From positions 4,340,001 to 4,404,000 of the forward strand of contig NZ_CP109190.1 in assembly GCF_041438805.1 (NCBI RefSeq): a stretch of 64,000 nucleotides of DNA. Reading direction: 5' to 3'. The stretch is from Streptomyces sp. NBC_01707 (GTDB lineage Bacteria > Actinomycetota > Actinomycetes > Streptomycetales > Streptomycetaceae). The notes under the pieces were generated by a model. That model was not told the DNA's origin, did not search any database, and saw only the letters and a program-made list of their open reading frames with translations. Position numbers and translations under genes: made by a program. How positions within the stretch are numbered: position 1 is the stretch's first letter; every line of letters starts with the position of its first letter. Of the stretch, positions 1-64,000 are shown in pieces.

Positions 1-25
1 CTCCGGCAGCCGGTGTAAGAAAGGT

Positions 26-817
26 GTGAGGACGCAGGAGGGGGCCCTGCGGAGGGGCCGGGAGGGGGGCCGCGCCGTCGACGACGGGGGTACGGACCGC
101 GCTCCCGGGCGTGCCGAGGGGCAGGTCGAGGGGTGGGCCGGACAGCAGGCCGGGACTCGGGCCGAAGCGGCGGCGAGAGCGCCCGCCGAGGACGAGGCCG
201 CGGTGATCGCTCGTGTGCGCGCCGGGGAGGCGGAGGCATACGCGCAGCTCGTGCGCGCCCACACGGGCGTCGCCCTGCGGGCCGCGGTCGCCTTCGGAGC
301 GGGGGCCGACGCGGAGGATGTGGTGCAGTCGGCTTTCTTGAAGGCGTACCAGTCGCTGGGGGGCTTCCGGGAGGGGGCGGCATTCCGGCCGTGGCTGCTG
401 CGGATCGTGGTGAACGAGACGAGGAACACGGTCCGGTCGGTGGGCCGGGCGCGAGCGGTGGCCGGGCGCGAGGCGATGTTGCGGGGCGCCGATCCGGCGA
501 TACCGGAGTCGGCGGATCCGGCGGTGGCGGCGCTCGCGGAGGAGCGCCGGACGCTGCTGACGGCCGCGCTCGACGAGCTGGGCGAAGACCATCGTCGGGT
601 CGTCACGTACCGCTACCTGCTGGAGATGGACGAGGCGGAGACGGCACAGGCCCTGGGCTGGCCACGGGGAACGGTGAAGTCCCGGCTGAACCGCGCCCTG
701 CGAAAGCTGGAGAAGAAGCTCGGGACGACCACGGACGGTCGAGGGACGGACAGGCGAGGGACGGACAGGCGAGGGGCGGACAGGCGAGGGGCGGGAGGGG
801 GTGAGGGGCATGAGTGA
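26..817 (+). CDS. ECF-type RNA polymerase sigma factor
   Basis: This is a group IV sigma factor, which directs core RNA polymerase to a small stress or envelope regulon. Region 2 spans about residues 65-135, with AEDVVQSAFLKAYQ at 97-110 and PWLLRIVVNETRN at 122-134. Region 4 spans about 178-230, with the helix-turn-helix ETAQALGWPRGTVKSRL at 205-221. The first 55 residues are Gly/Arg-rich and unconserved, so translation may start downstream of the GTG used here. The C-terminus ends in a repeated GTDRR tail made by a 15-bp tandem repeat. The stop codon overlaps the start of the next gene by 8 nt, so the two are probably translationally coupled and functionally paired. The sigma call is firm; its target promoters are unknown. 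Confidence 0.88.
   Translation: MRTQEGALRRGREGGRAVDDGGTDRAPGRAEGQVEGWAGQQAGTRAEAAARAPAEDEAAVIARVRAGEAEAYAQLVRAHTGVALRAAVAFGAGADAEDVVQSAFLKAYQSLGGFREGAAFRPWLLRIVVNETRNTVRSVGRARAVAGREAMLRGADPAIPESADPAVAALAEERRTLLTAALDELGEDHRRVVTYRYLLEMDEAETAQALGWPRGTVKSRLNRALRKLEKKLGTTTDGRGTDRRGTDRRGADRRGAGGGEGHE
743..787 (+). repeat. 15-bp tandem repeat in the sigma gene 3' end
   Basis: Three back-to-back copies of a 15-bp unit (GGGACGGACAGGCGA with one substitution in copy 3), followed by a degenerate partial copy. The unit is in frame and encodes GTDRR/GADRR. It lies beyond sigma region 4, so copy-number change would alter only the tail and the spacing to the next gene's ribosome site. Confidence 0.85.
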
Positions 818-1664
818 CACGGAGCGGGGGCGTCGCGGTGACCGGGCGCGCCTGCGGGCGGAGCTGCTGGCACTGGGGCGCGGGATGGATGTGCCGGCGC
901 GGGATCCCGGGGGCGCCGGGCTGACGATGGCGGAGCGGGTGCTGGCGCAGATCGTCGCGGAGGCGGTCCCGGTGCCCGTGCCCGTTCCTCCGGGGCGGCT
1001 GAAGCGGGCCGGAGCGTGGGTGCGGAGGCGGGCCCGCCTGTTGGCCGCGGCCCTCTCGGGGGTCCTGGTCGTGGTGGTACTGACACCTCCGGTGCGGGCG
1101 ACGGTCGCGGACTGGTTCGACTTCGGCGGGGTCGAGGTGCGGTACGACCCGTCCACGCCGGCTCCGGAGCGGCCGGGTCCGGCGGTGCCGGGCTGCGACA
1201 CCCCGGTGACGCTGTCGGAGGCGGCGCGGCGGTCGGGTTTCCGGCCGGTCGTACCGCCCGCGCTCGGCGCACCGGAGGCGGTGGCCGTGACCGGACTGCC
1301 GGAGGGCCGGTCCATGGTCACCCTGTGCTGGCGGGAGAACGGGCGGACGGTACGGCTCGACGAGTTCTTGTCGCGACTCGATCCGTACTTCATGAAACAG
1401 GTGCGGGAACAGCCGGAGTGGCTGACGCTCGACGACGGCCGCGGCAGCCCGGTGGGCGGGCTCTGGTTCGCGCAGCCGCATGTGCTGAGCTTCGGCATGG
1501 TCGACCGGGACGGCACCCGCTGGACGCGGTCCCAACGGACGGCCGGCCCCACCCTGTTGTGGGTCGAGGAAGATCGGCTGACACTGCGGCTGGAGGGCCT
1601 GGACGTGCGGGAGCGGGCCCGCGCGGTCGCCAGGTCCACGCTCGGACGGGCGGGCGATCGATAG
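810..1664 (+). CDS. Membrane protein coupled to the ECF sigma gene (possible anti-sigma factor)
   Basis: 284 residues. The ATG at 810 is preferred over the GTG at 801 because it follows a GAGGGGGTGAGGGG purine run and overlaps the sigma stop. A basic cytoplasmic N-terminal segment (1-75) precedes one transmembrane helix (about 77-97, LLAAALSGVLVVVVLTPPV). An extracytoplasmic domain of about 185 residues follows, ending in TLRLEGLDVRERARAVA. I see no HxxxCxxC zinc anti-sigma motif. The layout (short cytoplasmic arm, one helix, external domain) and the coupling to a sigma gene are what an anti-sigma or sensor protein would show. That role is inferred from context only. Confidence 0.7.
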   Translation: MSDTERGRRGDRARLRAELLALGRGMDVPARDPGGAGLTMAERVLAQIVAEAVPVPVPVPPGRLKRAGAWVRRRARLLAAALSGVLVVVVLTPPVRATVADWFDFGGVEVRYDPSTPAPERPGPAVPGCDTPVTLSEAARRSGFRPVVPPALGAPEAVAVTGLPEGRSMVTLCWRENGRTVRLDEFLSRLDPYFMKQVREQPEWLTLDDGRGSPVGGLWFAQPHVLSFGMVDRDGTRWTRSQRTAGPTLLWVEEDRLTLRLEGLDVRERARAVARSTLGRAGDR

Positions 1665-1689
1665 GCCTGGGATCGGAAGGCGCCGGAGT

Positions 1690-1715
1690 GGAACCTGCGG
1701 GGCTCGAGCGGTGTA
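1690..1715 (+). promoter_or_regulatory. Possible ECF-type promoter
   Basis: GGAACC at 1690-1695, 16 bp, then TGTA at 1712-1715. A GGAAC -35 is common for ECF sigma factors, so the upstream sigma factor might read this promoter. The match is short and could be chance. Confidence 0.25.
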
Positions 1716-1776
1716 CCAGAAGTGACGCGATACGGACGGGCCGTAACGCACAGTGCGACAGGGCAAAGGGGACGTC

Positions 1777-2634
1777 GTGGGAAAGCCAGGAAGCGTGTTG
1801 ACGCTAGGGCCGCGTTCGTGGCGGCGGCAGAAGGGCCGGTTCGGGCGGCGGCCGGGGGCTCGGTTCCTGCGGAGCTCGGCGGTGCTGGCGGTGGTGTGGG
1901 GGCTGAGTCTCTGCCTCGCGCCGAGTGCGGTGGCAGGCGGATCGACGACCGTGCTCGTCTCCTCGCCCGACAGCGGGAAGGCGACCGCACTCAGCGTCTC
2001 GGATCCGAGATATGCCGAGCTGGAGGCCCTGCTGGGCCCGGCCGGAAAGGGCGCCAAGCAGCGGCCGCAGAGCATGGACGCGGCGATGGGGACCCGGCAG
2101 ATCAATGTGACGTGGATGGTCCTGGATCTGGAGCCGATGCGGACCGACCGCGTCTTCCCGGGCGACGATCCGGACACCATATGGATACACACGGCGTCCG
2201 AGGTCCCCTACACCTTCCGCGGGTACTGGCACCGGGCGAAAAATCCGGCGCGGCTGGTCAAGCTGTTCACGGAGCTCGGGCTGATGGGGAAGACGAACAA
2301 CCAGGACGCGTACGCGAGGTTGTTCCCGCAGGCCTGGGAGAACAAGAAGATGTCCGCCCCGATGGACCCGCTGGCCGGCCTCGCATCGGAACCGGAGACT
2401 TCCCCGTCCGCTGCCGCGGACACCGCCAAGGCCTCCGGATCCGCCGGGCGCTTCGACGGCGTGTGGTGGGCCGTGCCCGGGCTGGTGGCGGGCGCGGCGC
2501 TCGCTCTGGCCCTGCGCCCGCTGGCAGCCCGGCGGCGCGGTGACGGCGGAGAAGGCGGCGGCTGGGGCGGCGGCGGAGGCGGCGGCTGGGGCGGCCGCGA
2601 GAGCGGCCCACGGCAGGAACTCCTGGACCTCTGA
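1777..2634 (+). CDS. Secreted membrane-anchored protein of unknown function
   Basis: 285 residues. The GTG at 1777 follows AAAGGGGA with a 4-nt gap and is preferred to the GTG at 1753, which has no ribosome site. An N-terminal hydrophobic segment ending in LCLAPSAVAGG (about 35-54) looks like a signal peptide. A soluble domain of about 150 residues follows (INVTWMVLDLEPMRTDRVF, HRAKNPARLVKLFTELGL). Then come a Ser/Ala/Pro linker, one transmembrane helix (WWAVPGLVAGAALALAL, about 222-240) and a Gly/Trp-rich tail. This is a type I topology with the tail in the cytoplasm. I do not recognise the family. It lies 112 bp after the sigma/anti-sigma-like pair and may belong to the same response. Confidence 0.75.
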   Translation: MGKPGSVLTLGPRSWRRQKGRFGRRPGARFLRSSAVLAVVWGLSLCLAPSAVAGGSTTVLVSSPDSGKATALSVSDPRYAELEALLGPAGKGAKQRPQSMDAAMGTRQINVTWMVLDLEPMRTDRVFPGDDPDTIWIHTASEVPYTFRGYWHRAKNPARLVKLFTELGLMGKTNNQDAYARLFPQAWENKKMSAPMDPLAGLASEPETSPSAAADTAKASGSAGRFDGVWWAVPGLVAGAALALALRPLAARRRGDGGEGGGWGGGGGGGWGGRESGPRQELLDL

Positions 2635-2746
2635 CTGCGGTATCTCACGGGCGCGCCATGGATTGAAGGTTTCCTCCCCGGAGATCCGACCGACGATACA
2701 AAGTGGGCACCACCCCAGCCCACGCCGCACGACGAACGGAGATCCC

Positions 2747-3952
2747 GTGTCGACCACGGAAACCGCCATCGCCTCCGCCGAGGCGCACAGCGCGCACAAC
2801 TACCATCCGCTGCCGGTCGTCGTCGCCTCGGCGGAAGGCGCCTGGATGACCGATGTCGAAGGGCGGCGCTACCTCGACATGCTCGCGGGCTACTCGGCGC
2901 TCAACTTCGGCCATGGCAACCGACGCCTGATCGAGGCGGCCAAGGCACAGCTGGACCGGGTGACCCTGACCTCGCGCGCCTTCCATCACGACCGGTTCGC
3001 CGACTTCTGTACGCAGCTCGCCGAGTTGTGCGGCATGGAGATGGTGCTGCCCATGAACACCGGGGCGGAGGCCGTGGAGACCGCGGTGAAGACCGCCCGC
3101 AAGTGGGGTTACCGGGTGAAGGGCGTCCCGGACGGCATGGCGAAGATCATCGTTGCGTCGAACAACTTCCACGGCCGGACGACGACCATCATCAGCTTCT
3201 CCACCGACCAGGAGGCGCGGACGGACTTCGGCCCGTACACGCCGGGGTTCGAGATCGTGCCGTACGGGGACCTGACCGCGCTGCGTGCGGCGATGACGGA
3301 CAACACCGTGGCGGTGCTGATGGAGCCGATCCAGGGCGAGGCCGGGGTACTGGTGCCGCCGCCCGGCTACCTCCCACGGGTGCGCGAGCTGACCCGCGAG
3401 CGGGATGTGCTCTTCATCGCGGACGAGATCCAGTCGGGTCTGGGCCGGACGGGCAGGACCTTCGCCTGCGAGCACGAGGGTGTCGTGCCGGACATGTATG
3501 TGCTCGGCAAGGCACTGGGCGGTGGCGTGGTGCCGGTGTCGGCCGTGGTCTCGTCGGCCGCGGTGCTCGGGGTGTACCGGCCGGGTGAACACGGCTCGAC
3601 GTTCGGCGGCAACCCTCTCGCCTGTGCGGTCGCGCTGGAGGTCATCGCGATGCTGCGCACCGGTGAGTTCCAGCAGCGGGCCGCCGAGTTGGGCGACCAC
3701 CTCCACCAGGAGCTGGGGCTGCTGGTGGGTGGCGGCGCGGTGGAGACGGTGCGCGGCCGCGGGCTGTGGGCGGGAATCGACATCGCCCCGGGTCACGGCA
3801 CGGGCCGGGAGATCTCCGAGAAGCTGATGGACCGCCGGGTGCTGGTCAAGGACACCCACGGTTCGACGATCCGGATCGCCCCGCCCCTGGTGATCAGCAA
3901 GGAGGACCTGGACTGGGGCCTGGAGCAACTGCGGGAGGTACTGCGCGGCTGA
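2747..3952 (+). CDS. rocD: Ornithine--oxo-acid aminotransferase
   Basis: A class III PLP-dependent aminotransferase that moves the delta-amino group of ornithine to 2-oxoglutarate, giving glutamate semialdehyde (arginine/ornithine to proline/glutamate). 401 residues, the usual size. Key segments are MNTGAEAVETAVK (103-115), the aspartate motif IADEIQSGLGRTG (224-236), the PLP lysine in LGKALGGG (K255) and STFGGNPLA. The GTG at 2747 is chosen because the ACGGAGA ribosome site ends 4 nt upstream and the protein begins MSTTETAIASA, as in homologues. The frame is open further upstream but codes for non-conserved sequence. It is followed by a terminator and stands alone. Confidence 0.93.
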   Translation: MSTTETAIASAEAHSAHNYHPLPVVVASAEGAWMTDVEGRRYLDMLAGYSALNFGHGNRRLIEAAKAQLDRVTLTSRAFHHDRFADFCTQLAELCGMEMVLPMNTGAEAVETAVKTARKWGYRVKGVPDGMAKIIVASNNFHGRTTTIISFSTDQEARTDFGPYTPGFEIVPYGDLTALRAAMTDNTVAVLMEPIQGEAGVLVPPPGYLPRVRELTRERDVLFIADEIQSGLGRTGRTFACEHEGVVPDMYVLGKALGGGVVPVSAVVSSAAVLGVYRPGEHGSTFGGNPLACAVALEVIAMLRTGEFQQRAAELGDHLHQELGLLVGGGAVETVRGRGLWAGIDIAPGHGTGREISEKLMDRRVLVKDTHGSTIRIAPPLVISKEDLDWGLEQLREVLRG

Positions 3953-3963
3953 CGCCGCCGCAC

Positions 3964-3995
3964 CGTCGGGGGCCTGGTCGCCCCGGCCCCCGACG
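3964..3995. terminator. Hairpin terminator between rocD and the convergent minus-strand gene
   Basis: 11-bp perfect stem CGTCGGGGGCC (3964-3974) with GGCCCCCGACG (3985-3995), loop of 10. It lies between two convergent genes and can serve both. Confidence 0.75.
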
Positions 3996-4003
3996 CGGTG
4001 TCG

Positions 4004-5203
4004 CTACAGGATGACGTGGGGCAGGAAACGCGCGTACTCGTCCGTCACCAGCCCCGCCGATTCCCGGATGCCGAGCCCCGCGGACTCGTCCTCGACGACC
4101 CAGGCGCCCAGCACGACCCGGTTGCCGTCGAAGTCCGGCAGCGGGGCCAGCTCCTGGTAGCAGCACGGCTCGTCCCGTATCACCACGGGAGTTCCGGGCT
4201 CATGGATCGTGACGCCGGCACCCTCACGGCCGAGCAGCGGCTTGGCGACATAGCCGGTGCCACCGCCTCCGTTCCCGTCCCCGGCCAGTTCGCGAGGACC
4301 GTCGAGATAGGAGGCCAGCAGATTCGGGTGACCCGGATAGAGCTCCCAGAGGATGGCCAGCAGCGCCTTGTTGGAGAGGAGCATCTTCCAGGCGGGCTCG
4401 ATCCAGCAGGTGGTGCCCGTGCCGCCGCCGTTGTCGAGGGTGTCCAGGACGTGGGGGCCGAAACGATCGGTCGCCAGCCACTCCCACGGGTAGAGCTTGA
4501 AGCAGCTACGGATGAAACGGAGCCGATCGTCGACGAACCGTCCGGTCAGCCGGTCCCAGCCGATCTTTTCCACGGAGAGCGCCTCCGTGTCGATGCCGGC
4601 CTGTTCGGCGGTCTCGCGGAGATACGCGACCGTCATCAGGTCCTCGCCGAGCTCGTCCCCCTCGGAGTGGGCGAAATGCAGCGGTCCCGGTGGCAGCAGC
4701 GCGGCCTGCCGCTTCCATGCCGCGACGAGACGTTCATGAAGGGAGTTCCACTGGTCGGCGTCCGGGAAGCGGTCCTCCATCCAGAACCACTGGGCACTGG
4801 CCGCCTCCACGAGTGAAGTGGGGGTGTCGGCGTTGTACTCCAGCATCTTCGCCGGGCCTGTTCCGTCGTAGCGCAGGTCGAACCGGCCGTACAGGGACGG
4901 AAGTTCGGCGCGGCGCCGCCACGACTCGGTGATCAGAGCGGCCAGTCGCCGGTCGGTGATGCCGAGGTCGGCGAAGCGGTCCTGCTCGACGATGTGCGCG
5001 GCCGCGGCCAGGCACATCGTGTGCAGTTCCTCGACCACGTCCTCCAGCGCCTCGACCTCGGGCAGCGAGAAGACGTAGTACGCGCTCTCGTCCCAGTAGG
5101 GGCGCAGCGATCCGTCCGGGTAGCGGGTCAGCGGATAGACGATCCCCTGCTCCTCGACGATCTCCTGCCAGCCGGGGCGCGGTTCGGTGGTGCGGCGTTC
5201 CAT
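4004..5203 (-). CDS. Glutathionylspermidine synthase-like ATP-grasp protein (YgiC/YjfC type)
   Basis: 399 residues. This is the C-terminal amidase-less form of glutathionylspermidine synthase, an ATP-grasp carboxylate-amine ligase. Typical pieces are YDGTGPAKMLEYNADTPTSL (about 112-131), QWNSLHERLV, FKLYPWEW and the nucleotide-binding YVAKPLLGREGAGV (about 325-338). Streptomyces lacks glutathione, so the substrate is probably another amine/carboxylate pair; family members of this type have no confirmed reaction that I know of. It begins 6 bp after the small lipoprotein gene and is surely co-transcribed with it. The arrangement mirrors E. coli ygiB–ygiC. Confidence 0.87.
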   Translation of the reverse strand: MERRTTEPRPGWQEIVEEQGIVYPLTRYPDGSLRPYWDESAYYVFSLPEVEALEDVVEELHTMCLAAAAHIVEQDRFADLGITDRRLAALITESWRRRAELPSLYGRFDLRYDGTGPAKMLEYNADTPTSLVEAASAQWFWMEDRFPDADQWNSLHERLVAAWKRQAALLPPGPLHFAHSEGDELGEDLMTVAYLRETAEQAGIDTEALSVEKIGWDRLTGRFVDDRLRFIRSCFKLYPWEWLATDRFGPHVLDTLDNGGGTGTTCWIEPAWKMLLSNKALLAILWELYPGHPNLLASYLDGPRELAGDGNGGGGTGYVAKPLLGREGAGVTIHEPGTPVVIRDEPCCYQELAPLPDFDGNRVVLGAWVVEDESAGLGIRESAGLVTDEYARFLPHVIL

Positions 5204-5209
5204 GACCGG

Positions 5210-5485
5210 TCAGCCGCCGCCCGTACCTGAGCAGCCGAAGCCGCCGCGATCGACGGCGGACTTGTCGAAACTGCCGCCCTGGACCTTGCCGCCCTTGGAG
5301 CTGCCGCCGTAGTAGTAGGTGCCGTGGCCGCTGCTGCTCTTGCACTCGTAACTCGGCAGCTTGGAGTGGGTCACCGGGTCCACGCACCGCTTGTCCGGCT
5401 CCGATCCGCACGAGGTGATCGCCGCCGCGAGAACCCCCATGGAACCGAGCACCACCGTGCTCGACCTCACCCTGCGCTTGGCCAT
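5210..5485 (-). CDS. Small lipoprotein, YgiB-like partner of the ATP-grasp protein
   Basis: 91 residues. A basic start (MAKRRVRSS) and hydrophobic segment lead to a lipobox-like AAAITSCGS, predicting acylation at Cys26. The mature part is Gly/Ser/Lys-rich with four more cysteines (C34, C48 and C84 among them) and ends GGFGCSGTGGG. It is the first gene of a two-gene operon with the glutathionylspermidine-synthase-like gene 6 bp downstream. DUF1190/YgiB lipoproteins pair with YgiC in enterobacteria and, as I recall, have Ser/Gly-rich GGFG tails. The pairing here is by context and composition, not by alignment. Confidence 0.75.
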   Translation of the reverse strand: MAKRRVRSSTVVLGSMGVLAAAITSCGSEPDKRCVDPVTHSKLPSYECKSSSGHGTYYYGGSSKGGKVQGGSFDKSAVDRGGFGCSGTGGG

Positions 5486-6002
5486 GCTTCCGTCTCCCCC
5501 ATCGTTGCGTTCCGGCCGTGGGACCGACCGTCAGATTAGATGGCCGCCCGGGGAGGCGGGAACCGGGTGCGGTGCAGACCGCGCCGTGGAGTCCGCATGT
5601 GCTCTTTGAGCCGATCTGCGCACCCGCTTCCGCGGTGTGCCTCGGTAGGGCCTTCGTTGTCCAGGCCGCCGTTGCCACGTGGGCCGTCGCGGGGCCAGGG
5701 CCGGAGCGGGCGTCGATCCGGCGCTGTCGCCGCCCGCGGTGCGGCAGTGCCGCTCTGCCGCTGTACGGCCGGACACGCGCTCGGCGGCTTCGACTTCGTC
5801 GGTTGCCCGCCGATCGGCCCGGCAGCCGGACGGCGGCCCGCGAGACCGCGCACCCTGGGGCGGGGGCCGGGGCGGGGACGGAGACGGGGACACGGTTGCG
5901 GGGCTGTCCAGGTCGCGACGACGGAGCACACGGATGCCCGACGCCAGGGCACGTGCGGATGACGGGTGCGGGCACGGGCGCGGACGCCGGCCGGGGTCCC
6001 GC
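5486..6002. other. 517-bp intergenic region, no gene recognised
   Basis: It holds the promoter and leader of the minus-strand lipoprotein operon (near 5486-5540). The rest lies behind the MocR gene. Open frames on both strands here are Arg/Pro/Ala-rich without family resemblance. No hairpin terminator stands out. Confidence 0.5.
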
Positions 6003-7409
6003 CTACTGCGACAGCGCCCGGCAGAGCGCTTCCAGGGCGCCTGCCCAGGCGCTGTCGGTCGGGGCGCCGTAGCTGATGACCAGTGCGTCGGTTCCTGCCT
6101 CCGCGTCCGCATGCCGGAACCGGGCCATGCCTTCCAGGGCCAGCCCCTGGAAGGCCGCGGCCTGGATCACCGATCGCTCGCCGCCGTCAGGGAGTTCGAG
6201 GACGGCGTGCAGACCGGCGGCGATCCCACTGATCCGCAGCCCTGGGGCTTGTTCGGCCAGCGCCGCGACGAGCTGGTCGCGGCGCCGTCGGTAGCGCAGC
6301 CTCATCGAGCGCACATGACGGTCGTACGCACCGGACTCGATGAACTCCGCGAGCGTCAGCTGGTCCAGGGTGCTCGACATCCAGTCGATCTCGCCCTTCA
6401 CCTCGGCCACGTCCTTCACGAGTTCCTGCGGCAGCACCATCCAGGCCAGTCGAAGCCCCGGCGCCAAGGACTTGCTGGCCGTCCCCATGTAGACGACCCG
6501 TTCCGGGTCGAGGCCCTGAAGCGCGCCGACCGGCTGCCTGTCGTAGCGGAACTCGCCGTCGTAGTCGTCCTCCAGGATCAGACCGCCCGCACCCCGTGCC
6601 CAGTCGACGGCTGCGGCCCGCCGGTCGGGATGGAGCGACACCCCTGTGGGGAACTGATGCGCGGGGGTCATCAGCACCGCGCCCACCCCTCGCATCCCGA
6701 TCAGCTCCCCGGTCCGGGAGCCGAGTCCGTCGAGCGGCAGGCAGGGCGTGCGCAGGCCAGCGTCCGCTAGCTGGTTCCAGTGCGCATCCAGTCCGTACGA
6801 CTCGACAGCCACCTCCCGCACCCGCCGCTTCCGCAACACCTTCCCCATCAGCATCAGCCCGTGGAGGAAGCCGGAACAGATCACGATCCGCTCCGGGGCC
6901 GCGTACACCCCGCGGGCCCGCGCCAGATAGCCGGCCAGTGCGGTGCGCAGCTCGATGCGCCCGCGCGGATCGCCGTACCCGAAGGCCTCGTTGGGCGCGG
7001 CGGTCAGGGCACGCCGGGCCGCCTTGAGCCAGTCGGCGCGCGGGAACGTCGACAGATCGGGCGAGCCGGGCATCAGGGTGTAGGCGGGCCGGCGCCGCAC
7101 CGGCCGGGAGCGCCGGGCCGCCGCAGCCGGTCGACGCGGCTCGGCCCGTTGCGCGACCCGGGTGCCCGAACCCTGCCGGGCGGTGAGCCAGCCCTCGGCG
7201 ACCAGCTCGGCGTAGGCGTCCGCCACGGTGTTCCGGGCGATCCCCAGGTCGGCGGCGAGCGTGCGGGACGACGGCAGCCGGGTCCCGGGCGTCAGCCGCC
7301 CGGTCCGTACGGCCTCTCGCAGCGCGTTCATCAGCCCGGCCCGCAGCCCCGCCGCGCCCGCCGGGTCGATGTGCAGGTCGGCCCCGAAAGTGGCCCACGG
7401 ATCCATCAT
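6003..7409 (-). CDS. MocR/PdxR-family transcriptional regulator (GntR HTH + aminotransferase fold)
   Basis: 468 residues from the ATG at 7409 (MMDPWATFGADLHID). The frame extends upstream but overlaps the divergent promoter. The N-terminal winged helix (about 20-85) reads RLPSSRTLAADLGIARNTV and GWLTARQGSGTRV. The C-terminal class I aminotransferase-like domain carries the PLP lysine in MGTASKSLAPG (K313) and EDDYDGEFRY. MocR proteins sense PLP or an amino-compound adduct and typically control the gene divergent to them. Only 47 bp separate it from the divergent AhpD-like gene, so that gene and the PEP-mutase-like gene after it are the likely targets. Confidence 0.9.
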   Translation of the reverse strand: MMDPWATFGADLHIDPAGAAGLRAGLMNALREAVRTGRLTPGTRLPSSRTLAADLGIARNTVADAYAELVAEGWLTARQGSGTRVAQRAEPRRPAAAARRSRPVRRRPAYTLMPGSPDLSTFPRADWLKAARRALTAAPNEAFGYGDPRGRIELRTALAGYLARARGVYAAPERIVICSGFLHGLMLMGKVLRKRRVREVAVESYGLDAHWNQLADAGLRTPCLPLDGLGSRTGELIGMRGVGAVLMTPAHQFPTGVSLHPDRRAAAVDWARGAGGLILEDDYDGEFRYDRQPVGALQGLDPERVVYMGTASKSLAPGLRLAWMVLPQELVKDVAEVKGEIDWMSSTLDQLTLAEFIESGAYDRHVRSMRLRYRRRRDQLVAALAEQAPGLRISGIAAGLHAVLELPDGGERSVIQAAAFQGLALEGMARFRHADAEAGTDALVISYGAPTDSAWAGALEALCRALSQ

Positions 7410-7456
7410 GGAAATGGACCATACTCCTGCGCCATATGCCTCGTAGCGTCGCACCC
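7410..7456. promoter_or_regulatory. Divergent promoter between the mocR-type and AhpD-like genes
   Basis: On the plus strand TAGCGT (7444-7449) ends 7 nt before the ATG at 7457, and there is no Shine-Dalgarno sequence. This suggests a leaderless mRNA. The 47-bp space must also hold the opposite promoter and the regulator site, so the regulator probably controls both directions. Confidence 0.45.
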
Positions 7457-7969
7457 ATGACGACGAACGATCACAACCGCCCGACCTCCGGCTACGGCCC
7501 CGAACACAGCCCCCGCATGCAGTGGGCCGAGCTCGCCCCCGATGTCTTCAAGGCCATGGTCCGGCTGGAGGCAGCATCCGGTAAGGGCCTGGACCCGATC
7601 CTCGCCGAGCTGGTGAAGATCCGTTCCTCGCAGCTCAACCACTGCGCGTTCTGCCTCGACATGCACACCAAGGACGCGCTCGCGGCGGGCGAGTCGATCG
7701 AGCGGATCGTCCAGCTCAGCGCGTGGGAGGAGTCGCGTCACTTCTACACGGAGAAGGAGATCGCGGCGATCGAGCTCACGGAGGCCGTGACGGTCCTGAC
7801 CGACGGTTTCGTGCCGGATGACGTGTACGAGAGGGCCGCAAAGCACTTCGACGAGGCCGAGCTGGCCCAGCTGATCGCCGCCATCACGGTGATCAACGCC
7901 TGGAACCGGTTCGCCGTCTCCACTCGCATGGTCCCCGGCCACTACGCTCCCAGCGACAGGAAGCACTGA
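7457..7969 (+). CDS. Carboxymuconolactone decarboxylase / AhpD-like protein
   Basis: 170 residues starting MTTNDHNRPTSGYG. The CMD fold is shown by LVKIRSSQLNHCAFCLDMH (about 54-72), with the CxxC pair typical of AhpD-type alkylhydroperoxidases and the following histidine, and by WEESRHFYTEKEIAAIELTE. Such proteins act as thiol peroxidase partners, but many MocR-linked members have no assigned substrate. The ATG at 7457 is preferred to the in-frame ATG at 7436, which lies inside the probable -10 region. The PEP-mutase-like gene follows 74 bp downstream. Confidence 0.87.
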   Translation: MTTNDHNRPTSGYGPEHSPRMQWAELAPDVFKAMVRLEAASGKGLDPILAELVKIRSSQLNHCAFCLDMHTKDALAAGESIERIVQLSAWEESRHFYTEKEIAAIELTEAVTVLTDGFVPDDVYERAAKHFDEAELAQLIAAITVINAWNRFAVSTRMVPGHYAPSDRKH

Positions 7970-8043
7970 CCCGGGCCGGGCAGCATCGCCGCCCGGCCGC
8001 CGCACCGGCCCTCCTCCGCCTCGCCCCTCCCGGGAGCCCCGCG

Positions 8044-8772
8044 ATGACCGTCTCCGTCTTCCGTCACCTGCACCACAGCCGTACCCCCGGAGACCCGCTG
8101 GTCCTCCCCGGTCCGTGGGACGCCGCGAGCGCCCGTGTCTTCGCCGACGCCGGCTTCCCGGCGCTCGCCACGCCGAGCGCCGGGGTCGCGGCCTCGCTCG
8201 GGTACGAGGACGGGGCGACACCCGTCGCCGAGATGTTCGCGGCCGTGGCCCGGATCGCGCGCGCCGTTCCCGTACCCGTCTCGGCGGACATCGAGGCCGG
8301 TTACGGGCTGCCGCCGAAGGAACTCGTGGAGCGGCTCCTCGACACGGGTGCGGTCGGCTGCAACCTGGAGGACTCGGCCGACGGCGTCCTGGAGGACCCG
8401 CAACGGCAGGCGGACCGGCTGGCGGAGGTACGCACGGTCGCGGGCGACCAGCTCTTCGTCAACGCTCGCGTCGATACGTACGTGCACGGCGTCCCGGACG
8501 GCATCGACCCGGAGACGGAGACGATCGCCCGCGCCCGGCTGTACGCGGCAGCCGGTGCGGACTGCGTCTACCCGATCGCCGCCCCGCCCGAGTCCCTTCC
8601 GCGCCTGGCCGCCGCCATCCCGGCGCCGCTCAACGTCTTCGCCCTGCCGGACGGCCCGACCCCGCGCCGCCTCGGCGAACTGGGCGCCACCCGCATCACG
8701 TTCGGTCCAGGGCTGCAGCGCCAGGCCATGGCAGCCGTCCGCCGGATCGTCGACCGGTTGCACGCGCTGTAG
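8044..8772 (+). CDS. Isocitrate lyase/PEP mutase family protein
   Basis: 242 residues, a compact phosphoenolpyruvate mutase-superfamily TIM barrel. Metal/substrate segments are LPGPWDAASARVFADAGF (21-38), SADIEAGYG (80-88, with D82 and E84 as expected Mg ligands) and GCNLEDS (about 112-118). It lacks the KKCGH lyase loop of true isocitrate lyases, so it is more likely a C-C or C-P acting lyase or mutase of unknown substrate. The ATG follows CCGGGAGCCCCGCG. It lies in the same direction as the AhpD-like gene and is probably part of the same MocR-controlled unit. Confidence 0.87.
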   Translation: MTVSVFRHLHHSRTPGDPLVLPGPWDAASARVFADAGFPALATPSAGVAASLGYEDGATPVAEMFAAVARIARAVPVPVSADIEAGYGLPPKELVERLLDTGAVGCNLEDSADGVLEDPQRQADRLAEVRTVAGDQLFVNARVDTYVHGVPDGIDPETETIARARLYAAAGADCVYPIAAPPESLPRLAAAIPAPLNVFALPDGPTPRRLGELGATRITFGPGLQRQAMAAVRRIVDRLHAL

Positions 8773-8799
8773 CCTCCCGCACACCGAGCCCGCCAGGCC

Positions 8800-10182
8800 C
8801 TAGCCGTGGGCCTGTCTGCCCCCGAACGCGGCCAGGGTCCGTTCCAGAGCCGGCATGGCCCGCACCACGTTGCGGGAGCGGATCAGGGCGTCCCAGGCGG
8901 GTTCGAACTTCTTCCAGCCGCCCGCGTACGCCAGGTGCCTCAGCCGCTCGTGCGTGCCCGGCTGTGCGGCCGAACCGCGCCAGATGTTCGACCAACGGTA
9001 GAAGTCGCGGTACGCACGCCAATAACCGTCCTCCAGCTGACGCGAGGTCATTCCCTTCGGACGGTGGACGACATGGCGGGTGTCGTAGAGATCCCAGTCC
9101 CGGTGGACGATCCGGTCCTCGGCCTCCATCTGCTTCCACAGGCCGGTGGACGGATACGGCGTCATGATGTGAAAGGTGGCCGTCTCGATGCCCTGTTCGA
9201 CGGCCCACTCCACCGTCCGGTCGAAGACGTCCGGGCCGTCGTGGTCGAGGCCGAAGACAAAGCTGGCGTTGACCATGACACCGGCGCCATGGAGCCGGCG
9301 GACGGCGGCCGCGTAGTCCTTGCCGATGTTCTGGTCCTTGCGGCGTTCGGCGAGATTCGCGCTGTTGACGGTCTCGAAGCCGACGAACAGGCTGCGCAGC
9401 CCCGCGTCCACGGCCCGCTCCAGCAGGTCCGGCTGGAGTACGGACTTCACGGTGCCGGCCGCCTGCCAGAGCCGTCCCGTTCCGGCCATCCCGTCGAAGA
9501 GCGCCTCGGCGAAGCGCCGGTTGCCGAGCAGATGATCGTCGAGGAAGTACAGGTGCCTGCCGGGCAGCCGCTCGATCTCGGCGAGAGCGTCGTCCACGGC
9601 CTGGGTGTAGAAGGACTTGCCGCCCTCGAAGAACGCGTCCTTGTAGCAGAAGTCGCAGTGGTGCGGGCAACCGCGCGAGACGACGATCGAGTTGGGCACC
9701 AGATACAGGTTCCGTTTGATCAGGTCCCGTCGTACGGGCGGCAGTCCGGCCAGGGTGCGCAGTGTGGAGTCGTACCGACGGCCCGGCGCACCGTCCCGGA
9801 ACTCCTTCAGGAACAGCGGCCAGGTGTCCTCCCCCGGCCCGGTGAAGATCGTGTCCGCGTGCGCCGCCGCCTCGTCCGGGAGCGAGGTCACATGGAGGCC
9901 GCCCATGGCGACGTGGACGCCCCGGGCACGGAAGTGGTCGGCTATCTCGTAGCTGCGCCGGGCGGAGGTGATGTACGGCTGGACGACCAGCAGATCGGGG
10001 CTGTCGAGCGACTCGATGTCGACCCGTTCGACGTGCTCGTCGAGGAGCGTCACCTCGTCGTCCGGGTCCAGGTAGCCGGCGAGGGTCGCCAGGCCGAGCG
10101 GTGGGAAGAGCGAGTACTTGATCGGCCGGAAGAGCGGGCTGGTCGCCTCGGTCAGGGCCGGAAGAATCATCGTCACGCGCAT
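8800..10182 (-). CDS. B12-binding-domain radical SAM protein
   Basis: 460 residues. The N-terminal part (about 1-145) is a cobalamin-binding-type Rossmann domain (GYLDPDDEVTLLDEHVE, MGGLHVTSLPDEAAAHAD). The radical SAM core follows with the [4Fe-4S] motif CPHHCDFC (C172, C176, C179), then FLDDHLLGN and SLFVGFETVN. It is class B-like, related to methylases and P-methylase/HpnP/BchE types. The substrate is not predictable. The B12-binding DxHxxG is not obvious, so cobalamin use is uncertain. It converges on the PEP-mutase-like gene with a 27-bp gap and has no operon partner. The start ATG at 10182 gives MRVTMILPAL, a typical beginning. Confidence 0.87.
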   Translation of the reverse strand: MRVTMILPALTEATSPLFRPIKYSLFPPLGLATLAGYLDPDDEVTLLDEHVERVDIESLDSPDLLVVQPYITSARRSYEIADHFRARGVHVAMGGLHVTSLPDEAAAHADTIFTGPGEDTWPLFLKEFRDGAPGRRYDSTLRTLAGLPPVRRDLIKRNLYLVPNSIVVSRGCPHHCDFCYKDAFFEGGKSFYTQAVDDALAEIERLPGRHLYFLDDHLLGNRRFAEALFDGMAGTGRLWQAAGTVKSVLQPDLLERAVDAGLRSLFVGFETVNSANLAERRKDQNIGKDYAAAVRRLHGAGVMVNASFVFGLDHDGPDVFDRTVEWAVEQGIETATFHIMTPYPSTGLWKQMEAEDRIVHRDWDLYDTRHVVHRPKGMTSRQLEDGYWRAYRDFYRWSNIWRGSAAQPGTHERLRHLAYAGGWKKFEPAWDALIRSRNVVRAMPALERTLAAFGGRQAHG

Positions 10183-10259
10183 GACAGCCCAGACGGCACA
10201 ACCCGTATCCGCAGTTCCCGCTCACGGCCGTTCCCGCCGGCGGCCAGGTGCGAACGCAG

Positions 10260-10291
10260 CCGCCCCCGGCAGCGAGTGCTGCCGGGGGCGG
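10260..10291. terminator. mdh terminator
   Basis: 13-bp perfect stem CGCCCCCGGCAGC (10261-10273) with GCTGCCGGGGGCG (10278-10290), GAGT loop, plus one flanking pair. It sits 28 bp beyond the mdh stop on the minus strand. Confidence 0.85.
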
Positions 10292-10318
10292 TGAGGTACG
10301 CGCCAGGAGGCGTACGGA

Positions 10319-11470
<1,152 letters not shown>

Positions 11471-11486
11471 TCACCGCGATCGTGTC

Positions 11487-12599
11487 TCATCCGTCGGCGT
11501 CGGTGCACTCCTTCGTCCCGGACGCGAGCGTCGCGCAGGCCCTGGCGTCGGCGGCCTTCTTGACGGCGACCATGGGGGTGTACGCGTCCATGTCCGTGCC
11601 GGCGTCCACCGCGCCGTGCTGACCCGCGGCCCCGCCTGCGGCGATCCGGACCGTGTCGCCCGGGGCGGCCCTGGTGATCCGGGCCCACGCCGCGGCACAC
11701 GTCTCGCTGTAGCGCACCTCGACAAGACGTCCGCCGACCGTGACGCTTGCGGCCGTACGGGCGAACCTGCCGCCGCACCCCATGTCCTCCGGATCCTTCC
11801 CCGTGCAGTCGGTGCCGCCGCACCCGACGCCGTCCGGCAGGGGCGCGCTCGGGCTCGGCGACGCCGACGGGGTGGCCGCGTCCTTCCTGTCGTTGTCGTG
11901 ACCGTCCGGGCCGGTCAGGAGCAAGGCGGCGGCTGCCACCATCAGCACGCCCACCACGCCGGCCAGGAACACGGTCGCCTTGCGGCGGTCCACCGGCTTC
12001 CGCGGACCGCCGGCGTGTTGTGGCTGCGGCGGCCGCCCCGCTGCAGCGGGTCCGTATGCGTCTGCGTGACCGGCCCCCGGGAGCGCCTGTGACTGCTGCG
12101 GCACGTGCGGGGCGGTCCCGCGTTGCATCGGTACGGACGGTGCGCGGCCCCTGTCGCGCCCGTCCCGGCCTGTGCCGGGGTCCGTGGCTGTACCGATGCC
12201 CGTGCCGCTGACGGCTCCGGCGGAGCGGTGGCTCCCGTCGTGTCCCACCGGGCTCGGCCCGAACTCGCCGAGCGCCGCACGCGCCTGGGCGATCCGAATG
12301 CCCTCCATCGTCATGTCGTGGCGCATCTCGGCGCGGCTCCAGGCCCGCTCCGCCAGCTCCCACATGGTCGTCAGATACACCTGATCGGTACCCGTGACGT
12401 CGGCGAGAGCGACGATCGCCCCCTTGGGGGCGAGCAGCCGACCGTTCAGATAGCGCTCCCACGACGTCTTGCTGTAGCCCGTGCGGTCAGCGACCGCGGC
12501 GATGCCCAGACCACTGCGATCGACGAGTCTGCGAAGCTGACCGGCGAACTCCCGCACCTGTGGGTCGAGTTCCTCCGGCAGTGCCTTCCAACGAGGCAT
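11487..12599 (-). CDS. HTH-domain membrane protein with extracytoplasmic DUF2690
   Basis: 370 residues. The N-terminal XRE-like helix-turn-helix region (about 13-80) includes DRSGLGIAAVADRTGYSKTS and WERYLNGRLLAPKG. A Pro/Gly/Gln/His-rich linker follows to about 200, then one transmembrane helix (about 207-226, VFLAGVVGVLMVAAAALLL). The external DUF2690 domain (about 260-370) has paired cysteines (CGGTDCTGKDPEDMGCGG, YSETCAAAWARI, ACATL). This bitopic design puts a DNA-binding-like domain in the cytoplasm and a disulphide-rich domain outside. It suggests a one-component sensor; targets are unknown. Confidence 0.82.
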   Translation of the reverse strand: MPRWKALPEELDPQVREFAGQLRRLVDRSGLGIAAVADRTGYSKTSWERYLNGRLLAPKGAIVALADVTGTDQVYLTTMWELAERAWSRAEMRHDMTMEGIRIAQARAALGEFGPSPVGHDGSHRSAGAVSGTGIGTATDPGTGRDGRDRGRAPSVPMQRGTAPHVPQQSQALPGAGHADAYGPAAAGRPPQPQHAGGPRKPVDRRKATVFLAGVVGVLMVAAAALLLTGPDGHDNDRKDAATPSASPSPSAPLPDGVGCGGTDCTGKDPEDMGCGGRFARTAASVTVGGRLVEVRYSETCAAAWARITRAAPGDTVRIAAGGAAGQHGAVDAGTDMDAYTPMVAVKKAADARACATLASGTKECTDADG

Positions 12600-12978
12600 T
12601 ACTTCCCCCTCAGTTCCCCCGAACGTGCCTGATGTACCCCGCTCTGTCGTTCCCCCCTCGTCCCGGTACGGCGGTCTACCGTTCCGGACTACCCAGCAGG
12701 ATGCGCAAAGGCGGGCGGCCAGTTCCTGGAGAGAGAGCGCACCGAATCATTCGGGGGGTCGGCTCGTACCGCCGCGCGCCCCCTGCCCTGCGTTGCCGTG
12801 CCGGTCCGCCGCCGTTGCGCGGCGATCACACGGTGGTGGAATGGTCACTTCCGTGCCACAGGCCACCTGGTTCCCTTGAACCGTCGTTCCTCGTCGACAA
12901 GGCTGGATCCAGGCCGGGGCAAGGCCGCTCAAGTCACCACTTTCCGGAGCTTTTCCGCTCCTGTGGGCCCCGGCCACA

Positions 12979-13014
12979 GGTGTCCGTCCCTCATCGGGGG
13001 AGGGGGCGGACACC
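12979..13014. repeat. Unassigned stem-loop
   Basis: GGTGTCCG (12979-12986) pairs perfectly with CGGACACC (13007-13014), and TCCCTC pairs inside with GAGGGG. It is about 300 bp from either flanking gene end, so its role is not clear from position. Confidence 0.55.
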
Positions 13015-13323
13015 ACCTGTTGGGCGGAAGGCCGCCGCGCAGAAGCCCGCCGGGCCGGGGCCAGGCAGAACTTCCGGCAGAACTCGGCGGGATGCCGTCT
13101 CCTTCCGGAGGCCGACGGCCGGCGTGTCCAGGAACTGTTCCGTGCTCAGCCGTGTCGGGCGGCACGAGGACCGGCGTCATCAGGCCGAGCGAGCCGAAGC
13201 CCCGCGCGACGGCGTCGGACCGGACGTCACAAAACGAGGTCCGCGCGAAGTCGTGGATGACTCGCCGCGGACGCACCTCGGCGGTGCGAAACCGATGACC
13301 ACGGTCAGTTGCGCAAAAGCCGC

Positions 13324-13360
13324 GGCCCCCCTCGCACCGGGAACGGGTGCGAGGGGGGCC
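13324..13360. terminator. Terminator of the folD–DUF3017 operon
   Basis: 15-bp perfect stem, GGCCCCCCTCGCACC (13324-13338) with its complement at 13346-13360 and a 7-nt loop. It lies 58 bp past the minus-strand DUF3017 stop. Confidence 0.9.
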
Positions 13361-13417
13361 GGTTCGGCGCTACGAGGAGTACGTGGCGTCCTGGACCTGC
13401 TCGGCGCCGTACGGGAG

Positions 13418-14131
13418 TCAGCGGATCGTGAAGCGGACCGCGTGCTCCAGGAACGGTACGTCCAGCCACGGCTTGGGCTGTGCCACGAGTGCGAGCAGCA
13501 CGATCAGAACGCCGAGCAGTCCGTACGTCACCAGGTCGGTGAACCGGGAACGGACCGCCAGCATGCCCACCGAGGGAACCACGCAGCGCAGCACGGCTCC
13601 ACCGATGAGGGCGACGCCGATCAGTATCGTGCCGATCCTGAAGGCCTGGGCGAACGGGTTGACGGCGACGATCAGCAGGCCGATCCCGGCCGTGCAGAGC
13701 ACGGCGAGCAGCGGCCACTGGCGGGCCGGGGCGGGCGCGTCCCCGGACGCCGCCCTGCCGCCGCCCTCGGGGCGCGCGGTGTCCCGGGTGAACGAGGGGA
13801 ACCGTCGCGACGGGCGGGGCTCGACACCCGGGCCATCGCCGGGTGCGGGTTCGCCGTCGGCGGCATCGCTGCCGCCGGAGCCGGCGCCCGCGTCCTCGGC
13901 CGTCGCCTCTGCAGCGGTCTCGCCATCCGCGGCTTCGGCATCCGTAGCCTCTTCGCCCGCGGGCCCGGCGTCCGGGCGCGCGGCACCGGGACCCTCGCCC
14001 GCAGCGCTCACACCCTCGCCCGGCACGTCCTCGGCACGCTCATCCGCACCGCGCGCGACTCCGCCCGGCGGCACCGGAATCGCCCGGTCCGCCGCGGCGG
14101 CCGGGTCGGCCGGACTCGTACCAGCACCCAT
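13418..14131 (-). CDS. DUF3017 membrane protein
   Basis: 237 residues. The first about 150 residues are acidic, Ala/Pro/Gly-rich and disordered (AEATAEDAGAGSGGSDAAD). The C-terminal about 85 residues hold three hydrophobic helices (WPLLAVLCTAGIGLLIVAV; IGTILIGVALIGGAVLRCVV; LVTYGLLGVLIVLLALVAQ), the DUF3017 unit. Function is unknown. It follows folD by 29 bp, a pairing kept in many actinobacteria, so the two are co-transcribed and end at the 13324 terminator. Confidence 0.85.
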   Translation of the reverse strand: MGAGTSPADPAAAADRAIPVPPGGVARGADERAEDVPGEGVSAAGEGPGAARPDAGPAGEEATDAEAADGETAAEATAEDAGAGSGGSDAADGEPAPGDGPGVEPRPSRRFPSFTRDTARPEGGGRAASGDAPAPARQWPLLAVLCTAGIGLLIVAVNPFAQAFRIGTILIGVALIGGAVLRCVVPSVGMLAVRSRFTDLVTYGLLGVLIVLLALVAQPKPWLDVPFLEHAVRFTIR

Positions 14132-14160
14132 GGGGTTCCTTCCGGATCAGGTCGGTCGGC

Positions 14161-15039
14161 TCAGTCGGCGGAGACGGAAGCCGCGGCGGCCGCATCGCGC
14201 TCGGCCGCTTCCACCACGTTGACGAGCAGCTGGGCACGGGTCATCGGGCCGACACCGCCCGGGTTCGGGGAGATCCACGCGGCGACCTCGGCCACCCCGG
14301 GGTGCACATCGCCGACGATCTTCCCCTCCTCGTCCCGGCTGACGCCGACGTCGAGCACGGCCGCGCCCGGCTTCACGTACTCGGGCCTGATGATGTGCGG
14401 CGAACCCGCGGCGGCGACGATGATGTCGGCCTGCTTGAGCTGCGCGGCGAGATCACGCGTGCCGGTGTGGCACTGGGTGACGGTGGCGTTCTCGGACTTA
14501 CGGGTCAGCAGCAGCGGGATCGAGCGGCCGATGGTGACACCGCGGCCGACGACCACGACGTGCGCCCCGTTGATCTCGACGTCGTGGTGGCGGAGCAGCT
14601 GGACCACGCCCTGCGGGGTGCACGGCAGCGGGCCCGCCTCGTTGAGGACGAGCCGGCCGAGGTTCATCGGGTGCAGACCGTCGGCGTCCTTGGCCGGATC
14701 CATCAGTTCCAGGACACGGTTGGTGTCGATGCCCTTGGGGAGAGGAAGCTGCACGATGTATCCCGTGCAGTCGGGGTTGTCGTTGAGCTCCCGTACGACG
14801 TCCTCGATCTCCTCCTGGGTGGCGGTGTCGGGGAGTTCGCGCTGGATGGAGCCGATGCCGACCTGCGCGCAGTCGCGGTGCTTGCCGTTCACGTACCACC
14901 TGCTGCCCGGGTCGTCCCCGACGAGCAGGGTTCCCAGGCCAGGGGTGATGCCCTGCGCCTTGAGGGCCGCCACGCGGACGGTCAGATCGGACTTGATCGC
15001 GGCTGCGGTGGCCTTGCCATCGAGAATCTGGGCAGTCAT
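14161..15039 (-). CDS. folD: Bifunctional methylenetetrahydrofolate dehydrogenase/cyclohydrolase
   Basis: Interconverts 5,10-methylene-, methenyl- and 10-formyl-THF, the one-carbon donor for purN and purH encoded nearby. 292 residues from [15 protein letters not shown]. Signature parts are the catalytic lysine in [31 protein letters not shown], the NADP site [12 protein letters not shown] and the C-terminal [10 protein letters not shown]. The ATG at 15039 is chosen over the upstream in-frame ATGs because homology starts there. First gene of the operon with DUF3017. Confidence 0.95.
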
Positions 15040-15275
15040 GGTGCCCATCCTCGCGGATGACCCCACCCGCATACCAATTCTGGGTCCCCACGGTGGCCGT
15101 CAGATTGCGCTTGCACAACACATACGGCAATCGACTGGACAAAAAGCCGACGTCAAGACGACGATGAGCCGCGCAGTACGCGGGCAGTGTCGGGGGGACA
15201 GGCCGTTCTGATTGCGCACGATTCCTCCGCCCGGACCGCGTCGTCCCCGCACTTTCGCAACGGAGGAATTTCGCC

Positions 15276-15872
15276 ATGAGCAACGGCGACCCGAACAACC
15301 CCTACGGCCAGCAGCCGGGCGGGCAGCCGGGCTACGGCTACCCCCAGCAGGCCCCGCAGGGCGTGCCCCAGCAGGGCTACGGCTACCCCGCGGCTCCGCC
15401 CGTCCCGCAGTTCGGCGCCGCAGGCTTCGGCGGGGGCCCGCTGGAGATGCCGGGCGGCGTCAAGGCCGCCCGCGTCATGCTCTACGTGATCGGCGGCCTG
15501 CAGCTCATCGGCGCGATCCTCTTCGTCCTCAGCGCCGTGGCCGTGAACGCCGCCAAGAACGACGCGACGCTCCAGGACGACGTCCAGTTCCAGCAGCTCG
15601 CCGACTACTCCGGCGGAGCACTGTGGGGCCTCTCGGTCCTCGTGCTGCTGTGGGGCGTCCTGGCCGTGTTCCTCGCCGCGAAGTTCGGCAAGGGCGGCAA
15701 CGGGATCCGCATCACCGCCATCGTCTTCGGTTCGATCACCGCGCTGCTCGGCATCTACCCGTTCATCGTGGTCGGCCTCGTCCACACGGTTCTGTCGATC
15801 CTGGTCATCGTCTTCGTGGCGCGGGCCGACGGCAGCGCCTGGTTCAACCGTCAGCAGCAGCCGCAGTACTGA
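15276..15872 (+). CDS. Pro/Gly/Gln/Tyr-rich membrane protein
   Basis: 198 residues. The N-terminal about 60 residues are a low-complexity cytoplasmic-type tail with repeated QPGYGYPQQ-like motifs. Four hydrophobic helices follow (about 70-92 VMLYVIGGLQLIGAILFVL; 110-140 ALWGLSVLVLLWGVLAVFLA; 150-170 ITAIVFGSITALLGIYPFI; 172-190 VGLVHTVLSILVIVFVA). The ATG follows CGGAGGAATTTCGCC, an unusually clear ribosome site. The family is a common actinobacterial type without assigned function. It ends in a strong bidirectional terminator. Confidence 0.82.
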   Translation: MSNGDPNNPYGQQPGGQPGYGYPQQAPQGVPQQGYGYPAAPPVPQFGAAGFGGGPLEMPGGVKAARVMLYVIGGLQLIGAILFVLSAVAVNAAKNDATLQDDVQFQQLADYSGGALWGLSVLVLLWGVLAVFLAAKFGKGGNGIRITAIVFGSITALLGIYPFIVVGLVHTVLSILVIVFVARADGSAWFNRQQQPQY

Positions 15873-15906
15873 ACCTGCCGGTCTGGCGTTCCCGCAGGGG
15901 AACCGG

Positions 15907-15944
15907 AAGGCCGTGAACCCGCACGCGCGTGGGTTCACGGCCTT
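15907..15944. terminator. Bidirectional terminator between the membrane-protein gene and purH
   Basis: 14-bp perfect stem AAGGCCGTGAACCC (15907-15920) with GGGTTCACGGCCTT (15931-15944) and a 10-nt loop that can fold further. A-rich and T-rich ends give it intrinsic-terminator character in both directions. Confidence 0.9.
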
Positions 15945-16067
15945 CGGCGTTTTCCGGGTGCCGACCGTCGCTCCGGGCACGGCGTCGGAACCCGAGGGTG
16001 CCTCCCGGAGACCGGTTCCGGGAAACGCCGTCGGCGTTCGTTCACGCCGCCCGTACGTTCACACGGC

Positions 16068-17621
16068 TCAGTGGAAGAAGTGCCGCGTACCCGTGAAGTA
16101 CATCGTCACGCCCGCCTTCTTCGCGGCTTCGACGACCAGCTCGTCACGGACCGAACCACCGGGCTGGGCCACGGCCTTGATGCCGGCCGCGGTCAGGATC
16201 TCCAGACCGTCCGGGAACGGGAAGAACGCGTCCGAAGCGGCGTACGCACCGCGTGCACGCTCCTCGCCCGCCCGCTCGACGGCGAGCTTCGCGGAGTCGA
16301 CGCGGTTGACCTGTCCCATGCCGACGCCGACCGAGGCGCCGCCCTTGGCGAGCAGGATCGCGTTGGACTTGACCGCGCGGCAGGCCTTCCAGGCGAAGGC
16401 GAGCTCGGCGAGCTCGTCCTCGGAGAGCGCCTCACCGGTGGCGAGGGTCCAGTTGGCCGGGTCGTCGCCTTCGGCCTGGAGCCGGTCGGTGACCTGGAGC
16501 AGCGCGCCGCCGTCGATCGGCTTGACCTCGACCGTGGAGGTCGGGGCGTCGGGGCAGCGCAGCACGCGGATGTTCTTCTTGCGGGCGAGGATCTCGACCG
16601 CGCCGTCCTCGTACGCCGGGGCGACGATGACCTCGGTGAAGATCTCCGCGACCTGCTCGGCCATGGCGACGGTCACCGGACGGTTGACGGCGATGACGCC
16701 GCCGAAGGCCGACAGCGGGTCGCAGGCGTGCGCGTTGCGGTGCGCCTCGGCGACGTCGTCGGCGATCGCGATGCCGCACGGGTTGGCGTGCTTGATGATC
16801 GCGACGCACGGCTCGGCATGGTCGTACGCGGCACGGCGCGCGGCGTCCGTGTCCGTGTAGTTGTTGTACGACATCTCCTTGCCGTGCAGCTGCTCCGCCT
16901 CGGCCAGGCCGCCGGTGCCGGAGGTGTAGAGCGCGGCGGGCTGGTGCGGGTTCTCGCCGTACCGCAGGACGTTGCTGCGCTCGTACGTCGCACCGAAGAA
17001 GTCGGGGAAGCCCGTGTCGTCGGCGGCGGCGTAGTCGTCCGCGAACCAGGAGGCGACGGCGACGTCGTACGCGGCCGTGTGCTGGAACGCCTCGGCGGCG
17101 AGCCGCTTGCGGGTCGTCAGGTCGAAGCCGCCCGCCTCGACCGCGGCCAGGACGTCGGCGTAGCGGTCGGGGCTCGTGACGACGGCCACGGACGGGTGGT
17201 TCTTGGCCGCGGCGCGGACCATCGACGGGCCGCCGATGTCGATCTGCTCCACGCACTCGTCGGCGGAGGCGCCGGAGGCGACGGTCTCCTTGAACGGGTA
17301 CAGGTTGACGACGACGAGGTCGAAGGGCTCGACACCGAGCTCGGCGAGCTGCTCGCGGTGGGCGTCCAGGCGCAGGTCGGCCAGGATGCCGGCGTGCACG
17401 CGCGGGTGCAGCGTCTTGACACGGCCGTCGAGGCACTCGGGGAAGCCGGTGAGCTCCTCGACCTTGGTGACCGGCACACCGGCGGCGGCGATCCTCCCGG
17501 CGGTCGAGCCGGTGGAGACGAGCTCGACGCCCGCCTCGTGCAGACCGCGGGCGAGGTCTTCGAGCCCCGTCTTGTCGTAGACACTGACCAGGGCGCGGCG
17601 GATGGGCTTATTCACCGACAT
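16068..17621 (-). CDS. purH: Bifunctional AICAR formyltransferase/IMP cyclohydrolase
   Basis: The last two steps of IMP synthesis. 517 residues starting [20 protein letters not shown]. The N-terminal IMP cyclohydrolase is an MGS-like domain ([29 protein letters not shown]). The C-terminal transformylase has [28 protein letters not shown] and FPDGLE. It overlaps the end of purN by 14 nt, giving translational coupling. Both use 10-formyl-THF-linked chemistry supplied by folD just upstream in the window. Confidence 0.96.
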
Positions 17622-18264
17622 GACCGAGATGAACCTTTCGTCCCTCAATGCGATAGCCGTTACGGGCGAGCCGCCCCACGACCTCGACGAGCAGCTTGCG
17701 CTCGACTTCCTTGATGCGTTCATGGAGAGCGGCTTCGCCCTCCGGCGTGTCCTCTTCGGTCACCTCGACCACGCCCTGCGCGATGATCGGACCGGTGTCG
17801 ACGCCGTCGTCGACGAAGTGGACGGTGCACCCGGTGACCTTCGCGCCGTACGCGAGGGCGTCACGCACCCCGTGGGCACCGGGAAAGCTGGGGAGCAGGG
17901 CAGGGTGGGTGTTGACGAACCGGCCGCCGAACTCGGCGAGGAACCGCTTGCCCACGATCTTCATGAAGCCGGCGGACACCACGAGGTCCGGATGGTGCGC
18001 GGCAGTGGCGGCGGCGAGCGCCGCGTCCCACTCCTCGCGGGTGGCGTAGTCCTTCACCTTGCAGACGAAGGTCGGCAGCCCGGCGCGCTCCGCCCGTTCC
18101 AGACCGACGATGCCGTCGCGGTCGGCGCCGACCGCGACGACCTGGGCGCCGAAGCCCGCGGGGTCGTCGCCGATCGCATCGAGCAGGGCTTGGAGGTTCG
18201 TACCGGAACCGGATACCAGCACGACCAGGCGAGCCGGAGCGGCGGAGGGGGGCGGGGAGGCCAC
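17608..18264 (-). CDS. purN: Phosphoribosylglycinamide formyltransferase
   Basis: 10-formyl-THF-dependent GAR formylation, step 3 of purine synthesis. 218 residues from the GTG at 18264, which follows AGAAAGGG at 6-7 nt; sequence upstream of it is not family-like. Motifs are [16 protein letters not shown] (P-loop), SAGFMKIVG, the catalytic-site [15 protein letters not shown] and [14 protein letters not shown]. It is the first gene of the purN–purH operon. Confidence 0.95.
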
Positions 18265-18446
18265 GGCTGGGCCCTTTCTCGCGTGGTGAAGCAGAGCGAC
18301 GCTGTTTGCGGGGTCGTTATTTGTAGGGTCGTACGAAAGAATCGCGCCCCTCGATACGGGGAACTCTACGAAGGAGCCGACCGTCAGCAACGATACCGGC
18401 ACATCGGGGGACCCCCACGGGACGGGGGTGAAGGGCCGGATCCCAG

Positions 18447-18477
18447 GGGAGATCCAAGGGAGATCGAGGGGGAGATC
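18447..18477 (+). repeat. Three GGGAGATC direct repeats
   Basis: Copies at 18447-18454, 18458-18465 and 18470-18477, spaced 11 and 12 bp (about one helical turn), followed by a GGGGAG half copy. The layout suits a protein binding one face of the DNA. Confidence 0.45.
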
Positions 18478-18532
18478 ACACGGGGAGTGGGTCCGGGCGG
18501 CAGATATCGGCCTCCGGCGTCGCGCTCCCAGC

Positions 18533-18562
18533 TTTCGGCCCCTCCTGGCCGGGAGGTAGCGT
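18533..18562 (+). promoter_or_regulatory. Possible promoter of the downstream membrane-protein gene
   Basis: TTTCGG, 18 bp, TAGCGT (-10 at 18557-18562). The same TAGCGT -10 with 18-bp spacing occurs upstream of the riboswitch at 41696. Confidence 0.35.
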
Positions 18563-18622
18563 CAGGGGACAGCGAACCGTCCGTCAGGGCGGAAATGACG
18601 AGATGGGGAAGACGTTCACCAT

Positions 18623-19534
18623 ATGCCGGACCGACGCCGCCGCACCGCCTTCCGCCTCCCGCTGCCCGAGCGGACCTCACTGCTGCTGCGGGAACGCCAG
18701 TCCCCGACGGGCTCCTCCTCGTCCTCGGATCCTTCGGATTCGTCGGATTCCTCGAACAAGAAGGACGACAACCCCTTCGCCGCCCCGCCGGAGAACCGCC
18801 CCGACCAGCCGTGGCGGCCGCGCCACCCGTCGCACGGCGCGAACGGGGGCGGGGACGAGGGTTCGAACGGGAACGGTGAGGGATCGCCCGAGGGCGGCTC
18901 GTCCGACGACCGGCCGGTCTGGGGCAGCCAGTGGAGCAGCCACCAGCCGGGCCGCCAGAGCGGCGGCTTCGGCGGCCGTCCGGGCGGCCAGGGCGGCCCG
19001 AACGGCCCAGGTGGCCAGGGCGGGCCCGAGGGCGGCCCCGGCGGGCTGCGCTGGGACCCGACCGACCCCGCCCAGCGGCGCGCCCGCTACGCGCTGCTCT
19101 CCGGCATGTGGGCATTCTTCTTCGCGATCTTCGACTTCCCGGAGATCGCCCTGCTGCTCGGCGCACTCGCCGTGTACTGGTCGATCAGCTCGCTGCGCGC
19201 CAAGCCGAAGACCGCAACGGCCACGGAGAACGCCGACGGGGCTGCCCGTGCGGGTTCCGCCTCCGGTTCCGCTCCGGTCCGGGGACAGGCACCTGGAGCC
19301 GGGACCGCCGCCCCGTACGCACAGGGCCAGGGCAGGCCGCAGACGACCGCTGCGGTCAGCGGTCTCGTCACGGCGCTGCTCGCGCTCTCGATCGTCGCAA
19401 TGACGTTCACGGTGCAGCTGGTCTACCGCGACTACTACACATGCGTGAACGACGCCCTCACCAAGTCCGGACAGCTGGCCTGCAACGACCTGCTGCCGAA
19501 GCCGCTGGAGCCGTTCTTCGGCGTCAAGAACTAG
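18623..19534 (+). CDS. Membrane protein with long Ser/Gly/Asn/Pro-rich cytoplasmic arm
   Basis: 303 residues. Residues 1-145 are disordered and polar (runs such as [17 protein letters not shown] and [15 protein letters not shown]). There are two transmembrane regions: about 155-182 ([23 protein letters not shown] region) and 244-267 ([20 protein letters not shown]). The C-terminus has two cysteines ([20 protein letters not shown]) that could form a disulphide outside the cell. Function is unknown; it is of an actinobacterial type seen next to purN. It converges on the next gene with an 11-bp coding overlap. Confidence 0.75.
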
Positions 19535-21230
19535 CGCTTTCCGGACTGTCCGTCGGCCCGGCCTCCGGAGGCCGGGCCGACGGCGTCCCGGGGTCCTCGG
19601 AGAGTGATACCGACAGGGAACCGCCGGAGTTCCAGGGGGAATCCCCGGACGTCCGCTCGTGCCACGGGTCCGTCGGCAGAAAGTCGTACGGCACGGCGCC
19701 GGCGTCCTCCTGGTACCAGGAGGACGCCCCGGGCACGGACGCGGACGTCGCGGGCGGCGAAGGCGGGGACACGGGTACAAAACCGCCCCCGGCCGGGGAT
19801 CCGGTCGGGGTTCCGGATTCCGCGCCCGCTCCGGTGCCGGGTCCCGGCTCCGACGCCTCGGCCGCATCCTCGCCACCACGCCTGCGCCACCACCGCGGAC
19901 CGCTCCGCCGCTGCTCCGAAACGTCCGCATAGGCCAGGAAGTCGAGCACCGACCCGACCTCCCCTCCCCCGCTCCCGCCGCTGCGGTGCTGCCGCATCCG
20001 CCAAGCCCTCAGCAGCAGCGCCCCGGGGACACCGATCAGTGCCGTCCACGCCGGCGCCGCCACCCCCGTGAGCCACCAGACCGGGCCGAACTCGGCCAGC
20101 GCCCCGGTACCCATCGGTCCACCCGCCGCCGCGGCCAGCGCCGCCGTCCCGACACCGCATCCCACCGCCGCCAGGGCAGCCGTCAGCGCGGTCTCCCACG
20201 GACTGCACGCCTCCATGTCACGTCCGGTGAACCGGGCGATCGCCACCCCGGCCGCTACCGGCACCGCCACGGCCGCCCAGTTCAGGACCGTCCCGGGGCC
20301 GTGCGCCGGAACCGCTGCCAGCAGGGGGAAGTCCGGCAGCGCCGGTCGCCCGGTGAAGGCGAGGGGGGTGACCGTGGACGCCGTACCGAGTGCGAAGCCG
20401 GGCCCGAGCCCATAGGCGGCACCCCACACCGCCGCGTTCGGCACGAGCGCCATCGCCAGCAGCAGCACCGCGGACCGGCCCGCCCAGTCGCCGGAGAGCC
20501 CCAGGAACGATGCCTGCAGCTGCTCCGCATGCCACACCAGCGATGCCGCGACCAGCAGCGCGCCGCCGCCCAGCAGCACTGCCGTCCCGGCCGCCGCCGC
20601 CCGGAGCACCGCCTTCGCCCGCCCCGCGAACCGGGTCCGCGCCATCGCCTCGTGCAGCCGCATCGGCGCCCAGGACGGTGGCGCGATGGGACGCCCGGCC
20701 GCCGTCCACACCCCCGCTCCCGCCGCACCGGCCACCGCGGGAACCAGCGGGAACAGGAGCGAAGACGGCCGCGCAGCCATCGAGCCGCTCTTCGCATAGA
20801 ACGCGACAACCACCACGACCAGCAGATATCCGCCCGTCACCAGGCAGAAGACGCTCCCGGCCGAGGGCGGGGTGCGCCCCTCGTCGTCGGGCTCCATCAC
20901 ATCGCGGGCGGCCCGATGCACCAGCCACAACAGCACCGCGGTGAGCAGCAGCGGGACAACACCGACGGGGGCGGGGGCTCCGCTGAGGGTGTCGGTCCTG
21001 ACCAGTTCGGCGCCCTGCGCCAGCAGCCAGATCCCCGCTGCCGCATGGAGGGCGCCGCCGGGGCCGCTGTCGGAGGCCGGGGAGCTGATCCACACCATCA
21101 TGACGAGCACAGCCAGCGAACCGAGCCCGAGCCCTCCGGCAAGCATGCCCCGCAGAAAGGTGGAGGCCAGCACGGCGGACCGGCCCTGCTCAGCCGACAA
21201 CGACGGGGTGCGCTCGGTCATTTGGGTCAC
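19524..21230 (-). CDS. Polytopic membrane protein, DUF6350/PerM type
   Basis: 568 residues. The GTG at 21230 is chosen because GGGAG lies 9 nt upstream; the ATG at 21221 is the alternative. About nine to eleven hydrophobic helices lie between residues 25 and 430. A 120-residue Gly/Pro/Ser/Glu-rich cytoplasmic tail follows (about 450-568), with paired [23 protein letters not shown] aromatic spots. The family is annotated in actinobacteria as DUF6350 or 'cell division protein PerM'. Biochemistry is not established. Its 3' end contains a perfect 34-bp palindrome and overlaps the convergent gene by 11 bp. Confidence 0.78.
19550..19583. terminator. Perfect 34-bp palindrome inside the PerM-type coding end
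   Basis: Two 17-nt arms (CCGTCGGCCCGGCCTCC at 19550-19566 and its exact complement at 19567-19583) with no spacer. It lies 15 bp past the stop of the plus-strand gene, so it probably terminates that transcript. On the minus strand the same bases are coding. Confidence 0.75.
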
Positions 21231-21286
21231 ATCGCAATGCTCCCAATGGCACGCACTTTTTTCGTGTAACGGGCGAATAGCCGCTG

Positions 21287-21320
21287 TGTCGCTCAATATA
21301 CGTTTATGTACTTATTGGCC
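21287..21320. promoter_or_regulatory. AT-rich patch in a divergent promoter region
   Basis: A run with AATATACG, TTTATGTACTTATTGG and similar, strikingly AT-rich for this genome, between the PerM-type gene (minus) and the sigma-like gene (plus). It probably contains promoter elements or a regulator site; no consensus is assigned. Confidence 0.4.
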
Positions 21321-21450
21321 CAGCGTGGGTCCGCCAGGGGGCCTTCATGACTCACAGCGCCTCCGATGCGGCCACCCCTTCCCCGCTGCCCTCCTCCCAG
21401 GAGTTACGCAGCCTCCGGCCGCCCGAACCCAAGCCACCGGGAGCACCACC

Positions 21451-22368
21451 ATGGCCCCGACCGACCCCGGCACCACCGGGGACCAGCCCACCCCACCCGT
21501 CCCCTCCGCCCCCACAGCCCCCGAGGACTCGGCTCCGCCCGGCCCCACCCCGGCCGATGCATTCGATGCCCTCTACGTAGGCCTCGCCACCGCCCTCTTC
21601 CGGCAGACATATCTGCTGACCGGTCGCCGGAACCTCGCCAAGGAATCCGTCGAGCGGGCCTTCGAGCAGGCCTGGCAGCGATGGCCCGAGGTGGCGGTCG
21701 ACCGGGATCCGGCCGGCTGGGTGCGGGCGGCCGCGTACGAGTACGCGATGTCGCCCTGGCACCGGCTGCGCCGCGCCCACCGCCACCCCGACCCCCAGTC
21801 GGCAGCCGACCCCGGCTCGCGCGCCCTGCTCGACGCGCTGCTCGACCTGCCTCCGGCGTACCGGCGCACCCTGGTGCTCCACGACGGTGTCGGCCTGGGC
21901 CTGCCGGATACCGCGGCGGAGACGGAGGCGAGCACTGCGGCGGCGGCGGGCAGGCTGGTGACGGCGCGGGCCGCGGTCACCGAGCGGATGCCCGACGACT
22001 CTGCGATCCCGCTCTCGGCCGCCGAGGAGTCCGCGCTGCTGCACGAACAGCTGGGCACGCTCGCCCATGCCCAGCCTGTGGCCGCGCTGCTCACTCCCCA
22101 CGCGGTCCGCACCAGCAGCGAGAACAAGGCCAGACTCTGGACGCAGGCGGCCATCGCCCTCACCGCGGTGCTCGTCGGCCTCGCCGGGCTCACCATGGTG
22201 ACCGCTCCGCCGCGGTACGAGGCACCGCCGTCGCCCGCTGAGCAGGTCGGGGGCGTGCCGCCCCGCGGTGGTCCGCAGCGGCTGACGACACAGGACCTGG
22301 AGATGCGGAGGAAGCTCGACGACGAGCTCGTTCACGGCCCTGCGCGGCTCGTCCCGGAACTACGGTGA
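21451..22368 (+). CDS. Sigma-70 family-like protein with C-terminal membrane anchor
   Basis: 305 residues from the ATG at 21451 (GGGAG 7 nt upstream). After a Pro/Ala-rich start (1-40), residues about 45-110 resemble sigma region 2 (RQTYLLTGRRNLAKESVERAF, DPAGWVRAAAYEYAM). Residues about 125-175 resemble region 4 (LDALLDLPPAYRRTLVLHDG, LPDTAAETEASTAAAAGRL). A single transmembrane helix lies at about 230-250 (AAIALTAVLVGLAGLTMV), followed by a short tail. The region-4 helix-turn-helix is degenerate, so promoter recognition is doubtful. A tethered or adapted sigma factor is possible. Stand-alone gene ending in a strong terminator. Confidence 0.72.
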   Translation: MAPTDPGTTGDQPTPPVPSAPTAPEDSAPPGPTPADAFDALYVGLATALFRQTYLLTGRRNLAKESVERAFEQAWQRWPEVAVDRDPAGWVRAAAYEYAMSPWHRLRRAHRHPDPQSAADPGSRALLDALLDLPPAYRRTLVLHDGVGLGLPDTAAETEASTAAAAGRLVTARAAVTERMPDDSAIPLSAAEESALLHEQLGTLAHAQPVAALLTPHAVRTSSENKARLWTQAAIALTAVLVGLAGLTMVTAPPRYEAPPSPAEQVGGVPPRGGPQRLTTQDLEMRRKLDDELVHGPARLVPELR

Positions 22369-22408
22369 CCGACTCGCGTCACACCCGGACCGGACCCGGA
22401 TCGAAACG

Positions 22409-22448
22409 GCGCGGGCCCGTACCCCTCAAGAGGGGTACGGGCCCGCGC
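22409..22448. terminator. Strong bidirectional terminator (sigma-like gene / sucCD)
   Basis: 18-bp perfect stem (22409-22426 with 22431-22448) around a CAAG loop, between convergent genes. Confidence 0.92.
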
Positions 22449-22495
22449 AGTACACGCAGTATCAGCGATACGACGGATCAGCTGCGACGCAGCTG

Positions 22496-23380
22496 TCAGG
22501 CGCCGAGGATCTCGCGCGCCAGTTTGGCGGTCTCGGTCGGCGTCTTGCCGACCTTGACGCCGGCGGCCTCGAGGGCCTCCTTCTTCGCCTGGGCGGTGCC
22601 GGAGGAGCCGGAGACGATGGCGCCGGCGTGGCCCATGGTCTTGCCCTCGGGGGCGGTGAAGCCCGCGACGTAACCGACGACCGGCTTGGTGACGTTCTTC
22701 GCGATGAAGTCCGCCGCACGCTCCTCGGCGTCGCCACCGATCTCGCCGATCATGACGATCAGGTCGGTCTCGGGGTCGGCCTCGAACGCCTCGAGGGCGT
22801 CGATGTGCGTCGTGCCGATGACCGGGTCGCCACCGATGCCGACGGCGGACGAGAAGCCGATGTCACGGAGCTCGTACATCATCTGGTAGGTCAGCGTGCC
22901 GGACTTCGACACGAGACCGATGCGGCCGGGCTTGGTGATGTCGCCCGGGATGATGCCGGCGTTGGACTGGCCGGGGGTGATCAGACCGGGGCAGTTCGGG
23001 CCGATGATCCGGGTCTTGTTGCCCTTCGAGCCGGCGTACGCCCAGAAGGCGGCCGAGTCGTGGACGGCGATGCCCTCGGTGATCACGACGGCGAGGGGGA
23101 TCTCGGCGTCGATCGCCTCGACGACGGCGGCCTTGGCGAAGGCCGGCGGCACGAAGAGGACGGACACGTTCGCGCCGGTCTTCTCCATCGCCTCGGCGAC
23201 GGAGCCGAAGACCGGTACCTCGGTGCCGTCGAAGTCGACGGTCGTGCCGGCCTTGCGCGGGTTCACGCCGCCGACGATGTTGGTGCCGTCGGCGAGCATG
23301 AGCTTGGTGTGCTTCATGCCGGTGGCACCGGTCATCCCCTGGACGATGACCTTGCTGTCCTTGGTGAGGAAGATAGCCAT
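22496..23380 (-). CDS. sucD: Succinate--CoA ligase subunit alpha
   Basis: TCA-cycle substrate-level phosphorylation. 294 residues, complete. The CoA-binding Rossmann domain begins [27 protein letters not shown] sequence occurs as [18 protein letters not shown]. The active-site phosphohistidine is in [14 protein letters not shown] near residue 250. It starts at an ATG 20 bp after sucC in one operon, and ends before a strong terminator shared with the opposite gene. Confidence 0.97.
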
Positions 23381-23400
23381 GGTGTTGGAGTCCCTCGTCC

Positions 23401-24582
23401 TTACTTCGCAGCCGCGGCGAGCTCAGCGGCCTTGTCGGCCGCACCGTCCATGGTGTCCACGCGCTGCACGAGCGGGTGGTTGGCGTCGGAAAGGATCTTG
23501 CGACCCAGCTCCGCGTTGTTGCCGTCGAGCCGCACGACCAGCGGCTTGGTGACCTCTTCGCCCTTCGACTTCAGAAGCGCCAGAGCCTGGACGATGCCGT
23601 TGGCGACCTCGTCGCACGCGGTGATGCCACCGAAGACGTTGACGAAGACGGACTTGACGTCCGGGTCGCCGAGGATGATCTCGAGGCCGTTCGCCATGAC
23701 CTCTGCGGAGGCGCCGCCACCGATGTCGAGGAAGTTGGCGGGCTTCACGTTGCCGTGGTTCTCACCGGCGTACGCGACGACGTCCAGGGTCGACATGACC
23801 AGACCGGCACCGTTACCGATGATGCCGACCTCGCCGTCGAGCTTGACGTAGTTGAGGTTCTTGGCCTTGGCGGCGGCCTCGAGCGGGTTGGCCGCGGCCT
23901 TGTCCTCGAGGGCCTCGTGGCCGGGCTGACGGAAGTCGGCGTTCTCGTCGAGAGACACCTTGCCGTCCAGCGCCAGGATGTCGCCGGAGGCGACCTTGGC
24001 GAGCGGGTTGACCTCGACGAGGAGCGCGTCCTCGGCGACGAAGGTGTCCCACAGCGTCACCATGACCTCGGCGACCTTCTCGGCCACCTCGGCCGGGAAC
24101 TTCGCCTGGGCGACGATCTCGCGGGCCTTCTCGATCGTGACTCCGGCGTTGGAGTCGACCGGGACCTTCGCGAGGGCCTCGGGGGTCTTCTCCGCGACCT
24201 CCTCGATGTCCATGCCACCCTGCACCGAGGCCATGGCCAGGAAGGTGCGGTTGGTGCGGTCGAGGAGGTACGAGACGTAGTACTCCTCAAGAATCTCCGG
24301 CGCGGTCTCGGCGATCATCACCTTGTGGACCGTGTGGCCCTTGATGTCCATGCCGAGGATGTCGGTCGCACGGGCGACCGCCTCGTCGGGGGTGGCGGCC
24401 AGCTTGACGCCGCCGGCCTTGCCGCGGCCGCCGACCTTCACCTGCGCCTTGACGACAGACTTGCCGCCCAGCCGCTCGGTCGCCTCGCGGGCTGCCTCAG
24501 GCGTGTCAATGACTTCACCGGCCAGCACCGGTACACCGTGCTTGGCGAAGAGGTCCCTCGCCTGGTACTCGAACAGGTCCAC
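23401..24582 (-). CDS. sucC: Succinate--CoA ligase subunit beta
   Basis: The nucleotide-binding ATP-grasp subunit, 393 residues. It begins [16 protein letters not shown] and has [28 protein letters not shown] and [14 protein letters not shown], ending in a CoA-domain with [16 protein letters not shown]. The GTG at 24582 follows AAAAGGGA at about 9 nt. It is transcribed first in sucCD. Two GTG/CAC dyads upstream suggest regulation by a Crp-type protein. Confidence 0.97.
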
Positions 24583-24648
24583 GCGCGTCCGTCCCTTTTC
24601 AGTGGTCTCGCGGTTCGTTTTCTGCGTGGGCGTGCCGCGAGGGGCAAC

Positions 24649-24664
24649 GTGACTGCTCTGTCAC
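24649..24664. promoter_or_regulatory. GTGAC-N6-GTCAC dyad upstream of sucC
   Basis: Perfect 5-bp inverted repeat GTGAC (24649-24653) and GTCAC (24660-24664), 67 bp before the sucC start. It resembles Crp/FNR-family sites but with 8 rather than 6 bases between GTGA and TCAC. Confidence 0.4.
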
Positions 24665-24761
24665 AAGGAAAGCGCACACGGTGTCCGGATACGCGGCATG
24701 TCCATCCCGCAGGTTATCCCCGAGCTCCACAGGACCCTAAATCGCAGCTCACACCTGGGCG

Positions 24762-24775
24762 GTGATTACGGTCAC
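24762..24775. promoter_or_regulatory. Crp-type operator upstream of sucCD
   Basis: GTGATTACGGTCAC has GTGA-N6-TCAC spacing, as in E. coli CRP sites, and fits the GTG-N6-GNCAC consensus I recall for Streptomyces Crp. It lies about 180 bp before the sucC start. Confidence 0.45.
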
Positions 24776-24915
24776 AGATCGTGCTGGTAGCCGGGTCGCA
24801 GTGGACAAAACGGCACGTGAGCGGTGGTGGGGCGAGGGGATCCGGGGCCGGGCGGTGCCCGTGGTCCGGACGGAGTGGTCCGAACACGACGGGGAACCGC
24901 CCGGCGACGGGCCGG

Positions 24916-24934
24916 GGACCGCCCTCAGCGGTCC
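24916..24934 (-). terminator. Short hairpin after the 11-mer repeat gene
   Basis: GGACCGC (24916-24922) pairs with GCGGTCC (24928-24934), 5-nt loop, 8 bp past the minus-strand stop. Modest strength. Confidence 0.5.
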
Positions 24935-24942
24935 GAGAGGTC

Positions 24943-26160
24943 TCAGACCCCCTGGGCCCGGTACTCCGGAGCGGTGAAGGACGGCACCGCGTCGGTGACG
25001 AAGTCGGGGGCGACCGATGTCAGACCCCGCGCACCGTGCGCCACGTTGTCGACGGCCGGGCGCGCGTCACCGCCTGCCGTGCCAACGAGGCCGCCCGCGA
25101 ACGGCTGCACCCGCGCGCCGACACCCTGCGCCAGCGGCATCACCTGGGTCGCGACACCCTGTGCGAACGGGGCGACCGCGTCCCCGGTCAGTCCTTGGGC
25201 CAACGGCTGCGCCCCGGAGACGACACCTCCCGCGAACGGCTGCACGTCGGAGACGACTGCCCCGGCGAACGGCTGCACCTCGGAGACGACACTCCCGGCG
25301 AACGGCTGCACGTCGGAGACCACACCCCCGGCGAACGGCTGGACCGCGCCGACCGCGCCGTACGTCAGCGGCCGGACCTCGGCCGTGACGCCGTGCACGA
25401 ACGGCAGGGCGGCCTGCTCGACGACACCGTCGGCGAACGGAGCGACCTCGGAGACCACACCCTGGACCAGGGTGCCGACGTCTCCGAGCGCCTGGTCGAC
25501 GACCGGCAGCACCGCGGAGACCGCCTCGGCGGCGATGGGCGGGAGCACGGCGTCGGAGGTCTGACCGACGACCGGCCCGGCCTCGGTGAGAGCACCCTGG
25601 GCCGCGTCCTGGACGGTGCCCTGCGCGGTGGTCCCGGCGCCGTCGGCGGTGCTCCGCACATAGCCGGGGATCTGCTCGATCGGGCCGAAGAGGTAGTCGA
25701 TCGGCGCGTCGGGCGCGGCCGGGACGTCGTAGCCGGGAAGGCCCTGCAGGTCCTGCAGGGCGGTTGTGCCGGACAGTCCGGACAGGTCGTGCACGGCCCG
25801 TGCGCCGTGGACGTCCACGCCGTCGGCGCGGTCGACGGCGCCCGTGAGCTTGCCCGCGACTCCGGCGGACTGGTGCTCGAGGCCGCCCGTGACGCGGTCG
25901 ACCTGCCCAGCGGCCTTGGCGCCCGGGCCGGACGTCGCCTGCGCGACCACGACCTCGGCAGCTGCCTTCGCCCCGGCGGTCTCCGTCCGCACGGTGTCCT
26001 TGAGCTCCGCGACCCCGTCGACGACGTCGGCGGCGTCGTCGGGGGTGGAGAGCGGAACGGAGACAGGCAGCTCGTCCGCACTGGCTACGGCGGTCCCGAG
26101 GGCCCACATTCCGGTGGCCGTTGCGGCGACTGCTATGGAACGGCGGATGTTCTGGTGCAT
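24943..26160 (-). CDS. Secreted protein with 11-residue repeats
   Basis: 405 residues. A signal peptide is clear (basic MHQNIRRSI, then hydrophobic to about ASADE at 30). Residues 45-200 are Ala/Gly/Val/Asp-rich helical sequence. Residues 241-360 are eleven near-tandem 11-residue units of consensus P-F/L-A-x-G-V-V-x-x-V-Q, two units being 12 long. There are no cysteines and no cell-wall anchor. Eleven-residue periodicity in an Ala/Val/Gly background is seen in amphipathic helix proteins (LEA, apolipoprotein-like). That similarity is of pattern only. It follows the next upstream gene by 106 bp, both secreted and low-complexity, probably one operon. Confidence 0.72.
   Translation of the reverse strand: MHQNIRRSIAVAATATGMWALGTAVASADELPVSVPLSTPDDAADVVDGVAELKDTVRTETAGAKAAAEVVVAQATSGPGAKAAGQVDRVTGGLEHQSAGVAGKLTGAVDRADGVDVHGARAVHDLSGLSGTTALQDLQGLPGYDVPAAPDAPIDYLFGPIEQIPGYVRSTADGAGTTAQGTVQDAAQGALTEAGPVVGQTSDAVLPPIAAEAVSAVLPVVDQALGDVGTLVQGVVSEVAPFADGVVEQAALPFVHGVTAEVRPLTYGAVGAVQPFAGGVVSDVQPFAGSVVSEVQPFAGAVVSDVQPFAGGVVSGAQPLAQGLTGDAVAPFAQGVATQVMPLAQGVGARVQPFAGGLVGTAGGDARPAVDNVAHGARGLTSVAPDFVTDAVPSFTAPEYRAQGV
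25081..25440 (-). repeat. 33-bp coding tandem repeats
   Basis: About eleven units of about 33 bp encoding residues 241-360. The best-kept block (about 25220-25345) has four units sharing GCGAACGGCTGCACGTCGGA-like cores. Recent internal duplication is likely in that block; outer units have diverged. Confidence 0.8.
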
Positions 26161-26266
26161 GTGTGTCAGATCCTTCGAATACGTTTCGGCGGTCCGGAGT
26201 CGTCCGGACGGCGGGCAGACCTGTTCCGCCCCCGCGCGGCAGGTCGAGGCGGGGGAACGGCCTGCC

Positions 26267-27319
26267 CTAGCCGGGGAATTCGAGGATGTCGCCGGACCTG
26301 TCGCGCATCGGGGCGACGGTCGCCGGAAGACCGGCACCGCGGACGAGCCCGCAGGGGGCACCGGCCGCGAACGGAACCGCGTGCTGTTCGCCGCCGCGTG
26401 GCCCGTGGGCCTCGGTGATGGAGGGGTGTACGAAGCCACCACGGGGATCGAGGGGGGCCCGCTCGGGCGCCGGCCCGTACCGCGGCGCGGGTACTCGGCT
26501 GTCCGTCCCGCTCGCGGAGGTGCCGTTCGGCAGGGCGGCGAACTGCCGTGCCTGGCCGGCTTCAGAGGTGTACCCGCAGACCGGACGTGGTGCGGGTGCG
26601 GCGGCGCGCGCGGCGCCACCGCCGGTGGAACCATGGCCCGGACGCCCCTCGGCAGAGGGCTCGACGACGGTGAGCGGAAGCAGCAGCCGGGCGGGCAGCG
26701 CCCACACCTCCGGGAGCACTCCGGCAGCGCTGTCGACGGCCGTGCCGACACCCTCGACCAGCTCGCCCACGGGCCGGGCGAGGTACCGGACGGTGTCCCG
26801 CGTCGTCCCGACGACCGACCGGGCACGGGCGACGGTCGTCCCGGAGTCGGTGGCGACGGAGGTCGTGGCGGAGGTGGCGGAGACCGGCACGGCGGACGCA
26901 GAGGTGCTGGAAGCCGTGGAGGCCCTGGAAGGCGAAGTGGCGGATGCGGCGGTGGAAGCGCCCCTCGGCCCGGCGTGCACTTCAGCAGCCGGCGCGCCCG
27001 AAGGCTCTGCGGCCGGAACGTGTGACGCCACCGGGGCCGAGGCGTCCGGGACCCCCGTCGCCGGTGCGGCGTCCGGGACGCCCACGGGCTCGGCTGCCAC
27101 CTCGACGGCCCTGTCCTGCGCCCCTGCCCCGTTCACAACTGCCGCCCCTGCGGCGGGAAGCGACGGTACGGGTGCCTGCGCCGCGTGTGCCTCGGCTCCG
27201 AAGACGAGGCCGAGGGCCAGCAGTCCGCCGAGGAACAGCACCACCTGCAGCGCGCGCCGGCCGACCGCTCCGCGCACCGGGCGCGGGTCGGCGACAGGAC
27301 GAACAACTGCAGCGGTCAC
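26267..27319 (-). CDS. Secreted/anchored low-complexity protein
   Basis: 350 residues from a GTG. A hydrophobic segment at about 25-47 (LQVVLFLGGLLALGLVFGAEAHA) acts as a signal peptide or anchor. A 130-residue Ala/Val/Pro/Ser/Thr-rich stretch follows (about 48-165). A more complex region at 165-225 (RSVVGTTRDTVRYLARPVGEL, VLPEVWALPARLLLPLTVV) precedes a Pro/Gly/Ala-rich end with two cysteines. No known domain is recognised. The charge and composition suggest an exported structural protein. Likely co-transcribed with the 11-mer repeat gene. Confidence 0.6.
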   Translation of the reverse strand: MTAAVVRPVADPRPVRGAVGRRALQVVLFLGGLLALGLVFGAEAHAAQAPVPSLPAAGAAVVNGAGAQDRAVEVAAEPVGVPDAAPATGVPDASAPVASHVPAAEPSGAPAAEVHAGPRGASTAASATSPSRASTASSTSASAVPVSATSATTSVATDSGTTVARARSVVGTTRDTVRYLARPVGELVEGVGTAVDSAAGVLPEVWALPARLLLPLTVVEPSAEGRPGHGSTGGGAARAAAPAPRPVCGYTSEAGQARQFAALPNGTSASGTDSRVPAPRYGPAPERAPLDPRGGFVHPSITEAHGPRGGEQHAVPFAAGAPCGLVRGAGLPATVAPMRDRSGDILEFPG

Positions 27320-27422
27320 GTCGGAGTGAGCCCTCCCAGATGGCGCGGAGTGCGGAACGCAGTCCTCCGCGGACGACGGGACGATGCTTGCACGACCCTC
27401 CCGGGTTGACGCAAGTCCCTTG

Positions 27423-28655
27423 TTACTGATGGGTCTGCTTGTCCGGTATGGGCAGTGGCCTCTTCTCCAGCGCCGCGGCCATCACCTCCGGGAAGAGATC
27501 CGGGGTGCACGCGAACGCCGGTGCGCCCAGTGCGCCGAGCGCCGCCGCGTGTTCACGGTCGTAGGCGGGCGCACCCTCGTCGGACAGGGCGAGCAGCGTC
27601 ACGAACTGCACACCGGAGGCCTTCATCGCGGCGACGCGCTTCAGCATCTCGTTGCGGATACCGCCCTCGTAGAGGTCGCTGATGAGGACGACGACCGTCT
27701 CGGCCGGGCGGGTGATCCTGGACTGGCAGTAGGCGAGTGCCCGGTTGATGTCGGTGCCACCGCCGAGCTGGGTGCCGAAGAGCACGTCGACGGGGTCGTC
27801 GAGCTGGTCCGTGAGGTCGACGACGGCCGTGTCGAAGACGACGAGCCTGGTCCGCAGCGTCCGCATGGAGGCGAGTACCGCGCCGAAGACGGAGGCGTAG
27901 ACGACGGAAGCCGCCATCGATCCCGACTGGTCGATGCAGAGGATGACGTCCTTCTTCACCGCCTGCGCTGCCCGCCCGTAACCGATGAGTCGTTCGGGGA
28001 CGACCGTCCCGGCTCCGTCCCCGCCGGGGAGCGGCAGGTAGTTCTTGAGGTTGGCCCGGATGGTGCGGTCCCAGTCGATGTCGCGGTGGCGGGGTCTGTT
28101 GATCTTCGCCGAGCGGTCGAGCGCGCCGGTGAGCGTGGCCCTCGTACGGGTGGCGAGCCGCCTCTCCAGGTCGTCGACGACCTTGCGTACGACCGCTCGT
28201 GCCGTCTCCTTCGTCGTCTCGGGCATGGCCTTGTTGAGCGAGAGCAGCGTTCCGACGAGATGGACGTCCGCCTCGACGGCCTCCAGCATCTCCGGCTCCA
28301 GCAGCAGCGCGGACAGACCCAGCCGTTCGATCGCATCGCGCTGCATGACCTGGACGACGGAGCTCGGAAAGTACGTACGGATGTCGCCGAGCCAGCGGGC
28401 GACGGAGGGAGCGGAGCCGCCGAGTCCGGCTGAGCGGTCGCTCCCGCCCCGGCCGCCGGGCCCGCCTCCGCCGCCGTACAGCGCGTTCAGTGCGCCGTCC
28501 ATCGCGGCATCCCGTCCGGCGAGGGTGCAGCCGGTGCTCTCGGCGCTGTCCCCGCCGAGCACCATGCGCCAGCGCCGCAGCCGTTCGCCGTCCACCGCGC
28601 CGCGTCCGGCCCCTGCCCCGGTCCTCGATGTTCCTGTGTCCGTCACCGTCTTCAT
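27423..28655 (-). CDS. von Willebrand factor A domain protein of the MoxR module
   Basis: 410 residues. The vWA domain occupies about residues 228-400 with an intact MIDAS: DQSGS (in VILCIDQSGSM), the threonine in LGGGTDINRAL and the aspartate in LISDLYEGG. The N-terminal half is helical (LGLSALLLEPEMLEAVEADVHLV; TARAVVRKVVDDLERRL). It is CoxE/YehP-like. MIDAS proteins bind metal-dependent ligands and pair with MoxR AAA+ ATPases as chaperone-like complexes. The ATG at 28655 overlaps the DUF5682 stop by 4 nt, so it is third in a tightly coupled operon MoxR–DUF5682–vWA. Confidence 0.87.
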   Translation of the reverse strand: MKTVTDTGTSRTGAGAGRGAVDGERLRRWRMVLGGDSAESTGCTLAGRDAAMDGALNALYGGGGGPGGRGGSDRSAGLGGSAPSVARWLGDIRTYFPSSVVQVMQRDAIERLGLSALLLEPEMLEAVEADVHLVGTLLSLNKAMPETTKETARAVVRKVVDDLERRLATRTRATLTGALDRSAKINRPRHRDIDWDRTIRANLKNYLPLPGGDGAGTVVPERLIGYGRAAQAVKKDVILCIDQSGSMAASVVYASVFGAVLASMRTLRTRLVVFDTAVVDLTDQLDDPVDVLFGTQLGGGTDINRALAYCQSRITRPAETVVVLISDLYEGGIRNEMLKRVAAMKASGVQFVTLLALSDEGAPAYDREHAAALGALGAPAFACTPDLFPEVMAAALEKRPLPIPDKQTHQ

Positions 28656-31039
28656 CCTGTTGCCCCCAGCGGTTCCATTGCGTTGTCGACGGTGTCCGCG
28701 TCGGTCCCTCCGGCGTCCCCGTCGTCCAGCCCCAGCAGCAGCCGCAGTACGGGCACCACCGCCTTCGCCCGGTCCTCGTCGAGGGCGGGACCGAATCCGG
28801 GGGCTGTCGTGCCGGTGACGGTCCCGGCCGGCCCGCCGGTGGCCGGGCCGCGGCGTACGAGCTCGCCCAGCGTGCGCCTTACGCCCGGTTCGTAGGCCGA
28901 GAAAGTACGGCGCAGCAGCGGCAGTACATCGGTGAACGTGTCCGCGGGGACTCCGGCCAGCCAGGCGTCGACCAGGCCGAGCAGCCGCTCGTCGTGGACG
29001 AGGAGCATGCCGCCCCCACCGGCCCCGCCGACGAAGCCCTCGATCCAGGCCGCGGCTTCGGCCGGAGGTGTGCCGGGCAACAGGGCGAGGCCCATCAGCC
29101 GTGCCGCCTCGTCCTCTTCGAGGCGCCCCTCGTCGAGCAGCAGCCGGGCCGCCCGGCCACGGATGACGCCGGCGACGGTGTCCCGGGCGGCCAGCTTGTG
29201 CAGCACGGCCGTCCAGCGCTCGCGGAGCCCGTCCGCCGGTACCGCACCGGCGAGCAGCCCGATCGCGGTGTGCACCCCGTCCACCTGGCGGCGCAGTTCG
29301 GCCGCGCCGTCGGCGTCCAGTCCGGTACAAGCGGGCGGCAGTCCGACGCAGATCCGCTCGGCGAGCCCGGCCGCGACCTCACCGAGCGCCGCTGTGTCCG
29401 TGGACCGCACGTCCCCGTACCGCAGGGTCCGGGCCAGGGCGGGCAGCGCGTCGGCGAGGTGGCCGACGTCGGAGTCGAGCGCGGCCCGGTCGGCGAGCGC
29501 CCGCATCACGACGGGCAGCGCGTCGGGCAGTTCGGCGAGGAGGCAGCACTCGGCGAGCGCGGTGACCTCGGCGAGCGCGGTCGCCGACACGGCCTCCGAT
29601 TCCGCTTTGGCGGTCGCGGCGGTCAGCACGGTGGTGCCCCAGATCCCGGCCTCGGCGACCTGTACGTACAGCTCGGGCTCCCAGCGCAGCCGCCAGCTCT
29701 CCCTGAACGTGCCGGTGCTCCCCCGGCCGGCGGCCGGTTCGCCCCATCCGACGGCGAGGAGCCGGAGCCGGTGCAACAGGCGGCTGCGCGCCGCATCCGT
29801 GTCCTTGCGGAGATCGAGCTCCAACTCGCGCTCCAGCGCCTCCGGTTTGAGCCGCAGCGTGCGCTGGAGCCGGTCGAGGTCGCGCTGCAACGGCACGGCG
29901 GGGGCGGTGTCCGGCACCTCTCCGAGCGTCTCGCCGACGATGAGCCGGTCCTGTACGAGCGCGAGCGGCACGTCCGAGCCCTCGCACATCACGGCCCGGA
30001 TCGCGTCGGTCGTCTCGCTCAGCCCGGGGAGCGGTCGGCCACGCAGAGCCGCGAGGGTTCCTGCGAGCCGCACAGCCTCGATGACATGGGCGGACGACAC
30101 GAACCGGTCCTCGTCGCGCAGGAGTCCGGCGACCTTGGTCATCCACCGTTCGATCGGCCGGTCGGGGGCGCCGAAGAGGTGTCCGTACCAACCGGGCGAG
30201 TCGATCCCCGCCCCGTAACCGCTGTGCCGGGCGAGCCGCCGATGGGTCCAGGGAACCCAGGTCATCTCGGTCTTGACCTTGGGCAGCCCCTTGAGAAGGG
30301 CCCTGTCGGCGCTGACGGTCGTCCTCGCTCCGAGCGCGGGCACATGCCAGGCTCCGCAGACGACGACCACGTCGTCCCCGAACTCCCTCCGTGCAGCGCG
30401 AAGTCGGATCCGCATGTATGCCTCGCGGACGGCGTCGCGGGGGTGCCCGCCGTCCCCGTACACCTCGCGCAACGCCGTCATCGCCTCGCCGAGGGCGGCG
30501 AACGGGGCCCGCGGGTCCACGAGCCGCCCGTCCGGTGTGCGGTGCTCGACGACGTCCTCCCACCAGCGCTCGGGGTCGTCGTACCCGGCGGCCTCGGCAA
30601 GGACCCCGATGGGATCGATCGGAGGTGCGACCACCGCGCCGCCGGCGTCGCCCGCTCGCCCCTGTTCCTCGTCGTGGTCCGCACCCGGGGCCGAGGAGTC
30701 CGTCATGGCCAGGGAGTGCGCCGCAGGCAGGTCGATGAAACGGACGGGCACGTCGTGGCGGAGCGCCCAGCGGATCGCGACCCACTCGGGCGAGAACTCT
30801 GCGAGCGGCCAGAACGCCGCCCGGCCCGGGTCGTCCACCGCGTGGGCGAGCAACGCCACCGGTGGTCGCATCCGCTCGTCGGCGGCGAGCGGCAGCAGTG
30901 CGTCGGCCTCGGGCGGCCCCTCGATGAGGACGGCCCGAGGTCCGGCGGCGTCCAGCGCCGCACGGACCGCGCGGGCCGATCCGGGACCGTGGTGCCGGAT
31001 CCCGAGCAGCAGCGGCCCGGTGGGCGCGGCCCCGGTCAC
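28652..31039 (-). CDS. DUF5682 protein with TraB/TIKI/EreA-like metal site
   Basis: 795 residues from a GTG. The first about 250 residues carry two GxxH motifs (G13-IR-H16 in LLGIRHHGPGSAR; G229-AW-H232 in VVCGAWHVPAL), an acidic residue in VLIEGPPEA (E40) and an R-x3-M element (VREAYMRI, about 204-211) just before the second motif. This order matches the TraB/TIKI/EreA/ChaN superfamily of metal-dependent hydrolases. Residues 250-795 are long helical sequence, probably solenoid-like. It overlaps the MoxR stop (GTGA, 4 nt) and the vWA start (ATGA, 4 nt). As I recall, E. coli YehM is the corresponding protein of the yehLMPQ set. Catalytic activity is inferred. Confidence 0.85.
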   Translation of the reverse strand: MTGAAPTGPLLLGIRHHGPGSARAVRAALDAAGPRAVLIEGPPEADALLPLAADERMRPPVALLAHAVDDPGRAAFWPLAEFSPEWVAIRWALRHDVPVRFIDLPAAHSLAMTDSSAPGADHDEEQGRAGDAGGAVVAPPIDPIGVLAEAAGYDDPERWWEDVVEHRTPDGRLVDPRAPFAALGEAMTALREVYGDGGHPRDAVREAYMRIRLRAARREFGDDVVVVCGAWHVPALGARTTVSADRALLKGLPKVKTEMTWVPWTHRRLARHSGYGAGIDSPGWYGHLFGAPDRPIERWMTKVAGLLRDEDRFVSSAHVIEAVRLAGTLAALRGRPLPGLSETTDAIRAVMCEGSDVPLALVQDRLIVGETLGEVPDTAPAVPLQRDLDRLQRTLRLKPEALERELELDLRKDTDAARSRLLHRLRLLAVGWGEPAAGRGSTGTFRESWRLRWEPELYVQVAEAGIWGTTVLTAATAKAESEAVSATALAEVTALAECCLLAELPDALPVVMRALADRAALDSDVGHLADALPALARTLRYGDVRSTDTAALGEVAAGLAERICVGLPPACTGLDADGAAELRRQVDGVHTAIGLLAGAVPADGLRERWTAVLHKLAARDTVAGVIRGRAARLLLDEGRLEEDEAARLMGLALLPGTPPAEAAAWIEGFVGGAGGGGMLLVHDERLLGLVDAWLAGVPADTFTDVLPLLRRTFSAYEPGVRRTLGELVRRGPATGGPAGTVTGTTAPGFGPALDEDRAKAVVPVLRLLLGLDDGDAGGTDADTVDNAMEPLGATG

Positions 31040-32148
31040 GCGGAGACCTCGCGGCAGGCGCGGTAGAAGTCCTTCCAGCCGTCCCGCTCGCGGACCACCG
31101 TCTCCAGGTACTCCTGCCAGACCACCCGGTCCGCCGCAGGGTCCCGGACGACGGCGCCGAGGATGCCGGCCGCGACATCGCCGGGGCGCAGCACTCCGTC
31201 GCCGAAGTGGGCGGCGAGCGCCAGGCCGTTGGTGACGACGGAGATGGCCTCGGCCGTCGAGAGCGTGCCCGAAGGGGACTTGAGCTTGGTGCGGCCGTCG
31301 GTCGTGACACCGTCGCGCAGTTCACGGAAGACCGTGACCACGCGGCGGATCTCGGCCATGCCGTCGGGGGCGGCCGGCAGGTCGAGCGAGCGCCCGATCT
31401 GGTCGACGCGCCGGGACACGATGTCGACCTCCGCGTCGGGCGTGGCGGGCAGCGGCAGCACGACCGTGTTGAACCGGCGGCGCAGGGCGCTGGACAGCTC
31501 GTTGACCCCTCGGTCGCGGTCGTTGGCCGTCGCGATGACGTTGAACCCGCGGACGGCCTGGACCTCCTGGCCGAGCTCGGGGAGCGGAAGCGTCTTCTCC
31601 GACAGGATCGTGATGAGCGAGTCCTGCACATCGGCAGGGATACGGGTGAGCTCCTCGATCCGCGCGGTCATGCCCTCGGACATCGCACGCATCAGAGGGC
31701 TGGGCACCAGTGCGTCGCGGCTGGGCCCGTGCGCCAGCAACTGCGCGTAGTTCCACCCGTAACGCACGGCCTCCTCGGGCGTGCCCGCAGTGCCCTGGAC
31801 CAGCAGCGTCGAGTCGCCGCTGACTGCAGCCGCGAGATGCTCGGAGACCCATGTCTTGGCGGTGCCGGGAACGCCGAGGAGCAACAGGGCACGGTCGGTG
31901 GCGAGCGTCGTCACGGCTACCTCGACGAGGCGGCGCGGGCCCACATATTTGGGTGTGATCACTGCCCCGTCCGGCAGGACGTCGCCGAGCAGATAGGTGG
32001 CCACGGCCCAGGGCGACAGCTTCCAACGCTCGGGCCGCGGGCGGTCGTCGGCGGCCGCGAGCGCCTTCAGCTCGTCGGCGAAAGCGTCCTCGGCATGCGG
32101 GCGCAGAGCCTCTGCGCGGATGCCGGCGGTGGTTTCGGACACGGTCAT
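31036..32148 (-). CDS. MoxR-family AAA+ ATPase (YehL-like)
   Basis: 370 residues, start MTVSETTAGIRAEAL after GGAGGGGGATCC. The AAA+ core has Walker A LLLGVPGTAKTW (about 103-114). The Walker B region reads ARIEELTRIPADVQ, with Glu in place of the usual first Asp (IEE rather than ADE). Sensor 1 is VIATANDRDRG and the arginine-finger region is SSALRRRFN. The C-terminal lid segment follows. MoxR ATPases remodel or insert cofactors into vWA-partner complexes. First gene of the three-gene operon and divergent from the SWIM–DUF5691 pair. Confidence 0.9.
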   Translation of the reverse strand: MTVSETTAGIRAEALRPHAEDAFADELKALAAADDRPRPERWKLSPWAVATYLLGDVLPDGAVITPKYVGPRRLVEVAVTTLATDRALLLLGVPGTAKTWVSEHLAAAVSGDSTLLVQGTAGTPEEAVRYGWNYAQLLAHGPSRDALVPSPLMRAMSEGMTARIEELTRIPADVQDSLITILSEKTLPLPELGQEVQAVRGFNVIATANDRDRGVNELSSALRRRFNTVVLPLPATPDAEVDIVSRRVDQIGRSLDLPAAPDGMAEIRRVVTVFRELRDGVTTDGRTKLKSPSGTLSTAEAISVVTNGLALAAHFGDGVLRPGDVAAGILGAVVRDPAADRVVWQEYLETVVRERDGWKDFYRACREVSA

Positions 32149-32200
32149 GGATCCCCCTCCAGATCGGTCGACCGGATGTGGTTCCCACCGTGCACCATGC

Positions 32201-32255
32201 CACTGACAGTCGGTCGTTCCCACGGCCTTTCCGCAGGTCGGAGCGATTGTCAGTG
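32201..32255. promoter_or_regulatory. Inverted-repeat operator in the divergent promoter of the MoxR/SWIM module
   Basis: Arms CACTGACAGTCG (32201-32212) and CGATTGTCAGTG (32244-32255) are complementary at 11 of 12 positions, with a centre-to-centre distance of 43 bp. It lies between MoxR (start 32148) and SWIM (start 32277), so one regulator could control both operons. TACCGT at 32264-32269 ends 7 nt before the SWIM ATG and may be a leaderless -10. Confidence 0.55.
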
Positions 32256-32276
32256 CCCCGCCCTACCGTCGTTGCC

Positions 32277-33677
32277 ATGCTGCTAACTCACGGGGGAGAA
32301 CCCTTGCGCACCGCTGCTCCGGTGGTGCGCTGGACGGTGGAGCAGGTCCTGGCACTGGCTCCTGACGAGGCGTCACGCAAGGCCGGCGGCAGGCTCGGTT
32401 CGGCCGGTCCATGGTCCGGCGCGGGCTGCGACGCATCGGGTTCGGTGTGGGGGCTGTGCAAGGGAAGCGGGAGCAAGCCGTACCGGACGGTGGTCGACAC
32501 GACCGGCCCCGCATACAAGTGCAGCTGCCCCAGCCGGAAGTTCCCGTGCAAGCACGCGCTGGGGCTGCTGCTGCTCTGGGCGTCGGACGAGGCGGCGCTC
32601 GGACCGGCGGAGGTGCCGGACTGGGCAGGGGAGTGGCTGGACGGCCGTCGCAGCCGGGCGCCGCAGAAGACCGACCGGGCCGGGGACGGCACGGTCGGCG
32701 CCGGTACGGGCTCCGCCGATCCGGCGGCCGCGAGGCGCCGGGCCGAGCGCCGGGCCGAGCGGATCACCGGCGGTGCGCAGGAGTTGGAGCAGCGGCTGAC
32801 GGATCTGCTGCGCGGAGGCCTGGCGGCGACCGATCAGTCGGGGTACGGGCTGTGGGAGGAGACGGCGGCCCGCATGGTGGACGCGCAGGCACCGGGACTG
32901 GCGGGACGGGTAAGGGAGTTGGGGGCCATCCCGGCGTCCGGTCCCGGGTGGCCGGTGCGGCTTCTGGAGGAGTGCGCGCTGCTGCATCTGCTGGACACCG
33001 CGTGGCTGGGCATCGCCCGACTGCCGGAGCCGCTGGCGGCGACGGTCCGCACGCGGGTGGGGCTGACGGCCTCCGCGGATGGCCCACCGGTCCGCGACCA
33101 CTGGCTGGTCCTCGCCCAGTACGACACCCCGGACGGCAAGATCGTCACGCGGCGGATCTGGCTGTACGGAAGGGACTCGGGCCGCACCGCACTGCTGCTG
33201 TCCTTCGGGGCGGCCGGACGCTCCCCAGGTCAGGCCCTGCCGGTGGGCGTCTCCATCGACGCCGAGCTCACGCCGTATCGAGGGGCCGGGCAGCTGAGGG
33301 CGGAACTGGGCGGGCAGTTCGGTGCGCCGGTACCGACCGGCACCCCCCCGCCGGGCTCCACGACGACGGCCGCGGTCGCCGCTTACGGACGCGCCCTTCG
33401 GGAAGACCCCTGGCTGGAGTCCTGGCCGGTCACCCTGCGCGCGGTCATACCGGTGCCGTCGGGCGACGGCTGGCAGCTGGTGGACCCGGCAGACGATACG
33501 GCCCTGCCCGTCGCCCCGTCGGCACTGTCCCGGCCCGGTCTGTGGAAGCTCGTGGCGATTTCCGGAGGCGCTCCGGTCACGGTCTTCGGCGAATGCGGCC
33601 ACCGCGGCTTCGACCCGCTCGCGGCCTGGGCCGACAGCTGCGACGACGGTGCGGCCGAGACCGTGCCGCTCATCTGA
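32277..33677 (+). CDS. SWIM zinc-finger protein (YehQ-like)
   Basis: 466 residues from the ATG at 32277. The SWIM motif is CxC-x6-CxH: C82, C84, C91, H93 in YKCSCPSRKFPCKHALG. SWIM fingers bind nucleic acid or protein. The rest is helical plus a beta-rich C-terminal half (PVRDHWLVLAQYDTPDGKIV; LVDPADDTALPVAPSAL) that is kept in family members. The ATG gives a probable leaderless mRNA. A TTG at 32304 with GGGGGAG 6 nt upstream is a serious alternative start and would remove nine residues. It is 17 bp before the DUF5691 gene and is part of the module with the divergent MoxR operon. Confidence 0.86.
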   Translation: MLLTHGGEPLRTAAPVVRWTVEQVLALAPDEASRKAGGRLGSAGPWSGAGCDASGSVWGLCKGSGSKPYRTVVDTTGPAYKCSCPSRKFPCKHALGLLLLWASDEAALGPAEVPDWAGEWLDGRRSRAPQKTDRAGDGTVGAGTGSADPAAARRRAERRAERITGGAQELEQRLTDLLRGGLAATDQSGYGLWEETAARMVDAQAPGLAGRVRELGAIPASGPGWPVRLLEECALLHLLDTAWLGIARLPEPLAATVRTRVGLTASADGPPVRDHWLVLAQYDTPDGKIVTRRIWLYGRDSGRTALLLSFGAAGRSPGQALPVGVSIDAELTPYRGAGQLRAELGGQFGAPVPTGTPPPGSTTTAAVAAYGRALREDPWLESWPVTLRAVIPVPSGDGWQLVDPADDTALPVAPSALSRPGLWKLVAISGGAPVTVFGECGHRGFDPLAAWADSCDDGAAETVPLI

Positions 33678-33694
33678 CCCCTGGAGGAGGACCG

Positions 33695-35311
33695 ATGCCC
33701 GCCACCGAACCGATGCCCGGTACGACCACCGCATGGGAAGAGCTCGTCACATCGGCGCTGCTCGGCACCGACCGCCGGCCGCTCCCGGCGGGAGCCGCGC
33801 CGGGGCCGATCACGCTGCTGGATGAGGCGGCTCTGCACACGGTGCGACGCAGAGCAGGGCTGCGGCCCGCGACTGCGGCCGCCCGTCCCGGGACGGCGCC
33901 CGCCGACCCGCGGCCACCCCTGCCGCCCGCCGCGCGCCGAAGGCTCGCCCAGCTGCTCGCCGACCGGTCGGCGCCGAGCGGCGGGGGCGGCCGACGCGGC
34001 ACGGCGCCCGATCTCACGGAGCTGATCCCGCAGTGGCTGGCCGCCGCCGATCGTCGTGGTTTCCGGGCCCCGGCGTCGCTGCTGCCACCCCTGCTGGACG
34101 CGGCCCGGGCACGTACCGACCTGCGGCCGCAGGCTCTGGCGTTCGCCGGTCCGCGCGGGCTGTGGCTGGCCGGGCTGAACCCCGAGTGGAAGTTCGCGCT
34201 GCGCGGCTCGCCGGGAAGCGCGCTGCTGCCCGATGTGACCGACGACGATGCGGTGCACCGGCTGTGGGAGGAGGGCCTGTTCGCCGAGCGCGTCGCCCTC
34301 CTCGGGGCCGTACGGGCACACGATCCGGGTGGTGCACTCGCGCTGCTGACCAGCACGTGGTCGACGGAGCGCGCCGAGGACCGGCTGATGTTCCTGGACT
34401 CGTTGCGTGCCGGGCTGTCCGCCGCGGACGAACCCTTCCTGGAGCAGGCCCTCTCCGACCGCAGCCGCAATGTGCGCGCGACTGCCGCCGAACTGCTGTC
34501 CGCACTGCCGGAGTCGGCGCTGGCCGGGCGGATGGCGGCCCGCGCTTCGTCGTGCGTGAACCCTGACCTGACAGTGGGCGCCGCGGCCGTCGCCGTGGAG
34601 GCCCCGCACGAATGCGACGCCGCGATGCAGCGCGACGGCGTCGTGGCGGTGCCGCCGTCCGGGCGGGGCGAACGATCCTGGTGGCTCGGCCAGTTGGTGG
34701 AGGCGACCCCGCTGTCCGTCTGGCCGGCGAGGTTCGGCGGGCGTACGGCGCAGGAGATCGTCGCCCTGCCCGTCGCCGACGGCTGGGGCGAGGAGCTGCG
34801 CGCCGCCTGGTGCCGGGCGGCGGTGCGGCAGCGCGACCCGGAGTGGGCGCGCGCCCTGCTCGGTGCCGCTTCGCTCCCCCCGTCGAACGGGCCCGGTACG
34901 GCGTCGCTCGCCGAGCGGTCGAAGCTCCTCGCCACGCTGCCCGGCGCGGAACGGGCCGCGTGGGTGGCCGATTTCGTGGCCGCGCACGGTCTGTCGGAGG
35001 CGTTCCAGCTCCTGGGCGTCTGCCCGGTCCCCTGGGCGGCGCCGCTCGGCAGATCGGTCGTCGACGCGCTCGACATCGCCCGCGACGCCGGTAGTTACCC
35101 GTGGAGCTTCAGCGGCGTCATGGGGCTGGCCGAGCGCTGCCTGAATCCGGCGGAGGCGGGCCGCCTGGAGGTCCTCACGACCACCCCGGACGAGCCGGAA
35201 GACGCGTCACCGGGCGCGGCCGGCTACTGGTCGGAGGCGTTCCGGCGCCTGGTCTCCACGCTGCGGCTGCGCGCGGTGATGGATGAGGAGCTGGGGGCGG
35301 AGACCGCGTAG
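33695..35311 (+). CDS. DUF5691 protein (HEAT-like solenoid)
   Basis: 538 residues, start after a textbook GGAGGAGG. It is helical throughout, with repeat-like stretches such as LTSTWSTERAEDRLMFLDSL and SDRSRNVRATAAELLSALP (about 252-270), the latter typical of HEAT repeats. Conserved-looking patches are TSALLGTDRRPLP near the start and RSWWLGQLVEATPL in the middle. No catalytic motif is visible. Its only strong clue is context: it is the partner of the SWIM protein across from MoxR–DUF5682–vWA. It probably serves as scaffold or substrate-binding subunit. Confidence 0.85.
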   Translation: MPATEPMPGTTTAWEELVTSALLGTDRRPLPAGAAPGPITLLDEAALHTVRRRAGLRPATAAARPGTAPADPRPPLPPAARRRLAQLLADRSAPSGGGGRRGTAPDLTELIPQWLAAADRRGFRAPASLLPPLLDAARARTDLRPQALAFAGPRGLWLAGLNPEWKFALRGSPGSALLPDVTDDDAVHRLWEEGLFAERVALLGAVRAHDPGGALALLTSTWSTERAEDRLMFLDSLRAGLSAADEPFLEQALSDRSRNVRATAAELLSALPESALAGRMAARASSCVNPDLTVGAAAVAVEAPHECDAAMQRDGVVAVPPSGRGERSWWLGQLVEATPLSVWPARFGGRTAQEIVALPVADGWGEELRAAWCRAAVRQRDPEWARALLGAASLPPSNGPGTASLAERSKLLATLPGAERAAWVADFVAAHGLSEAFQLLGVCPVPWAAPLGRSVVDALDIARDAGSYPWSFSGVMGLAERCLNPAEAGRLEVLTTTPDEPEDASPGAAGYWSEAFRRLVSTLRLRAVMDEELGAETA

Positions 35312-35368
35312 GCGGGGCTGCTGCGGCCGGGAGGGCGAGGGGTTCGCGTGGGGCGCGCGGGCCAGGGA

Positions 35369-35409
35369 TCTCTCCTCAGGACCGCGGGCACGGTCTCTCT
35401 CCTCAGGAC
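35369..35409 (+). repeat. 14-bp direct repeat
   Basis: TCTCTCCTCAGGAC occurs at 35369-35382 and 35396-35409 in the gap between convergent DUF5691 and icmB. It has no clear role. Confidence 0.45.
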
Positions 35410-35503
35410 ACAGGGCCGCCGGACCGCGTGCCGCGGAAAGGCGACAGGCGGGCCGGGCGGGCGTCGACCCGGCCGGGGCGGGCCCGGACCGCCCGCTGCC
35501 GGG

Positions 35504-35917
35504 TCAGGCTTCTGCGGGCTGGCGGACGTTCGCATTCACCCAGTCGACGATCGACGCGGTCGTCGCCCCCGGGGTGAAGATCGCCGCGACGCCCTGTTCC
35601 TTCAGCGGCGCGATGTCCGCCTCCGGAATGATGCCGCCGCCGAACACCTTGATGTCCTCCGCGTCGCGCTCCTTGAGCAGCTCGATCACCTTGGCGAAGA
35701 GCGTGTTGTGCGCGCCGGAGAGGATCGAGAGGCCGATCGCGTCGGCGTCCTCCTGGATCGCGGTGTCCACGATCTGCTCGGGCGTCTGGTGGAGCCCGGT
35801 GTAGATGACCTCCATACCGGCGTCGCGCAGTGCCCGCGCGATCACCTTGGCGCCGCGGTCATGGCCGTCGAGGCCCGGCTTGGCCACCACCACACGGATC
35901 GGACCGGTCACACCCAT
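35504..35917 (-). CDS. icmB: Isobutyryl-CoA mutase small subunit (B12-binding)
   Basis: 137 residues. This is the cobalamin-binding subunit of isobutyryl-CoA/n-butyryl-CoA mutase, which links valine breakdown to butyrate-derived precursors. The B12 motif DxHxxG is in [17 protein letters not shown], with GLSILSGAH and [12 protein letters not shown] completing the fold. The ATG at 35917 follows TGGAGGCAG at 6 nt; upstream in-frame codons are not family-like. The large subunit icmA is not in this window, as is usual for IcmB. Single-gene unit convergent with DUF5691. Confidence 0.92.
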
Positions 35918-36261
35918 CACTGCCTCCACATGCGTCTCCCGTGCCTGAAAGGGCCAGGGATGTGAACGAACGTTATCGACAGCATCCCGCAACCCGCCGT
36001 TTCGCGGTGGACCGGGAGGGGGAAATCACACCTGGGACATGTTCGCCAGGCTCCGTTCCCGCATCACGCGGCACACCCGCCGCGCGGGACGGACGCCAGG
36101 GGAGCCGCTACGAGGTCGCCGTACCACCGCGCCGCCAGCCGCACGGCACGGCGGTACGGCACCAGGGGCCCGACCAGCCCCCGCGACACCTCTGCCACGG
36201 CGCCCACGAGGGCATACGGGGACCGGAGCCGCCTCCCCGTGCGCCGAGCAGGAGGTCGGCC
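35918..36261. other. 344-bp divergent region icmB / lipase
   Basis: Promoters in both directions must lie here. A patch around 35963-35982 (GAACGAACGTTATCG) is palindromic at AACGAACGTT and AT-richer. The lipase Shine-Dalgarno AGGAGG is at 36250-36255. Nothing else is recognised. Confidence 0.45.
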
Positions 36262-37143
36262 ATGAGGGTCATGAAGGTCCTGCCTTTCCTTCCGTCGATG
36301 CTGCGCGAGCCGTGCCTGCGCCGCACCTGGCTGTCATCGGCGCTGCTGAGGGCCACAGCACTGGAGCTGATCGTGCTCGCCGGGCATGTCCTCCTGTACC
36401 CCGCGGGCATCACCGACGAGCGGCGGGACCCCGCGCGCCCGCCCGAGCCCCCCTTCGAGCCGTCCACCGCACCGGCCGGTACCGCTGCCCTTCCCGTCGA
36501 GAGTCCCGACCGGCCGCCCGTCGTCCTGCTCCACGGGTTCATCGACAACCGCTCCGTCTTCGTGCTGCTGCGCCGCTCCCTCACCCGGCACGGCTGGCAC
36601 CACCTGGAGTCCCTCAACTACTCGCCGCTGACCTGCGACATCCGCACCGCCGCCGAGCTGCTCGGCCGGCACGTCGAGGAGATCTGCGGCCGCACCGGGC
36701 ACCACGAGGTCGACATCGTCGGACACAGCCTCGGTGGCCTGATAGCCCGCTACTACGTGCAGCGACTCGGCGGTGACCGACGGGTCCGCACCCTGGTCAC
36801 TCTCGGCACCCCGCACGGCGGCACGGCCGTCGCCCCGATGGCCAGTGCGCATCCGATCGTGCGCCAGATGCGCAGCGGTTCCGCCCCGATCGAGGAACTG
36901 CGCCGGCCCGCGCCCGGCTGCCGGACCCGGTTCGTGAGTTTCTGGAGCGAGCTGGACCAGGTGATCGTCCCGGCCGAGGCGGCCTGCATCGACCATCCGG
37001 ACCTCGATGCCCAGAACGTACGTGTCAGCGGGATCGGTCATCTCGCACTGCCGGTCCACCCTGCGGTCGCCGCCGGGATCCGCCAGGCGCTCGAGTCCCC
37101 GGAAGCGGCTCCCGGCCTCGCGGGTACCGCGTCGGTGGCCTGA
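36262..37143 (+). CDS. Secreted or membrane-associated alpha/beta-hydrolase lipase
   Basis: 293 residues. A basic start with hydrophobic helix (about 25-45, ALLRATALELIVLAGHVLLY) suggests export or membrane attachment. The lipase core has the oxyanion motif VVLLHGFIDN (about 87-96), the nucleophile elbow GHSLGG (about 155-160), LGTPHGGT and the histidine in GIGHLALP. It matches streptomycete class 2 triacylglycerol lipases/esterases (EstA/LipA-like). The ATG at 36262 follows AGGAGG at 6 nt. No operon partner. Confidence 0.88.
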   Translation: MRVMKVLPFLPSMLREPCLRRTWLSSALLRATALELIVLAGHVLLYPAGITDERRDPARPPEPPFEPSTAPAGTAALPVESPDRPPVVLLHGFIDNRSVFVLLRRSLTRHGWHHLESLNYSPLTCDIRTAAELLGRHVEEICGRTGHHEVDIVGHSLGGLIARYYVQRLGGDRRVRTLVTLGTPHGGTAVAPMASAHPIVRQMRSGSAPIEELRRPAPGCRTRFVSFWSELDQVIVPAEAACIDHPDLDAQNVRVSGIGHLALPVHPAVAAGIRQALESPEAAPGLAGTASVA

Positions 37144-37328
37144 GGAGGACCGGAACCCTCACCACGCAAGGCCGCCACGCCGCGACGAGGGCCACCCACC
37201 CGCTCTCCGGGCGTCCAGGACAGGCCCACAAATAGAACGCGTTTCGAACATAGAGCCAAAGCTCTGTGCACAGTCCGTCGAAAGGCGGCCGATTGCCCGT
37301 TTCCTGAGCGGCCAAAACCTGACGAAGA

Positions 37329-37358
37329 TTGTCGGCGTCGCATACCGGCGGGTACAGT
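37329..37358 (+). promoter_or_regulatory. Promoter of the M23 peptidase gene
   Basis: TTGTCG (37329-37334), 18 bp, TACAGT (37353-37358), a good vegetative-type match, 79 bp before the GTG. No c-di-AMP riboswitch motif follows. Confidence 0.6.
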
Positions 37359-37436
37359 CGCGGCCACTGCTTTCCCCCTGGGATCCCCCACCGGACCCAG
37401 ACCCCAGGTCCTGCTGCCGAGGCGAGAGAGAAGTTG

Positions 37437-38939
37437 GTGAACGACCAGCACCCCCACGCCGGGTATGTCGGTTACGACAGCCACTCCACAGGCAGCTTCG
37501 ACAACGACCCGCTCTTCGGCTCCCTCCCGGGCAGTTACGACGGCACGTACGACACCACCGGCTACAACGGTGGCTACGACGGCGGTTACGGCACCGGACA
37601 GGCCGGATACAGCGGCCAGTACGACTCGACCCAGTGGGACACGGGCGCGCATCAGACCGCCGCGTACGACCCCTATGTCGCGTACGGGACCCAGCAGCCG
37701 CAGCAGTACGCCACCACCGCGACCTGGACGCCGGACGCCGGCGGCATTCCCGCACAGGGCGGCGCCCCGGATTCGTCGGGCCAGTGGGACGCCAACGGCT
37801 GGTATCAGGAAGGCCAGTGGGCGACAGCCGGGACGGCCGCCTACGACACCGGCGCGTACGACGCCACCGCCTGGAACACCGGCGCCACGCCCGAGCACGA
37901 TCAGCAAACTGCGCACACCGCGCAGGAGTCGTACGAACCCGAACAGACCGCCCACGGCGCCCAGGAGTCGTACGAGGCGCATGAGTCGTACGAGTCGTAC
38001 GCGGACCAGGGCTCCTACGACCCGTACGAGCCCTACCGCACCGCCGAGTTCAGCCTGCCCGACACGGACCTGGCCGGCACCACCGACATCGACGACGACC
38101 GCGAGAACAGCGACGGCCTCGACACGGACCGCGCGTCGGGCCGCAGCGAGGGCGACGTCCCCCGTCCCGTGAGCCGCCCCAGCACCCGTGGCGCCAGCCG
38201 CAGTCGGCGTCGCACCCCCGCGAAGCGTTCCGCACTCCTCACCGTCGCCGTTCCCTCCGCCTGCGTGATGAGCGTCGCCGGTATCGCCGCCGCCTCCGTC
38301 GGCGGGCTCGGCAGCGGCGAGGAGAAGGACGACACCATGTCGATGGCGGCCGCCGACCCCGGCACCGTCAAGCCGGTCGCCGCCAACAACAAGCTGGACA
38401 CCCAGCTCGCCAACCTCAGCGCCGACGCGGAGAACTTCGCCGACCGCGCCAGCCGTACCCAGGAGCGCATCGACCTGAAGGAACGGCAGGCGGCCGAGAA
38501 GAAGAAGCGCGAGGAGGAGGCCGCGCGCAAGGAGGCTCTGCGGCCCAAGTTCCTCCTGCCCGTCGCGCAGCACGGCCTCAGCGCCTACTTCGGCCAGGCA
38601 GGCGTCAACTGGATGTCCGTGCACACGGGCATCGACTTCCCCGTCTCGTACGGCACTCCGGTGATGGCCGCGACGGACGGCACCGTACGCACCCAGTGGA
38701 ACAGCGCCTACGGGAACATGGCCATCGTCACCACGGCCGACGGCACCGAGACCTGGTACTGCCACCTCAGCAGCACCAAGATCCGCTCGGGCCCGGTCAA
38801 GGCCGGTGACGTCATCGCATACTCCGGGAACTCCGGGAACTCCACAGGCCCGCACCTGCACTTCGAGGTCCGGCCCGGTGGCGGCGCGGCCATAGACCCG
38901 CTGCCCTGGCTCCGCAGCCACGGCCTCGACCCGACCTGA
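37437..38939 (+). CDS. Membrane-anchored M23 (LytM) peptidase
   Basis: 500 residues from the GTG at 37437. Residues 1-250 are Tyr/Gly/Gln/Asp/Ser-rich and disordered, with short repeats such as SYEAHESYESYA. After a basic patch (RSRRRTPAKRS) comes one transmembrane helix (about 261-283) and a coiled coil (LKERQAAEKKKREEEAARKE). The C-terminal M23 domain (about 385-495) has the zinc motif HTGIDF (HxxxD), the YCHLSS strand and the second HLHFEV. It cleaves peptidoglycan cross-links outside the membrane. The very long cytoplasmic tail is unusual and may localise the enzyme. Confidence 0.9.
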   Translation: MNDQHPHAGYVGYDSHSTGSFDNDPLFGSLPGSYDGTYDTTGYNGGYDGGYGTGQAGYSGQYDSTQWDTGAHQTAAYDPYVAYGTQQPQQYATTATWTPDAGGIPAQGGAPDSSGQWDANGWYQEGQWATAGTAAYDTGAYDATAWNTGATPEHDQQTAHTAQESYEPEQTAHGAQESYEAHESYESYADQGSYDPYEPYRTAEFSLPDTDLAGTTDIDDDRENSDGLDTDRASGRSEGDVPRPVSRPSTRGASRSRRRTPAKRSALLTVAVPSACVMSVAGIAAASVGGLGSGEEKDDTMSMAAADPGTVKPVAANNKLDTQLANLSADAENFADRASRTQERIDLKERQAAEKKKREEEAARKEALRPKFLLPVAQHGLSAYFGQAGVNWMSVHTGIDFPVSYGTPVMAATDGTVRTQWNSAYGNMAIVTTADGTETWYCHLSSTKIRSGPVKAGDVIAYSGNSGNSTGPHLHFEVRPGGGAAIDPLPWLRSHGLDPT

Positions 38940-39033
38940 GCAGCCGCGAGGGTCCACGGCGAGAGGTGGCAGGCACCCTCCCGGTGGCAGGCACTCCGCG
39001 CCCGCCACCGCCGCTGGTGCCCCCAGGGGCGTC

Positions 39034-41487
39034 CTAGAGCTTCTCCACCGGCGCGTACCGCAGCAGCAGCTTCTTCGGCCGTTCGTCCCCGAAGTCGACC
39101 GTCGCCTTCGCCTGGTCGCCGACCCCCTCGACCGCCGTCACCGTGCCGAGCCCGAACTGGTCGTGCGTGACCCGGTCCCCGACCACCAGCGTGATCGTCG
39201 GCTTGTCCGAGGTGCGCCGGGTCGCGAAACCCGAGGGGCCCGAGCGCGAGCGCGACGAGGACAGCGACGACGTGATCCCCGACGTCGGTCCGGCCGGGGC
39301 CGCCATCGGTCCGGTCCGCTTCCACTGCAGATGCTGGTCCGGAATCTCCTCGAGGAACCGCGACGGCGGGTTGTACGAGGGCTGCCCCCACGCACTGCGC
39401 ATCGCCGCCCGGGTCAGATAGAGCCGCTCACGGGCCCGGGTGATCCCGACGTAGGCGAGGCGCCGCTCCTCCTCCAACTCCTTGACCTGTCCCAGCGCGC
39501 GCATGTGCGGGAAGACGCCGTCCTCCATGCCGGTCAGGAACACCACGGGGAATTCGAGGCCCTTCGCGGTGTGCAGCGTCATCAGCGTGATGACGCCGGA
39601 GCCGTCCGTGTCCTCGTCGGGAATCTGGTCGGAGTCGGCGACGAGCGCGACCTTCTCCAGGAATTCGGCGAGCGTGCCCGCACTCGCGCCTTCCCCTGCG
39701 TCGGCCTCCCCCCGCTCCTGCTCGAACTCGAGCGCGACGGCGGCGAGTTCCTGAAGGTTCTCGATGCGGGTCTCGTCCTGCGGGTCGGTGGACGCCTGGA
39801 GTTCCGCGAGATAGCCGGTCCGCTCCAGGACCGCCTCCAGCACCACGGCGGGGCCCGCGCCCGACTCGACGATCGTGCGCAGCTCCTCCATCAACGTGTT
39901 GAACCGCTTGACGGCGTTGGCCGAGCGGGCCGCCATGCCGTACGCCTCGTCGACGCGGCGCAGTGCCTGCGGGAACGTGATCTTCTCGCGCAGCGACAGG
40001 GCGTCGATCATCGCCTCGGCGCGGTCGCCGATGCCGCGCTTCGGCACGTTCAGAATGCGGCGCAGCGGGACGGTGTCCTCGGGGTTGGCGAGGACCCGGA
40101 GGTAGGCCAGGATGTCCCGGACCTCCTTGCGCTCGTAGAAGCGCACGCCGCCGACGACCTTGTAGGGCAGGCCGACGCGGATGAAGATCTCTTCGAAGAC
40201 GCGGGACTGCGCGTTCGTCCGGTAGAAGATGGCGACATCGCCCGCCTTGGCGTCGCCCGCGTCGGTCAGCCGGTCGATCTCGTCGGCGACGAACTGCGCC
40301 TCGTCGTGCTCGGTGTCGGCGACATAGCCGGTGATCCGGGCACCCTCGCCCGCGTTCGTCCAGAGGTTCTTGGGGCGGCGGCTCTCGTTGCGTTCGATGA
40401 CCGCGTTGGCCGCGGAGAGGATCGTCTGCGTGGAGCGGTAGTTCTGCTCCAGCAGGATCGTCGTCGCGTTCGGGTAGTCCTCCTCGAACTGGAGGATGTT
40501 GCGGATGGTCGCGCCGCGGAAGGCGTAGATCGACTGGTCCGCGTCACCCACGACACACAGCTCGGCGGGGGCGTCGGCCGGTCCGGCCGGGCCCACCAGT
40601 TCGCGTACGAGCGTGTACTGCGCGTGGTTGGTGTCCTGGTACTCGTCCACGAGGACGTGCCGGAAGCGGCGGCGGTAGTGCTCGGCGACATCCGGGAACG
40701 CCTGGAGCAGATGGACCGTCGTCATGATGATGTCGTCGAAGTCCAGTGCGTTGGCCTCGCGCAGCCGGGACTGGTACATCGCGTAGGCCTGGGCGAGCGT
40801 CTTCTCGAAGCCGTCCGCGGCCTGCCCGGCGAAGGTCTCCTCGTCGATCAGCTCGTTCTTCAGGTTCGAGACCTTCGCCGTGAACGACTTCGGCGGGAAG
40901 CGCTTCGGATCGAGGTCCAGATCGCGGCAGACCAGGGCCATCAGCCGCTTGGAGTCGGCGGCGTCGTAGATCGAGAACGACGAGGTGAAGCCGAGCTTCT
41001 TCGACTCACGGCGCAGGATCCGCACGCACGCGCTGTGGAACGTCATGACCCACATGGCGTTGGCGCGCGGTCCGACGAGCTGCTCGACGCGCTCCTTCAT
41101 CTCGCCCGCGGCCTTGTTGGTGAAGGTGATCGCCAGGATCTGGCCGGGATGCACCCCGCGCTCGGCCAGCAGATGGGCGATGCGGTGGGTGAGCACCCGG
41201 GTCTTGCCGGAGCCGGCCCCGGCGACGATGAGCAGCGGCGACCCCGCGTGCACGACGGCGGCACGCTGCTCGGTGTTCAACCCGTCGAGCAGGGCGGCGG
41301 CGTCGATGACGGGGCGGTGGGCGCCGTCCCGGTAGTACGCGTCCCTGGGCGGCGGGGGCGCGTCGAACACGCCCGCGAAGAGATCCTCCGGCACCGCTTC
41401 GGGTGCGGAGTCCTCGGGGGGCGGCGGGGGCTCTTCCTCCGAGTGCTGGAGGCCGGCCAGGAAGCTGTCGTCAAAGAGGCTGCTCAT
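39034..41487 (-). CDS. pcrA: ATP-dependent DNA helicase PcrA/UvrD
   Basis: 817 residues, SF1A 3'-5' helicase for repair and replication restart. Motif Q/I is GLNTEQRAAV and VAGAGSGKTRVLTH (about 87-100). Motif II is LVDEYQDTNHAQY, motif III GDADQSIYAFRGA, motif IV LEQNYRST, motif V TLHTAKGLEFPVV and motif VI RRLAYVGITRARE. The C-terminal tudor-like tail ends VGDRVTHDQFGLGTV and LLLRYAPVEKL, typical of PcrA binding RNA polymerase. Full length. The N-terminal acidic/proline extension (about 1-60) is usual in Streptomyces. Confidence 0.96.
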   Translation of the reverse strand: MSSLFDDSFLAGLQHSEEEPPPPPEDSAPEAVPEDLFAGVFDAPPPPRDAYYRDGAHRPVIDAAALLDGLNTEQRAAVVHAGSPLLIVAGAGSGKTRVLTHRIAHLLAERGVHPGQILAITFTNKAAGEMKERVEQLVGPRANAMWVMTFHSACVRILRRESKKLGFTSSFSIYDAADSKRLMALVCRDLDLDPKRFPPKSFTAKVSNLKNELIDEETFAGQAADGFEKTLAQAYAMYQSRLREANALDFDDIIMTTVHLLQAFPDVAEHYRRRFRHVLVDEYQDTNHAQYTLVRELVGPAGPADAPAELCVVGDADQSIYAFRGATIRNILQFEEDYPNATTILLEQNYRSTQTILSAANAVIERNESRRPKNLWTNAGEGARITGYVADTEHDEAQFVADEIDRLTDAGDAKAGDVAIFYRTNAQSRVFEEIFIRVGLPYKVVGGVRFYERKEVRDILAYLRVLANPEDTVPLRRILNVPKRGIGDRAEAMIDALSLREKITFPQALRRVDEAYGMAARSANAVKRFNTLMEELRTIVESGAGPAVVLEAVLERTGYLAELQASTDPQDETRIENLQELAAVALEFEQERGEADAGEGASAGTLAEFLEKVALVADSDQIPDEDTDGSGVITLMTLHTAKGLEFPVVFLTGMEDGVFPHMRALGQVKELEEERRLAYVGITRARERLYLTRAAMRSAWGQPSYNPPSRFLEEIPDQHLQWKRTGPMAAPAGPTSGITSSLSSSRSRSGPSGFATRRTSDKPTITLVVGDRVTHDQFGLGTVTAVEGVGDQAKATVDFGDERPKKLLLRYAPVEKL

Positions 41488-41671
41488 CGCTTGACGAGTC
41501 TAGGCCGCCGCACCGACACCGTGCGGCCGCATGGCGAACCGCACCCGGCGCACGGGCACACAGGGAGAGCGTGCGCCCACACCGCGTAGAGGAAGAGGGG
41601 GCGGCCCGGCCCGCATCCCCGGCTCCGCCGACAAGGTCACGAAAATGTATCGGGCATATCGAACATCAACC

Positions 41672-41701
41672 TTCACAGCGGCACCACGGGTTGGCTAGCG
41701 T
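41672..41701 (+). promoter_or_regulatory. Promoter of the riboswitch-controlled hydrolase
   Basis: TTCACA (41672-41677), 18 bp, TAGCGT (41696-41701). Transcription from about 41708 would include the whole aptamer. Confidence 0.5.
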
Positions 41702-41752
41702 GCTCGATCGGGCGGCCCGTACCCCCTGAGGCGAACCACGCCGAGCGGGCGC

Positions 41753-41908
41753 CCACGCCGAATCCGGGCTGCCCTCGCGGGAGTTCGGAACCGGGGACCC
41801 ACATGCATCACCGGGGTGAATCGGTCCATATCTCCACATCCGGACCGTAGGGCAGCCTTCCGTTCCGCCCGAACCCGACAGCTAACCCGGTAGGCGGTCC
41901 ACGGAAGG
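41753..41908 (+). ncRNA. c-di-AMP riboswitch (ydaO-yuaA class)
   Basis: Conserved blocks in order: CGCCGAATCCGG (41756-41767), CGGGGACCC (41792-41800), GGGGTGAATC (41813-41822) and the hallmark CCGAACCCGACAGCTAACC (41869-41887) ending GGTAGGCG. P1 can form from CGCC (41756-41759) and GGCG (41893-41896). The gene behind it is a cell-wall hydrolase, the standard regulon in actinobacteria. The same GGCGG can instead pair with CCGCC (41865-41869), and CCTTCCGT (41856-41863) with ACGGAAGG (41901-41908), hiding the Shine-Dalgarno sequence. Confidence 0.9.
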
Positions 41909-41919
41909 AGATGCCGGCC

Positions 41920-43065
41920 TTGGCGTCGCATCGCAAACCGCGCACCCGGATGCGCTCCACCACGCCCGCCGTCGGGCTCACGACGGCCGCCCTGGCGGGT
42001 GTGACCCTGCTCTCCACACAGAGCGCCACGGCCGCCCCGGCCTCGCCGAAGCCCAGCATCGAGGACGTGCAGAAGAAGGTCGACGACCTCTACCGGCAGG
42101 CGGGCACCGCGACCCAGCAGTACAACCAGGCGAAGGAGGCCTCCGCCGCGCAGCGGGGCAAGGTCGACGCGCTGCTGGACGACGTCGCGAAGCGTGCCGA
42201 CAAGCTGAACGATGCGCGCAGGGCGCTCGGCAACTACGCGGCGGCGCAGTACCGCACCGGCTCCATCGCGCCGAGCGCCACATTCTTCCTGGCCGACGAC
42301 CCGCAGTCGTACTTCGACGAGAACCAGCTGATGGCCCGGATGGCGGGCCGGCAGCAGAAGGCGGTCACGGACTTCCGTACGCAGCAGGCCGCGGCGTCGA
42401 AGAAGCGCACCGAGGCGGCGAAGAGTCTGGAGACGCTCACCGAGTCGCAGGCCACGCTGCGGACCAGCAAGGAGAACGTCCAGAAGAAGTTGGGCGAGGC
42501 CCGCGCGATGCTGTCGAAGCTGACGGCCGAGGAGAAGGCGCGGCTCGCGGCGCTGGAGCGGAAGAAGGAGGCGGAGGCCAAGCGCAAGGCCGAGGAGCTG
42601 GCCCGTCAGCAGGCGGCCGCCAAGGCGGAGGCGGACCGCAAGGCCGAGGAGGCCGCGAACCAGGCCGGATCCGGCGGTGACACAGGGACCGGGACCGGAT
42701 CGGACAGCAGCGCCACCACGAAGGCCGACAAGGTCCTCGCCTTCGCCCGCGCCCAGTTGGGCAAGCCGTACGTCTGGGGCGCGACGGGCCCGTCGTCGTA
42801 CGACTGCTCGGGGCTGACCCAGGCCGCCTGGAAGGCGGCGGGCGTCGACATACCCCGTACCACCTGGGACCAGGTGAAGATCGGCACGCGGATCGCGACG
42901 GCGGATCTGCAGCCGGGCGACCTCGTCTTCTTCTACGACGACATCAGCCACGTCGGCATCTACAAGGGCGACGGCATGATGATCCACGCGCCGAAGCCGG
43001 GCGCGAACGTCCGCGAGGAATCGATCTACTACATGCCGATCTACGGCAGCGTGCGGCCCGGGTAG
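41920..43065 (+). CDS. Secreted NlpC/P60 endopeptidase with coiled-coil arm
   Basis: 381 residues. The TTG at 41920 is chosen: GGAAGGAG ends 9 nt upstream, whereas the in-frame ATG at 41911 directly abuts it, and the paralogue at 43871 starts at the same place (AxHRKP). A signal peptide ends near SATAAPA. Residues about 40-240 form a long coiled coil (VQKKVDDLYRQA; RKKEAEAKRKAEELARQQ). The C-terminal NlpC/P60 domain has the nucleophile in YDCSGLTQAAW, the histidine in ISHVGIY and the third polar residue in MIHAPKP. It hydrolyses peptidoglycan stem peptides. Controlled by the c-di-AMP riboswitch. Confidence 0.92.
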   Translation: MASHRKPRTRMRSTTPAVGLTTAALAGVTLLSTQSATAAPASPKPSIEDVQKKVDDLYRQAGTATQQYNQAKEASAAQRGKVDALLDDVAKRADKLNDARRALGNYAAAQYRTGSIAPSATFFLADDPQSYFDENQLMARMAGRQQKAVTDFRTQQAAASKKRTEAAKSLETLTESQATLRTSKENVQKKLGEARAMLSKLTAEEKARLAALERKKEAEAKRKAEELARQQAAAKAEADRKAEEAANQAGSGGDTGTGTGSDSSATTKADKVLAFARAQLGKPYVWGATGPSSYDCSGLTQAAWKAAGVDIPRTTWDQVKIGTRIATADLQPGDLVFFYDDISHVGIYKGDGMMIHAPKPGANVREESIYYMPIYGSVRPG

Positions 43066-43087
43066 CCACGGCCCCGGACGGCGACGG

Positions 43088-43115
43088 GCCCCCGCCGGAA
43101 GGATCCGGTGGGGGC
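43088..43115. terminator. Terminator between NlpC/P60 and convergent membrane gene
   Basis: 12-bp stem GCCCCCGCCGGA (43088-43099) with TCCGGTGGGGGC (43104-43115), one G·U pair, AGGA loop. Confidence 0.8.
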
Positions 43116-43160
43116 TCGCGCCATGAAGGACAGGGACCGGCCCGGGCGGCAGCGGCCGGC

Positions 43161-43514
43161 TCAGGTCCAGAGCGTCGCGATGAAGATGTTGGCGACCGTC
43201 AGCCCGCCGACCGCCGCGAAGACGCCCTTCTCGACCCTCTCCTCGTCCCGCTTGACGTACACCAGCGCGAGGATCACGACCAGGACCGCCAGCTTCACAC
43301 CGATCTTGATGTTGTTGACCGGCTGGTCGTCCGCCTGGTTGAGCCCGACCAGTGCGATACCGGTGACCAGCATGGTCAGCGCCCCGTGCAGCATCGCCGG
43401 GACGAAGCGGGCCGTGCCCGACCCCATCGCCTTCATCTGGGTCAGGAAGCCGCCCAGGAGTGCGGCGATGCCGATGATGTGCAGCGCGACGAAGACATTG
43501 ATCAGTACGTCCAT
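43161..43514 (-). CDS. Small four-helix integral membrane protein
   Basis: 117 residues, start MDVLINVFVALHIIG. Four hydrophobic helices: about 3-24, 38-60 (MLHGALTMLVTGIALVGL), 70-88 (IGVKLAVLVVILALVYV) and 97-115 (VFAAVGGLTVANIFIATLW). A short charged loop KRDEERVEKG lies between helices 3 and 4. It is a common actinobacterial membrane protein of unknown function. It lies between two paralogous NlpC/P60 genes but points the other way. Confidence 0.82.
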   Translation of the reverse strand: MDVLINVFVALHIIGIAALLGGFLTQMKAMGSGTARFVPAMLHGALTMLVTGIALVGLNQADDQPVNNIKIGVKLAVLVVILALVYVKRDEERVEKGVFAAVGGLTVANIFIATLWT

Positions 43515-43870
43515 GGGGCCGCAGCCTAGCCGGGGCCATAGCACCGCTCTCCGGCGAGGTGGGGGCTCCTTGGCGTTTCACTTATATTTGTACCAATTGC
43601 CTGACTCTGGCGCGTTTTCTCCGATCACTTGATGGCATCGCCTCGCCAAATTCGGGCAATAGGCGTCATTACGACTCTTCCTCGTGCCCCGGGTTTAGCG
43701 TCCCTATCCAGGTGGCCGGCTTCACCGACGCTCCGTACCCGGGCGGCGGCCCGGTCACCCCGCCGAAGAGTCCGGCGGCGCGCGGCTCCCCCTGCCGGCG
43801 TCGCCGTCGGACCTTCGCGGGCCCGCCGGTAGGCCCCGACGGGCAGTCGACAGCAAGGAGCCCCGCCCTC
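43515..43870. other. 356-bp region before the second NlpC/P60 gene
   Basis: AT-rich around 43575-43600 (TTATATTTGTACCAATTG) and 43640-43680. TAGCGT at 43696-43701 is a plausible -10. No c-di-AMP aptamer blocks are present: there is no CCGAAYCCGACAGC and no GGGGTGAATC. The ribosome site AAGGAG is at 43855-43860. Confidence 0.55.
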
Positions 43871-44926
43871 GTGGCAGCGCATCGGAAACCCAAGCAGCGC
43901 CCGTGTACCGGCTCTGCTGCCCGCACCGCAGCCACCCTCGCGTTCGCCGGGGCCGCAACCGCCGCCGCCCTGCCGGGTGCCGCACACGCCGATCCGCAGC
44001 CCACACCAGCTCAGGTCAAGGCCAAGGTGGACCGGCTGTACCACGAGGCGGAGGTCGCCACCGAGCAGTACAACGGCGCGAAGGAGAAGGCGGCCGCCAC
44101 CACCAAGTCCCTCGGCGCACTGCGCGACGAGGCCGCCCGCAGGACCGAACGCCTCAACGCCTCGCGCAACGCACTCGGTTCGCTCGCCGCAGCGCAGTAC
44201 CGCACCGGCGGCATCGACCCCGCCGTACAGCTGGCGCTCTCCTCCGACCCCGACGAGTACCTGCAACGCGCCTCGTACGTGGACCGGATCGTCGACCGGC
44301 AGGCCACCCAGGTCTCCCAGGTGCAGCGGCAGGTCACCGAGATCGCGCAGCTGCGCGCCGAGGCGAAGGAGGAACTGGCGGCACTGGGCACCCGCCAGGC
44401 CGAACTGAAGAAGCACCGCACGACGGTCAGGGCCAAACTGGCCGACGCCCAGCGGCTCCTGGACACCCTGTCGCCCGCGCAGCGCGCCGCGTACGAGCAG
44501 TGGGACACCGCACGCTCCGCCGCCGGCCACGCCGATCGCAGCGACCGGCGCGCCGGCGCCGCGCAGGCCGCCCCCAACGCCCGCGCCGCGGAGGCCGTAG
44601 CGTTCGCCTACGGGGCGCTCGGCAAACCGTACGTCTGGGGTGCGACCGGTCCGACCTCGTTCGACTGCTCGGGGCTGACCCAGGCGGCCTGGCGCTCCGC
44701 CGGCGTCTCGCTCCCGCGCACCACGTACACGCAGATCAACGCCGGAGAGCGGATCTCCCGCACCGAACTCGCCCCGGGCGACCTGGTCTTCTTCTACTCC
44801 GGCGTCAGCCATGTCGGCCTGTACATCGGTGACGGCTTGATGATCCACGCGCCGCACCCCGGTGCACCGGTCCGCGTCGCGCCGATCGACGAAATGCCCT
44901 TCGCCGGAGCGACCCGGGTGGCATAG
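43871..44926 (+). CDS. Second secreted NlpC/P60 endopeptidase
   Basis: 351 residues from the GTG at 43871 (MAAHRKPKQRP). A signal peptide ends near AAHADPQP. Coiled coil occupies about 45-215 (VKAKVDRLYHEAEVATEQYNG; IAQLRAEAKEELAALG). The NlpC/P60 domain has YVWGATGPTSFDCSGLTQA with the catalytic Cys, the histidine in VSHVGLYIGDG and MIHAPHPG. It is a paralogue of the 41920 gene, with the same layout but a shorter Lys/Ala arm and no riboswitch. Duplication and regulatory divergence is the simplest reading. Confidence 0.92.
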   Translation: MAAHRKPKQRPCTGSAARTAATLAFAGAATAAALPGAAHADPQPTPAQVKAKVDRLYHEAEVATEQYNGAKEKAAATTKSLGALRDEAARRTERLNASRNALGSLAAAQYRTGGIDPAVQLALSSDPDEYLQRASYVDRIVDRQATQVSQVQRQVTEIAQLRAEAKEELAALGTRQAELKKHRTTVRAKLADAQRLLDTLSPAQRAAYEQWDTARSAAGHADRSDRRAGAAQAAPNARAAEAVAFAYGALGKPYVWGATGPTSFDCSGLTQAAWRSAGVSLPRTTYTQINAGERISRTELAPGDLVFFYSGVSHVGLYIGDGLMIHAPHPGAPVRVAPIDEMPFAGATRVA

Positions 44927-44982
44927 GCTCCCGGCTGCCGCAGCTCCGAGTCCCCACCGGACCGGTCGAAGGAGACTCATAC

Positions 44983-45744
44983 ATGCCCATGGACGCGGAC
45001 GTCCAGAGTCACACCCGTACGCTCGCCCTGCGCTCCCCCGATCATCTCCGGATCGGTCCGTTCACCGTCCGCCACAACCCCGACTGGCAGCTGAAGTACG
45101 CCAATTACGCGATCCCGGACCAGGGGGCCGAGCCGACGGCGGCCGATGTGCAGGCGCTGATCGCCGCGTTCCGCGAACGGGACCGGATGCCGCGTCTGGA
45201 GTATCTGCCCGGTGGGGCACCCGCGGTCGAACCCGCGCTGCTCGCCGCCGGTTTCACCGTCGAGAACCGGGCCCCGATCCTGGCCTGCTCCCCCGCCGAC
45301 CTCCTGCCGCCGAAGCCGGTGGACGCCCTCGTCATCACCGAACCGGCCACCGACGCGGAGTTCGACGCCGCCGCCCGCGTACAGCACCACGGCTACGGCG
45401 GGACGGGCGAACCAGAGGGCGGCGAGGCGGCCTGGCTGCGCAACGCGGCGGCGGGCGGCGGCGTTGCGGCCCTCGCCACCGTGGACGGCGTGCCGGCGGG
45501 CGTCGGCGGCTGCTCGGTCCCCGTCGACGGCCTCACCGAACTGGCCGGTCTCGCCGTCGCCGACGCGTTCCGCCGCCGCGGCATCGGCGCCGCGCTCTCC
45601 GCGCATCTGACCGCGACCGCGTTCGCGCGGGGCTGCCGGGTGGTGTGGCTGGAGCCGGGCGACGCCGACGTGGAACGGATCTATGCGGGCATCGGATACC
45701 GCAGGATCGGCGAGAAGCTGAACATCTCGCTCGACCCCGCCTGA
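44983..45744 (+). CDS. GNAT-family N-acetyltransferase
   Basis: 253 residues. The acetyl-CoA-binding motif A is in LAGLAVADAFRRRGIGAALS (about 184-203), with R-R-x-G-I-G-A intact. The C-terminal strand VWLEPGDADVERIYAGIGYRR completes the fold. The N-terminal half (1-110) is a second, degenerate GNAT-like region (LRIGPFTVRHNPDWQLKYANY). It starts 56 bp after the NlpC/P60 stop with GAAGGAG upstream, so it may be co-transcribed. Substrate unknown. Confidence 0.85.
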   Translation: MPMDADVQSHTRTLALRSPDHLRIGPFTVRHNPDWQLKYANYAIPDQGAEPTAADVQALIAAFRERDRMPRLEYLPGGAPAVEPALLAAGFTVENRAPILACSPADLLPPKPVDALVITEPATDAEFDAAARVQHHGYGGTGEPEGGEAAWLRNAAAGGGVAALATVDGVPAGVGGCSVPVDGLTELAGLAVADAFRRRGIGAALSAHLTATAFARGCRVVWLEPGDADVERIYAGIGYRRIGEKLNISLDPA

Positions 45745-45746
45745 AC

Positions 45747-45811
45747 ACTCCGGAGTCCCGGCTCCGCAGGAACGCCTCCGGTGTCCCCGCCCGCCGGGAC
45801 CCTTCCGGAGT
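45747..45811. terminator. Long hairpin between GNAT and LuxR genes
   Basis: ACTCCGGA and GTCCCGGC (45747-45762) pair with GCCGGGAC (45793-45800) and TCCGGAGT (45804-45811), with a 3-nt bulge and 30-nt loop. It abuts the minus-strand stop, so it probably ends both convergent transcripts. Confidence 0.65.
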
Positions 45812-46507
45812 TCAGACCAGCCGTCGGGCCGTCGCCCACCGCGTCAGCTCGTGCCGGTTCGACAGCTGGAGCTTCCGCAGCACCGCCGAGACATGCGACT
45901 CGACCGTCTTCACCGAGATGAACAGCTGCTTGGCGATCTCCTTGTACGCATAGCCGCGCGCGATCAGCCGCAGCACCTCACGCTCGCGCTGCGTGAGCCG
46001 GTCGAGGTCCTCGTCGACCGGCGGCGCGTCCGTCGAGGCGAACGCGTCGAGGACGAAGCCGGCCAGCCGGGGCGAGAACACCGCGTCGCCCTCCTGGACC
46101 CGGAAGACCGAGTCGATCAGGTCGGTGCCGGTGATCGTCTTGGTGACGTAGCCGCGGGCGCCGCCGCGGATGACGCCGATGACATCCTCGGCGGCGTCCG
46201 AGACGGACAGCGCCAGGAAGCGCACCGGGTTCTCGACCGCGCCCATCAGCGGGGCGCAGCGGCGCAGCACCTCGACGCCGCCGCCGCCCGGCAGGTGGAC
46301 GTCGAGGAGAACGACCTCGGGGCGGGTCGCCGTGATGACGGTGACCGCCTGGTCGACGTCGGCGGCCTCGCCGACGACCTCGACGCCGGTCTCCTCGGTA
46401 CGGCCGATCTCGGCCTGCACCCCGGTGCGGAACATCCGGTGATCGTCGACGAGCACGACCCGTACCCGGCGCTCCTGGCCCCCGGTTGCCTCAGTGGTGT
46501 CCGTCAT
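45812..46507 (-). CDS. NarL/LuxR-type response regulator
   Basis: 231 residues. The receiver begins VRVVLVDDHRMFRTG, with acidic pocket DD and the phospho-acceptor Asp in VVLLDVHLPGGGG (about 63-75). The C-terminal LuxR HTH is LTQREREVLRLIARGYAYKE (about 164-183) and KTVESHVSAVLRKLQLS. It overlaps the kinase gene by 17 nt, so the pair is translationally coupled. Its likely operator is the TCAGGGTC cluster upstream of the kinase. Confidence 0.93.
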   Translation of the reverse strand: MTDTTEATGGQERRVRVVLVDDHRMFRTGVQAEIGRTEETGVEVVGEAADVDQAVTVITATRPEVVLLDVHLPGGGGVEVLRRCAPLMGAVENPVRFLALSVSDAAEDVIGVIRGGARGYVTKTITGTDLIDSVFRVQEGDAVFSPRLAGFVLDAFASTDAPPVDEDLDRLTQREREVLRLIARGYAYKEIAKQLFISVKTVESHVSAVLRKLQLSNRHELTRWATARRLV

Positions 46508-47789
46508 CGCTCGCCCTCTCCATCTCCAGCTCGACTTCCGTGCCCCCGCCGGGCACCGAACGCAGCCGCGCCGTACCGCCGTTGCGCTGCATCCGGCCGA
46601 TGATTGATTCTCTTACGCCCATTCTGTCCGCCGGTACGGAATCCGGATCGAACCCCGGCCCCCGGTCCCGTACCGAGACGAAGACCGTACGCCCCTCGAC
46701 CTCCGCGTAGACCTGCACGGCGCCGCCCTCGCCACCGTACTTCGCGGCGTTGACCATCGCCTCGCGGGCGGCCTGCATCTGGGCGGCGAGCTTCTCGTCG
46801 AGCGGGCAGTCGCCGACGACGACGACCTCCAGCGGGACACCGTGCTTGTCCTCGACCTCTGCGGCGGCGCGCTTGACCGCTTCGGCGAGGGTCTCCGGTT
46901 CGTCGCCCTCGTCCTTGCCGGTGCCCTGGGGGTTGTACAGCCAGTTGCGCAGTTCGCGTTCCTGGGCGCGGGCCAGTCTGCGGACCTCGCCCGGGTCCTC
47001 GGCGTTGCGCTGGATCAGAGTCAGGGTGTGCAGCACGGAGTCATGGACATGGGCGGCGACCTCGGCCCGCTCCTGGGCCCTGATACGCATCAGGCGTTCC
47101 TCGGAGAGGTCCTGGGTCATACGTACGAGATAGGGGCCGGCCAGCAGAGCGATGCCGGTGAGGACGGCGATCGCCGCGGTGAGGACGTTGCCGAGCTGAG
47201 CCGCGGAGCCGCGTACCACCATGAAGCCGGCGAGACCCAGGCCGACCAGGGCGACCCCGGCCAGCCCGCGGGCCAGATGCAGCACCCGGCGGCGGCTGCC
47301 GACCTCCATCCAGCGGGCCCGCCGGGCGTTGTCGGCCTGCCGCCACACCAGGACGGAGCCCGCACCGATCAGCAGCGTCGGCCAGATGTACCGGTCGGCC
47401 TTGCTGCCCATGTCGACGTTGCCGACGAAGACGACGGCGCCGATCAGCAGGGCTATGAGGGCGAAGACCTGCCCCTTGTCGGGCTTGCGGAGCCGGCGCC
47501 TGCCGTCGGCGCCGGTCTCGAAGACGGAGCGCGGCGTCTCGACCCCGCCGACACCGAGCGGGACGACGATCCAGAACACGGCGTACAGCAGCGCGCCGAG
47601 GCCGTCCGCGAAGAACAGGCCGAGGAAGACGAACCGCACCCAGGCGACGGGCAGCCCGAGATGCCCGGCGAGTCCGCGCGCGACGCCGCCCAGCATCCGC
47701 CCGTCGGCGCTGCGGTACAGCTTGCGCAGCGGTGGCTCCTCCGGGTCGGCGCTGAGAGAGCTTGCGGCTCGGGGCGTGGCGGCTGGCAT
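46491..47789 (-). CDS. PspC-domain sensor histidine kinase
   Basis: 432 residues. An N-terminal PspC domain (about 20-80: LRKLYRSADGRMLGGVARGL, GLFFADGLGALLYAVFWIVV) is followed by further membrane helices to about 220. The cytoplasmic HisKA_3-type segment has the phospho-acceptor in VAAHVHDSVLHTLTLIQ. The HATPase domain has AAREAMVNAAKYGG (N box) and DRGPGFD (G1). PspC proteins sense envelope stress. The ATG at 47789 is uncertain, because its GGAG is only 1 nt away; an upstream ATG at 47825 is possible. It overlaps the response regulator gene. Confidence 0.88.
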   Translation of the reverse strand: MPAATPRAASSLSADPEEPPLRKLYRSADGRMLGGVARGLAGHLGLPVAWVRFVFLGLFFADGLGALLYAVFWIVVPLGVGGVETPRSVFETGADGRRRLRKPDKGQVFALIALLIGAVVFVGNVDMGSKADRYIWPTLLIGAGSVLVWRQADNARRARWMEVGSRRRVLHLARGLAGVALVGLGLAGFMVVRGSAAQLGNVLTAAIAVLTGIALLAGPYLVRMTQDLSEERLMRIRAQERAEVAAHVHDSVLHTLTLIQRNAEDPGEVRRLARAQERELRNWLYNPQGTGKDEGDEPETLAEAVKRAAAEVEDKHGVPLEVVVVGDCPLDEKLAAQMQAAREAMVNAAKYGGEGGAVQVYAEVEGRTVFVSVRDRGPGFDPDSVPADRMGVRESIIGRMQRNGGTARLRSVPGGGTEVELEMERASDDGHH

Positions 47790-47824
47790 GCTCCGATCGT
47801 CACATGCCGGGGTGATCGGCGGCA

Positions 47825-47928
47825 TCAGGGTCGGCCCCCACTCGACCCTGAGACGGCCGGTCCTGCGGAGGCCCGAGGGCCTCCCTTCAGGGTCCGGCGC
47901 GGCCGATATCAGGGATCGGCCAGGGTCG
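47825..47928. promoter_or_regulatory. Cluster of TCAGGGTC sites in the kinase/PspC divergent promoter
   Basis: A perfect dyad TCAGGGTCG (47825-47833) and CGACCCTGA (47843-47851), then TCAGGGTC (47887-47894), TCAGGGATCGG (47909-47919) and CAGGGTCGG (47921-47929). Four or five related half-sites within 105 bp look like an operator for the adjacent response regulator, controlling both directions. Confidence 0.55.
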
Positions 47929-47970
47929 GCGCGGGTGCCGCGGGAGCGCACGGCCCGTCACCATGGACCC

Positions 47971-49284
47971 ATGACCGTTCCCCAGGACGCCGCCCCCGGC
48001 GTCGCGCCGCCCCCCGCACCCGGTCCGCAGCTGCAGCGCAGCTCGCGGCAGAAAGTGGTGGCCGGGGTGTGCGGTGGGCTCGGCCGGTACTGCGACGTGG
48101 ACCCGGTGATCTTCCGGATCGTGCTCGGTGTCCTGTCGGTGACCGGTGGCCTGGGCCTGATCTTCTACGGCTTCGCGTGGCTGCTGATCCCGCTGGAGGG
48201 CGAGGAGGAGAACGAGGCCCGCAGGCTTCTGTCGGGCCGGGTCGAGGGGGCGTCGCTGATCGCGGTGCTGTTCGCGCTGATCGGCTGCGGGCTCTTCCTC
48301 TCCATGCTCGGCAACGGCGGCACGCTGGCGTTCTCCGCGATGCTGACACTCGCGGTCATCGGCTGCTGTGTCTGGACGCGGCGCCGCAGGACCACGGCCC
48401 CCGAGGACCCGCTGCATCCGGCGGCCGCACACGCGGCGGCGGACGCGCCGCCGGAGGTGAAGGCGCCGCCGTCGCCGGCCGGCCCGTCCTGGTGGCGGGA
48501 TCCGATCATCAAGGACGGCACCTCGGGGCCGGTGGGCGCCGGCTATCTGTGGGGTCCGGCGGACGCGGTGCTCGACGAGGGCACGGTACGGCCCCGCAGG
48601 GCCACGGCGGACGCGCCGTTCCGCGCGCCCGAACGGGCGCGGGCGGACCGGGGGCCGCACTCGATCGGCGGCCTGGTCTTTCTGTTCGCGCTGATCGCGG
48701 GCGGTCTGGCCACGGGCTTCAGCTGGGAGACCCATCCGCTCGGTACGAGCCTGCAGTTCGGTCTGGCCGCGGCGCTCGCCGTGTTCGGTGCCGGCATGGT
48801 GGTCAGCACGTTCCTCGGCCGGACCGGGTTCGGCACGCTGCTGCTGGCCGTGATCACGGCGGTGCTGCTGGCGGGCGCGGCCGTGCTGCCGAAGGACATC
48901 AGCACCCGGTGGGTGCGCGAGGAGTGGCGCCCGGCCTCGGTCGCCGCGGTCCAGCCGCGCTACGAACTGGGCTCCGGAGTCGGCACGCTCGACCTCACGA
49001 AGGTGCCGGTCCCGAAGGGCGACACGGTCAGCACCCGGGTACGGGTCGGCGCCGGCCGGGCGGTTGTCGTGGTGCCGAAGGCGGTGACGGTCCGGGTGCG
49101 GGCGGAGGCCGGACTCGGGGACATCCGGCTGCCGGCCGATCCCCCGGGTGATGTGGACGTCGGTCCGGCACAGAACGAGCACCGGACGATCGCCCCGTCG
49201 GCCGGAGTCACCCCGGCCGGTACGGTCGAGCTGGACCTGGAAGTCGGTATCGGACAGGTGGAGGTCACTCGTGCTGCGTCATGA
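47971..49284 (+). CDS. PspC-domain membrane protein with C-terminal DUF4097-like beta domain
   Basis: 437 residues. After a Pro/Ala-rich start, the PspC domain (about 22-75) reads RQKVVAGVCGGLGRYCDVDP and FYGFAWLLIPLEG. Further helices lie at about 92-130 and 235-310 (GGLVFLFALIAGGLATGF; TLLLAVITAVLLAGAAVL). The C-terminal about 110 residues are beta-rich (GSGVGTLDLTKVPVPKGDTV; VRVRAEAGLGDIRLPAD), like the adhesin-type repeat domain of envelope-stress proteins. It is divergent from the PspC-kinase pair and is probably its partner or target. Confidence 0.87.
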   Translation: MTVPQDAAPGVAPPPAPGPQLQRSSRQKVVAGVCGGLGRYCDVDPVIFRIVLGVLSVTGGLGLIFYGFAWLLIPLEGEEENEARRLLSGRVEGASLIAVLFALIGCGLFLSMLGNGGTLAFSAMLTLAVIGCCVWTRRRRTTAPEDPLHPAAAHAAADAPPEVKAPPSPAGPSWWRDPIIKDGTSGPVGAGYLWGPADAVLDEGTVRPRRATADAPFRAPERARADRGPHSIGGLVFLFALIAGGLATGFSWETHPLGTSLQFGLAAALAVFGAGMVVSTFLGRTGFGTLLLAVITAVLLAGAAVLPKDISTRWVREEWRPASVAAVQPRYELGSGVGTLDLTKVPVPKGDTVSTRVRVGAGRAVVVVPKAVTVRVRAEAGLGDIRLPADPPGDVDVGPAQNEHRTIAPSAGVTPAGTVELDLEVGIGQVEVTRAAS

Positions 49285-49534
49285 GATCCGGCCGGGCCGC
49301 GCGGTGGCGGGCGTCGCGATGCTCGCCCTGGCGGCCGGCTACGCGGCGGACGCGGCGGGCCGCTGGGACGCCCCTTGGACCTTCTTCCTCCCGGTGCTCG
49401 TCGGCGGCCTCTGGCTGGCCGCCACCACGACGTGGGTGAGCTACCGGATGCGGCGCCGCCGCGACGCGAAGAAGGCGTCCACGGAGAACGACGCGGCGCC
49501 GGCGAGCACGAGCGGCAGCCAGGCCATGAGGTAG
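49271..49534 (+). CDS. Small two-helix membrane protein
   Basis: 87 residues from the GTG at 49271, which follows GGAGG at 6 nt and overlaps the PspC gene by 14 nt, so it is translationally coupled. Two helices: about 9-27 (RAVAGVAMLALAAGYAADA) and 34-54 (WTFFLPVLVGGLWLAATTTW), then a basic RMRRRRDAKK and a polar tail. The last about 31 codons run antisense through the end of the DoxX gene. The core (helices plus basic motif) is the credible part. Confidence 0.7.
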   Translation: MLRHEIRPGRAVAGVAMLALAAGYAADAAGRWDAPWTFFLPVLVGGLWLAATTTWVSYRMRRRRDAKKASTENDAAPASTSGSQAMR

Positions 49535-49950
49535 GCCAGGTCGTTGCCGAAGTAGTACGGATCGGTCTGCCAGCTCACGGTCAGCCACAGACTCAGCGAG
49601 ATCAGGGCCCCGCCGAGTGCGGCGAGCCGCGCCCACAGCCCGATCAGGGTGCCGATGCCGACGGCGAGTTCACCGAAGGCGATGGCGTACCCGAAGGCTC
49701 CGGGGTTCTTCAGCGAGAGGTCGACGAGGGCCGGGATCGCGGACGAGTCGCGTACCGCGTGCATCATCTCGCCGACGGAGCCCGGCCCGGAGGCGCGGAA
49801 GAAGGCGCTGTCCGTCAGTTTGTCGAGCGCGGCATAGATGAAGGTGACGCCGAGAAAAATGCGCAGCGGCAGCAGCGCATGCTCCCGTGCCAGCTCGCGC
49901 AGGCTCCTCGTCTCGCCCAGACCACGTGTATTCGTGCCGTACCCATGCAT
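49441..49950 (-). CDS. DoxX-family membrane protein
   Basis: 169 residues, start MHGYGTNTRGLGETRSL after GGGGA at 5 nt. Four-helix DoxX fold: LPLRIFLGVTFIYAALDKL (about 27-45), FGYAIAFGELAVGIGTLIGL (about 94-113), LAALGGALISLSLWLTVSW (about 116-134) and LMAWLPLVLAGAASFSVDAF (about 143-162), ending in FFASRRRRIR. DoxX proteins occur in thiol/oxidative-stress membrane complexes. Its 3' 94 bp overlap antisense with the small plus-strand gene. Confidence 0.87.
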   Translation of the reverse strand: MHGYGTNTRGLGETRSLRELAREHALLPLRIFLGVTFIYAALDKLTDSAFFRASGPGSVGEMMHAVRDSSAIPALVDLSLKNPGAFGYAIAFGELAVGIGTLIGLWARLAALGGALISLSLWLTVSWQTDPYYFGNDLAYLMAWLPLVLAGAASFSVDAFFASRRRRIR

Positions 49951-50062
49951 AGTGTCCCCGCCTTCCGTCGACCCGTTACCAGACCATACGTACGCGGTGA
50001 ACGCGCTGCTCACCAGCCCTAGGGTTCGATCAGGCGCAATCGGCCGGGCTCCGGTCGGCCGT

Positions 50063-51328
50063 TCAGTCCGTGACGTCGATCTCGACCCGATTCGTCTCCA
50101 CCCCGGCGGCCGTCACGACCTGTACGTCCACCAGTCCCGGTTCGACCTCCACCGGCACCGGCACGGTGAGCACGGTGTCGGCCGGGTTGGCGAAGCCGCC
50201 CGGCACCGGGACCAGCGGGACATGGACATGGACCCGGCCGATCCGGACGACCACGCGGGCCAGCCGGTCCGGGGCCCCGGAGCCGGGCGGTACGAAACCT
50301 GCACCGCGGATCTCGATGTCGTCGCCGGTACGGATCGGCGCGTCCAGGTCCCCGGGCTCCCGGGCCCGCACGACGGACAGCACGACCGGACGCCCGCCCT
50401 CCGTGTACTTGCCCGCGAAGTACGTCGCCGCCGAGACGGCCACCAGCAGGGCCAGCCCCCACGGCAGATCGGGCAGTTGCTCGGGCCGGCGGGCCAGCCG
50501 GACCACGGCGAACAGTACGGCGACGGCGCTCACCAGCACGTACTGCACGTCGGTGAAACTGCCCCGCCCGGAGTCGTCGGTGAGCAGATCGGCGGCGCGC
50601 GGCCGGTCGGCCCGCAGCTTCTGCAGACGTCCGGCGAGGGCGCGTACGGTCACCACCCGGCGCACCACCACGGCAATGGCGCACACCAGCGCCAGCGCGG
50701 TCAGCACCCCGGCGCCACGCGCCAGCTCCAGACCGTCGATCAGCGCGTCGCGCTCCGCGTGGCCGGAGGCGCCCGCCAGCTGGAGGGCGAGGACGAGTAC
50801 GGAGAAGACGGCGAGCAGCACCCAGGCCACGGCGACCGCACGGGAGGTGGAGAGCCGGTTGTCCTCGCCGATCAGCGGGGCGAGGACGCCGCCGCGGGCC
50901 CGGTGGAGGCGGGCGGCCCCGGTCAGCAGTCCGGCGGTGACGAGCGCGGCGACCAGACCGGCGGTACGGGCCGTCGACCAGCCCGCACCGATGGCGGTGC
51001 CGGCTTCGCCGATGGCAAGCAGGGCGACGCTTCCCCAGACGACGGCCAGGGTGCGCACCCACACCTGGTGAAGCCAGGCGTCGCCCGCCTCCCGGCTGCG
51101 CTCGGCGACCGTACGGGCCGACTCGGTCAGCTCGTCGGAGACCCACTGGCGGGTCGCGGACGCGGACTGGGCGACGCCGGTCGGCAGCCCCTGGCCCGCC
51201 GCGAGTTCGTCCCGCTTGGCCAGGAAGGCGGCCACCGCGCGCCGGTGTCCCTCGCGCGCTCCGTGCGGGCAGTCGCCGCACGTACAGCCACCACCGTGAG
51301 TGCCTTGTCGTGCCTCGTCCAACGCCAC
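50063..51328 (-). CDS. Polytopic membrane protein with N-terminal Cys cluster and C-terminal IPT/TIG-like domain
   Basis: 421 residues from the GTG at 51328. The start is inferred from homology-like sequence; AAAGGG is 11 nt upstream. Residues 14-20 (CTCGDCPHG) form a possible metal-binding cluster. A helical segment (KRDELAAGQG; ELTESARTVAERSREAG) precedes about six transmembrane helices (about 85-305). The final about 110 residues are beta-rich with DDIEIRGAGFVPPGSGAPD and VEVEPGLVDVQVVTAAG, resembling an IPT/TIG immunoglobulin-like fold. Function is unknown. It is a single gene. Confidence 0.7.
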   Translation of the reverse strand: MALDEARQGTHGGGCTCGDCPHGAREGHRRAVAAFLAKRDELAAGQGLPTGVAQSASATRQWVSDELTESARTVAERSREAGDAWLHQVWVRTLAVVWGSVALLAIGEAGTAIGAGWSTARTAGLVAALVTAGLLTGAARLHRARGGVLAPLIGEDNRLSTSRAVAVAWVLLAVFSVLVLALQLAGASGHAERDALIDGLELARGAGVLTALALVCAIAVVVRRVVTVRALAGRLQKLRADRPRAADLLTDDSGRGSFTDVQYVLVSAVAVLFAVVRLARRPEQLPDLPWGLALLVAVSAATYFAGKYTEGGRPVVLSVVRAREPGDLDAPIRTGDDIEIRGAGFVPPGSGAPDRLARVVVRIGRVHVHVPLVPVPGGFANPADTVLTVPVPVEVEPGLVDVQVVTAAGVETNRVEIDVTD

Positions 51329-51441
51329 GGAGAACGCCGCCCTTTCCCGCCCACGTACTGTCAACTGACCACTGATTGCTGCGAATTGTGCCGTACGGGA
51401 CGGGCCGGGCCCGCATCGGGGCCGCCGGGACGCGCGGATCG

Positions 51442-52212
51442 TCAGAATGTTCGGGAGATCCTCTTCCACATCGGCTGGTAGTTGATCCAGGCCACCAGGT
51501 CGCTGCCGAGCTGTTCGCGGGTGGCCACCGCCTCCCGGTGCTCGATCAGAACCGGCTTCCCGGCCGCCCGCGCGGTCAGCTGCACCTGGCAGGAACGCTC
51601 CAACGTGACGAACCACCAGGCGGCCGCGTCCACCGAGTCGCCGACCGTCAGCAGCCCGTGGTTGCGCAGGATGATCGCCTTGCGCGGGCCGAGCGCGGCC
51701 GCGATCCGCCGCCCTTCCTCCTCGTCGACGACGACCCCGGTGTAGGCCTGGTAGACCGCGTGGTCCTCGTAGAAGGCGCAGGACTCCTGGGTGATCGGCT
51801 CGATGAACTCACCGAGCGCCGACAGCGCCCGCCCGTGCAGCGAGTGCGTGTGCGCGACGGCGACGACGTCCGGGCGGGCCCGGTGCACCTGGGCATGGAC
51901 GGCGAACGCCGCCTGGTTGACGTGGTGGCGCCCCTCGACGACCTGCCCGTCACCGTTGACCAGGATCAGTTCGTCCGGCAGGAGTCCCTCGAAGGGGGCG
52001 CCGAACGGGTTGACCCAGAAGCAGCCGGTGTACTCCGGGTCCCGCGCGGTGATGTGGCCGGAGACGCCGTCCTCGTACCCGTACGCCGCGAACAGCCGCA
52101 GCGCCCCGGCCAGCCGCTCCTTGCGGTACGCGCGTTCCTCCTCGACCGACTGATGGACGGGCGGCATCGCGAACTGCAGCTGTTCCACGGGTATCGGTGC
52201 GGGCTCGGGCAT
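51442..52212 (-). CDS. Class II aldolase/adducin family protein
   Basis: 256 residues. The zinc-binding histidines are in VVAVAHTHSLHGRALSAL (about 117-134; HTHS plus HG) and AIILRNHGLLTVGD (about 179-192). The catalytic acid region is PITQESCAFYED. This fits fuculose-phosphate/ribulose-phosphate aldolase-like enzymes, but many Streptomyces members act on unassigned sugars or on decarboxylation. Ends in a GKPVLIEHREAVATREQLG segment. Single gene with start MPEPAPIPVEQLQF. Confidence 0.88.
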   Translation of the reverse strand: MPEPAPIPVEQLQFAMPPVHQSVEEERAYRKERLAGALRLFAAYGYEDGVSGHITARDPEYTGCFWVNPFGAPFEGLLPDELILVNGDGQVVEGRHHVNQAAFAVHAQVHRARPDVVAVAHTHSLHGRALSALGEFIEPITQESCAFYEDHAVYQAYTGVVVDEEEGRRIAAALGPRKAIILRNHGLLTVGDSVDAAAWWFVTLERSCQVQLTARAAGKPVLIEHREAVATREQLGSDLVAWINYQPMWKRISRTF

Positions 52213-52306
52213 GGCGACTCCTCGGGGCTCCCAGGGCGTACGGGACCGGAAGTTACCGCCGGTCGCCGCAGGTGGCCAGAGCGATCACGCACCGATTCGG
52301 GAACGG

Positions 52307-53062
52307 TCAGGCGCTCAGCACGAGGTAGGCGAGGGTGAAGTCCCCGCGGTAGCCGTCGTAGTAGCCGGTGCGGCGGGCGTCGACCTCGGCGATCACCTCG
52401 TCGTACAGCGGATGTCCGGGGTTCTCCAGCGCCCAGCGCTCGCCCCGTCCGATCGGCCCGTTCGACTCGAAGAGGTCCCATTCGCGCTGGTCGGCGACGG
52501 TCACCTGGAGTGCGCGCAGCCCGACGGACTCGGCGAGCCTGACCAATTCGAGCAGCGAACCGAAGTCTCCGGGTTCGGCCCCGATGCCGGCGAGTGCGGC
52601 GGGGGACGGCTCCCGCAGCCAGACGCCGTCGCCGTACAGCACCCGTCCGCCGGGCCGGACGGCTGCGCGCAGCGCCTTCAGCGCCTCAGCCGTCGAGCCG
52701 GGCCAGGCATGGGCGGAACCGATGGACACAGCCAGGTCGTAGCCGCTCTCGGTCCACTCGGTGGCGGGCGTCGCATGGAATCGCACGCGCTCCGCGAGCC
52801 CCCGCTCCTCGGCGAGCGCCCGCCCGCGTGCCACCGCGTCGAGGTCGGTCTCCACACCGTCGCCGGTGCTGCCGGGCGCCGATGCCACCAGTCGCATCAG
52901 CAGTTCGCCCCAGCCGCTGCCGATGTCCACGATGCGCGCCCCGGGGGCGGGTTCGCAGGCCGAGATCAACTGTGCGGCGTGTTCCTCCGACAGCGGAGTG
53001 TTCCAGGTGAGTCGGTAGTTGTGAGGCGCGGAGATGATCGGGCGGATCTGATCGGCAGACAT
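52307..53062 (-). CDS. SAM-dependent class I methyltransferase
   Basis: 251 residues from the ATG at 53062 (MSADQIRPIISAPHNY); the frame further upstream lacks homology. The SAM-binding glycine motif is IVDIGSGWGELLMRLV (about 45-60), with a following VETDLDAVARGRALAEE acidic residue and YDLAVSIGSAHAW. C-terminal FESNGPIGRGERWALEN resembles small-molecule methyltransferases of the ubiE/cyclopropane type. Substrate unknown. It lies downstream of guaA on the same strand, separated by the guaA terminator. Confidence 0.85.
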   Translation of the reverse strand: MSADQIRPIISAPHNYRLTWNTPLSEEHAAQLISACEPAPGARIVDIGSGWGELLMRLVASAPGSTGDGVETDLDAVARGRALAEERGLAERVRFHATPATEWTESGYDLAVSIGSAHAWPGSTAEALKALRAAVRPGGRVLYGDGVWLREPSPAALAGIGAEPGDFGSLLELVRLAESVGLRALQVTVADQREWDLFESNGPIGRGERWALENPGHPLYDEVIAEVDARRTGYYDGYRGDFTLAYLVLSA

Positions 53063-53122
53063 GGTCGCGGAGCCTCGCACGGACGTGCGGGCGGTGCAAT
53101 CGGTTTTCCCAGCCGGTACGAC

Positions 53123-53156
53123 GATGCCGCCGCTCATACGAATGAGCGACGGCATC
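53123..53156 (-). terminator. guaA terminator
   Basis: 15-bp stem, GATGCCGCCGCTCAT (53123-53137) with ATGAGCGACGGCATC (53142-53156), one mismatch, 4-nt loop, 22 bp beyond the guaA stop. Confidence 0.85.
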
Positions 53157-53177
53157 ACGTTGACCCTGCGGGGAGGG

Positions 53178-54773
53178 TCACTCCCACTCGATGGTGCCCG
53201 GCGGCTTGCTCGTCACGTCGAGGACGACGCGGTTGACGTCGGCGACCTCGTTCGTGATGCGGGTGGAGATCTTCGCCAGAACCTCGTACGGCAGGCGCGA
53301 CCAGTCGGCCGTCATGGCGTCCTCGGAGGAGACCGGGCGCAGGACGATCGGGTGGCCGTAGGTGCGGCCGTCGCCCTGGACGCCGACCGAGCGGACATCG
53401 GCCAGGAGGACCACGGGGCACTGCCAGATGTCACGGTCGAGTCCGGCCGCGGTCAGCTCTTCCCGGGCGATGGCGTCGGCCTCGCGCAGCAGGTCGAGCC
53501 GGTCCTTGGTGACCTCGCCGACGATCCGGATACCGAGGCCGGGGCCGGGGAACGGCTGACGCTGGACGATCTCCTCCGGCAGGCCGAGCTCCTGGCCGAC
53601 CATCCGGACCTCGTCCTTGAACAGCTGGCGCAGCGGCTCGACGAGCTGGAACTCGATGTCGTCGGGGAGACCGCCCACGTTGTGGTGGGACTTGATGTTG
53701 GCGGTGCCGGTGCCGCCGCCGGACTCCACGACGTCGGGGTAGAGCGTGCCCTGCACGAGGAACGCGACGTCCTCGCCGGCCGCGCCCGCCTCGGCGACGA
53801 GCTCGGCCTGGGCCTGCTCGAAGACGCGGATGAACTCGCGGCCGATGATCTTTCGCTTCTGCTCGGGCTCGGAGACCCCGGCCAGCGCCTTCAGGAACCG
53901 CTCCTCGGCGTCGACGACCTTCAGCTGGACGCCGGTGGCGGCCACGAAGTCCTTCTCGACCTGTTCGGTCTCACCCTTGCGCATCAGACCGTGGTCCACG
54001 TACACGCAGGTCAGCTGGGAGCCGATGGCCTTCTGCACGAGGGCTGCGGCGACCGCGGAGTCCACGCCGCCGGAGAGGCCGCAGATGGCGCGCTTGGTGC
54101 CGACCTGCTCGCGGATCAGTGCGATCTGCTCCTCGACCACGTTGGTCGTGGTCCAGGTCGGCTCGATGCCCGCGCCGCGGTAGAGGAAGTGCTCCAGGAC
54201 CTGCTGGCCGTGCGTGGAGTGCAGCACCTCCGGGTGGTACTGGACGCCGTACAGCTTCTTCTCGTCGTTCTCGAACGCGGCGACCGGCACGACGTCCGTG
54301 GACGCGGTGACGGTGAAGCCCTCGGGGGCGGCGGAGCAGGCGTCGCCGTGCGACATCCACACCGACTGCTCGGCGGGCGTGCCCTCGAAGAGCGTGGAGC
54401 CGGTCTTGGAGACGGTCAGCGGGGTGCGACCGTACTCACGGGCACCGTTGTCGTCGACGGTGCCGCCGAGCGTGGTGGCCATCAGCTGGAAGCCGTAGCA
54501 CATGCCGAAGACCGGGACCCCGGCCTCGAACAGCGAGCGGTCGAGGCTGGGCGCGCCCTCCGCGTACACCGAGGAAGGGCCGCCGGACAGGATGATCGCC
54601 CGGGGGTTCTTGGCCAGCATCTCGGCCACCGGCATCGTGGACGGGACGATCTCGCTGTAGACCCGGGCCTCACGGACGCGTCGGGCGATGAGCTGGGCGT
54701 ACTGCGCGCCGAAGTCGACGACAAGGACCACGTCGGGTGCGGTGTCGGGGGCGGCGGGGGGTGCTGCTGGCAC
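53178..54773 (-). CDS. guaA: GMP synthase (glutamine-hydrolysing)
   Basis: 531 residues. The N-terminal class I amidotransferase has [17 protein letters not shown], the nucleophile Cys in [15 protein letters not shown] and the His/Glu pair in [12 protein letters not shown]. The ATP pyrophosphatase P-loop is [17 protein letters not shown] (about 235-251). The C-terminal dimer domain ends [18 protein letters not shown]. The GTG at 54773 follows GGAAGG at 7 nt. It converts XMP to GMP. Monocistronic with its own promoter and terminator. Confidence 0.96.
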
Positions 54774-54812
54774 GGGCGGCCTTCCGGCGGTGAAGGGGGG
54801 TCGGTCCTCCCG

Positions 54813-54818
54813 ATTCTA
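54813..54818 (-). promoter_or_regulatory. Possible guaA -10 element
   Basis: TAGAAT on the minus strand, 40 bp before the guaA GTG. The -35 is weak. Confidence 0.35.
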
Positions 54819-54907
54819 CCGGGGATGCGAGGGAGACCTTGTTCGCGTCCGGAGGGACGGGGTCGTCGGCCGCCCTCACCACGGTGTCTCACCATCCGGG
54901 CGTCGCG

Positions 54908-54937
54908 TTGGACCACCGGCGGGGGCGGGTCCATACT
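54908..54937 (+). promoter_or_regulatory. Promoter of the chorismate mutase leader
   Basis: TTGGAC (54908-54913), 18 bp, CATACT (54932-54937). The first base of the leader-peptide ATG is 7 nt past the -10, so the transcript is probably leaderless. Confidence 0.6.
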
Positions 54938-54943
54938 GGCCTC

Positions 54944-55015
54944 ATGCTTCAGCACACGACCTACGTCTTTACCTATGGCACCCGGCCCGCCGGCTGCCAT
55001 GGTCGTGCTGCTTGA
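54944..55015 (+). CDS. Leader peptide of the chorismate mutase attenuator
   Basis: A 23-residue peptide beginning MLQHTTYVFTYGTRPAG, then TGA. Tyr, Phe and Tyr codons fall at positions 7, 9 and 11, the products of the pathway controlled by the gene downstream. Codons ending in T (CTT, TTT, TAT, CAT, GGT, CGT, GCT) are atypical for this genome. There is no Shine-Dalgarno; the ATG lies at the expected +1. A 6-bp hairpin TGCTTG/CAAGCA overlaps the stop (55009-55029). This matches transcription-attenuation leaders such as Streptomyces trp leaders, which I recall being leaderless too. Confidence 0.72.
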   Translation: MLQHTTYVFTYGTRPAGCHGRAA

Positions 55016-55039
55016 GCCACTGACAAGCAACGTTCCAGG

Positions 55040-55065
55040 CGCCCCGGGCCGACAGGCCCGGGGCG
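55040..55065 (+). terminator. Attenuator hairpin before chorismate mutase
   Basis: Stem CGCCCCGGGCC (55040-55050) with GGCCCGGGGCG (55055-55065), 11 bp perfect, GACA loop, then TTCT. It lies between the leader peptide and the gene, 65 bp before the ATG. CGGGCCG (55045-55051) can instead pair with CGGCCCG (54983-54989) in the leader, an antiterminator. Confidence 0.75.
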
Positions 55066-55129
55066 TTCTGCATTCCGGGTCCGATCGCTTCGGGGGGCCG
55101 CACCCCACCAGGACACCAGGAGTCACGGA

Positions 55130-55450
55130 ATGAACAGCACCGCCGTCGCCGCGAAGAAGCTCGCCGAGAAGACCCCCACCGAGAAGACCGGTGCGCACAC
55201 CGACGAGGCCGCCGAACTGATCGCCGGAGCCCGGGAGCGCATCGATTCACTGGACGACCGGATCATCGGGCTCGTCCAGGAACGGATGGCCGTCTCGGCC
55301 GTCATCCAGGAGGCCCGGGTCACCTCCGGCGGCCGCCGGGTCAACCTCTCCCGTGAGATGGAGATCCTCGGCCAGTACCGGGACGCGCTCGGCAAGCCCG
55401 GCACCTCGCTCGCCATGACGCTGCTGGAGCTGTGCCGCGGCCGCGTGTGA
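55130..55450 (+). CDS. Chorismate mutase (AroQ type)
   Basis: 106 residues, a small all-helical AroQ-gamma/delta-like mutase that converts chorismate to prephenate, the branch to Phe and Tyr. Key sequence is ELIAGARERIDSLDDRIIGL (about 29-48), with the catalytic Arg, and VQERMAVSAVIQEAR, then SREMEILGQYRDALGKPG. The N-terminal about 25 residues are Lys/Ala/Thr-rich and unconserved. The ATG follows AGGAG at 8 nt. Its own leader and attenuator suggest control by charged tRNA for aromatic amino acids. Confidence 0.93.
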   Translation: MNSTAVAAKKLAEKTPTEKTGAHTDEAAELIAGARERIDSLDDRIIGLVQERMAVSAVIQEARVTSGGRRVNLSREMEILGQYRDALGKPGTSLAMTLLELCRGRV

Positions 55451-55597
55451 GACCTGTGAGGCTGCCGCACCGGCCACGGGACTGTACGGGCGTATCTGCG
55501 TTCGGGCCGACTCTCACCCGTACGGCGCGTGACCGGGCGCACGGTGACTTCGTTGGTCCCGGTGTCCGTGCCAGCCAGGGGCGGCTTTCGAAGAAAC

Positions 55598-55660
55598 CAC
55601 GCGTGGCTCCGCTGGAGCGTGTGGCGTACTGCAGGTACGCCGTGGGACCGCGCTCCAGCG
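55598..55660. repeat. Nested inverted repeats
   Basis: CCACGCGTGG palindrome (55598-55607), then CGCTGGAGCG (55610-55619) pairing with CGCTCCAGCG (55651-55660), enclosing a second perfect hairpin GGCGTAC/GTACGCC (55623-55629/55635-55641, loop TGCAG). A 50-nt cruciform-like structure 150 bp past chorismate mutase. Confidence 0.6.
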
Positions 55661-55959
55661 TGCGTGACCGGTCGGCAGGGGACAGCAGCCCGGTCACCCC
55701 AAGAACGGTCGGCTTCGGGGACGCCCGGAGCCGACCGTATCCGGGCGAAACGGCCGCACCGCATGCAACCCGCCCAGCACGCCGTCATAGGCATGTCCTC
55801 CCTCGTATCGCACCACCCTTGACCTGGGCCGACGCCACTTCGGCGCGCCCCGTACGGCTTGGTGCGGAATCCGATGCACCTCACACTTCGGCACTCCCCC
55901 GGCATCACTTCTCGGCACCGACGTCACCGGCACCGCCCTGACGTCCGCCCTGATCGACG

Positions 55960-55996
55960 AGGGCCCCACGGACCGGTTAACGGATCGCGGGGCCCT
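55960..55996. terminator. Hairpin, probable terminator
   Basis: AGGGCCCC (55960-55967) with GGGGCCCT (55989-55996), and inner CCGGTTAACGG. The gene it serves is unclear; the next gene starts 280 bp downstream. Confidence 0.5.
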
Positions 55997-56276
55997 TGCC
56001 ATGTCGTGGGTCCTTCTCGGCCGCCGGCTCCTGAAGGCGCAGGAGGCCGTCGCGCCGGCAGTGCGATGGCGACGCACCCACAGGTACCGGAGGGGCCTCA
56101 GAGACAGGCGTGACAGGCGTCACATAAGGATTTTGTGAGTATCCGGACAACCATTACCCCGGGCCACAGGTCATGCATGCAGAACAACGGCCCCACCCGT
56201 GACTCCACCACGCGAAAGGCCTGTCCCCGCATCCGTACCGCAGCCCAAGCGGTACACCGGACATTCGAGGTCTTTC

Positions 56277-57296
56277 ATGAAGCTTCGCCGCGCGATGGCG
56301 GTGGCCGCAGCCACCGCGGTCATAGCCCCCGCTGCCATCCTGGCCGCCCCGGTCGCGTTCGCCGACGACACGGTGCCGGCGGCCGAGACGACGTCTGCAG
56401 CGCCCACCGAGTCCGCTCAGACCGAAACTCCGTCCGCCGACGTCACCACCACCGCTCCCGCCGAGAGCACCTCCTCCTCGCCCGCCGAGGAGACCGAGGA
56501 GACCGCGGGAGAGACGGGCGACCCCGCCGCGGACGCATCCTCCACTCCCTCCGGGAGCACCACCCCGTCCGGCACGCCGTCCGGCTCCGTGACCCCGTCG
56601 GGCACCCCGTCCGAGTCCGAGGACCCGGAGGGCCCGACGGAGTGCGAGAAGTCCGCCCTGGACATCTCGATCAACGGCCTGCCCGGCAAGATCGCCCGCG
56701 GCAGCGGCTGGCACAAGTTCACGATGAACGTCTACAACTCGTCGAAGACGACCGTGCGCGATCTCGACTACTTCGCGGGCGCCTCCTCCGACGAGGCCGG
56801 CAACGACCTGTTCAAGTCGAAGCAGGTCAGCCTCCAGGCTCTCGACCCCAAGACCAAGACGTGGGAGGACCTCAGCGAGGACGGCCGCGCGGTCGGTTGG
56901 GTCGGTCAGTCCGAGGAGATCCAGGCCGGCTACGAGGTCGATCTCCCGCTCCGCATCAATGTGCAGTCGACCGCCCCGGTCGGCGCCGGTTTCACCCTCG
57001 GCGCCGGTCTGTACGTCGGTGACAAGGACTGCGTGGGCGTCAGCGACGTCGCGTACAGGTTCCGGATCGTGAAGTCCGGCGGCAGCGGTTCGACGCCGCA
57101 GACCGGCGGGACCGCCCCGGTCCCGGCCGAGTCGCCGTCCTCCAACACGACGGGCAACGTCTCCGGCACGCTCGCCGAGACCGGTTCGTCCTCCGCAGTG
57201 CCGATGTTCGCCCTCGTGGGCGGCGCGGCCGTAGTGCTCGGTGCCGGTGCGATGTTCGTCGTGCGGCGCCGCAGGAACGGTGACGCCGCCGCGTAA
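56277..57296 (+). CDS. LAETG-anchored cell-surface protein
   Basis: 339 residues. A signal peptide ends near APVAFADD. A Thr/Ser/Pro/Glu-rich stalk covers about 27-125. A globular domain (about 128-265) has ECEKSALDISINGLPGKIA and a second cysteine in VGDKDCVGVS. A Pro/Gly linker leads to the sorting signal LAETG (about 302-306), a hydrophobic helix VPMFALVGGAAVVLGAGAMF and basic RRRRNG. LAETG is the site used by class E sortases in Streptomyces. GAGG lies 7 nt before the ATG. The stalk-plus-domain shape suggests an adhesive or structural role. Confidence 0.88.
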   Translation: MKLRRAMAVAAATAVIAPAAILAAPVAFADDTVPAAETTSAAPTESAQTETPSADVTTTAPAESTSSSPAEETEETAGETGDPAADASSTPSGSTTPSGTPSGSVTPSGTPSESEDPEGPTECEKSALDISINGLPGKIARGSGWHKFTMNVYNSSKTTVRDLDYFAGASSDEAGNDLFKSKQVSLQALDPKTKTWEDLSEDGRAVGWVGQSEEIQAGYEVDLPLRINVQSTAPVGAGFTLGAGLYVGDKDCVGVSDVAYRFRIVKSGGSGSTPQTGGTAPVPAESPSSNTTGNVSGTLAETGSSSAVPMFALVGGAAVVLGAGAMFVVRRRRNGDAAA

Positions 57297-57320
57297 CGGG
57301 CGACATCACCGGTAGGCGTG

Positions 57321-57352
57321 AGGGGCTGCACTCGGAGGGGGGTGCAGCCCCT
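57321..57352. terminator. Terminator between the LAETG gene and the GMC gene
   Basis: 11-bp perfect stem AGGGGCTGCAC (57321-57331) with GTGCAGCCCCT (57342-57352), 10-nt loop, followed by TTCC. Confidence 0.85.
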
Positions 57353-57373
57353 TTCCGCTGCCCTGCTTCTCTC

Positions 57374-59209
57374 CTACTTGCCGGCGCTCTTCCTCGGCGG
57401 GACCGCGGGCAGGCCCAGGAACGGCAGCTTCAGCGCGCCGAAGGCCTCCTTCGGCACCGCCGGCGCCTTCGGTTCGACCGCGGCCAGCCGCTCGTACGCC
57501 TCGCCCTGCGCCGGACGCGGGTCCGCCTCACCCTTGTTGGGCCAGAACGACATGGCCCGCTCCGCCTGTGCGGTGATGGTCAGCGACGGGTTGACGCCGA
57601 GGTTCGCGGAGACCGCCGAGCCGTCGACGACCGAGATGCCCGGGTGCCCGTACAGCCGGTGGTACGGGTCGATGACTCCTTCCTCGGCACCGGCACCGAT
57701 CGGGCACCCACCGAGGAAGTGCGCGGTGAGCGGGGTGCCCATGAGTTCGCCGACGTTCGACCCGGCGAAGCCGTTGATCTCCTCGGCGAGCAGCGAGGCG
57801 CTGCGCGTCGCCTCCTCGATCTGGGTCGGGTTGGGTGCGCCGTGCCCCTGGCGAGCGGTGAGCAGACCCTTTCCGATACCGCCCGGCTTGCGGTACGTCG
57901 TCAGGGAGTTGTCCAGCGACTGCATGACGAGGCCGATGATGGTCCGCTCCGACCAGCGCCGGTTGGAGAGCGACCGCACGGCGAGAACCGGGTGCCTGGC
58001 CATGCTGCCGAACCAGCCCAGCACCCGGCGGCTGCCGTACGGCACCTGCAGGATCGACATCGCGCCCATGGCGTTGGAGCCCTTGCCGTAGCGGACCGGC
58101 TCGATGTGGGTGTTCTCGTCGGGGTGGATCGACGAGGTGATGGCGACGCCCTGGGTGAAGTCGGCCTTCGCGGTGCCGTGCTTCTTGCGGTAGCGGCGGT
58201 CGCTGGTCTGCGAGCCCACGAGCGCCTCGGAGTTGGTACGGGTCAGCTCACCGAGCCGCGGCGACAGCCGGGGCAGCAGCCCTTGGTCCCTCATCGTGTG
58301 GAGGAGGGTCTGGGTGCCGTACGTGCCCGCCGCGACGACCACCTCGCGGGCGCGCAGCAGCGTCGGCGTGCCCTTCCTGCGGCGGTCCGTCGGGACGGTG
58401 GTGACGTGGTAACCGCCCTCGGGGTCGTCCGTGATCGCGACCACGGAGGTCATCGGGTGGATGACCGCTCCGGCCTTCTCGGCGAGGTGGAGGTAGTTCT
58501 CGTTGAGGGTGTTCTTCGCGCCGTGACGGCAGCCCGTCATGCATTCGCCGCACTCGGTGCAGGCCTTGCGGGCGGGTCCCGCGCCGCCGAAGTACGGGTC
58601 GGCGACCGTTTCACCGGGCTTCACCCTCGCCGTACCGTCGGCGTCCTTGCCGTCGCCGAAGAAGACGCCGACCGGGGCGAGATGGAAGGTGTCGCCGACC
58701 CCCATGGCCTGCGCGGTCGCCTTCAGATGGACGTCGGACGGGGTCATCGTCGGGTTGAGCCGGACTCCGAGCATCCGCTTCGCCTGGTCGTAGTACGGGG
58801 CCAGCTCGTCCTGCCAGTCGGTGATGTCCGCCCACTGCCGGTCCTCGAAGAACGGCGCCGGGGGTACGTACAGCGTGTTGGCGTAGTTGAGCGAGCCGCC
58901 GCCGACACCCGCCCCGGCGAGCACCATCACATTGCCGAGCAGATGTACACGCTGGATGCCGAAGAGCCCCAGTGCGGGGGCCCACAGGTAGTTCTTGATG
59001 TCCCAGGAGCTCTTGGGGAGGGTGCCGGGGGTGAAGCGGCGGCCCGCCTCCAGGACCCCGACCCGATATCCCTTCTCGGTCAGCCGCAGGGCCGACACCG
59101 CGCCGCCGAAGCCCGAGCCGACGACAAGGACGTCGTAGTCGTACGCCGCGTCGTCATCGGTCTCGCCGACCGGTTCGGCCTGATTCTGGGCAGGGCTGTC
59201 CTGGGACAT
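57374..59209 (-). CDS. GMC-family oxidoreductase (cholesterol-oxidase-like)
   Basis: 611 residues. The FAD Rossmann motif is DVLVVGSGFGGAVSALRL (about 29-46). A cysteine-rich stretch CTECGECMTGCRHGAKNTL (about 216-234) is typical of the large bacterial GMC subgroup related to cholesterol oxidase. AGAGVGGGSLNYAN (about 97-110) is the GMC signature loop. The C-terminal HFLGGCPIGA and VVDGSAVSANLGVNPSLTI contain the conserved His. No Tat signal is visible, so it is likely cytoplasmic. It is followed upstream by an aldehyde dehydrogenase gene 49 bp away on the same strand, which could oxidise its aldehyde product. Confidence 0.88.
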   Translation of the reverse strand: MSQDSPAQNQAEPVGETDDDAAYDYDVLVVGSGFGGAVSALRLTEKGYRVGVLEAGRRFTPGTLPKSSWDIKNYLWAPALGLFGIQRVHLLGNVMVLAGAGVGGGSLNYANTLYVPPAPFFEDRQWADITDWQDELAPYYDQAKRMLGVRLNPTMTPSDVHLKATAQAMGVGDTFHLAPVGVFFGDGKDADGTARVKPGETVADPYFGGAGPARKACTECGECMTGCRHGAKNTLNENYLHLAEKAGAVIHPMTSVVAITDDPEGGYHVTTVPTDRRRKGTPTLLRAREVVVAAGTYGTQTLLHTMRDQGLLPRLSPRLGELTRTNSEALVGSQTSDRRYRKKHGTAKADFTQGVAITSSIHPDENTHIEPVRYGKGSNAMGAMSILQVPYGSRRVLGWFGSMARHPVLAVRSLSNRRWSERTIIGLVMQSLDNSLTTYRKPGGIGKGLLTARQGHGAPNPTQIEEATRSASLLAEEINGFAGSNVGELMGTPLTAHFLGGCPIGAGAEEGVIDPYHRLYGHPGISVVDGSAVSANLGVNPSLTITAQAERAMSFWPNKGEADPRPAQGEAYERLAAVEPKAPAVPKEAFGALKLPFLGLPAVPPRKSAGK

Positions 59210-59258
59210 GGCTCTCCTCGGTACGAAAAGGGCAGAAGGTGCCGCTGTGTTACGGGGG

Positions 59259-60884
59259 TCAGCGCAGGCGGAACGCCTTCATCGCCTTCAGGCTGCGGCT
59301 CATGAACGCCGCGTACTTCTCGTCGTCCATCCCGAAGGACGGGGCGAGCGGGATCAGCCGCTGCTGGGCGACGGTCTGGGCCTCGGTGTACTTGAGGATG
59401 CCCTCGGAGCCGTGCCGCCGGCCGAGACCGGAGTCCTTCATGCCGCCCATCGGGGACTGCACGCTGCCGTACGCGGGTGCGTACCCCTCGTTGATGTTGA
59501 CCGTGCCGGTGCGCAGCCGGGCGGCGACCTGGTGACCGCGCTTGGAGTCCTTGGTCCACACGCTGGAGTTCAGGCCGTACGGGGTGGCGTTGGCGAGGGC
59601 GACGACCTCGTCCTCGTCGGAGAAGCGGTAGATGGAGACGACCGGGCCGAAGGTCTCCTGGGTGCAGACGGCCATCGGCGCCTCGACGCCGTCGAGGATG
59701 GTCGGCTCGTAGAACAGCGGGCCGATGTCGGGGCGGGCGACACCGCCGGCGACGAGCGTGGCGCCCTTCTCGACGGCCTCCGCGACATGCTGGGTGACGG
59801 TCTCCAGCTGGCGCTCGCCGACGAGCGAACCCATGTCGGCGCCGTAGGCGAGGGAGTTGCCGAGCCGCATGGCCTTCGTGCGGGTGGCGAACCGCTCCAC
59901 GAAGTCGTCGGCGACCGACTCATGGACGTACAGCCGCTCGATGGAGATGCAGAGCTGTCCGGCGGAGGAGAAGCAGGCGCGGACGGCGCCGGCGGCGGCC
60001 TTCTCCACGTCGGCGTCCTCGAGGACCAGCATGGCGTTCTTGCCGCCGAGCTCCAGCGAGACGCCGACCAGACGGGCGGCGGCCCCCTGGGCGACCTCGC
60101 GGCCGGTACGGGTGGAGCCGGTGAACGAGACGTAGTCGGCGTGCTTGACGACCTCGGGCCCGACGACCGGTCCGTCACCGAGGACGATCTGGAACACCTC
60201 GGCGGGCAGCCCGGCCTCGATCAGCAGGTCACGGGCCCAGAGCGCGGTCAGCGCGGTCTCCGTGTCGGGCTTCATCACGAGCGCGTTGCCGGAGACGAAC
60301 GCGGGCAGAGCGTCGCCGACGGAGAGCTCGAACGGGTAGTTCCACGGCGCGATCTGGCCGATGACCCCGCGCGGCTGGCGCAGCTCGGTGACCTTGGTCA
60401 GCGTCGGTACGACACCGGTGTGCCGCTTCGGCTTCAGATACGAGGACGCCCTGCGCCCGTAGTGCCGGGCGGAGACGGCGACCGCCTGCACCTCCTCGTG
60501 GGCGTGCAGCCGGGCCTTGCCGGTCTCCAGCTGGATGAGGTCGAGGACCTCGGCCTGCCGCTCGAGCACGAGGTCGTGGAAGCGGAGGAGGACGGCGGCC
60601 CGGGTCCGGACGGGAGTGGCGGCCCAGGCGGGCTGGGCGGCGCGGGCCCGCTCGAAGGCGGTCGCGACGTCCTCGGGTGTGGACTCGGGCAGATCGGCCA
60701 GCTTCTCCCCGGTGAACGGGGTGTGGTTCGCGGTACGGCCGGAGCCGACGACACCACGGGTCAGCTGGGCGATCACCTCGGGTGTCACCACATCGGCGGC
60801 CGTGCGCACGCCCGCGGGGGCGGCGGCCACGGGATTGGTGCCGAGGGGGGCGGCAGATGCCTGCGAGTCCGTCGAGTCCGTCAT
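59259..60884 (-). CDS. Succinate-semialdehyde dehydrogenase (NADP)
   Basis: 541 residues from MTDSTDSQASAAPLG at 60884. Aldehyde dehydrogenase superfamily with PWNYPFELSVG, FTGSTRTGREVA, the catalytic Glu in LELGGKNAMLVLEDAD and the nucleophile Cys in FSSAGQLCISIERL. The closest annotation is GabD2-type SSADH. There is no Shine-Dalgarno before the ATG; TACCCT sits 7 nt upstream on the minus strand, suggesting a leaderless mRNA. It lies upstream of and is co-directional with the GMC gene, with 49 bp between them, so an operon is likely. Confidence 0.9.
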   Translation of the reverse strand: MTDSTDSQASAAPLGTNPVAAAPAGVRTAADVVTPEVIAQLTRGVVGSGRTANHTPFTGEKLADLPESTPEDVATAFERARAAQPAWAATPVRTRAAVLLRFHDLVLERQAEVLDLIQLETGKARLHAHEEVQAVAVSARHYGRRASSYLKPKRHTGVVPTLTKVTELRQPRGVIGQIAPWNYPFELSVGDALPAFVSGNALVMKPDTETALTALWARDLLIEAGLPAEVFQIVLGDGPVVGPEVVKHADYVSFTGSTRTGREVAQGAAARLVGVSLELGGKNAMLVLEDADVEKAAAGAVRACFSSAGQLCISIERLYVHESVADDFVERFATRTKAMRLGNSLAYGADMGSLVGERQLETVTQHVAEAVEKGATLVAGGVARPDIGPLFYEPTILDGVEAPMAVCTQETFGPVVSIYRFSDEDEVVALANATPYGLNSSVWTKDSKRGHQVAARLRTGTVNINEGYAPAYGSVQSPMGGMKDSGLGRRHGSEGILKYTEAQTVAQQRLIPLAPSFGMDDEKYAAFMSRSLKAMKAFRLR

Positions 60885-60958
60885 GAGGGCGAGGGTATGT
60901 CCAGCCACCCGCTTTGGGTACCCGTCGGTAATAGGTTTTCACACTCCCCACAAACGAG

Positions 60959-60993
60959 CCAGTGATCACTGGCAACAAAGCCCCTGATCAGGG
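60959..60993. promoter_or_regulatory. Twin TGATCA-centred palindromes upstream of the dehydrogenase gene
   Basis: CCAGTGATCACTGG (60959-60972, perfect 14 bp) and CCCTGATCAGGG (60982-60993, perfect 12 bp). Both are centred on TGATCA with centres 22 bp apart, about two helical turns. They lie 75-109 bp before the dehydrogenase start and just after the kinase stop. A dimeric regulator binding cooperatively is a reasonable inference. Confidence 0.5.
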
Positions 60994-61031
60994 AGCTACT
61001 GCGGTTTGCGGTGAGTGGAATCCCTACGGCC

Positions 61032-62669
61032 TCAGCCGGTGCCGGCCGGTGCGCGCCAGCCGCGCAGCATCGTGTCGAACCGGTCCCGGGTGGCATCCCA
61101 GTCGTCGGCCGGACCCGTCATGTACAGCGCGTACTCCGGGCCGCCCTCCTCCGCGTAGTACATCTGGTCGATCGCGTGACGCGGACCCGGGTGGTCCTTG
61201 GACTCGGTCCAGGTGAACTCCCAGAGGGAGCCCGGCCGGTCGCGGTAGTAGTTGGAGTGGAGGGTCCTGCGCTCGTACCCGGGCAGCCGCTGGGTGAGGT
61301 CCCTCTCCAGGTTGAGCATGTGCATGTACGAGTTCTCGAAGTCGGGCTCCGGGTCGGCGCTGATCCGGATGTAGTGGTTGCCGTTGTCCGGGGTGTAGTC
61401 GACGTTCTGGCCGTCCGCCCGGCGCTTCCAGCCGTCGGGGACGACCAGGCTGAACCCCTCAGGGTCGTTCACCCGGTGCCAGCCGTCGGGCACGACCGCG
61501 GTGGACGGCGCGCTCTTCGATGCCTCGGCCGAGGGCCGCGGCGAAGTGCTGCTGCCGGGCGCCGAACCGCTGCGGGTGGAATCCGGCCCCGAGTTGTCGC
61601 CGTACTTCATCGCGGCCAGCCCGGCGCCGCCACCGACCAGTGCGGCGAGGGCGACGACCAGGATCGCCGTGCGCCAACGACCGCGGCTGCTGCGGGGCGC
61701 CGGTGTGGCCGTGAACTGCGGGACGGTGACGCGTGATTCCGCCACGGTGCCGACCGTGCCGTCCGGACCCATGGAACGCAGGGCTTCCTCGGACACCCGC
61801 TGGGTCGGGACGTACGCCTGCGCCGCCCGGGGCTCGCGGCCCTCCATCGCCTGAAGCAGCATCCGCTCCGTCTCGGCCGCCGACGGCCGGTCCGCCGGGT
61901 CCTTGCGGAGCAGTGCGGTGATCACCGGTGCGAGCGCCCCGGCCCGGGCGGGCGGCGGCGGTTCCTCGGTGACGACGGCCTGCATGGTGGAGATCGGGGA
62001 CGTACGGCGGAAGGGCGAACACCCCTCGACCGCGGTGTAGAGCGTGGCGCCGAGTGACCAGAGGTCGGACGCGGGGCCAGGGTCGCCGCCCCGTACCCGT
62101 TCGGGCGCCAGATAGTCGATGGACCCGACCAGTTCACCGGTTCTGGTGATCGTCGAGTCGCCCTCTATCGCGGCGATCCCGAAGTCGGTGAGCAGCACCT
62201 GACCGTCACGGGCGAGGAGTACGTTGGCGGGCTTCACGTCCCGGTGCAGCACACCGGCGCCGTGCGCGGCGCGCAGGGCGCCGAGGACATGGAGGCCGAT
62301 CCTGGCCGCCTCGCGCGGCGCGATGTCGCCACTCTCCTTGGCGGCGTCGGCGAGTGACGGCCCGTCGACGTACTGCATGACGATCCAGGGCCGGTTGTCG
62401 TACTCGACCACGTCATGGACGGTGACGACGCCGGGGTGGGTGATGCGGGCCGCCGCCCGGGCCTCCTTCTGGGTACGTGCATGCAGCACGACCCGGTCGG
62501 CCTCCGCGACGTACAGCCCGGCGGTCAACTCCTTGACGGCCACCGTGCGGTGCAGCACCTCGTCGTGGGCACGCCAGACCTTGCCCATGCCTCCGCGCCC
62601 GAGGACTTCGCCGAGCCGGTACCTTCCGGCCAGCACCAGCCCCGCGCCCGTTTCCTGTGATCGGTCCAC
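61032..62669 (-). CDS. Membrane Ser/Thr protein kinase with external domain
   Basis: 545 residues from the GTG at 62669. The kinase domain (about 17-270) has LGRGGMGKVWRAHD (glycine loop), AVKELTAG (ATP lysine), the catalytic loop HRDVKPANVLL and TDFGIAAIEG. After a linker there is one transmembrane helix (about 340-363, [21 protein letters not shown]). The external domain (about 400-545) begins DGWHRVNDPEGFSLVVPDGW and has no PASTA repeats. The same type of external domain ends the neighbouring kinase. It is a receptor-type kinase; its ligand is unknown. Confidence 0.92.
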   Translation of the reverse strand: MDRSQETGAGLVLAGRYRLGEVLGRGGMGKVWRAHDEVLHRTVAVKELTAGLYVAEADRVVLHARTQKEARAAARITHPGVVTVHDVVEYDNRPWIVMQYVDGPSLADAAKESGDIAPREAARIGLHVLGALRAAHGAGVLHRDVKPANVLLARDGQVLLTDFGIAAIEGDSTITRTGELVGSIDYLAPERVRGGDPGPASDLWSLGATLYTAVEGCSPFRRTSPISTMQAVVTEEPPPPARAGALAPVITALLRKDPADRPSAAETERMLLQAMEGREPRAAQAYVPTQRVSEEALRSMGPDGTVGTVAESRVTVPQFTATPAPRSSRGRWRTAILVVALAALVGGGAGLAAMKYGDNSGPDSTRSGSAPGSSTSPRPSAEASKSAPSTAVVPDGWHRVNDPEGFSLVVPDGWKRRADGQNVDYTPDNGNHYIRISADPEPDFENSYMHMLNLERDLTQRLPGYERRTLHSNYYRDRPGSLWEFTWTESKDHPGPRHAIDQMYYAEEGGPEYALYMTGPADDWDATRDRFDTMLRGWRAPAGTG

Positions 62670-62794
62670 TTGCCCCCGCCCCGTTTCCTTCGGCTGCCAG
62701 GTTACGGAGGGGAGGTACGGCACGGAACCTCGCATCGCTCACGAGACCTCACTGTGATGCTTGTCGCCCGGCCCGCTGCGTTCCGGCCGGCGGT

Positions 62795-64000
62795 TCAGGA
62801 AGTCACGCGGTAGGAGGCGATGGCCTGTTCGTAGATGGCCGTCACCTTGTCGCGCTCGCTGTCCGGACCGATCACCTGGAGCACGTGGTAGCGACCGTCG
62901 ACAATCATCGCGAGATTGCGGACGTACACCTCGCGCCCGGTGTCGTCCTGCCAGGTGAACTGGCCCTCCGCCATGGCCTGTCGGCCGACGTCGATACGGC
63001 GCAGCCCTGTCGCCGAGGACCAGCTGGAGTCCCGGAAGGGCTGCAACTCCGGCTCCTTGTCACGCTGGTAGACCAGCGGATCGCCGCCGTGGGCCCGCAC
63101 GGTGTCGCGCCCCGGCACGACCAGCAGACTGAACCCGTCGCTGCCGTACCGTATCTGCCGGTCCGCGTCGACGGAGCTGCGCTGCCAGCCCTTCAGCACG
63201 CCGACCTCGAAGCCCTCCTCGTCCTTGCGCAGGGTGTATCCGGGCGCGAGCGCGACGGCGGAGCGGCTGGTCTGCGGCTTCTGGGTGCCGGGCGACCGCG
63301 ACGACCGGGGCGACTGCGACGGCGACTTCCCGTCGGACGTGCCGGGGGCGCCCGTGTCCGTGGCGGCCGGGCCCGATCCCTTCGAGTCGGATCCGGTGCC
63401 GGCCTTGGGCATGAACATCACGGCGTACGCGATGGCCGCGGCCAGGGCCAGCAGGATCAGCACGAGCAGCAGCCGCCCGAGCCGCCGCGGCGCGCGCCCG
63501 TCACCCTGTCGCGGACGGGGCGGGGTGCGCAACGCCTTGGGCTCACGCGGGGCCCTGGGCGCCCTCTCCGCCCGTGGCCGCTCATACCGGTCGGTCCGCT
63601 CCCTCGTCTGGCGGTGGCGGCCGTGCGCCGAGGCGCCGCCCAGGCGGCCACGGCGCTTACGGACCAGCTCGCCCCGGCGGCGCACGACGGGCAGCCGGGT
63701 GTCGTCGACGGACGGCAGGGGCACGACGTCGAGACCGGCCTCGGGTTCGGGCGCCGACCGTACGAGAGAGCGCAGCCAGCCGCGCAGTTCCTCGAAGTCC
63801 GGTCGCTCGGTGGGGTCCTGGCGCAGCAGCGACTCGACGACGGGGCGCAGCGGACCGCACTCCTCGGCGAAGGCGGGCGGCTCCCCGCAGACCATCTGGA
63901 CGAGCTCGGCCGCGCTCTCCTCGGGGTACGGGGCATGGCCCTGGACGGCGCGGTAGAGCAGGGCGCCGAGCGCCCACAGGTCGGTGGCGGGGCCGATGGG
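62795..64000 (-). CDS. Second membrane Ser/Thr kinase, 5' end outside the window
   Basis: The 3' 401 codons are present. The reading frame continues past 64000 into kinase subdomain IX-X sequence (PATDLWALGALLYRAVQGHAP, the conserved D-W-A/S-L-G). The C-lobe ends PTERPDFEELRGWLR. A basic Arg/Pro-rich linker follows, then a transmembrane helix (RLLLVLILLALAAAIAYAVM) and a Ser/Pro/Gly linker. The external domain is related to that of the 61032 kinase (DEEGFEVGVLKGWQRSS, QFTWQDDTGREVYVRN). The two are tandem, 125 bp apart. The catalytic lobe itself cannot be checked here. Confidence 0.88.
   Translation of the reverse strand, partial: PIGPATDLWALGALLYRAVQGHAPYPEESAAELVQMVCGEPPAFAEECGPLRPVVESLLRQDPTERPDFEELRGWLRSLVRSAPEPEAGLDVVPLPSVDDTRLPVVRRRGELVRKRRGRLGGASAHGRHRQTRERTDRYERPRAERAPRAPREPKALRTPPRPRQGDGRAPRRLGRLLLVLILLALAAAIAYAVMFMPKAGTGSDSKGSGPAATDTGAPGTSDGKSPSQSPRSSRSPGTQKPQTSRSAVALAPGYTLRKDEEGFEVGVLKGWQRSSVDADRQIRYGSDGFSLLVVPGRDTVRAHGGDPLVYQRDKEPELQPFRDSSWSSATGLRRIDVGRQAMAEGQFTWQDDTGREVYVRNLAMIVDGRYHVLQVIGPDSERDKVTAIYEQAIASYRVTS

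Follow-up and report, generated by a model that had tools for sequence, protein, structure and literature searches.

The window, a stretch of 64,000 nucleotides of a Streptomyces chromosome, contains five clustered genes whose products are a MoxR-type ATPase, a DUF5682 protein, a CoxE-type vWA protein, a SWIM zinc-finger protein and a DUF5691 protein. No assigned function for this gene set was found in the open-licence literature searched, and the locus raises the question of whether the five proteins act together and in which cellular process. On balance we favour the answer that the genes constitute one DNA-damage-response module, encoding a damage-induced remodelling machine built on AAA+ and vWA proteins, in which one subunit is hydrolase-like and others serve as adaptors for DNA or substrate.

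Layout and conservation of the five genes

Rereading the locus to the base reproduced exactly the coordinates, overlaps and gaps of the original prediction: a minus-strand group (MoxR, DUF5682, vWA) joined by 4-nt overlaps (GTGA and ATGA), a plus-strand pair (SWIM, DUF5691) spaced by 17 bp, and a divergent gap of 128 bp between moxR and the SWIM gene (Table 1). Profile searches, proposed at that time as a check, matched each of the five proteins to a Pfam family; a HEAT match of the DUF5691 protein fell below the Pfam cut-off (E 0.012). The Walker A (GVPGTAKT), IATAN and ALRRRF regions of the ATPase are kept across 10 aligned relatives, in all of which EE stands in place of DE at the Walker B acidic pair (position assigned by eye). 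The MIDAS motif of the vWA protein (DQSGS) is intact and kept in 9/9 aligned sequences, and the zinc ligands of the SWIM protein are kept in 10/10.

Table 1. Genes and intergenic elements of the locus (positions within the window).
Feature	Position	Strand	Remark
CoxE-type vWA protein, 410 aa	27423..28655	-	Pfam VWA_CoxE, 2.3e-60
DUF5682 protein, 795 aa	28652..31039	-	Pfam DUF5682, 6e-300
moxR, MoxR-type AAA+ ATPase (AAA_5, YehL-like), 370 aa	31036..32148	-	Pfam AAA_5, 2.7e-38
Divergent gap	32149-32276		
Candidate RecA-NDp/PafBC-type promoter motif toward MoxR, CTGTCAGTG-N8-CACGGT	32187..32209	-	CA replaces TA
Inverted-repeat arm, CACTGACA	32201-32208		
Third conserved element, GCAGGTC(A/G)GA	32233..32242	+	Seen by eye in inter-motif sequences; immediately 5′ of the SWIM-side motif
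Candidate RecA-NDp/PafBC-type promoter motif toward SWIM, TTGTCAGTG-N8-TACCGT	32247..32269	+	Sole exact consensus match in the 64-kb window
Inverted-repeat arm, TGTCAGTG	32248-32255		
SWIM zinc-finger protein, 466 aa, CxCx6CxH	32277..33677	+	Pfam SWIM, 6.1e-6, 26.1 bits (cut-off 19.6)
DUF5691 protein, 538 aa, weakly HEAT-like	33695..35311	+	Pfam DUF5691, 1.6e-175

Conservation was analysed in the best 80 Streptomycetaceae loci of one scan. All five genes occur in the same order at 66 of these, 13 of the remaining 14 loci reach contig ends, and L048 is the only one of the 80 without a vWA match despite about 1.7 kb of space. Both sucC and a B12-binding gene flank 62 of the 66 complete loci; of the four exceptions, L058 and L059 end at the contig, while L068 and L090 have 7.6 kb and no sucC. 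Together with the presence of yehL-Q (at least 80% cover) in 5155 of 5426 E. coli genomes, this bears out the earlier suggestion of a conserved core locus rather than a mobile island. Among 198 Actinomycetota genomes DUF5682 was detected in 17 and DUF5691 over cut-off in 16, the two being shared by 16, such that DUF5691 over cut-off was confined to genomes with DUF5682 (16/16; three sub-cut-off matches lie in genomes without it). Other phyla were sampled through plasmid-collection records and E. coli alone; among these, Rhizobium, Methylosinus and Deinococcus carry the module as a single colinear operon, and one Hymenobacter protein combines SWIM with DUF5691. Because gene order and co-occurrence are conserved and SWIM and DUF5691 can be parts of one protein, the five genes are best regarded, as originally proposed, as one functional module.

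Two putative divergent damage-type promoters

The inverted repeat previously noted in the 128-bp region is real; what had been missed is that its arms are best read as belonging to two RecA-NDp/PafBC-type damage promoters placed back to back, of which they form the cores, rather than as one hairpin operator. The mycobacterial PafBC/RecA-NDp regulon contains recA and other repair genes, and its consensus, tTGTCRgtg-8 nt-TannnT, is printed in PMC5656591. The SWIM-side motif matches this consensus exactly and the MoxR-side motif has two departures; the CA form of the motif was found 23 times in the whole genome versus 0 times for the control. New here is the recognition of the repeat as two divergent damage-type promoters kept in 78/78 testable loci (those with moxR and the SWIM gene among the best 80), counted with the pattern TGTCAG(A/T)G-N8-(C/T)AnnnT. 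A variant of the motif, TGTCAGAG, occurs at locus L092. The SWIM start is probably leaderless, because its ATG lies 29 bp past the start of the motif core, as does that of recA in the same genome. The third conserved element adjoins the MoxR-side motif in many species, again as judged by eye. A single hairpin or operator was rejected, since the 128 bp show ordinary folding as a single strand (z -1.31) and the arms appear to be separate promoter cores; a test of 11.7-bp spacing was set aside on account of its weak null (uniform distinct values) and the relatedness of the species.

In this genome the pattern TGTCRGTG-N8-TAnnnT gave 44 matches versus 1 for the reversed control. The genes downstream, whose names were read by eye and some of whose 44 frames are doubtful, include recA, uvrB, ung, ruvC, rarA, pcrA, xth and ogt. 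Seven further Streptomyces genomes, searched with a pattern one T longer, gave 10 to 40 matches each versus 0 or 1 for the control, and the motif is strongly over-represented in 8/8 Streptomyces genomes searched. In all eight paralogous modules found, the motif lies upstream of moxR on the module's strand (statements on loci L129-L136 rest on tblastn, family search and Pfam). The usual place of pafB-pafC is beside a Pup-ligase gene. Adjacent WYL matches at 7,784,632 and 7,785,589, about 2.1 kb past the second of two Pup-ligase-family genes, represent a pafB-pafC-like pair, named by this position and not by a PafB/PafC model. Damage-type control of the module in Streptomyces is well supported by sequence. 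PMC9380542 reports an initial search which suggested that S. venezuelae does not conserve the PafBC motif of M. smegmatis, and regards a LexA-independent response as still to be shown in Streptomyces; the abundance of the motif in eight Streptomyces genomes, and its position before repair genes in this one, bear on that point.

A different damage-type signal was observed in Deinococcus taeanensis. The homologous operon is preceded by the single TTAYGY-N5-RCRTAA site of a 430-kb plasmid, a candidate RDRM-like site that ends 20 bp before the first gene, SWIM, and agrees with 12/15 consensus positions. It resembles the DdrO sites listed in PMC8533742, which states that an RDRM site alone is not sufficient. 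In D. radiodurans, dr2173 (WGR) and drA0165-drA0166 (DUF4132) are reported to rise on DdrO depletion. Given the two damage promoters in Streptomyces and the DdrO-like site in Deinococcus, the module probably helps cells to cope with damaged or over-twisted DNA.

The DUF5682 protein and a proposed mechanism

The original suggestion that DUF5682 is a putative hydrolase survives as a possibility at the level of the fold. The AF2 model (pLDDT 79.4 for the full protein, 74.1 for the N-terminus) consists of an N-terminal alpha/beta domain (about residues 1-245) and a helical region. Three Tetrahymena complex IV rows head the VIA-align listing, seven of the top 10 chains are ChaN, HopBA1, EreC or Ere-like, and scores are 5.6 or less from rank 11 onward; we take the HopBA1, Ere-like and 'succinoglycan biosynthesis' entries to be superfamily members. 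The modelled N-terminal domain thus resembles the EreA/ChaN-like fold. Within it, E40 and H232 do not vary in sets of 13 and of 57 sequences and H16 is conserved at 90% or more; these lie near strand ends and may be counterparts of the EreC His-Glu-His set (H50, E78, H289). An hhalign comparison against six Ere-like frames returned a probability of 0.3% (L195 being a wrong frame), a PDB search with the DUF5682 profile found no match (best E 0.27), and Foldseek with the full model gave helical-repeat noise. The ChaN family, PF04187, had no match among the 60 genomes searched. DUF5682 may possibly be a hydrolase-like subunit.

According to the favoured model, DNA damage or abnormal supercoiling would generate single-stranded DNA and so activate PafBC, which would bring RNA polymerase to both divergent promoters. 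ATP would then drive the MoxR AAA+ ring as a remodelling motor, with the Mg-binding vWA protein as its coupling partner. SWIM and DUF5691 (in the other type DUF4132 proteins, some with WGR) would bring this motor to DNA or a DNA-bound protein; SWIM and WGR domains are linked to nucleic-acid binding. The target might be bound or hydrolysed by the EreA/ChaN-like domain of DUF5682 (His16, Glu40, His232). In this way, proteins sitting on DNA under damage or topological stress would be cleared or remodelled, with topA and gyrB affected indirectly.

The leading alternative, itself unlikely, is that the module works as a chaperone in the manner of CoxD-CoxE or RavA-ViaA, inserting a cofactor or metal to mature a single enzyme, and that its damage control reflects a demand for this enzyme after damage. 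No recurring enzyme gene was found in eight annotated neighbourhoods of other phyla, and the accessory SWIM and WGR domains point instead to nucleic acids; the CoxE-type vWA would fit such a chaperone, as would the action of known MoxR-vWA pairs in metal-cluster insertion (PMC7159879).

Eukaryotes resolve DNA-protein crosslinks by a route of protease plus p97. A bolder extension of the damage-response model, which we consider quite doubtful, would make the module a counterpart of this route in function and not by descent: adaptors (SWIM and DUF5691, or WGR-DUF4132) would position the damage-induced motor on DNA, where it would pull DNA-trapped proteins, topoisomerases included, into the EreA/ChaN-fold DUF5682 hydrolase, and the module would have been wired independently to each lineage's own damage regulator (PafBC in Streptomyces, DdrO in Deinococcus).

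A role in conflict or anti-phage defence, raised by the original prediction, is not supported and appears very improbable. The combination of MoxR, vWA and further components would suit it, as would two plasmid copies (L005, L011) near nuclease or restriction genes and a weak Pfam bpMoxR match; however, that match is below cut-off (22.4 bits versus 27). PADLOC returned only IetA, at E 0.013 and 0.038 and covering 29 residues of the ATPase, Pfam detected no variable effector domain among the five proteins, and DUF5682 occurs in 1 of 50,697 phage records. A defence island was rejected on these grounds and on the fixed, core chromosomal place of the genes, which are near-universal in Streptomyces and E. 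coli.

S. coelicolor SCO4804 is a probable ortholog of the DUF5682 protein, as judged from gene order, length and neighbours (SCO4808 presumably being sucC and SCO4800 icmB). It was published as an uncharacterised topA regulator in PMC8120823, in the text of which 'MoxR', 'SWIM' and 'DUF5682' do not occur. SCO4803-SCO4805 resemble the module in gene order, a secreted-protein neighbour and induction on TopA depletion, and SCO4804 has 815 aa versus 814 aa for the S. coelicoflavus counterpart; the published intergenic gaps of 103 and 171 bp (PMC8120823) are not those of S. coelicoflavus. The same source reports that the SCO4804 transcript rises eightfold on TopA depletion, that disruption lowers topA and gyrB transcripts, that overexpression raises both at 30 min, and that the protein binds DNA non-specifically. 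That DUF5682 chiefly regulates topoisomerase genes, as proposed there, would account for these transcript changes, but we judge it very improbable: PMC8120823 finds no specific binding to the topA promoter, terms the effect indirect and notes that the disruption is polar on sco4805; moreover, the modelled N-terminal fold resembles hydrolases, and relatives in E. coli and Deinococcus keep the same core partners. The topology phenotype of SCO4804 can instead be reinterpreted as part of a damage response.

Least probable of all is that the two operons share their regulation as neighbours but do not act jointly, which would suit the two transcription units of Streptomyces but not the colinear operons, the fused SWIM-DUF5691 protein or the confinement of DUF5691 to DUF5682 genomes.

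Relation to known systems

CoxD-CoxE and RavA-ViaA likewise pair an AAA+ MoxR protein with a CoxE-type vWA protein; to our knowledge they lack DUF5682, SWIM and DUF5691, and the ViaA equivalog model gave a weak match here (20.8 bits against a cut-off of 500). The MoxR-vWA ternary conflict systems (PMC7159879) share with the Streptomyces module a MoxR and a vWA protein with further components, whereas the module differs in its DUF5682, SWIM and DUF5691 partners, its place in the core genome and its putative damage-type promoters; in the main text of that paper 'SWIM', 'DUF5682' and 'YehL' do not occur. The mycobacterial PafBC/RecA-NDp regulon has the same promoter consensus, while the five-gene module is absent from its members named in the available text.

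A close parallel is the E. coli yeh locus, which the original prediction had correctly named: MoxR, DUF5682, CoxE-type vWA and SWIM occur together as the same core, and YehM, with 326 bits against the DUF5682 model, is probably the ortholog of the DUF5682 protein. In E. coli, yehF, yehH, yehI and yehK lie upstream of yehL-yehM-yehP-yehQ, the SWIM gene is at the 3′ end of the set, and DUF4132 (YehI) and WGR (YehF) take the place of DUF5691. DUF5691 as a remote DUF4132 was rejected, with no detectable homology (hhalign probability 0.8%, 5 and 6 sequences). Elsewhere in the Streptomyces genome a solitary WGR-DUF4132 gene carries a damage-type motif. The 24 kb scanned around the yeh locus contains no strict SOS box; a one-mismatch LexA box before yehF is no evidence alone, because 11 such boxes were found where about 7 are expected by chance. 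MolR is named as YehH, of the same locus, in PMC5541211, and is said in PMC8533742 to be described as a member of the LexA regulon. With a clustered YehLMPQ-type core, and DUF5691 instead of a DUF4132/WGR partner (type B), the Streptomyces set is filed as the DUF5691 type (type A) of a wider YehLMPQ kind. The favoured reading offers a testable function for a widespread set, which includes four y-genes of E. coli K-12 found in almost every E. coli genome.

Organization and conservation of the module

The original prediction had placed all five genes exactly, and its family names were borne out by Pfam for every one of them (see table). The junctions between the minus-strand genes are 4-nt overlaps, and the starts of the divergent moxR and SWIM genes lie 128 bp apart.

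Genes of the module and the two promoter motifs of the moxR–SWIM gap
Feature	Window position	Strand or direction	Basis or sequence
moxR	32148-31036	minus	Pfam
DUF5682	31039-28652	minus	Pfam
vWA	28655-27423	minus	Pfam
SWIM	32277-33677	plus	Pfam
DUF5691	33695-35311	plus	Pfam
SWIM-side promoter motif		toward SWIM	TTGTCAGTG-N8-TACCGT
MoxR-side promoter motif		toward MoxR	CTGTCAGTG-N8-CACGGT

The motor and MIDAS motifs are intact. Walker A, sensor and arginine regions are conserved in the ATPase (10 aligned sequences), the vWA protein retains the MIDAS sequence DQSGS (9/9 aligned sequences) and the SWIM finger its CxC...CxH zinc ligands (10/10). Placed by eye, the Walker B acidic pair of MoxR (window 31036-32148) reads EE instead of DE in every one of the 10 aligned sequences, including E. 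coli YehL.

The five genes form one conserved module. Among the best 80 Streptomycetaceae loci from one scan, 66 carry the complete set in the same order and orientation; for 13 of the 14 incomplete loci the contig breaks off no more than about 550 bp from the missing gene, and the other (L048) has no vWA match despite ample room. Both sucC and a B12-binding gene adjoin the module in 62 of the 66 complete loci, while the remaining four comprise two that run out of contig and two that have room yet lack sucC. Co-occurrence of the families, the check proposed originally, was also found: among 198 Actinomycetota genomes DUF5682 is present in 17, DUF5691 above the cut-off in 16, and both in 16 (Fisher p 1.2e-22, relatedness ignored), including all eight Streptomyces genomes. 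Three weaker DUF5691 matches, below the cut-off, fall in genomes without DUF5682.

Between sucC and the module lie two secreted-protein-like frames on the minus strand (24946-26826 and 26270-27319), neither with a Pfam match; because they overlap, at least one start must be wrong. The latter frame fits S. coelicolor SCO4806, a "secreted protein". A tRNA-Leu (gag) is called at 24862-24961 (minus), between sucC and these genes.

Divergent damage-type promoters

The inverted repeat originally noted in the 128-bp gap is present, and is reinterpreted here as two divergent promoters of the LexA-independent damage type, for which passages of PMC5656591 give the consensus tTGTCRgtg-8 nt-TannnT. In the host genome TGTCRGTG-N8-TAnnnT has 44 matches versus 1 for the reversed pattern, and TGTCAGTG-N8-CAnnnT has 23 versus 0 in the control. 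Among the genes identified by eye 3′ of these 44 matches are recA, uvrB, ung, ruvC, rarA, pcrA/uvrD, ogt and thyX, a dnaN-like gene, and genes for a DinG-like helicase, exonuclease III and a RecD-like helicase. Measured from the motif start, the chosen frame has its first start codon at 28-31 bp in 19 of the 44 cases and at 60-61 bp in 6; the distances are 29 bp for the SWIM gene and 60 bp for moxR. Using a pattern one base longer than that applied to the host, seven other Streptomyces gave 10 to 40 matches each versus 0 or 1 in controls, one same-class genome gave 5, and four other actinobacteria gave none. A further damage-type motif in the window, GTGTCGGTG-N8-TAGACT (41497-41519, minus; one mismatch), precedes a PcrA/UvrD-like helicase gene.

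A WYL pair adjoins a Pup-ligase gene in the host, the usual pafB-pafC place. Because ClgR also recognises promoters of this kind, according to passages of PMC5656591, PafBC is not the sole candidate regulator.

Both divergent motifs occur in all 78 loci with moxR and swim among the best 80 Streptomycetaceae loci. The motif is absent from the module head in 8 non-Streptomycetaceae actinobacterial loci, and no LexA-type box was found within 300 bp of the module heads in ten other loci scanned, both of which argue against wider claims. In 72 of 81 sequences (the window plus those 80 loci) the gap between motif cores clusters at 27-29, 38-40, 50-53, 62-63, 73-74 and 86-88 bp, with a best period of about 11.7-11.8 bp, statistics that are weakened by the shared ancestry of the loci; the remaining 9 have gaps of 122-579 bp. 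By eye, most of the 72 carry a third element, GCAGGTC(A/G)GA, directly upstream of either one motif or the other. One reading suggested by the stepped gap is helical phasing of face-to-face promoters.

This damage-type wiring recurs across modules. The window copy is the host's only DUF5682, and 6 of the 8 Streptomyces genomes among the 198 hold one or two extra modules each (eight in total), whose DUF5682 proteins belong to other subfamilies; Pfam confirmed DUF4132 in two of these modules, one of which also has WGR. In each of the eight the motif precedes moxR by 3.6 to 6.5 kb on the same strand as the module, and other module genes lie in between (chance expectation ~0.13 per 19-kb stretch, from genome motif densities). 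Another arrangement, colinear throughout, is found in the Streptomyces loci L135 and L136: it starts with the motif and a gene without a Pfam family and continues with vWA, MoxR and a DUF5682 at ~99 bits. L135 also has an LRV-repeat gene beyond these, on the opposite strand. A lone WGR–DUF4132 gene (1207 aa; L190:5125-8832, host genome at 2.15 Mb) has a damage-type motif 84 bp upstream.

A probable S. coelicolor counterpart and a proposed mechanism

Passages of PMC8120823 describe SCO4804 (815 aa), found by a transposon screen, whose disruption reduced topA and gyrB transcript and slightly slowed growth, with supercoiling unchanged. The insertion also lowered sco4805, TopA depletion raised SCO4804 and its neighbours eightfold, and the purified protein bound DNA non-specifically and did not bind TopA. 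SCO4804 is very probably the ortholog of the window DUF5682, with SCO4803 as MoxR and SCO4805 as vWA, given its length, its position ahead of both a secreted protein and sco4808, and the presence in S. coelicoflavus of a DUF5682 protein of 814 aa.

We propose that PafBC would activate the module promoters and that an ATP-driven MoxR ring would work with vWA as adaptor. The role of DNA or substrate adaptor may fall to SWIM and to DUF5691 or, in its place, DUF4132 proteins, and DUF5682 may be the subunit that acts on proteins attached to damaged or over-twisted DNA. In mycobacteria PafBC is crucial for surviving gyrase inhibition (passages of PMC11804915), a role that would join the damage promoters to the SCO4804 phenotype.

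Module types in other phyla

Plasmid records of Rhizobium, Methylosinus and Deinococcus hold a colinear single operon, SWIM–DUF5691–MoxR–DUF5682–vWA. In Methylosinus trichosporium the vWA gene is split over two short unannotated frames (L009:11214-12382), and this copy may be decayed. Hymenobacter fuses the SWIM finger and DUF5691 in one 1009-aa protein, the finger scoring 15.7 bits, under the 19.6 cut-off, yet keeping all four zinc ligands. In Fusobacterium the DUF5691 position is taken by a 637-aa gene that matches no Pfam family.

In the Deinococcus taeanensis operon the end of an RDR-like site, TTACGCCAGAAACATAA, lies 20 bp ahead of the SWIM start, and the 430-kb plasmid has no other match to TTAYGY-N5-RCRTAA. 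The site resembles the D. radiodurans recD and gyrA sites and agrees with the printed RDR consensus at 12/15 positions, although such a site alone is insufficient for DdrO binding (passages of PMC8533742). The same passages report that DdrO depletion strongly raised dr2173 (WGR) and drA0165-drA0166 (DUF4132), which they do not place in a DUF5682 module, and that MolR was described earlier as a LexA-regulon member.

There are two module types, in which the MoxR–DUF5682–vWA–SWIM core is accompanied by DUF5691 or by DUF4132, families with no detectable relationship. The E. coli yehI-K-L-M-P-Q locus, found at at least 80% cover in 5155 of 5426 complete genomes, shares this core with the window and differs in having DUF4132 in DUF5691's stead. 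Agrobacterium, Iodobacter and Sinorhizobium likewise combine the core with a DUF4132 protein replacing DUF5691, and that of Agrobacterium bears an N-terminal WGR domain, which E. coli YehI lacks.
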